IMG/VR virus record: IMGVR_UViG_3300034106_003848
Location: 1-20,841 of that record
Length of the DNA: 20,841 bases
Source of the DNA: a virus
Strand: one strand, 5' to 3'
The notes below the pieces were generated by a model. It did not search any database. It was not told the DNA's origin and was given only the letters and a program-made list of their open reading frames with translations. Shown in pieces: positions 1 to 20,841 of this stretch; positions within the stretch are counted from its first letter, which is position 1; each line of letters starts with the position of its first letter. Both the position numbers and the translations under genes were made by a program.

Positions 1-495
1 CACCGCAAGCACGCTCGCGGATGTTGCAGTCGCACCAAAGGACTGAATGCCACCAGCGCTGAAAAACCCCCACTGCGTATTGCTGGCGGCGAATGGGCCA
101 ATGCTACGAGAAGACCCGACGCCGCATACTCGCGTCGTGCCAGTTGCGTTCGCCCGACAAACAATGAACAGCGTGAATGGCCCTGTCATGATCGCGCCGG
201 TCGATGCGTTTATCACGTCGCCGCCGTCAAACGACAGCGCGGATTTGCCGTTCAGACTTGACGCAACAAACGAAGGCGAGTTGGCATCGGAGTGGGTCGC
301 CGTCAGGTTGAATCCGCTTGTGCTCTTGTCTGCGACAAACTTCACCAGGCCGTTATTGGTAACGGTGCCGACGCCAGACGACGTAGGACCGAGCGTTGAG
401 GCGTCGGAGAAGTCCCACCATGCCTGCAGGCCAGCAATGCTCTTCGGGTTGAAGCCCGTGGCCCGTGGCCGCAACAGCCGTCCGCTCATTCCCAT
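1..495 (-). CDS. LamG/concanavalin-like surface protein, N-terminal part
   Basis: The gene is cut by the left edge; 165 codons are visible. The start at 495 has GAGGA nine bases upstream; a second in-frame ATG lies at 489. The N-terminus reads SGRLLRPRATGFNPKSIAGL, followed by QAWWDFSDASTLGP and then LNGKSALSFDGGD. This pattern (FNP..IAGLQAWWD.SD.ST, then a SALSFDGGD strand) is typical of concanavalin A-like/LamG jelly-roll domains in phage tail, fibre or appendage proteins, which probably bind glycans. The visible part is rich in Gly, Ser, Thr and Ala, as beta-sandwich virion proteins often are. It is the last leftward gene seen, downstream of portal and hypothetical genes, which fits a late structural role. 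Assignment to a specific virion part is inference. Confidence 0.7.
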   Translation of the reverse strand, partial: MGMSGRLLRPRATGFNPKSIAGLQAWWDFSDASTLGPTSSGVGTVTNNGLVKFVADKSTSGFNLTATHSDANSPSFVASSLNGKSALSFDGGDVINASTGAIMTGPFTLFIVCRANATGTTRVCGVGSSRSIGPFAASNTQWGFFSAGGIQSFGATATSASVLAV

Positions 496-544
496 GGCGT
501 CAGTTCCTCGTCGGGTCAGGCTTGCCGTCGTTCACCAACCGCGG

Positions 545-874
545 TTAGCCCTTGGCCATGACGGTCATGGCGCAGGTGGTAGCACCGACCACAACGGGCA
601 CCACATGACTCACAGAAAACAAAGCGTCCGGCACCGGGTGGATGCCGACCGTCAGGGCCGTGGTTACTGCCGCGCCGTCCGCATAGACCCGCAGGGGGGC
701 GACCCGTGGGTCAACGGTCCCGAACCAGTTGATCTGCGTGCCCCCATTGGTGTTGGCGATCATCACGCACGCCCCACCAAAGACTCCGAACGGAAACATC
801 CCAGAGGTGGTCGCGGCCGAACTGTTGGCCGTGACCACGGTCCCTGGTGAAAAATGCCTCGCAATCTCGTTCAT
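545..874 (-). CDS. Hypothetical small beta-rich virion protein
   Basis: This 109-aa protein starts at an ATG that overlaps the stop codon of the upstream gene as ATGA, so it is probably translationally coupled. I do not recognise the family. The sequence alternates short hydrophobic strands with Gly/Thr/Ser (for example VVTANSSAATTSG and VVPVVVGATTCAMTVMAKG) and has few charged residues, which suggests an all-beta structural protein. Its place between the portal side of the late operon and a LamG-type protein would suit a head-tail connector, decoration or tail component. No catalytic motif is visible. Confidence 0.7.
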   Translation of the reverse strand: MNEIARHFSPGTVVTANSSAATTSGMFPFGVFGGACVMIANTNGGTQINWFGTVDPRVAPLRVYADGAAVTTALTVGIHPVPDALFSVSHVVPVVVGATTCAMTVMAKG

Positions 875-1404
875 ACCCCTCTCCCCTTTGCCCGGTAGGC
901 GTGTTTCTCAATGATCTTGGCCCGCAGCTCCTTGGCGTTGGCTGTGGGGTTCTTCCGCTTCTGTTTGTGAACCTCATCCTGAATGATGGATTCAGCTAAC
1001 AGTTTGCGTTGCGGCGGCGCCGGGCCGGGGTCGTAGTTCACGCTCCCGGCTACGGCCATGCGGCGAGCCTTGGCGACCTTCAGCACATCGTCGTTGCCGC
1101 TCACCCAGGCCGCCGGATCGCGCCAACCGCGACCGTCAGCGATCCCGGAGCAGTAGTACTTTCCGGTCGGGTTGATCCCAGCCCGCTTGGCCTCGCGAAT
1201 CATGTACTGGGCCTGACGCTTCGGCAGCGTGTCGAACTGCTCGTTGTTCTGCCGGCCTTGCAGGAACGCCCGGTCAGACCCCCTGGTGCCGGGGGGGCAT
1301 TGCAGAGCGCACATCTCCGCCCACCGCTCGCCGTAGGGCAGGGCAGCCTTATAGGTGGTGACAGCGTCCTGGCCAAGCGACAGAACGGATGCAGGAATGC
1401 TCAT
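871..1404 (-). CDS. Hypothetical phage protein
   Basis: This 177-aa protein begins six bases after the portal stop codon and is followed by an ATGA-overlapping gene, so it sits in the late operon. I do not recognise the family. The N-terminal third has a short segment with two cysteines (CALQCPPG near residues 32-39). The middle contains QAQYMIREAKRAGINPTGKYY, and the C-terminal 60 residues are strongly basic (VHKQKRKNPTANAKELRAK, then KHAYRAKGRGV), compatible with nucleic-acid contact or a flexible tail. The Shine-Dalgarno signal is weak, so translation may depend on coupling to the portal gene. Confidence 0.7.
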   Translation of the reverse strand: MSIPASVLSLGQDAVTTYKAALPYGERWAEMCALQCPPGTRGSDRAFLQGRQNNEQFDTLPKRQAQYMIREAKRAGINPTGKYYCSGIADGRGWRDPAAWVSGNDDVLKVAKARRMAVAGSVNYDPGPAPPQRKLLAESIIQDEVHKQKRKNPTANAKELRAKIIEKHAYRAKGRGV

Positions 1405-1410
1405 ACAGGT

Positions 1411-3405
1411 CTATTGGGCCGGAGGGCCTTCGGGGGGTGCGGGAGGTCCTTCTAGCCCCGGCGGCGGGCCGGGGGGCGGAGGAGGGACAAGGAACTCAGA
1501 AACGTCCATCTGGTTGACCCGGCCCCACGTTGACAGGAGGGCGTTGAAGATTTCGGGCTTGCCGGCCTGCAACATCCCCTGCGACACCGGAGCCAGGATC
1601 TGCATCAGGTTGTTCAGGTTCTCGGTCTTGGTGGCGATGTTCGGCTTGCGTGCCGAGCCGGCCTCCACCCGATACGAGTACTCCCGGACGATGTTGTCTG
1701 GGAGTTCGTTTTGGACATGCATGCCCCACGCCTGGGCTGCCATCGGCCCAAGGAGAGGCTCCACATCCTGCGGGGAGATCAGCCACCGCGCCATCAGGGC
1801 CTCCTTGCGGGCGACCTCAGACAGCCGGTCTTCCAGCGTGTTGGCATAATCGTCGGGCCTGACCGAGATTTGCTCGCTCTTCACGGCGGCTTCTGCCGCA
1901 CTTCTGAAGGAGCTTCTGGTCATGCCATAAATAAGCTCGGTCAAGCCCACCCGGCGGTCGAACATCTCCGTGACAGCCTGGATGATGTTGTACATGTCTT
2001 GGGTGACACCGGGCATCTGGAACACTGAGATGACATCGTTCACCGAGCGGCCCACAGCCTCGGAGATTTCTACGATGTTGAAGCCGCCTTCGCTCTTCTC
2101 CAGGATCTTCGATTTGATGTCCGGGTCCGCGGCCTTCGCCACGCCGATGAGCGTCTGCGAGGAGGTGGCAATGCGGGTCGCCAGGAACGACATCGCCCAG
2201 TTGATGAACCGCAGCTCACCGATGCCGGGCTTGATCAGACTGATCGGCCAGGAGTAGCCGGGCTGGCGATGCCAATCCAAGAGCGTGAACGGCCACCCGT
2301 TCGGCTCTGCCCAGAAGGGGATCGGCCACTGGCAAGACATGAACAGCGTCTGCGGGACGCCCGTCTCGTCCACCTCCTCTTGGAGCATGGCCGGCGGCGC
2401 GTTCAAGGGGAAGTCGATTCCCTCCGCGACGACGATGTAGCAGTTGGGCCCCAAGGCGTCGAACTTGCCTCGCAGGTCACGGTCAGCGTCCTTCAGCCGG
2501 TCGCCAAACCCAGTCTTGCTGTAGACCTCCCAGTAGCAGATCAGGTCGTTGGTCTTGCCAGTCTTCTTCTTGTGTTCGTAGCCCCGACTGCCCTGCTCGG
2601 CCCGGGTGGAGTAGGACTCAATGTGCCCCTTCAGCTCCGAGCGATCCAGGCCGAACTTGGCCGCAACGTCGTCGATGGGCTGCACTCGCCTCCGGGCCGC
2701 CCAGCGAATGTCGTCGAACTCGTCCGCGTCCGGATCCCACACCAAGTTGTCGATGGAGTCATAGAACGACCCAGCCAACTTCACGGCCGATCCGGGCGGC
2801 TGGTACAGCTCATGCCACCACACCCCAGCACCCTTGATGAACGCCTCGTCAACCACCTTGCGGGTGTGCCGCTTCAGGTCCAGTTCGTTGGGCGTGTAGT
2901 TCAGGTAGTCTTCCAGGAGTTTGGCGATCAACTTGCGCCGCTCGTACATGAACCCCTGCTGCTGGACGGCCTGCTGGTAGGCCATCATCATCATGTCTGG
3001 CATCATCACCATCTGGCCGTCCGGCCCCATGACCGGCTGGCCGTCCGGCCCCATCTGCGGAACCGGCGGCTGGGGCTGAATCCCCAGCATCGCCGGACCG
3101 ATCAGCGGATAGTCCTTGGGGGAGACAGTCCGCTGGGGGTTGCGGTGATGGATGACAGACCCAAAGAGAGTGACCGCCTCAAAGACGCGGTTCACAACCA
3201 TCCGGTACGGAGGCGCCGAAATGCCCTTGTTGTAGCCCCGCTCGCCCCGGGAATGCTCGTTGCCCCACATGGCGTTGGGGTCCGACGAGTAGAAGCCCAT
3301 GGCTTCCTTGGCGTCATCGGTGAAGGCTTTCTTGTGGGCTTCAGCCTGCTTAATGCACTCCAGCCAGCGCTTGGCTATCGGGCGCAGGGGATTGTCGTCG
3401 GGCAT
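1411..3405 (-). CDS. Portal protein
   Basis: The 664-aa product is the likely portal, the dodecameric ring at one capsid vertex through which DNA is pumped and to which the tail attaches. Its length fits large portal proteins of podovirus/myovirus type. Evidence is the overall pattern: an N-terminal helical region with YKNGISAPPYRMVVNRVFEA-like sequence, a long central alpha/beta region with DNLVWDPDADEFDDIRWAARR and WPFTLLDWHRQPG, a helical LTELIYGMTRSSFRSAAEA segment, and a disordered Pro/Gly-rich C-terminus. It lies just downstream of the large terminase, the usual order. A Met/Gln/Pro-rich insertion near residues 110-150 (GPDGQ repeats and a MMMM run) is odd and probably a surface loop. 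The start has a GGAG ribosome site. No residue is diagnostic alone; pattern and context carry the call. Confidence 0.8.
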   Translation of the reverse strand: MPDDNPLRPIAKRWLECIKQAEAHKKAFTDDAKEAMGFYSSDPNAMWGNEHSRGERGYNKGISAPPYRMVVNRVFEAVTLFGSVIHHRNPQRTVSPKDYPLIGPAMLGIQPQPPVPQMGPDGQPVMGPDGQMVMMPDMMMMAYQQAVQQQGFMYERRKLIAKLLEDYLNYTPNELDLKRHTRKVVDEAFIKGAGVWWHELYQPPGSAVKLAGSFYDSIDNLVWDPDADEFDDIRWAARRRVQPIDDVAAKFGLDRSELKGHIESYSTRAEQGSRGYEHKKKTGKTNDLICYWEVYSKTGFGDRLKDADRDLRGKFDALGPNCYIVVAEGIDFPLNAPPAMLQEEVDETGVPQTLFMSCQWPIPFWAEPNGWPFTLLDWHRQPGYSWPISLIKPGIGELRFINWAMSFLATRIATSSQTLIGVAKAADPDIKSKILEKSEGGFNIVEISEAVGRSVNDVISVFQMPGVTQDMYNIIQAVTEMFDRRVGLTELIYGMTRSSFRSAAEAAVKSEQISVRPDDYANTLEDRLSEVARKEALMARWLISPQDVEPLLGPMAAQAWGMHVQNELPDNIVREYSYRVEAGSARKPNIATKTENLNNLMQILAPVSQGMLQAGKPEIFNALLSTWGRVNQMDVSEFLVPPPPPGPPPGLEGPPAPPEGPPAQ

Positions 3406-3429
3406 GGCGTCTCCTACTGACTAATGCCC

Positions 3430-3750
3430 CTACTTGCGACTTTTGGGGTCCAGGGCCTCCAGCTTCTTCTCCAGGAGGGAAACACGCTCGGAAAGCAGGG
3501 CAATCTTGGGGTCCTTGGGCCGATGCTCCCAGAAACCGTACCGCTTCCATTCCGGGAACTCGTTGACCCCCTCGTCCGTGACATGGTGGACCGAAGGCCT
3601 GATTGACACCCCGGCCTCACCGGCCATGGCGTACAGCGTGAGCGTCCGCGAGGCGGCCTTGCAGACGATGGCCGGCACCGAAGGGGCACCTTCATGCGTC
3701 ATAAACAGGACAATCTCACCAACCTCGGCCTTGGGCATTTCGTAATTCAT
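3430..3750 (-). CDS. Hypothetical protein between terminase and portal, C-terminal coiled coil
   Basis: This protein has 106 aa. The ATG at 3750 overlaps the terminase TGA as ATGA, which favours this start over an upstream in-frame codon. The first 60 residues look like a small beta domain (EVGEIVLFMTHEGAPSVPAIVCKAA). A Trp/His-rich patch (EWKRYGFWEHRP) follows, and the end is a short leucine-zipper-like helix (LLSERVSLLEKKLEAL), so the protein may be oligomeric. Small proteins of this layout are common between large terminase and portal genes in uncultured phages. A role in packaging or head completion is only an inference from position. Confidence 0.75.
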   Translation of the reverse strand: MNYEMPKAEVGEIVLFMTHEGAPSVPAIVCKAASRTLTLYAMAGEAGVSIRPSVHHVTDEGVNEFPEWKRYGFWEHRPKDPKIALLSERVSLLEKKLEALDPKSRK

Positions 3751-5441
3751 CGACTGATACTCCCATTGGGGGCTAGGAACACACACGGATCTTCGGACTT
3801 GCGCTCACGGGCCAGCCGGGCGGCCCGCCACTTCACCCACCATGGTTCGGGGCCGACCTGAGATGGCGGCCGGTGGTAGCGCGGCTCGTAGGCACAGAGG
3901 TATTCGGCTGTCTGGCAGGCATGGACCTCGCCCCGCGTCTGCGGCTCGTCGGTCACGTACACCTGCCCGTTGACGGTACTTGTCTTCTTCCTGTACCGCT
4001 TCAGCTCCCGGACGAGGTTGGGACAGCCGCCCTCCAGGATTTTGAACTTGGTCGTCCCGTCGCCACGGATGTGCATCATCTGCCTGACCATGGCAGTGCG
4101 AGACGGGATGTCGTCCGAGCCGGGCAGGAACTGATGGCCCGTCAGGGCGAACTTGACATTCCGCTTCTTCAGCTCCTCGGAGTACAGCTCATGCGGGAGC
4201 CGGCCGGACCCAAGGTCACGCAGGGCGCCACCGTGCATGTCCATGATCGCCGCGTAGATGTACTGGTGCTGGGCCTTGGCGCAGAACTGCTCGCCCCAGA
4301 TCAGGGCGTTGCAGTTGCGGATGTACAGCTCGTCATAGAAGAGAAGGAACTTCTCGTCTGGGGGCACGGCTGCAAACAGCGTGGCCATGACGGCATGCCC
4401 GGGGTCAATCGCAACGTACCGCGTCCACTCAGGCGGGATCTGGCCGTCAGGCAATTCCGACCGGCCCATCATGTGGACCGACGCATTGAACGTCGGGTAC
4501 ATGAGCGTGGAGCCGGTGGTGAACTCGCCCTCGGCACGCATCTTCAGTTCGTCTGGGCCGAGCGCCGCCCACCGCTCCAGGTTCTTTTTCTTCTCCTCCT
4601 GGTCGATGTGGTCGTTGTCCAAAAAGCGCAGGACGAACTTCTTGATGATGGGGTTCTCTACGCCTTCTTCCTCGGCCTTGTCGGCGCGCTCGCACAGGCC
4701 CAAGAGGGCGTCATTCTTGGACCACGGCATGGCCGACCAGACGAATCGTCCCTTGCGATCCGATAGGCGGGCCTGCATTTCCCCCACCCAGCGCTCATTG
4801 TTGATGTCTTCATCGATATGAACGAGGTCGGCCTGGAATCCCTGCGGAGGCTCTCCCTCTGACGAGAAGCAGTAGATGGTCCAGCCGTTGGTCAGCTCCG
4901 CCTTGTTGAGGTAGCCGGCGTTCTTCTGGGTCCACGCCATGTCCTTGATCATGCGCGGCGGTATCAAGGGCGGGGCCGGCTTGGACTGGGCCTTCCGTTC
5001 GATGTCGCCAAGAAGCGCGGGGTTGAAGGCGCGCCACATCCCAGTGATCCTGTCCCTAATGATCCGGAACGCCCCGGCCTTAAACAACATCGGATACACC
5101 ACCATGCCGATGTGCTGCCAGTTCTTGCCGATGATGACGAGGTTGCCACCTTCCTTCGGGTACTTGTTGTGCGGGTCCTGCCCGGTAGCGGCGCGGGCAT
5201 CTTCGATGAACGTGCATGCACTTTTGCCGCTTCTGTTGCCACCGATTACCAGACGTTCACTGGCGATGCAGGAATGGAACTCCTCCTGCTTCGGCATGGG
5301 CACCCATAGACGCAGCGCCTCCAGACGACGCTCAGTGAGCGCAGCCTGAACGTCTTTCATCTGCGAAAGGGCGTGTTGCGTCAGCCCGCCGATTGGGCCT
5401 TCAGCCTTCGGCGGAGGTGGTATCTTCGGATGCTTTGGCAT
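3747..5441 (-). CDS. terL: Terminase large subunit (packaging ATPase-nuclease)
   Basis: The 564-aa packaging motor hydrolyses ATP to drive phage DNA into the prohead and cuts concatemers. The ATPase domain has a Walker A-like loop GGNRSGKS near residues 67-74 and a Walker B strand with acidic pair (LVHIDED, about 206-212). The C-terminal RNase H-like nuclease begins with YVAIDPGHA near residue 343, where the Asp would bind metal. Further acidic positions lie in FYDELY (about 368-373) and MDMHGG (about 400-405). Length is normal for the family. ATG at 5441 is chosen; an in-frame TTG at 5453 is possible and neither has a good Shine-Dalgarno. The start lies inside the end of the upstream microprotein, and the stop overlaps the next ATG, indicating translational coupling. 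Confidence 0.93.
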   Translation of the reverse strand: MPKHPKIPPPPKAEGPIGGLTQHALSQMKDVQAALTERRLEALRLWVPMPKQEEFHSCIASERLVIGGNRSGKSACTFIEDARAATGQDPHNKYPKEGGNLVIIGKNWQHIGMVVYPMLFKAGAFRIIRDRITGMWRAFNPALLGDIERKAQSKPAPPLIPPRMIKDMAWTQKNAGYLNKAELTNGWTIYCFSSEGEPPQGFQADLVHIDEDINNERWVGEMQARLSDRKGRFVWSAMPWSKNDALLGLCERADKAEEEGVENPIIKKFVLRFLDNDHIDQEEKKKNLERWAALGPDELKMRAEGEFTTGSTLMYPTFNASVHMMGRSELPDGQIPPEWTRYVAIDPGHAVMATLFAAVPPDEKFLLFYDELYIRNCNALIWGEQFCAKAQHQYIYAAIMDMHGGALRDLGSGRLPHELYSEELKKRNVKFALTGHQFLPGSDDIPSRTAMVRQMMHIRGDGTTKFKILEGGCPNLVRELKRYRKKTSTVNGQVYVTDEPQTRGEVHACQTAEYLCAYEPRYHRPPSQVGPEPWWVKWRAARLARERKSEDPCVFLAPNGSISR

Positions 5442-5619
5442 GTTTTTTTGCAAGAAAACGTGACGCGGGGCTGGGCGTCCATTCGCCGCACTGGTCAGTG
5501 GGGCCGGTCAGCGGGAAGGAGCTGTTGTCCGGGCCCGCTATCGGCGGGTATCTCCGGCACTTGCCGAATGTCTCCGACACTGCCTGCCACCAGCGGCAGG
5601 TTTGGCACACTATGTCCAT
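5401..5619 (-). CDS. Four-cysteine microprotein overlapping both neighbours
   Basis: This is a 72-aa protein starting at ATG 5619, with GAGGTGG about five bases upstream. It has cysteines near residues 5, 8, 21 and 44 in a CQTCRWW ... GKCRRYPP ... DQCGEW arrangement. That resembles small zinc-binding or Cys-rich proteins often seen in phage and bacterial genomes, with the recurring pattern C..C.., C.R.PP and CGEW. Its function is unknown. It overlaps the upstream zinc-ribbon gene by about 125 nt in another frame and reaches 41 nt past the terminase ATG. The recognisable motif and a proper ribosome site make it likely to be real despite the overlap. Confidence 0.65.
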   Translation of the reverse strand: MDIVCQTCRWWQAVSETFGKCRRYPPIAGPDNSSFPLTGPTDQCGEWTPSPASRFLAKKHAKASEDTTSAEG

Positions 5620-6115
5620 CGACCACCTCAACTTTCTGTATTGTCAGCGCCGCCTCCAAGACCTGTCGTCTCAGTTCGGCCTCCAGCTCTTCCTCGCTCA
5701 TCAACTCCAGCGGCTTCTTCGATCCGCCCATGGCAGTGTTGTCCTTCACCAGTCGGACCACAGAGTCCAGCATCTTGGTGCGGAATGCCCCGCCAACAGG
5801 CGAGTCGTAGAATTGCTTCATAAAGGCGTTCGCGAACCCACGGACGCCACCGAAGTACTCCATGATCACTTCGGTCAGCTCGGACGAGTGCGGGATGTTC
5901 GCCCCGCCCAGGCGAGAGGCTTTGATAAAGGAGTCGATAGCCGACTTCTCAATCTTTGCCAGCCGCCGGTTGCGAACCTGCTTCCGCTCACCTTTGAGAC
6001 GAGCGTTCCGGCACTTGCGACAGCGGGCGTGATACCCGTCCTTCGACTTGTGGAAGTTCTCAGTGGTGGCAGGGTAGGATTCCCCGCACTGTATGCACGC
6101 CTTATACCCCGACAC
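5495..6115 (-). CDS. Zinc-ribbon protein, putative terminase small subunit
   Basis: The 206-aa product starts with GTG at 6115, overlapping the glycosyltransferase stop by 14 nt. An N-terminal zinc ribbon is clear: CIQC at residues 7-10 and CRKC at 32-35, separated by a GE.YPAT..FHKSKDGY loop. This is typical of phage DNA-binding modules. The central region is helical and ends with KMLDSVVRLVKDNTAMGG, then KKPLELMSEEELEAELRR, a layout like small-terminase-type proteins in uncultured phages. Its position just before the large terminase supports a role in recognising DNA for packaging, but this is inference. The last 40 residues are low in secondary-structure signal and overlap another gene. 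Confidence 0.6.
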   Translation of the reverse strand: MSGYKACIQCGESYPATTENFHKSKDGYHARCRKCRNARLKGERKQVRNRRLAKIEKSAIDSFIKASRLGGANIPHSSELTEVIMEYFGGVRGFANAFMKQFYDSPVGGAFRTKMLDSVVRLVKDNTAMGGSKKPLELMSEEELEAELRRQVLEAALTIQKVEVVDGHSVPNLPLVAGSVGDIRQVPEIPADSGPGQQLLPADRPH

Positions 6116-6974
6116 TCTTTAGCCACGCAGGGGGAGGAATGTCGATCAACTTCACGCCTGGGTCCACGTTGCCTTCCCAGCAGGACTTCAGTTTGTTGCT
6201 GATGTCCTTGGCCGCCAGGACCTGCGGCTTGCCCACGCACTTCGGCTTCCAATGCCCCGCCCAGGCGTCCCAGTTGCAGTACACCGGGTTGTACCCCAGC
6301 TTCTGCGTGCCCACCAAGGAGAGGTCGCGGGTCTGTGTTACATCCTCCGTCGAAGCCTTTTCCGAACAGTGCTTGTCTTTCCACTCGTAGTAGAACCACG
6401 GGTGGTCGGTGTCGGACTTGGGCTCGGTCAGATCGAAGCACCGCATGTCGTACATGATCAGGCCGGTCGGCAGGGCGCCGCACTCCTGAATGCCAGCCAT
6501 CTTCACGGCTGTGTGGCGGTCGTACATCTCCAACTGGAAGTCCGGATTGGGATTCTCTGACACCCAGTTGTTCCATCGGAACACGTACACGTTCTCGCAC
6601 GGCGGAGGGCCGCAGTACGGGGCGCCGATGCAGCACGGACCCTTGGCGTAGTGGCCGACGAGGAAGTCGAAGCTGCTTTTGAAGAACGGCTTGGACGACG
6701 GACTGCCTGCCAGAACATCCGGCTTCATGTCGCTGTCCACCATGACCAGCACATCGACGCCGGCATCGCGGGCCATCAGCACGGCCCGGTTGCGGGTCAT
6801 AGTGATGGGCGTGTCAGACAAGTTCCACACCCGGACGCCCGACACGCGGTCGTCCTTGGTCAGCTCCAAGACAGTGGGAATCATCCACTCCCGGATGTCC
6901 GGCACTTCCGACGAGATGCCGCCGTTGCCGCCATAGCTAAACGTGACGAAGCCGACCTGGAATTTCTGCTGCAT
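6102..6974 (-). CDS. GT-A-type glycosyltransferase
   Basis: This 290-aa protein starts at ATG 6974 with GAGGTG upstream; an in-frame GTG lies two codons earlier. It shows the GT-A nucleotide-sugar fold: an N-terminal beta strand (QVGFVTFSYG), the motif TMTRNRAVLMA near residues 58-69, a strand VDVLVMVDSDM with the metal-binding DSD at 80-82, and a later GALPTGLIMYDMRCF segment (167-180) followed by HPWFYYEW. Such enzymes move a sugar from an activated donor to an acceptor. Acceptors used by phages include modified DNA bases, capsid proteins and host surface glycans; the sequence does not say which. It lies inside the late operon between a Pro/Gly-rich protein and the terminase genes, which makes a virion substrate plausible. 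Confidence 0.75.
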   Translation of the reverse strand: MQQKFQVGFVTFSYGGNGGISSEVPDIREWMIPTVLELTKDDRVSGVRVWNLSDTPITMTRNRAVLMARDAGVDVLVMVDSDMKPDVLAGSPSSKPFFKSSFDFLVGHYAKGPCCIGAPYCGPPPCENVYVFRWNNWVSENPNPDFQLEMYDRHTAVKMAGIQECGALPTGLIMYDMRCFDLTEPKSDTDHPWFYYEWKDKHCSEKASTEDVTQTRDLSLVGTQKLGYNPVYCNWDAWAGHWKPKCVGKPQVLAAKDISNKLKSCWEGNVDPGVKLIDIPPPAWLKSVGV

Positions 6975-7029
6975 GATCACCTCGGGGGGGGTGGTGATAG
7001 TCTACCAGACTAATGAACGGCTGTCCACA

Positions 7030-7644
7030 CTACCGAAACCGGCCACCAGCAGGCGGGCTGCTGGGTCGCTGCGGCATTGGGGGCCTGCCAAATGGATTGC
7101 CAGACATCGGCTGACCGCCAAACGGCTGGCCGTACGACTGCTGCGGTGCGCCGGAGGGCTGCGGCCGGTAGCCACCTCCGCCCTCTCCGCCACCTCGGCG
7201 GCCTCCTTCGCCACCGCCACGCATGCCCTCTCCACCACGGCGGCCTCCTTCACCACCGCCACCACCCTCGCTCCCGCCGGGGCGGTAGTTGCTGAATGGG
7301 GGCGGGGATCCACCATACGGCGTCCCCTGCGGCGACGGCTGGATGGGCTGGGCTGTCCCCATCCGCCACTGCTGCTTGGGCGTCATCGGGGCGGCGGGAG
7401 CCGGCGGTGCGGCGGGACCATACATCGACACCGGGCCTTGGGGCTGCGGGGCACGCTGGTAAGGCGAAAACCCGCCCGCAGCCTGCCACTGTTGCCCCCC
7501 GTAGCCCGGCTGGTTGCCATAGGCTGGCGGGGCGTACTGCATGGGCGGAGGGCCGTACGGCGTGCCATGCGGCGGCGAGCCAATGGGCTGGCCCCACGGG
7601 TTATAGGACCTCGTATACGACCCATTGGGCATAATGAGGCTCAT
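7030..7644 (-). CDS. Pro/Gly/Gln-rich low-complexity protein
   Basis: The 204-aa protein is almost entirely low complexity. The N-terminal half is rich in Pro, Gly, Tyr and Gln (GTPYGPPPMQYAPPAYG). Residues of roughly 125-160 are Gly/Glu/Arg repeats with GGRRGG and GEGG units, and the tail is again Pro/Gln/Gly. No folded domain is visible, so it is probably intrinsically disordered. The start codon overlaps the stop of the 48-aa gene upstream (TGATG). RGG-like tracts can bind RNA or promote condensation in other proteins, but no function can be given here. A virion linker or internal protein is possible from its place after the capsid cassette. Confidence 0.6.
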   Translation of the reverse strand: MSLIMPNGSYTRSYNPWGQPIGSPPHGTPYGPPPMQYAPPAYGNQPGYGGQQWQAAGGFSPYQRAPQPQGPVSMYGPAAPPAPAAPMTPKQQWRMGTAQPIQPSPQGTPYGGSPPPFSNYRPGGSEGGGGGEGGRRGGEGMRGGGEGGRRGGGEGGGGYRPQPSGAPQQSYGQPFGGQPMSGNPFGRPPMPQRPSSPPAGGRFR

Positions 7645-7790
7645 CAGCTTTCCTCCACGGTGTCGTCTACGCCCATGCCGGTGTCCTGCATCATCCGCAG
7701 CCGGAGCATGTCCAGATACGGATCCTCGCCACGGACCTCGGCTATTAACTGACGCAGGTAGTCCAGGTTTTGAATGGCCGGATCGTTCAT
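7644..7790 (-). CDS. 48-aa acidic microprotein
   Basis: This is a short gene starting MNDPAIQNLDYLRQLIAEV and ending DDTVEES. It has a GGGAAG-type ribosome site just before the ATG at 7790 and a TGATG overlap with the next gene. The product is mostly one amphipathic helix with a Met/Leu-rich middle (YLDMLRLRMMQDTGMG) and an acidic tail. I do not recognise a family. It is the first gene after the intrinsic terminator that ends the capsid cassette, so it may be expressed by read-through or from its own promoter. Confidence 0.65.
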   Translation of the reverse strand: MNDPAIQNLDYLRQLIAEVRGEDPYLDMLRLRMMQDTGMGVDDTVEES

Positions 7791-7802
7791 TTCACTTCCC
7801 AG

Positions 7803-7844
7803 AAAATGGAAAAGCCTCTGACCAAGTTGCCCTGGTCAGAGGCT
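7803..7844 (-). terminator. Intrinsic terminator after the capsid cassette
   Basis: A perfect 12-bp stem (AGCCTCTGACCA with its complement, 7813-7824 and 7833-7844) encloses an 8-nt loop. Read leftward, the stem is followed directly by TTTTCCATTTTC, a T-rich run. It sits 27 nt after the stop of the decoration gene and before the 48-aa gene. It is a good rho-independent terminator that would lower expression downstream of the abundant capsid proteins. Confidence 0.85.
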
Positions 7845-7871
7845 CCCCCCTAGCCCCAAACAGGGCATAAC

Positions 7872-8462
7872 TCAATACCGGGTCTGCAGGATCGCCAAGA
7901 CGTTCGCGCCAGTGGTGGCACCGACACTGCACGCACGGCCCAGGACGCCCACGCCGTTATCGCCGCCGCCAGTCGTTGCAGCCGAGAGCGGCGACACCGT
8001 CACGCGACCGGAGGTCGTCGCACCGGAGGTCACCGCCGTGATGCAACTCAGGCGATTGCCGACCGCAACGTCCGAGCCCGACAGGGCCACGGCCACTTCA
8101 GTCGGCCCGCTGACCGTCACCCAGAACACATCCTTGTCAGCCACGCCGCCCGCCGCCAGATGCTCGTCCACCACGCCAACCCGCTCCTCGTTGGTGACAG
8201 CCGCATAGCCGTCAACATGAGCGAAAACCGCCGTGCCGGCCGTGCCGACCGCAAACCGCACCACCCGCTTCGGGAGCAGAGCGGCGCCAGAGGCGTTCCG
8301 AACTGCCACGCAGGTCTTGATGCGGTTCGACCGCACCTTGCCGGTCGTCGGATCAACGTCCGGGAACTGCTTGACAGCACCCACCCAATTCTTGCCGTCG
8401 TCGTTGGAACTGACGCCGAGCGTCTGGCCAAGGGCGAACGGCGGATCGATCAGAAGACTCAT
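7872..8462 (-). CDS. Probable head decoration/stabilisation protein
   Basis: This 196-aa protein starts at ATG 8462 with an AAGGAG site. It is beta-rich with a Gly/Ala/Thr/Val bias and no catalytic motif. Segments such as RVVRFAVGTAG, VDGYAAVTNEERVGVVDEHL and KDVFWVTVSGPTEVAV look like the repeated strands of small capsid decoration proteins. It lies 19 nt downstream of the major capsid gene and just before a terminator, exactly where decoration or head-stabilising proteins are usually encoded. The assignment rests on context and composition, not on a known signature. Confidence 0.6.
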   Translation of the reverse strand: MSLLIDPPFALGQTLGVSSNDDGKNWVGAVKQFPDVDPTTGKVRSNRIKTCVAVRNASGAALLPKRVVRFAVGTAGTAVFAHVDGYAAVTNEERVGVVDEHLAAGGVADKDVFWVTVSGPTEVAVALSGSDVAVGNRLSCITAVTSGATTSGRVTVSPLSAATTGGGDNGVGVLGRACSVGATTGANVLAILQTRY

Positions 8463-8481
8463 TGGTCACTTACTCCTTGGT

Positions 8482-9594
8482 TTAGACGACGAGCTTGAAG
8501 AAGTTACGCGGGCTCTTGAACTTGAGGTTACCGAGCGTGGACACCACGTAGCGATATTGCTGCGTGATTTCGTCGTAAAACGGTCCCTCGCTGGTCAGCA
8601 AGTTCCCTTCCATGCAGAGCAGTTCGATGTTGCCCGTAGCCAGACCGTAGCCGGTGTTGGCGGGGACACTCACCTCGCTGCCGACCTCCACGCCGTCGAA
8701 CTCAAACACATCCGTGAAGCCGTAGCTCCTCAGACCGTTGGTCCGGCTGACGATCACCCGCTCCTTGGAGTCCAGCGTGTTGAGGAAGTCGATGTACAGC
8801 CGCCGGTCCAAGAGAACCATGTCAACCTGGTCCTCCAACGTATCATTCCGGCGAGTTTGATGAATCGCCTCACGCAGGGCCTTGGAGCAGTTCTCCTTCC
8901 AGGTCGAAGCCCCGAAGTACGAGCTGTCCGCATTCACAATCACCGGGCTGAAGAAGTCGAACTCAGGATCGACCTCGCCGTCCGGCCAGGTGGCCGTCGC
9001 ATCGCCCGACCCGCCGTACGCACCAAGGACGGTCGAAAGACCGGCGTAGGAGTCGTTGGGGTAGTAGAAGCGATCCGCCGTGTTGGCCGTGCGGGCCGTA
9101 GCGCCAGCCGCACCTTCCTGGATCGTCTGGGTGGCGTTCATGAACGACTCAATGCCGTGCATCCGAAGCTCGTTCCCGGAGGCATAGCCGTCCTGGACCC
9201 ACTCCTTGGCAAGATACTGCTCCATCGACGTTTGCAGGCGGCTCGCCAGCTTGCCGGCGACGTTCACCAGAGCCTGGGCGCTCCGATTTTCCAGCATCTC
9301 TTTCTTGTAGATGGCGTCCGTAACTTGGGCACCCCGATACTCAAGCTCTAGCTTCTTCCACAGGTTCTCGCGGGCGAACGAGCGGGGAGTCTCGCCGTTG
9401 TTGCCCGAAGGATTGTGGTTCCTGTACTGGATCTCCCAGTCGAAGCCACGGCCGCTCATGTTGGTGCGGATACGGCCCGCGCCCTCCAAGGCAGCGAAGA
9501 ACTTAAACTTACGCAACGAAGCGACCTCTTCCTCCCGAAGGTGGTTGATGATCGTCGTTGCAATGGAACGTGCCCAGTCAGTCGAACTGCTCAT
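8482..9594 (-). CDS. Major capsid protein
   Basis: The 370-aa product is the likely major capsid protein that builds the icosahedral shell. It follows the scaffold gene with a TGATG overlap and precedes the decoration gene. The sequence shows features of HK97-like coats of large environmental phages: a helical N-terminus, a long region with WKKLELEYRGAQVTDAIYKKE resembling the E-loop/spine helix section, then TLEDQVDMVLLDRRLYIDFL and a C-terminal beta-rich A-domain-like region (VFEFDGVEVG, GNIELLCMEG, YRYVVSTLGNLKFKSPRNF). No cleavage site or transmembrane segment is evident. The HK97 fold is an inference; the capsid assignment is well supported by context and length. Confidence 0.85.
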   Translation of the reverse strand: MSSSTDWARSIATTIINHLREEEVASLRKFKFFAALEGAGRIRTNMSGRGFDWEIQYRNHNPSGNNGETPRSFARENLWKKLELEYRGAQVTDAIYKKEMLENRSAQALVNVAGKLASRLQTSMEQYLAKEWVQDGYASGNELRMHGIESFMNATQTIQEGAAGATARTANTADRFYYPNDSYAGLSTVLGAYGGSGDATATWPDGEVDPEFDFFSPVIVNADSSYFGASTWKENCSKALREAIHQTRRNDTLEDQVDMVLLDRRLYIDFLNTLDSKERVIVSRTNGLRSYGFTDVFEFDGVEVGSEVSVPANTGYGLATGNIELLCMEGNLLTSEGPFYDEITQQYRYVVSTLGNLKFKSPRNFFKLVV

Positions 9595-10610
9595 CAGATC
9601 ACTCCATCGTTAACGAGTTGGCCGCGAAGACGCTCTTCAAAAGACATCCGCTGGCGGGGTGCCCGCGGCTCTGTGGTTCCTGCACTGCGATTGGGGGTAC
9701 GGGTGGCGCGCTCCCGAAGGAACTGCATGTTGCCCTCTGCCACCGGGTCGGACGGCGGGGCGGGCGCAGCTGGTGGCGCGAACTGCGGCTGATGGGGCCG
9801 GGCACCAAGGGCCTGGTCCTGCATCTGCTGGTAGCGGACGTTCAGCAAGTCCCGCTGCAGCATTCCAGTGGCGAACTTCCAGCGGGCCTCGGGGGTTTGG
9901 ATGCCGTATTCTGCGGCCTGCTGGATGTACGCCTGGACGGCCTGACCTTCACGGGTCACGTTCCCCGACTCATCATAGAGCCAGTCGGAGTTCTGCCGCT
10001 CAAGGTCCTGCACGTAGTTCTGGGACTGATACTGGCCCAAGTGCTGTTCGACCAGCTCCTTGGCCTTCTGCATCGCAACGTCTTCGATGAACGGCTTCAG
10101 CGTGTTCTCAGGATCCGTGACGAACTTGCGTGCGAAGTTCGCCGTGTAGTCCTGGTACTTCCGCAGGGCCTGCTGGGCTTCGTACGGGGCGTTGGGGTCA
10201 ATGACCTCCTTGCCCGTCTGCGGGTCGCGGACGATGTAGCCCTTGTAGCTCTCATCGACCGAAGGCGGCGACCACCACTTGGCCTTCTCGGCCGGCTTGG
10301 GCTGGGCGGCCTCTCGCTGTGAAGCCTGCCAGCGCTCGTACTCAGCCTTGTTGCGCAGGTACTCGTTGGCCTGCGGGATCAGGTTCTGGTACTGATTCAG
10401 AACCCGCTGACTCTCCAGGTAACCCTGCTTGGAGCGGTACAGGTCTTGAGCGATAGCGAGGTCGTCGGCACCCTGGTATTCCGGAAGGTGGCGGAAAGCC
10501 TCGTACGGCGTGGAGAAGCCCTGCGAGGGCTGGCCGGCGTCAGACGGCGGCGCAGCCTCAGAGACGGGGGCTTCTGCTACCGGCGCTTCGTTGAGAATTT
10601 CGTCCGACAT
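9594..10610 (-). CDS. Scaffolding-type capsid assembly protein
   Basis: This 338-aa protein is strongly helical and rich in Gln, Ala, Glu and Tyr, with Pro/Ala-rich disordered ends (APVAEAPVSEAAPPSD at the start; APPAAPAPPSDP near residue 285). Long helices such as QGYLESQRVLNQYQNLIPQA and ENTLKPFIEDVAMQKAKELV suggest coiled-coil assembly. The basic C-terminus (PRAPRQRMSFEERLRGQL) resembles the coat-binding end of scaffold proteins. It lies directly upstream of the major capsid gene with a TGATG overlap, the standard place for a scaffold that guides prohead assembly and then leaves. The start has GAGG upstream. Confidence 0.75.
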   Translation of the reverse strand: MSDEILNEAPVAEAPVSEAAPPSDAGQPSQGFSTPYEAFRHLPEYQGADDLAIAQDLYRSKQGYLESQRVLNQYQNLIPQANEYLRNKAEYERWQASQREAAQPKPAEKAKWWSPPSVDESYKGYIVRDPQTGKEVIDPNAPYEAQQALRKYQDYTANFARKFVTDPENTLKPFIEDVAMQKAKELVEQHLGQYQSQNYVQDLERQNSDWLYDESGNVTREGQAVQAYIQQAAEYGIQTPEARWKFATGMLQRDLLNVRYQQMQDQALGARPHQPQFAPPAAPAPPSDPVAEGNMQFLRERATRTPNRSAGTTEPRAPRQRMSFEERLRGQLVNDGVI

Positions 10611-10679
10611 AAACCTCAGTGCCTCGGGGGGAAGGGCTCTGAAAGGTTTAATGCCGCTAGAGGGGCGAAAGTGTTACAC

Positions 10680-11354
10680 CTACCGCACTTCCGCCTGCGG
10701 CTCGCTCGCTGCTCCGCCCGCAGCAGCAGCCATCGGGGCCATCAGGCCATACTTCCGCAAGATGCGGATGGAGTCTTCGGTGCCAGGGAACATCACGTAG
10801 TTGCGGGCCGCCATGGATGGAAAATCGTCATCTAGCCACTGCATCCCCGGCACGCCGTGTGACCGCAACGCCTCGGACGCCCTGCGGCCTGCCTCAAAGC
10901 GGCCAAGCATCTCTGCGCCCGCAGGTCCCACGTTATGCGCGCGGAGCAGCGACTGGTAGGCAAGCTGCGGCGTTCCGCGGGCGCGGCGTATCTCTGCAAT
11001 CGCATCGGCCTTCCACTTGTTCTCTGGCGCCGCGGCGACGGCGGCAAAAAACGGATCCCGATAAACATGCTGGTCCGCAAACGGCACGTATGCATCCGGC
11101 AGCCGCGATGGGTCGATAGCGATTTCCACCTCTAGGCCGTCGCCATAGTGGCGAGACACGTTCGGGTTGCCCGAAAAATAAAAGCCGTGCCCTTGGCCAG
11201 TGCCATTGCTGCTGCCAATACTCCGAGAATCAAAGCCTTCCGCAAGTATCTTGTCCCTGTACGGGCTGCCGTGGTAGGCCCGGATGTACTTAGACTCCGG
11301 AACCTGACTGGCAATACTGTCGATGACCCGGGCGAGCTGCTGCGGATTAGGCAT
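10680..11354 (-). CDS. ADP-ribosyltransferase-fold protein (polyvalent-protein type)
   Basis: The 224-aa protein starts at ATG 11354 with GGGGAG upstream; an earlier in-frame codon lacks support. Motifs fit the ART-like domains found in phage polyvalent proteins: YIRAYHGSP (residues 23-31; the HG would lie in the NAD pocket), GQGHGFYFSGNPNVSRHYG (about 53-71) and a C-terminal NYVMFPGTEDSIRILRKYG. Such domains either transfer ADP-ribose from NAD to a host target or keep the fold without activity. Many are delivered with the DNA during infection. It follows two other long genes, one resembling the same polyvalent class. The catalytic Glu cannot be placed with certainty, so activity is not claimed. 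Confidence 0.65.
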   Translation of the reverse strand: MPNPQQLARVIDSIASQVPESKYIRAYHGSPYRDKILAEGFDSRSIGSSNGTGQGHGFYFSGNPNVSRHYGDGLEVEIAIDPSRLPDAYVPFADQHVYRDPFFAAVAAAPENKWKADAIAEIRRARGTPQLAYQSLLRAHNVGPAGAEMLGRFEAGRRASEALRSHGVPGMQWLDDDFPSMAARNYVMFPGTEDSIRILRKYGLMAPMAAAAGGAASEPQAEVR

Positions 11355-11356
11355 GA

Positions 11357-12451
11357 CTATCTCCCCTGCAGCCTTCTCAAGACTCGCTCTGCCCGCGGCA
11401 CAACGTACGGGTCGCCGTGCCCATCCCAAGAGACGACGTTGTCGCCTTCATCCATCGCCGCCTCGCCGGCCGAGACTGCGCCCGCTAAGGCCATGCCGGG
11501 CCCGTAGTCGCTCGCCAGCGCACGCACGGCTCGCCCCATCTGGCCCGCCTTGGCGAGACGCGCGGCAGGGACAATCGCAGAGAACGGATCCAATGTGCTG
11601 TCCATCAGAGCGCCTGCCCATCGGGATGCCGTAGGACTGTAGCCGGCGGCCTGCATTACCTCCTCGCCAGTCCGTGGCGCGCCTGCCTCCCCTTCATGCG
11701 AGGCCAGCATCTCATGCGGCAGGCCGGCAGGACCGAAGTAGCTGGCCGGCTCCGTGCCTTGCAGCGACAGGCGGTCGCCCGCTTGGCGGGCCCGGTCCTT
11801 AACGTCCCACATGCTGCCCGGCCTGCGACCTACCAACGGCTCCACTAAGGTGCCCATCGCCCGGTCGAACTGGCTCGCAGCCTCCGGGTACTGCACTTCG
11901 GCCGCCGTACCATTCTTGGCTCTGGCGTTGGCGACCTCGTCCGAAGCCATCTCGCGGGTGGCGTAGAAAGCGGCAGGAAGTGATTGCGACCAGTCCATCA
12001 GGCTTCTGATCTTCGACCCCGGCCCAAGCTGCCCGGTTGTCTCGTAGGGAGACTGTAGGTCGGTACGATTGCCCCTGGCCCCGGTCCACCAGTCCGCCAC
12101 TGGCCCCTGCTGTCGCGGGCTTGTGTCGGATGCGTACATGGTCATCGCACGCTGGAACTCCCCCGGGATGCCATCCCAAGAGCCAGGGCGTTCGGCCGTT
12201 GGCTTGGGGTACTTGTGCAGCATCTCGTCCATGACGAACTGGCGGCGAGTGTCTGCCAGCCTTCGCTCTTGGCTCTTGGGCCGGCTCGTCAGGAAACTGG
12301 GGCGGCTGGACGCCCACTCCCACATGCTGACCGAGCGAGGCTCTTCGATCTCGGAGGCTGTTTGCACCAGCCGGCGGATAGCCTCTTCGGGGCTCTCGCC
12401 GCGGGACATGATGCGATACGTTTCGGAACGATCCCGCAGCGGGTCAGCCAT
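11357..12451 (-). CDS. Unknown protein between the polyvalent and ART-like genes
   Basis: This 364-aa protein starts at an ATG sharing bases with the upstream stop (TAATG) and ends two bases before the ART-like gene. I do not recognise the family. The first 100 residues are charged and helical. The middle is Gly/Pro/Ser-rich with WTGARGN and AAFYATREMASDE. The C-terminal 90 residues include an Ala/Gly-rich amphipathic stretch (ARLAKAGQMGRAVRALASD, then GMALAGAVSAGEAAM) that might contact a membrane or pack as helices. Its close linkage to the neighbours suggests the three act together, perhaps as virion-internal or injected proteins; this is inference. Confidence 0.6.
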   Translation of the reverse strand: MADPLRDRSETYRIMSRGESPEEAIRRLVQTASEIEEPRSVSMWEWASSRPSFLTSRPKSQERRLADTRRQFVMDEMLHKYPKPTAERPGSWDGIPGEFQRAMTMYASDTSPRQQGPVADWWTGARGNRTDLQSPYETTGQLGPGSKIRSLMDWSQSLPAAFYATREMASDEVANARAKNGTAAEVQYPEAASQFDRAMGTLVEPLVGRRPGSMWDVKDRARQAGDRLSLQGTEPASYFGPAGLPHEMLASHEGEAGAPRTGEEVMQAAGYSPTASRWAGALMDSTLDPFSAIVPAARLAKAGQMGRAVRALASDYGPGMALAGAVSAGEAAMDEGDNVVSWDGHGDPYVVPRAERVLRRLQGR

Positions 12452-13932
12452 TACTCATCTCCTGCCGGGGCGAGAAGCGGGGCCAGGAGGGATGCCCCTA
12501 TGCCTTGCTCAATGATGCGGCGGCGCATTTCGTCGGACATGGTGCCGCGGTACACAACATTTGGATCCTTGGGCAGCGGGGGAGAATGCGGCGCACGCCG
12601 GGCGTTGCCGAAGCTGAAATCCCGTGCAGCCTGCTCTTCGGCCAGCCTCACCAGCCGCGGCATGGCCTCGGCCCCCTGCCGGGACGCGGTGGTGGGATCT
12701 ATCCCGCGGGACACAAGGTCTTCGACAAGCGTGGCATACAGTTGATCGGCCCGAGACTTCACCAAGGCGTAAGGCCGTTCCCCCTCATTCCGCACGCGCA
12801 TGCCACTTTGGTAGGCGTGGCCCAAGGAGTCAAACCTGTCTGCCACGCCTGGGTCGAACGCGCCGCGAGGCTTCCACGCCACGCGACCGTCTTGCAGTTC
12901 GCGCAGCAGCTCTATCGCTTCCGCGTTCGGCTCATCGTACGCCTTTCTCATTGCCTCCAAGTTTTCTTCGTAGGCGTTGGAGCCCTGCAGCCTATCTTCC
13001 TCTGCCATTCCGCCCAGCCGCCGGCCTAGCCTCTGCTGGCCGCCCACCGCAACCTTGCCGTAGGCATGTTCGTAGTTTACGATTTTGCCGCCGACCTTGT
13101 CTGCTATTGCCCTCGGGCTCGCGATCTCCACGCCCTTCAGCCCGTGCTGGGCGGCGTACAGGTTTAGCCGCTTGAGCAGGAGTTCTAGGGAGGCGTCCTC
13201 TAGTGGGAAGGGGAGCGTCTTAGCGTCCGCGTTTGGAAGGCTCCACTCCTCGGGGCCGGCATACGACCCAGCCTGAAGTTCACGCTGCTTCCTGTTGTGA
13301 ATCCCCAGATCCGACTGGAGTTCGTTGACCCGCAGGTACCCGTCATGCACATCAAAACGGGCATGGGCGACGGCATCCTCCGCCGCATCAACGCCCCAAT
13401 TGCGCCAGTGATTTCCGTATTCGTTGGCACGGGCTCCAGGCTGCGTCAACAGTATTTCGGTGTAGTCCTCGCCGCCTTGGCTGCGGTCGGGATACCGAGG
13501 CTCGCCGTGCGAAACGCCTCGCCCCAGCTGCGATGGGGCTTGCTGGTGGTCGTTAAACCGAGCCACGCCAGCCTGCGTCAGGCCGGCGTGTCCAGGCACC
13601 GGCACGTAGGCCCGACGCTGCTCGGTCTGCGGCACCCCGCCAAGCACAACCTCCTTGTGCGTGTACACCGGGCTGCGTTCTTTGACCCGTGCCAGGAGTT
13701 CTTCTCTCGGAACTACATCCCGGCCGGCGATGACTGAATCCAAGTCAGTCTCTTTCAGCTCCCAGCCCGGGACACCGTCTTTGTATCGCTTCAGCAGGCC
13801 AGGGAGTTCCTGGACGCGGACGTTCTCCGGCATCTGCTGGATGGCCCGCTCCAGGCGGGAGTAGATGCCAGGGCCGGGGTTGTAGGTCAAGAGGCCGGCA
13901 ATAGCGCGGCCAGCTTCGTCAAGTTTGCCCAT
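12451..13932 (-). CDS. Polyvalent-protein-like phage protein
   Basis: This 493-aa protein starts right after the upstream TAG. Several blocks resemble phage polyvalent proteins, the long multi-domain proteins injected with DNA to counter host defences. They are PGLLKRYKDGVPGWELKETDL (about residues 44-64), DYTEILLTQPG (156-166), an NHWRNWG ... AHARFD region, NELQSD (203-208, equivalent to the EIQSDW signature), and PFPLEDASLELLLKRLN followed by GLKGVEIASP (241-273). The region YEHAYGKVAVGGQQRLGRRLG also fits. Known members are usually far longer and carry helicase, protease or toxin domains; here only this bridging part is present and the ART domain is a separate gene. Family resemblance is from memory; the biochemical role is unknown. 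Confidence 0.6.
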   Translation of the reverse strand: MGKLDEAGRAIAGLLTYNPGPGIYSRLERAIQQMPENVRVQELPGLLKRYKDGVPGWELKETDLDSVIAGRDVVPREELLARVKERSPVYTHKEVVLGGVPQTEQRRAYVPVPGHAGLTQAGVARFNDHQQAPSQLGRGVSHGEPRYPDRSQGGEDYTEILLTQPGARANEYGNHWRNWGVDAAEDAVAHARFDVHDGYLRVNELQSDLGIHNRKQRELQAGSYAGPEEWSLPNADAKTLPFPLEDASLELLLKRLNLYAAQHGLKGVEIASPRAIADKVGGKIVNYEHAYGKVAVGGQQRLGRRLGGMAEEDRLQGSNAYEENLEAMRKAYDEPNAEAIELLRELQDGRVAWKPRGAFDPGVADRFDSLGHAYQSGMRVRNEGERPYALVKSRADQLYATLVEDLVSRGIDPTTASRQGAEAMPRLVRLAEEQAARDFSFGNARRAPHSPPLPKDPNVVYRGTMSDEMRRRIIEQGIGASLLAPLLAPAGDE

Positions 13933-14208
13933 CTAGCAGTTCCACGCCCGCAGGGATTTGTTGATGCGGCTGTCGGGATCGTTAGCCGTCTCTTTGCTCG
14001 TCAGCTTGTCTTTCATGCCCTGCATGCGGGCGCAGAATGAGTCCCGCCTGGAGCCCCCTTCTGGCTGCGGGGGCTGGAGATTGGCATTGTTGGCCCGGTT
14101 GTATGCGGCCCGCCCTCGGGCATTCAGGCCGCCATCGGGGGCCTGGCCCTCCTTGCGGGTCCAGGCATCCGCCTTCAGCCTGCGGATCTTGTCGCCGTCA
14201 GCATCCAT
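13933..14208 (-). CDS. Small phage protein, DUF6321-like
   Basis: This 91-aa basic protein starts at ATG 14208 behind a purine-rich GAGGAGGAGGGGG site. The sequence GGLNARGRAAYNRANNANL, followed by RRDSFCARMQGM, and the ending NDPDSRINKSLRAWNC match a widespread small phage family that I recall as DUF6321, with its GGLN.KGR..YNR.., SFCARM.GM and RI..(A/S)LR.W.C blocks. Its function is unknown. High Arg/Lys content suggests binding to DNA or to a negatively charged virion partner. The stop directly abuts the ATG of the 493-aa gene. Confidence 0.8.
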   Translation of the reverse strand: MDADGDKIRRLKADAWTRKEGQAPDGGLNARGRAAYNRANNANLQPPQPEGGSRRDSFCARMQGMKDKLTSKETANDPDSRINKSLRAWNC

Positions 14209-14247
14209 CGTCGTCCCCCTCCTCCTCAAACAAGAACCAGAAGGGGT

Positions 14248-14460
14248 TCACATGCTGGCCAGAATCTGCCGGACCATATCGCCTTCACGGTCCTGGCGGG
14301 CCTTCTCGGCCTGGATGCGGGCCAACTCCTGCTCATGCTGCATGCGGCGCATCTCTCGCATCTGGGTCACGCGGGAATCGTTCTCCCGCTGCTGAATCCC
14401 CATGTGCTGGCCCGCCATGCCGGCGAGATGGCCAGCCTGCTCGGTTGGAAAGAGAATCAT
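14248..14460 (-). CDS. 70-aa coiled-coil protein
   Basis: This small protein starts MILFPTEQAGHLAGMAGQHM and continues as one long charged helix (QMREMRRMQHEQELARIQAE, then KARQDREGD). The composition (Glu, Arg, Gln, Met) and regular spacing suggest a coiled coil. It has no known family that I recognise. It sits between the conserved 133-aa protein and the DUF6321-like gene in the same direction, with short gaps on both sides. Coiled-coil microproteins near head genes can be assembly or minor virion proteins, but no role can be assigned. Confidence 0.65.
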   Translation of the reverse strand: MILFPTEQAGHLAGMAGQHMGIQQRENDSRVTQMREMRRMQHEQELARIQAEKARQDREGDMVRQILASM

Positions 14461-14469
14461 GTGTGCCTC

Positions 14470-14871
14470 CTACTGACCAGTGTCCTGTCGGCGGGCGTTA
14501 GCAATTGCCCGCCGCACCAACATCCGGCCTGCCGCATCAACGAACGGCAGGTGCCTTTTCTGTGCCTCTTCCCGCAGCCAGCCGACGATGGTGTCGATGT
14601 TCTGATCGCACCAGTCGCAGCCGCGGATGTCCATTTCGATTGCTCTTGCGAGGCATTTACAGCCGGGCTTCGGCGTGATGCCGATCTTGGCTAGGAGCTT
14701 TTTCAGTTCCGTTCCCGGGCCCGCTTTCGGCGGCGGGGGCGTATGCTCAACAACGCGGAGCTGAACCATCCCCCGGCCAGGGCTATCGCCTAGCAGCTTG
14801 TCAATCGCCGCCGCGAGCGTGGCCGGATCCACGCGCCCCGAGTACGGGATGACCATGCTACGTGTAGTCAT
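14470..14871 (-). CDS. Conserved-looking phage protein with CKC/CDWC motif
   Basis: The 133-aa protein starts at ATG 14871, overlapping the upstream TGA as ATGA. The first 55 residues are variable-looking and end in a Pro-rich linker. The rest is compact: GTELKKLLAKIGITPKPGCK, then CLARAIEMDIRGCDWCDQNI and TIVGWLREEAQKR, ending PFVDAAGRMLVRRAIANAR. Cys residues in PGCKC and GCDWC could bind a metal or form disulfides. I recall similar sequences in uncultured phages and planctomycete-linked genomes but know no function for them. It may pair functionally with the Cys-rich gene it is coupled to. Confidence 0.75.
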   Translation of the reverse strand: MTTRSMVIPYSGRVDPATLAAAIDKLLGDSPGRGMVQLRVVEHTPPPPKAGPGTELKKLLAKIGITPKPGCKCLARAIEMDIRGCDWCDQNIDTIVGWLREEAQKRHLPFVDAAGRMLVRRAIANARRQDTGQ

Positions 14872-15992
14872 GAACAGCACCCCGGCGGATCACAAGCACT
14901 GGTACACACAGACTCCAGGCAGTCTCGCGTGCCGTCAATCGCATGCCTCACCTGCTTCCACGCATCCCCGATGCACTGGCTGCTTGGCGTACCGCCCAGA
15001 CAGTTGCTCTCGGTCAGGTCGTCGATGCAGTCCTCTTCGCTCGCGTATCCGTAGCCGTCGATCACCACCGGGTCCGAGTCCTCGTTGGTAGGGGAGACAA
15101 CCACGGAGACAAGCGAGCCACAAGGGCAGACGGCCAGCACAACCTCAAACTCCGTAACGGCAGGCGAGGCCGGCGAGTTCGGCAAACACTGGTTTGTCCG
15201 CGTGACCGTGATGGTGACGAGCTTGCAGTTCTGCGGCGGGCACAGGCCCAGCGCGTCGGTAGACGAGTTGCAAAGGTCGGTAAACGAGTCTTCTACCGTG
15301 ACGGTCTTGGAGTAGAAGACTTTGTAATCCGCGGCTGGATCGCAGTCTGTTTCCAACTCAGCCGGGTCGTCGCAAGAGGCGCAGTCGGCGGCCTCCACCC
15401 ACCCCTCAGCCGGCAGGTCGTCCTGTGTGCCACGCTCTAGCAGGGCATCTACGATCCAGTCGCCGGTGCCGGGAGTGGCAAGGACAAGTTTGCGAATATC
15501 GGGGATCGCCCCCGCCGAGCCGGAAAACTCCTGCACGTACCAGTAGCGAGTGGCGCCAGGCAAACACCAATCCGGTGCCACCGGCGCGCCGTCTGGACAT
15601 TGCTCCTCCAGCGCTGCCACCGTGGCCACCACGCCGTCGATATACGGCACGCTCCAGCCGTACCATGTGGAGCCAGTAAAAAAGATGTTATCCCGGCATT
15701 CGTTATCCTCCCAATCCTCCTGGAAAGAATCGCGAATTTGCTGCTCAGTCCACCCAGGAAGGTCAATTAAAGCCTGCGCCACCTTCGCATCAACGCACGC
15801 CTCTTGTGATTCATATAGCCGGCTGATACAGCCAGGCAGCAGGTCAAGCAGGTCGTCATAGAGCCCGATGGACCACTCCCCAGGCGATAGTTCCCGGGCG
15901 TCAAACGCCCAGTCCCACGGAGCGCAGGAACAGCACACAGCGTCACACGCCGGGCAGGTGCAGCCCACACCGTCACAGCACGCGCAGACCAT
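14868..15992 (-). CDS. Extremely cysteine-rich 374-aa protein
   Basis: By eye the protein holds about 31 cysteines in 374 residues, with nine in the first 23 (CACC, CTCPAC, CCSC). The end is again dense (CLESVCTSACDPPGCCS). Between them, Cys residues come in spaced pairs within an acidic, Asp/Glu/Thr-rich sequence that looks beta-structured (KTVTVEDSFTD, LVTITVTRTNQ, TEFEVVLAVCPCG). No transmembrane segment or clear signal peptide is present. Phage proteins with this composition are uncommon. A disulfide- or metal-stabilised fibre or receptor-binding protein is one reading, and an internal metal-binding protein another. The start at 15992 has only a weak ribosome site. The gene is coupled to the 133-aa gene downstream. 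Confidence 0.75.
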   Translation of the reverse strand: MVCACCDGVGCTCPACDAVCCSCAPWDWAFDARELSPGEWSIGLYDDLLDLLPGCISRLYESQEACVDAKVAQALIDLPGWTEQQIRDSFQEDWEDNECRDNIFFTGSTWYGWSVPYIDGVVATVAALEEQCPDGAPVAPDWCLPGATRYWYVQEFSGSAGAIPDIRKLVLATPGTGDWIVDALLERGTQDDLPAEGWVEAADCASCDDPAELETDCDPAADYKVFYSKTVTVEDSFTDLCNSSTDALGLCPPQNCKLVTITVTRTNQCLPNSPASPAVTEFEVVLAVCPCGSLVSVVVSPTNEDSDPVVIDGYGYASEEDCIDDLTESNCLGGTPSSQCIGDAWKQVRHAIDGTRDCLESVCTSACDPPGCCS

Positions 15993-16143
15993 AAGAAGCC
16001 CAAGGGGAGGTGTCCCTAGACAAATGCCCCCAAGGGTGCCATCGGCCGCCTAATCGCAAGCCAGGGGCCTCCAGCGACACACGGCGTCAGGGGAGGGCAG
16101 AATGCGTGGAACCCGGGGGAAACACATGGGGGCCGTAGGGGTG

Positions 16144-16168
16144 AAAAAAGTCAGGAGGTGTATTGACT
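16144..16168 (-). terminator. Candidate weak intrinsic terminator, leftward
   Basis: AGTCA/TGACT (16149-16153 and 16164-16168) forms a 5-bp stem with a 10-nt loop and, read leftward, runs into six T residues (16144-16149). The stem is short, so efficiency may be low. It lies about 200 nt after the 172-aa gene. Confidence 0.35.
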
Positions 16169-16313
16169 GATGTATGGTGCTTCGCTGGGGGGGGTCGGGG
16201 GGTCGCCGGTCGCGCGGCGAGCCCTCCCTTCCCCCTGCCCTAACTCCTAGTCCCGCAACGGTTTGCCCGTTGCCGGCAGTGTACCGTCGAACCTAACGGA
16301 ATCGTAAGGTGCC

Positions 16314-16349
16314 CCCCGGCGGCTCCGATTTTGACCGGGGCCGCCGGGG
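16314..16349 (-). terminator. Strong 14-bp hairpin just after the 172-aa gene
   Basis: CCCCGGCGGCTCCG pairs with CGGGGCCGCCGGGG over 14 bp (one T-G wobble) around an 8-nt loop. It begins 12 nt downstream of the leftward stop codon. There is no T-run after it in the leftward direction, so it may be a rho-independent-like pause, an mRNA 3'-end stabiliser or part of a larger RNA. Confidence 0.5.
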
Positions 16350-16361
16350 ATGCATCGCCCC

Positions 16362-16880
16362 TCACTCCACCCCGAAGCCGCACGCTTCCCTCACCAGTTC
16401 CCTAACCCCCGGCAGACCGATCTTCTTCGCCAGCCTGTAGGCTTTCCGACCATAGGCTGGACTGCGGGCGATTCGTTCCACGGCGACCGCCACGCTCGCC
16501 GGAGTGGATTGGTTGCGCTCCCGAATCCGTTCCCGCATTGCCAGATTCTCCGCCGTCACTGCGGCTTTCCTATCTCTCCGCTGGCCGGTGAATCCCTGCC
16601 AGCGGCTGCGCTTTGCATATCGGCGGATTGCCCAGTATGCCCGTGCATGGTCGCCGCGGGCTATGTCGCATTGCCCGTAGTTTCGGGCCAGCCAGTGAGC
16701 GTACATCTTCGAAGCCGCCTCTTCTGCGGCTTCCGGGTCCAGCCCGTCGAATGATGCTGCGATTCTCAGCATGTCCCACAAGGCTTTGTGTTGCTCCCCC
16801 CGCAAGTCCCCCGGCCGATAGGCTTCGCGGGGATAATTGCAGGCCACAACGTTACAACCGAGGGTGTCGAAAGCATTCAT
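16362..16880 (-). CDS. Unknown basic helical protein, first leftward gene
   Basis: This 172-aa protein starts at ATG 16880 behind a strong GGAGGATACA site that is itself part of the three-copy control motif. I do not recognise the family. The N-terminus reads MNAFDTLGCNVVACNYPREA. The centre is helical with YAHWLARNYGQCDIARGDHA. Residues around 95-130 are very basic (RRYAKRSRWQGFTGQRRDRK), and the C-terminus is a run of short helices (VAVAVERIARSPAYGRKAYR). The basic helical build would suit DNA or RNA binding, for example a regulator, but no helix-turn-helix can be claimed. As the promoter-proximal gene it is the best candidate for a regulator of the divergent region. Confidence 0.7.
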   Translation of the reverse strand: MNAFDTLGCNVVACNYPREAYRPGDLRGEQHKALWDMLRIAASFDGLDPEAAEEAASKMYAHWLARNYGQCDIARGDHARAYWAIRRYAKRSRWQGFTGQRRDRKAAVTAENLAMRERIRERNQSTPASVAVAVERIARSPAYGRKAYRLAKKIGLPGVRELVREACGFGVE

Positions 16881-16883
16881 TGT

Positions 16884-16906
16884 ATCCTCCACTATAGATA
16901 GCACAC
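16884..16906 (-). promoter_or_regulatory. Control motif copy 1 (leftward)
   Basis: Read leftward this is GTGTGCTATCTATAGTGGAG followed by GAT, ending three bases before the ATG of the 172-aa gene. It shares GTGCTATCTAT-N-GTGGAG with the rightward copy at 17001. The GGAGGA ribosome site lies inside it. It may be a phage-type promoter, an operator or a conserved 5' leader. Confidence 0.5.
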
Positions 16907-16922
16907 TTGCCCGAAACAATTC

Positions 16923-16938
16923 CGGAGAACGTTCTCCG
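16923..16938. promoter_or_regulatory. Perfect 16-bp palindrome, candidate operator
   Basis: CGGAGAACGTTCTCCG is a perfect inverted repeat with no spacer. It lies between the leftward start and an AT-rich stretch (CTCTATATACTATCG) that could hold a leftward -10 element (TAGTAT or TATAGA in that direction). The size and symmetry fit a dimeric repressor site for the divergent region. Confidence 0.5.
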
Positions 16939-17000
16939 AATCACTCTCTATATACTATCGACAATCCGACGGAACGCAACAATTATTTTTTGGGTCATCG

Positions 17001-17034
17001 GTGCTATCTATTGTGGAGAGTGCGTAAGGGAGTG
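17001..17034 (+). promoter_or_regulatory. Control motif copy 2 (rightward)
   Basis: GTGCTATCTATTGTGGAG followed by AGTGCGTAAGGGAGTG. The first 18 bases match the leftward copy at all but one position, and the last 23 match copy 3 at 21 of 23. A T-rich run (ATTATTTTTTGGG) lies just upstream. Confidence 0.5.
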
Positions 17035-17044
17035 TGAGGCGTGT

Positions 17045-17072
17045 TTGTAACGCTTTACGCTTCCGATACACT
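17045..17072 (+). promoter_or_regulatory. Possible sigma70-like promoter, rightward
   Basis: TTGTAA and TACACT are separated by 16 bases. Both boxes are imperfect and the spacing is one short of ideal. The place, between control motif copies 2 and 3 and upstream of the rightward operon, is suitable. Confidence 0.25.
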
Positions 17073-17177
17073 CCCCGGCCGGCTTGCGAGTTCGGCCGGT
17101 GCCGTGTTTCGCACACTGGTACGGGTTATGCCGCCAGGTTTCGCCTGAAAATTTCTTCGGATTTTTTCTTGTGAAGT

Positions 17178-17211
17178 GTGCTGTTCACTGTGGAGAGTGT
17201 GCAAGGGAGTG
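17178..17211 (+). promoter_or_regulatory. Control motif copy 3 (rightward)
   Basis: GTGCTGTTCACTGTGGAG followed by AGTGTGCAAGGGAGTG. It aligns with copy 2 over 34 bases with about 28 identities, 177 bp downstream. Its end forms the left arm of a 7-bp hairpin (AGGGAGT/ACTCCCT, 17204-17225), which copy 2 lacks. Confidence 0.5.
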
Positions 17212-17241
17212 ACGTATAACTCCCTGTGTATGCGGGCAGTC

Positions 17242-17283
17242 AAAGGAGGTGTTACCTTGCTTGGTGCTATCCGGTCGCCTTGA
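17242..17283 (+). promoter_or_regulatory. Extended Shine-Dalgarno with possible 8-codon leader peptide
   Basis: AAAGGAGGTG (17242-17251) is a ten-base match to the anti-Shine-Dalgarno consensus. Five bases later a TTG could start an 8-codon reading frame (LLGAIRSP) ending with TGA at 17281. It lies about 140 nt before the first real start codon and upstream of the ribozyme. It may be a leader peptide, a ribosome standby site or chance. Confidence 0.3.
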
Positions 17284-17315
17284 GCGATGTGGGGAAAACC
17301 GGCCCCTTTTATGCA

Positions 17316-17369
17316 GGCCGAAACTGGACGGGCGTCCAGTCCGCCAGTTATGCTGGCGCTGATGAGGCC
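17316..17369 (+). ncRNA. Type II hammerhead ribozyme (self-cleaving)
   Basis: All core elements of a hammerhead ribozyme are present in the right order. The 3' strand of stem II, GGCC (17316-17319), is followed by GAAA (17320-17323), whose last A pairs with T17340 to open stem III. Stem III is CTGGAC/GTCCAG with a GGGC loop (17324-17339). Next come T17340 and C17341, the cleavage-site nucleotide. Stem I is CGCCAG/CTGGCG with a TTATG loop (17342-17358), then the conserved CTGATGA (17359-17365), and the other half of stem II, GGCC (17366-17369). Stems III and I are closed, so the open stem is II: a type II topology, the kind known from bacteria and phages. Cleavage is predicted between 17341 and 17342, 46 nt before the start of the 67-aa gene. 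Stem II is only four base pairs, and loop-loop tertiary contacts cannot be confirmed by eye. Confidence 0.9.
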
Positions 17370-17387
17370 AATTCCTTGGAGGTTGCT

Positions 17388-17591
17388 ATGAGCAACAGTC
17401 CGTACAGGCGGGCCTGGGCAGTGGTGAAGATTTTCACTGCTGCTCCCGGGTTCGGGCCTGGGCAATTCGTATTCCTCGGGCAGGACAACTTCCGGCCCGA
17501 TGAGTCGCAGATCGACTTTGAACGTCGCGTCTGCGAGCGGTTTGACATCGACAATCGCCATCGGTTGCGCTATGTCGAAATCGACATGTGA
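17388..17591 (+). CDS. 67-aa protein directly downstream of the hammerhead
   Basis: The start ATG has GGAGG five bases upstream, 9 nt after the ribozyme. A longer in-frame reading through the ribozyme is rejected because it would need translation of the structured leader. The product begins MSNSPYRRAWAVVKIFTAAP and ends RHRLRYVEIDM, a small alpha/beta-looking domain with GFGPGQFVFLGQDNF in the middle. I do not recognise the family. It is the first gene of the rightward transcript and lies between two structured RNA elements, so its translation may be set by RNA processing. Confidence 0.75.
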   Translation: MSNSPYRRAWAVVKIFTAAPGFGPGQFVFLGQDNFRPDESQIDFERRVCERFDIDNRHRLRYVEIDM

Positions 17592-17597
17592 CGGGAT

Positions 17598-17794
17598 CCG
17601 AGTCCGGGCAGGTGGATGCGGCTAACGGGCGAACGCCCAAGTAAGTCCGAATGCTGCCTGCCTGGGCTCGGTTGCCGGTGTCCGAATAGCCCCCTCTGGG
17701 CAAAACGCATTCGACGGGGTGCGTAGTCAACGCGGGGAGGACCGCCACGCAAGTGGCCTGCGATCCAACCGTTGGCGCAGAGGGTGCTATTCGG
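17598..17794 (+). ncRNA. Candidate structured RNA with two long stem domains
   Basis: The 240 nt between the 67-aa gene and the next one hold no gene but fold strongly. Domain A is a 15-bp stem (17598-17612 with 17657-17671, two G-T wobbles) enclosing a GGGC/GCCC hairpin with a GAAC loop (17627-17638). Domain B is closed by a 17-nt stem with one mismatch (17682-17698 with 17778-17794). Inside it are a 7-bp hairpin (17706-17723), a GCCAC-GCAA-GTGGC hairpin with a GNRA loop (17744-17757) and a CCAA/TTGG hairpin (17765-17775), so B is a multi-branch junction. CGAATGC (17648-17654) can also pair with GCATTCG (17708-17714), a possible A-B pseudoknot or switch. I cannot match it to a known RNA class. 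The strand is inferred from the flanking genes; the stems exist on both. Confidence 0.6.
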
Positions 17795-17831
17795 CTGCCG
17801 CTTGGTAGTCGGTTCTTTCATGGAGGTGCGT

Positions 17832-18647
17832 ATGGTCGCAAGATCACGCACCGCCCGGCCGCTCGGTGTCGTTCTGCACCGGGGCCAGTCGCCGTTCGAT
17901 GGCGCGCCGTATGTGGTCATCATGCCACTCGGCAAGTCTGGGAACGTCAAGACGGGCAAGATGCTCCAGACCTATATCATTAGGTCGCACATGCATCCGG
18001 TCCAGGCGGTGCGTTCAGGTGGCGATTCGGCCATCTGCGGTGATTGCCCGATGCGTGGGCTGGTGACGTTTCCGAAGCGTACGCCGAGGAAGAAACGCCA
18101 GCGCCACCGGGCCTGTTATGTCAACGTCGGGCAGGGACCGGCCATGGTCTACGGTGCGTTCAAACGTGGACGCTATGTGGACTATGTGCCTGCCCTGCAT
18201 GATCAGTTCATCCGGGGCCGGAAGGTGCGATTCGGCACCTACGGCGAGCCGGTGCTGATCCCGCTGGAGCTGGTGGCTCATCTGGCCAGTCTGTCGGCCG
18301 GCTGGACGGGCTACACCCACCAGTGGGCGAACCTCGCCTTTCGGGGCTACCAGCGGTTTCTCATGGCGTCTGTCCATGGCAAGACCGGGCCCTGGTCCCG
18401 GGAGCATGCGAAGAGTCTCGGCTGGCGAACCTTCCGCACCATGCGGGATGGCGAGCCGGACGACGAGGAGGTTCTCTGCCCGGCATCTGCCGAGGCGGGG
18501 AAGCGGTTGACCTGCGAGCGGTGCAACCTGTGCGACGGTGCCGGAAGGCGCAGGGCCGGGCTGCAACTGGTGGACGTTTACATCCCCGGGCACGGTGGCA
18601 AGGCGATTATGTCTGCCATCCGCCACCTGCCCATCCTTCAGGCGTGA
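17832..18647 (+). CDS. DUF7227-like Cys-containing phage protein
   Basis: This 271-aa protein starts at ATG 17832 with GGAGG upstream; ATG 17820 is an alternative four codons earlier. Conserved-looking blocks are AICGDCPMRG (68-76), RACYVNVGQGPAMVYGAFKR (94-112), VRFGTYGEPVLIP (132-144), GWTGYTHQW (157-165), ASVHGK, GWRTFR (197-202), EVLCPAS (213-219) and TCERCNLCDG (227-236), then PGHGGKAIMSAIRH. Together they match a phage family I remember as DUF7227, with CGDC, CYV, GYTHQW and C..C.LC signatures. The cysteines could bind zinc or an Fe-S cluster. Members are often near DUF932-type genes, as here; their function is unknown. The long 5' region is the candidate structured RNA. Confidence 0.8.
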   Translation: MVARSRTARPLGVVLHRGQSPFDGAPYVVIMPLGKSGNVKTGKMLQTYIIRSHMHPVQAVRSGGDSAICGDCPMRGLVTFPKRTPRKKRQRHRACYVNVGQGPAMVYGAFKRGRYVDYVPALHDQFIRGRKVRFGTYGEPVLIPLELVAHLASLSAGWTGYTHQWANLAFRGYQRFLMASVHGKTGPWSREHAKSLGWRTFRTMRDGEPDDEEVLCPASAEAGKRLTCERCNLCDGAGRRRAGLQLVDVYIPGHGGKAIMSAIRHLPILQA

Positions 18648-18655
18648 GGTGTGAC

Positions 18656-18895
18656 ATGAGCGACGAGCAACTGGGGCCTATTGAACCCAGGCAGATGCGG
18701 TATCCGGTGCCGCCGGTCTGCACTGCCCAATGGGATCAGGATGCATGGGACAAGTGGATCGCAGCATACGGGGTGCCGGAACCGCTGGTGATAAAGACCG
18801 TAATCGGTGATCGGCATGCTGTGGGCCGGAACGCGCAGGGCTACCTGGTCTATCGGCTCAACGTCGAAGGGGAGGTGCGACATGCTGAAGAGTGA
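18656..18895 (+). CDS. 79-aa hypothetical protein
   Basis: The start at ATG 18656 follows the shared GAGGTGTGAC leader 8 nt after the previous stop. The protein begins MSDEQLGPIEPRQMRYPVPP and has a Trp-rich centre (AQWDQDAWDKWIAAYGVP), then a short beta-rich end (DRHAVGRNAQGYLVYRLNVE). I do not recognise the family. The sequence looks like a small soluble protein that may bind a partner through the Trp-rich face. It overlaps the next gene by 14 nt. Confidence 0.7.
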   Translation: MSDEQLGPIEPRQMRYPVPPVCTAQWDQDAWDKWIAAYGVPEPLVIKTVIGDRHAVGRNAQGYLVYRLNVEGEVRHAEE

Positions 18896-19118
18896 TGCAC
18901 ATGTGCGAATCCCGTCACCGATGACGGCCCAGTATCTCATCGATTTCTGCAGGGCCAACGGCGGCAGCAAGGGGGACCATGAGGTCTACGCCCACGTGTC
19001 CGATGGCGCTGTGACCTTGTGCCTGGTAAAGCGCCTGGTTGATCGCGGCGAAGGCCAGCCCAACGGCAAAGTGTGGGCGACCCGCGTTCTTCCCCAACTT
19101 CTAGATCGGGAGGTGTGA
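18882..19118 (+). CDS. 78-aa hypothetical protein
   Basis: This 78-aa product starts at ATG 18882 behind GGAGGTGCGAC, inside the end of the previous gene. It reads MLKSDAHVRIPSPMTAQYLI, then CRANGGSKGDHEVYAHVSDG and a C-terminal LCLVKRLVDRG segment. The alternating pattern of the middle part suggests a small alpha/beta fold. There is no family I recognise. It belongs to the dense rightward operon and is followed after one base by the ATG of the TGA-interrupted gene. Confidence 0.7.
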   Translation: MLKSDAHVRIPSPMTAQYLIDFCRANGGSKGDHEVYAHVSDGAVTLCLVKRLVDRGEGQPNGKVWATRVLPQLLDREV

Positions 19119-19119
19119 C

Positions 19120-19302
19120 ATGCCCGACTACGACTGACTGGGCTACGGGCTGCTGCTGAAATTCAGCAACGGCACCGTGTTCATGCAGGGTGACGAGGCG
19201 TCGGAACTGTACGACCAACTGGAGGCGTGTGCCACCAGTGAAGAGATCGATCTGCTTCTAGGTGACTACGCCGAAATGGCGAAGGAGGAAAGCGATGAGT
19301 AG
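19120..19302 (+). pseudogene. 60-codon small gene with in-frame TGA at codon 6
   Basis: A start ATG with a textbook GGGAGGTGTGAC leader is followed by only five codons (MPDYD) and then TGA (19135-19137). The same frame continues open for 54 more codons with clear coding character: LGYGLLLKFSNGTVFMQGDE, then SELYDQLEACATSEEIDLLL and an acidic end. The end overlaps the DUF932-like start. A Trp codon (TGG) would fit in place of TGA (DWLGYG). TGA ends many neighbouring genes, so genome-wide recoding is unlikely. Options are a nonsense mutation, read-through, re-initiation downstream or a sequencing error. The product resembles small acidic proteins seen in phage operons, with no known function. 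Confidence 0.6.
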
Positions 19303-20020
19303 CCTGTGTCTCCACGCCGGCGGAAAGCTGGCTGGACTGGATGAGATCAGGGGTCTGGCAATGCCGGCCCCTACGGAAACGTGGACCCCTGTGCCCCATG
19401 ATCTGGTCATCGATCAGGTGACCAGAACCGTGGAGTCGTCGGGCCTGGCAGTCAGCGAGCGGTCATTCGCCATTGCCAAGGACGGGATGCGCATGTTCGG
19501 CATCCTCACCCTGGCAGGTGGCACGGACTATGCGACGACGATTGGGGTGCGGAACAGCCATGACAAGACCTTCCCTGTCGGGCTGGCACTGGGGAGTCGG
19601 GTGTTCGTCTGCGACAACCTCGCCTTCTCCAGCGAGGTGACGATCAGCACCAAGCACACACGCTATGTGCTGGACAGGTTGCCCCGGCTGATCGCAGACG
19701 GGGTGGCCCGGCTTGTGCAGAGGCGGGTCCACCAGGAGCGCAGGCTGGAGGTCTACAAGGAGACGCCCGTGCAGGGGCTGGCACACCTGCATGATCTGGT
19801 GCTGCGGACCTATCGGGCCAAGGCCATCCCGGCCCGTGCGATTGCCGAGGTCTTGCAGGAATACGAGGAGCCGAAGCATCCGGAGTTCCGGCAGCCGACG
19901 CTCTGGGCCTACTTCAATGCGGTCACCGAGGTTCTCAAGACCTACGGTGAACTGCAACCCCGGACGCAGCGGCTGCACGGGGTGATCGATGCCGACTGCC
20001 CGAAACTTCTGGCGGTCTAG
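19295..20020 (+). CDS. DUF932-like protein
   Basis: This 241-aa protein starts at ATG 19295 with a strong AAGGAGG site; the start overlaps the preceding frame's stop. The blocks VPHDLVIDQVTRTVESSG, AKDGMRMFGILTLAGGTDYA, TIGVRNSHDKTFPVGLALGS and VFVCDNLAFSSEVTISTKHT are the typical core of DUF932 proteins, which are common in plasmids and phages. The usual second half is short here. The C-terminal 80 residues are helical and basic. DUF932 proteins have no settled function; a role in replication or counter-defence has been suggested from gene neighbourhoods. It sits with a DUF7227-like gene, a pairing I recall from other phages. Confidence 0.85.
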   Translation: MSSLCLHAGGKLAGLDEIRGLAMPAPTETWTPVPHDLVIDQVTRTVESSGLAVSERSFAIAKDGMRMFGILTLAGGTDYATTIGVRNSHDKTFPVGLALGSRVFVCDNLAFSSEVTISTKHTRYVLDRLPRLIADGVARLVQRRVHQERRLEVYKETPVQGLAHLHDLVLRTYRAKAIPARAIAEVLQEYEEPKHPEFRQPTLWAYFNAVTEVLKTYGELQPRTQRLHGVIDADCPKLLAV

Positions 20021-20030
20021 GAGGCGAGCA

Positions 20031-20240
20031 ATGGAAGACCGACACGTTGTGCATCTGGTCTTGACCGAGGAGCAGCAGGCCCAGTTGCGGCATGCGGTGG
20101 CCTACTGGGCCGACCTCAAGCGATTGTGGCGGGAGGAGGCTGGACTCCCGTACACTGCCCATGAAATCGCAGCCGAACAGGTGGCCGATATGGTGTGGAA
20201 GTTAACCGAGGAGGTGCGAGATGCTGAAGCGAATGCGTGA
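20031..20240 (+). CDS. 69-aa helical hypothetical protein
   Basis: The start at ATG 20031 follows GGAGGCGAGCA ten bases after the DUF932-like stop. The protein is short and helical: VVHLVLTEEQQAQLRHAVAY, then WADLKRLWREEAGLPYTAHE, then EQVADMVWKLTEEV. It looks like a small helix bundle that could dimerise. No family is recognised. Its last 20 nt overlap the next gene, whose start lies in the typical leader GAGGTGCGAG. Confidence 0.7.
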   Translation: MEDRHVVHLVLTEEQQAQLRHAVAYWADLKRLWREEAGLPYTAHEIAAEQVADMVWKLTEEVRDAEANA

Positions 20241-20583
20241 TCGGGTGCGGACTGCGGTCGCCACCCGCGTGAACCAGTGGCTGGACGCTGCGATCAACCC
20301 CAGGCTGGGGCGTGCGTTGGAGGCAACAGCCGAGGCGATGGCGTCCGACAAGACGCTGGCCGAGCAGGTCGCCCGCAAGATGAAGATCGACTACGAAGAC
20401 TTGGCCTACCACGTAGACGCGGAGGATGTGGCCATGCACATGGACGCCAGCGATGTGGCGGGTCATATCGACACCAGCGACATTGCCTCCGAGGTCAGCG
20501 TGGACACGGACGATGTGGTGGACCGGCTGGACTACAGGGCTCTGGCCCATGCCCTGCTACAGGAAGCGAGGGCCGGGCGATGA
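20221..20583 (+). CDS. 120-aa protein with tandem nonapeptide repeats
   Basis: The first 50 residues are basic and helical (MLKRMRDRVRTAVATRVNQW). From about residue 56 a 9-residue unit repeats: DYEDLAYHV, DAEDVAMHM, DASDVAGHI, DTSDIASEV, then less regular VDTDDVVDRL and DYRALAHAL. The pattern is D-x-x-D-(L/V/I)-A-x-x-(V/M/I). Repeats like this occur in phage proteins and would make a regular amphipathic, acidic surface. Function is unknown; an adaptor or DNA-mimic-like role is speculative. The stop overlaps the next start as ATGA. Confidence 0.75.
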   Translation: MLKRMRDRVRTAVATRVNQWLDAAINPRLGRALEATAEAMASDKTLAEQVARKMKIDYEDLAYHVDAEDVAMHMDASDVAGHIDTSDIASEVSVDTDDVVDRLDYRALAHALLQEARAGR

Positions 20584-20786
20584 CGCTGGCACAATTGGAA
20601 AGCCTGATGGAAAAGGTCAACTCCGACTACCCAGGAGGCTATCCGTGCAAGTATGGGCATGCCTCATGCTCGCCCGACCGCACGGGCGGTAGGTGTTCCG
20701 ATGAGTTGTGGCAGCAGCCGTGCAGCGATGAGTCCCGGGATGAGTACTTGGAGCGAATGGGGGTGAGTGATGTGTCCGATGTGTGA
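20580..20786 (+). CDS. 68-aa small Cys-containing protein
   Basis: ATG 20580 overlaps the previous TGA (ATGA), a sign of coupled translation. The product starts MTLAQLESLMEKVNSDYPGG and has four cysteines in YPCKYGHASCSPDRTGGRCS and WQQPCSDE, then an acidic tail (RDEYLERMGVSDVSDV). The spaced Cys suggest a small metal site or disulfides. I do not recognise the family. It overlaps the next start by 17 nt. Confidence 0.6.
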   Translation: MTLAQLESLMEKVNSDYPGGYPCKYGHASCSPDRTGGRCSDELWQQPCSDESRDEYLERMGVSDVSDV

Positions 20787-20841
20787 CTGCTGCGAGGCGG
20801 CATGGGCTGCCCCGCTGGGTTCTCTGTGGCATGCCTGCTGT
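20770..20841 (+). CDS. Cys-rich small protein, N-terminal part
   Basis: The reading frame from ATG 20770 is open to the right edge (24 codons): MCPMCDCCEAAWAAPLGSLW, then HACC. A CPMCDCC cluster suggests metal binding. The start has GGGGGTGAGTG just before it, a weak ribosome site. It overlaps the end of the previous gene. It is cut by the window edge, so the length is unknown. Confidence 0.45.
   Translation, partial: MCPMCDCCEAAWAAPLGSLWHACC

Follow-up and report, generated by a model that had tools for sequence, protein, structure and literature searches.

The element at positions 17316-17369 of the window (the window being the whole stretch of DNA that was analysed, an IMG/VR virus record of 20,841 bases that comes from an environmental sample and has its portal, terminase and major head genes on the minus strand) is well supported, as judged from its sequence, as a type II hammerhead ribozyme of 54 nt on the plus strand, with a predicted cut at 17341|17342, and it thus adds a sound new member to a kind that has been known from phages since 2011. 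It belongs, by its features, to a short-loop subclass of these ribozymes, and it probably acts in intercistronic processing, whereby a downstream gene of 67 amino acids would obtain an mRNA with its own hairpin-capped 5' end.

As to the structure, 17316-17369 reads GGCC-GAA-ACTGGACGGGCGTCCAGT-C-CGCCAGTTATGCTGGCG-CTGATGA-GGCC, and thus all of the core elements are present, as the earlier note had claimed, in the type II order, which is stem II upstream strand, GAAA, stem III, U16.1-C17, stem I, CUGAUGA and stem II downstream strand. The upstream strand of stem II (GGCC, 17316-17319) pairs with the downstream strand (GGCC, 17366-17369), these pairs being kept in the kin of this phage and in 51 viral relatives. 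The core segment G12 A13 A14 A15.1 (GAAA, 17320-17323), invariant in both of the alignments in which it was followed (A1 and A3), leads into the closed stem III (17323-17340), with seven base pairs (ACTGGAC/GTCCAGT, 17323-17329 with 17334-17340) and a GGGC loop, position 17340 being U16.1. The predicted scission, between C17 (17341) and 17342, is placed by established hammerhead chemistry after the H17 that follows U16.1. The closed stem I is a 17-nt hairpin, CGCCAGTTATGCTGGCG (17342-17358), with a loop of the GUNANGC type, and it is followed by the core segment CTGATGA (C3-A9, 17359-17365), near-invariant in A3. Pattern and descriptor scans find the features that define type II, a CUGANGA plus GAAA core with an A15.1-U16.1 pair and an H17 before the cut, loops closing stems I and III, an open stem II, and the order II'-III-I-II. 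Taken alone, the 54 nt have exactly the three-way junction as their minimum-energy fold (-25.8 kcal/mol, z -2.6), and in the predicted fold of a longer leader stem II is absent from the minimum-energy structure. The three stems described earlier as perfect are all present, one of them, stem I, with a U-G pair beside six Watson-Crick pairs.

A chance match, judged very unlikely in the earlier note, is rejected by three lines of evidence. The pattern CGAAAC-N-GTC-N-CTGATGAG has a single match in the window and none in 100 shuffles. The Rfam model for type II hammerheads, RF02276, is the top match among 4227 Rfam families in the window, at 27.5 bits, with an E of 0.07 when all the families are searched and of 1.7e-5 when this family is searched alone. 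Finally, a covariance model of our own, R1, built from 51 short-loop viral hammerheads with the window excluded, scores the element at 66.1 bits (E 3e-19 in 256 kb); it gives 58.6-68.5 bits to the ribozymes of the kin, one of which (L144) is the same as a training member (L113), and at most 18.6 bits to other kin loci. The Rfam check proposed in the earlier note did return a match, while the score falls short of the curated gathering score of 37. We read this shortfall as a limit of the Rfam model and not of the motif, as the cut-off also excludes most of the short-loop copies in the kin and in one viral contig, L011, in which only 3 of 10 matches pass. Most of the pseudoknot-type copies in three other contigs (L010, L013 and L019) do pass. 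More generally, among the matches listed for viral contigs L002-L121, the RF02276 cut-off appears to miss much of the subclass with a 17-nt stem I.

The relatives of the phage provide evidence of a different kind. No near relative by DNA was found in the phage collection, and the terminase of the window matched one record only, at 26%, and no bacterial genome contig. A search with the phrog_2554 gene at 17832-18647, the next rightward gene after the 67-amino-acid open reading frame (ORF), of a family of unknown function (E 9.9e-58), returned 24 close relatives with 73-97% identity (L122-L145) and many distant ones. The ribozyme is found upstream of this gene in seven phages, the window and L122, L123, L124, L131, L132 and L144, and is absent in about 18 other close kin. 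When 23 kin records were scanned over their whole length, five had one hammerhead each (the record of L144, outside this set, also has one); no hammerhead was found in the terminase neighbourhood, and no other ribozyme class was found at the same site in the hammerhead-less kin (Rfam, E up to 1). The core is the same in the window and in the six ribozyme-bearing kin. The sequences of stems I and III differ among the kin, L124 being nearly the same as the window, yet they stay paired, which is evidence for selection on the fold: 98.4% of the pair cells are paired in the kin as against 20-41% when the partners are slid by 1-3 columns, with the proviso that the alignment rows were found by a descriptor that itself requires pairing, which flatters the wider viral set most. 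Seven pairs, including four of the seven in stem III, are altered on both sides among the seven related phages, so that the stems are kept by compensatory change in homologues, as the type II definition has it, and the comparison of homologous loci suggested in the earlier note has turned out in favor of the ribozyme. Stem II hardly varies among the kin and does vary in the wider viral set. With the core, the covariance models and the compensatory changes in agreement, the identity proposed earlier (type II, scission at 17341|17342, a product with a 5'-OH starting with stem I) is well supported.

The assignment to a subclass rests on a wider search, by hammerhead pattern, through viral contigs, which covered at least 120 loci and, by the descriptor, yielded at least about 150 distinct type II hammerheads. 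Among the matches listed, 61 stem I hairpins are exactly 17 nt long and 87 are 21-25 nt long, two length classes outside of which there are few hairpins. The loop of the 17-nt class follows GUNANGC (G 94%, U 94%, A 77%, G 75% and C 91%), and stem II has four base pairs in 48 of 53 members of this class and mostly three in the other type II hammerheads, again among the matches listed. The two groups also differ, among these same matches, in the pseudoknot between loop I and the tail: a pseudoknot of at least four pairs is seen in 66% of the other type II hammerheads versus 27% with swapped tails, and in the 17-nt class it stays at the control level (4% versus 5%). In the window, the loop TTATG has no pseudoknot match in its tail, and such a pseudoknot was therefore rejected for this ribozyme. 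With its 17-nt stem I hairpin, GUNANGC loop, four-pair stem II and predicted lack of a pseudoknot, the element of the window belongs to the short-loop subclass, for which no paper was found in a search of the open literature. In the contig L011, nine or more short-loop hammerheads form an array on a single strand, and most of the copies have an ORF stop nearby.

Type II hammerheads have been described as abundant in bacteria and phages and as placed around single genes, with in vitro cleavage of phage-type clusters and with one cluster cleaved in E. coli (Perreault et al., 2011; PMC3088659), and a 2017 review (PMC6155905) describes them as flanking ORFs of small unknown proteins. The element of the window is like these (PMC3088659, RF02276) in its permuted order, intact core, C17 cleavage site, short stem II and location beside phage genes. 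It differs from the majority form of Perreault et al. in having no pseudoknot between loop I and the tail, and it is further set apart by a stem I of exactly 17 nt, a GUNANGC loop, a four-pair stem II and a score below the Rfam cut-off; the tertiary contacts of type II are usually Watson-Crick according to the 2017 review, and the short-loop class is without these. Of the specific examples (PMC3088659), the prophage clusters (Agrobacterium tumefaciens ardA, Azorhizobium, C. scindens), for which a role in dividing long phage RNAs into messages of one gene each has been proposed, are likewise located between small phage genes on one strand, whereas the ribozyme of the window is a single copy, its activity is predicted, and the known relative of its gene is in only one other phage. 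Another example is HHphage of the haloviruses HF1 and HF2 (PMC3088659), which shares the early-region placement just before the start of a viral gene, at a distance of 13 nt there and of 18 nt, from ribozyme to start codon, in the window. HHphage, however, is a structural variant from an archaeal virus, before a helicase gene, while the window has a canonical core before a gene of unknown function.

The setting of the ribozyme is more complex than a position just before the first rightward gene, as described in the earlier note. A gene does follow: the Shine-Dalgarno sequence GGAGG (17378-17382), 9 nt after the ribozyme, precedes an ORF of 67 amino acids (17388-17591) that has no match in Pfam or PHROG and a single relative, at 93% amino acid identity, whose ribozyme differs at one loop base. 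A terminator-like hairpin (17791-17812, identified by pattern match only, with similar hairpin sequence in the kin) would close this short transcription unit. The description is only partly right, as the ribozyme is itself preceded by a Shine-Dalgarno sequence, AAAGGAGG (17242-17249), and by an 8-codon mini-ORF (17257-17283; TTG start, MLGAIRSP) in the place of a first cistron. The start of this mini-ORF lies 25 nt after GCGGGCAG (17232-17239), the end of a shared leader element, and the first gene in most kin starts 21-25 nt after the same element; its stop lies 32 nt upstream of the ribozyme, and it is also present in L124, with one synonymous change.

Other features of the region were noted in passing. 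The segment 17257-17315, in which the mini-ORF with its strong Shine-Dalgarno sequence is followed by GGGGAAAACCGGCCCCTTTT, looks like a leader peptide with a weak terminator, an arrangement seen only in the window and in L124. A leader patch at 17201-17254 contains small hairpins (GGGAGT..ACTCCC and GTATGCGGG) and has been conserved in several kin, whether or not they have the ribozyme. The motif GTGCTATCTATNGTGGAG is repeated on both strands of the divergent region (16887-16904 on the minus strand, 17001-17018 and about 17178 on the plus strand, the third copy being looser), with no copies expected, and the repeats are perhaps promoters or operators; the motif is absent from all the kin loci searched. 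The non-coding stretch 17592-17813, between the 67-amino-acid ORF and the phrog_2554 gene, contains two long hairpin domains (z -5.6) and has no Rfam match. In the kin its outer stems persist with changes in their sequence, and its inner parts are of very different lengths or missing. It is a candidate for a new structured RNA or a hairpin-shaped insert flanked by TGCCGTT-like repeats.

Among the kin, the ribozyme mostly separates the first small cistron from the second within the first rightward unit, and the earlier description of an operon leader is in this sense partly right, the location being mostly not a plain leader. The first cistron ends in a TAG that extends onto the first ribozyme base in L122 and L131, and it stops 2 nt short of the ribozyme in L132; L144 has the ribozyme straight after the leader. 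Downstream of the ribozyme, L122, L131 and L132 have genes that in L127, L129, L130, L133 and others are located directly behind the leader hairpin, with no ribozyme. The ribozyme is thus optional, sister phages having the same downstream genes without it, and L135 and L141, each with two cistrons and without a ribozyme, do not need such processing. A similar placement is seen in the wider set. Counting ORFs of at least 40 codons with a Shine-Dalgarno sequence, and among the matches listed, a stop codon upstream falls within -4 to +2 of the first ribozyme base in 94 of 143 viral type II hammerheads (66%) versus 55 of 3080 random positions (1.8%), a start with a Shine-Dalgarno sequence follows within 45 nt in 114 (80%) versus 475 (15%), and both are present in 78 versus 15, the effect size being only indicative, as the control positions were random on the same strand, not intergenic, and members of the same array are not independent of one another. 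No paper on the abutment of type II hammerheads to stop codons was found in the open literature.

It is this stop and start placement, together with the gene order in the kin, that leads to the reading as an intercistronic cut site, and the sequences suggest that phage type II hammerheads may be cut marks between neighboring genes on one mRNA. Processing of long phage transcripts has been proposed before (Perreault et al., 2011; PMC3088659). In a plus-strand transcript of the window, the ribozyme would fold as the RNA emerges, and a cut at 17341/17342 would separate the leader and the mini-cistron from the 67-amino-acid cistron. By hammerhead chemistry, the upstream fragment should have stem III as its terminal hairpin and carry a 2',3'-cyclic phosphate, and the downstream mRNA should bear a 5'-OH and open with the hairpin of stem I, its Shine-Dalgarno sequence following after about 35 nt. 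The polycistronic RNA would thus be split, and the inserted second gene may gain its own hairpin-capped 5' end, which can be likened to the leader hairpin directly before the same class of gene in the ribozyme-less sister phages. We infer from these features that cleavage takes place in the cell and that the phage benefits from it. Counting against this role in the window, no upstream ORF of appreciable length terminates at the ribozyme, the sole upstream cistron being the 8-codon mini-ORF; the loss of stem II from the predicted fold of the longer leader and the two-cistron kin that lack a ribozyme (L135 and L141) also count against it. Moreover, should RNase E gain direct entry, the topic of PMC4191395, a 5'-OH may give the mRNA no protection.

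The same placement could be read as a switch gated by the ribosome, with the ribozyme sensing the translation of the first gene and cleaving only when the upstream cistron is untranslated, a reading that we consider unlikely. With the stop codon abutting the ribozyme, as in three kin and in 66% of the 143 viral cases among the matches listed, a terminating ribosome would cover GCCGAAA and the 5' side of stem III. However, the tight packing of phage genes alone could place any intergenic element after a stop, and gating would be weaker in the window, where a ribosome at the mini-ORF stop, 32 nt upstream, would barely reach the ribozyme. Its extension to viral type II hammerheads at large, as punctuation of the form stop, ribozyme, Shine-Dalgarno and start, with the upstream ribosome gating cleavage and with the short GUNANGC loop replacing the pseudoknot, is likewise doubtful. 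If true, a gated ribozyme would make the decay or the processing of the operon depend on whether the preceding gene is being translated.

It is rather improbable that the benefit lies in trimming of the leader, with cleavage freeing the Shine-Dalgarno sequence or removing an inhibitory leader and thus switching on translation of the 67-amino-acid gene. The 9-nt distance to the Shine-Dalgarno sequence and the strongly structured leader, as predicted, would suit this reading, but the predicted accessibility of the Shine-Dalgarno sequence is no higher after cleavage, either in the window (0.37 to 0.20) or in six kin, and unmasking by cleavage thus finds no support in the predicted folds. A role for the 5' fragment, as a short leader RNA that is released with a defined 3' end (stem III) and acts as a small RNA, would agree with the conservation of the leader patch in several kin; this patch, however, is also present in the ribozyme-less L127, L135 and L141, and we regard such a role as very improbable. 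Least credible is a relic or passenger, carried with the small ORF as a cassette and of no present benefit: the occurrence among the kin is patchy, and near-identity to L124 begins about at the ribozyme, the sequence just upstream being different, but persistent pairing in stems of divergent sequence and an intact core in all seven phages speak against it.

Overall, the Rfam cut-off largely missing the short-loop subclass suggests that phage hammerheads are under-counted. The strict placement between stop and start codons, and the presence of sister phages that have the same gene with and without the ribozyme, make the purpose of these hammerheads, under discussion since 2011, a question that can be tested in reporters.
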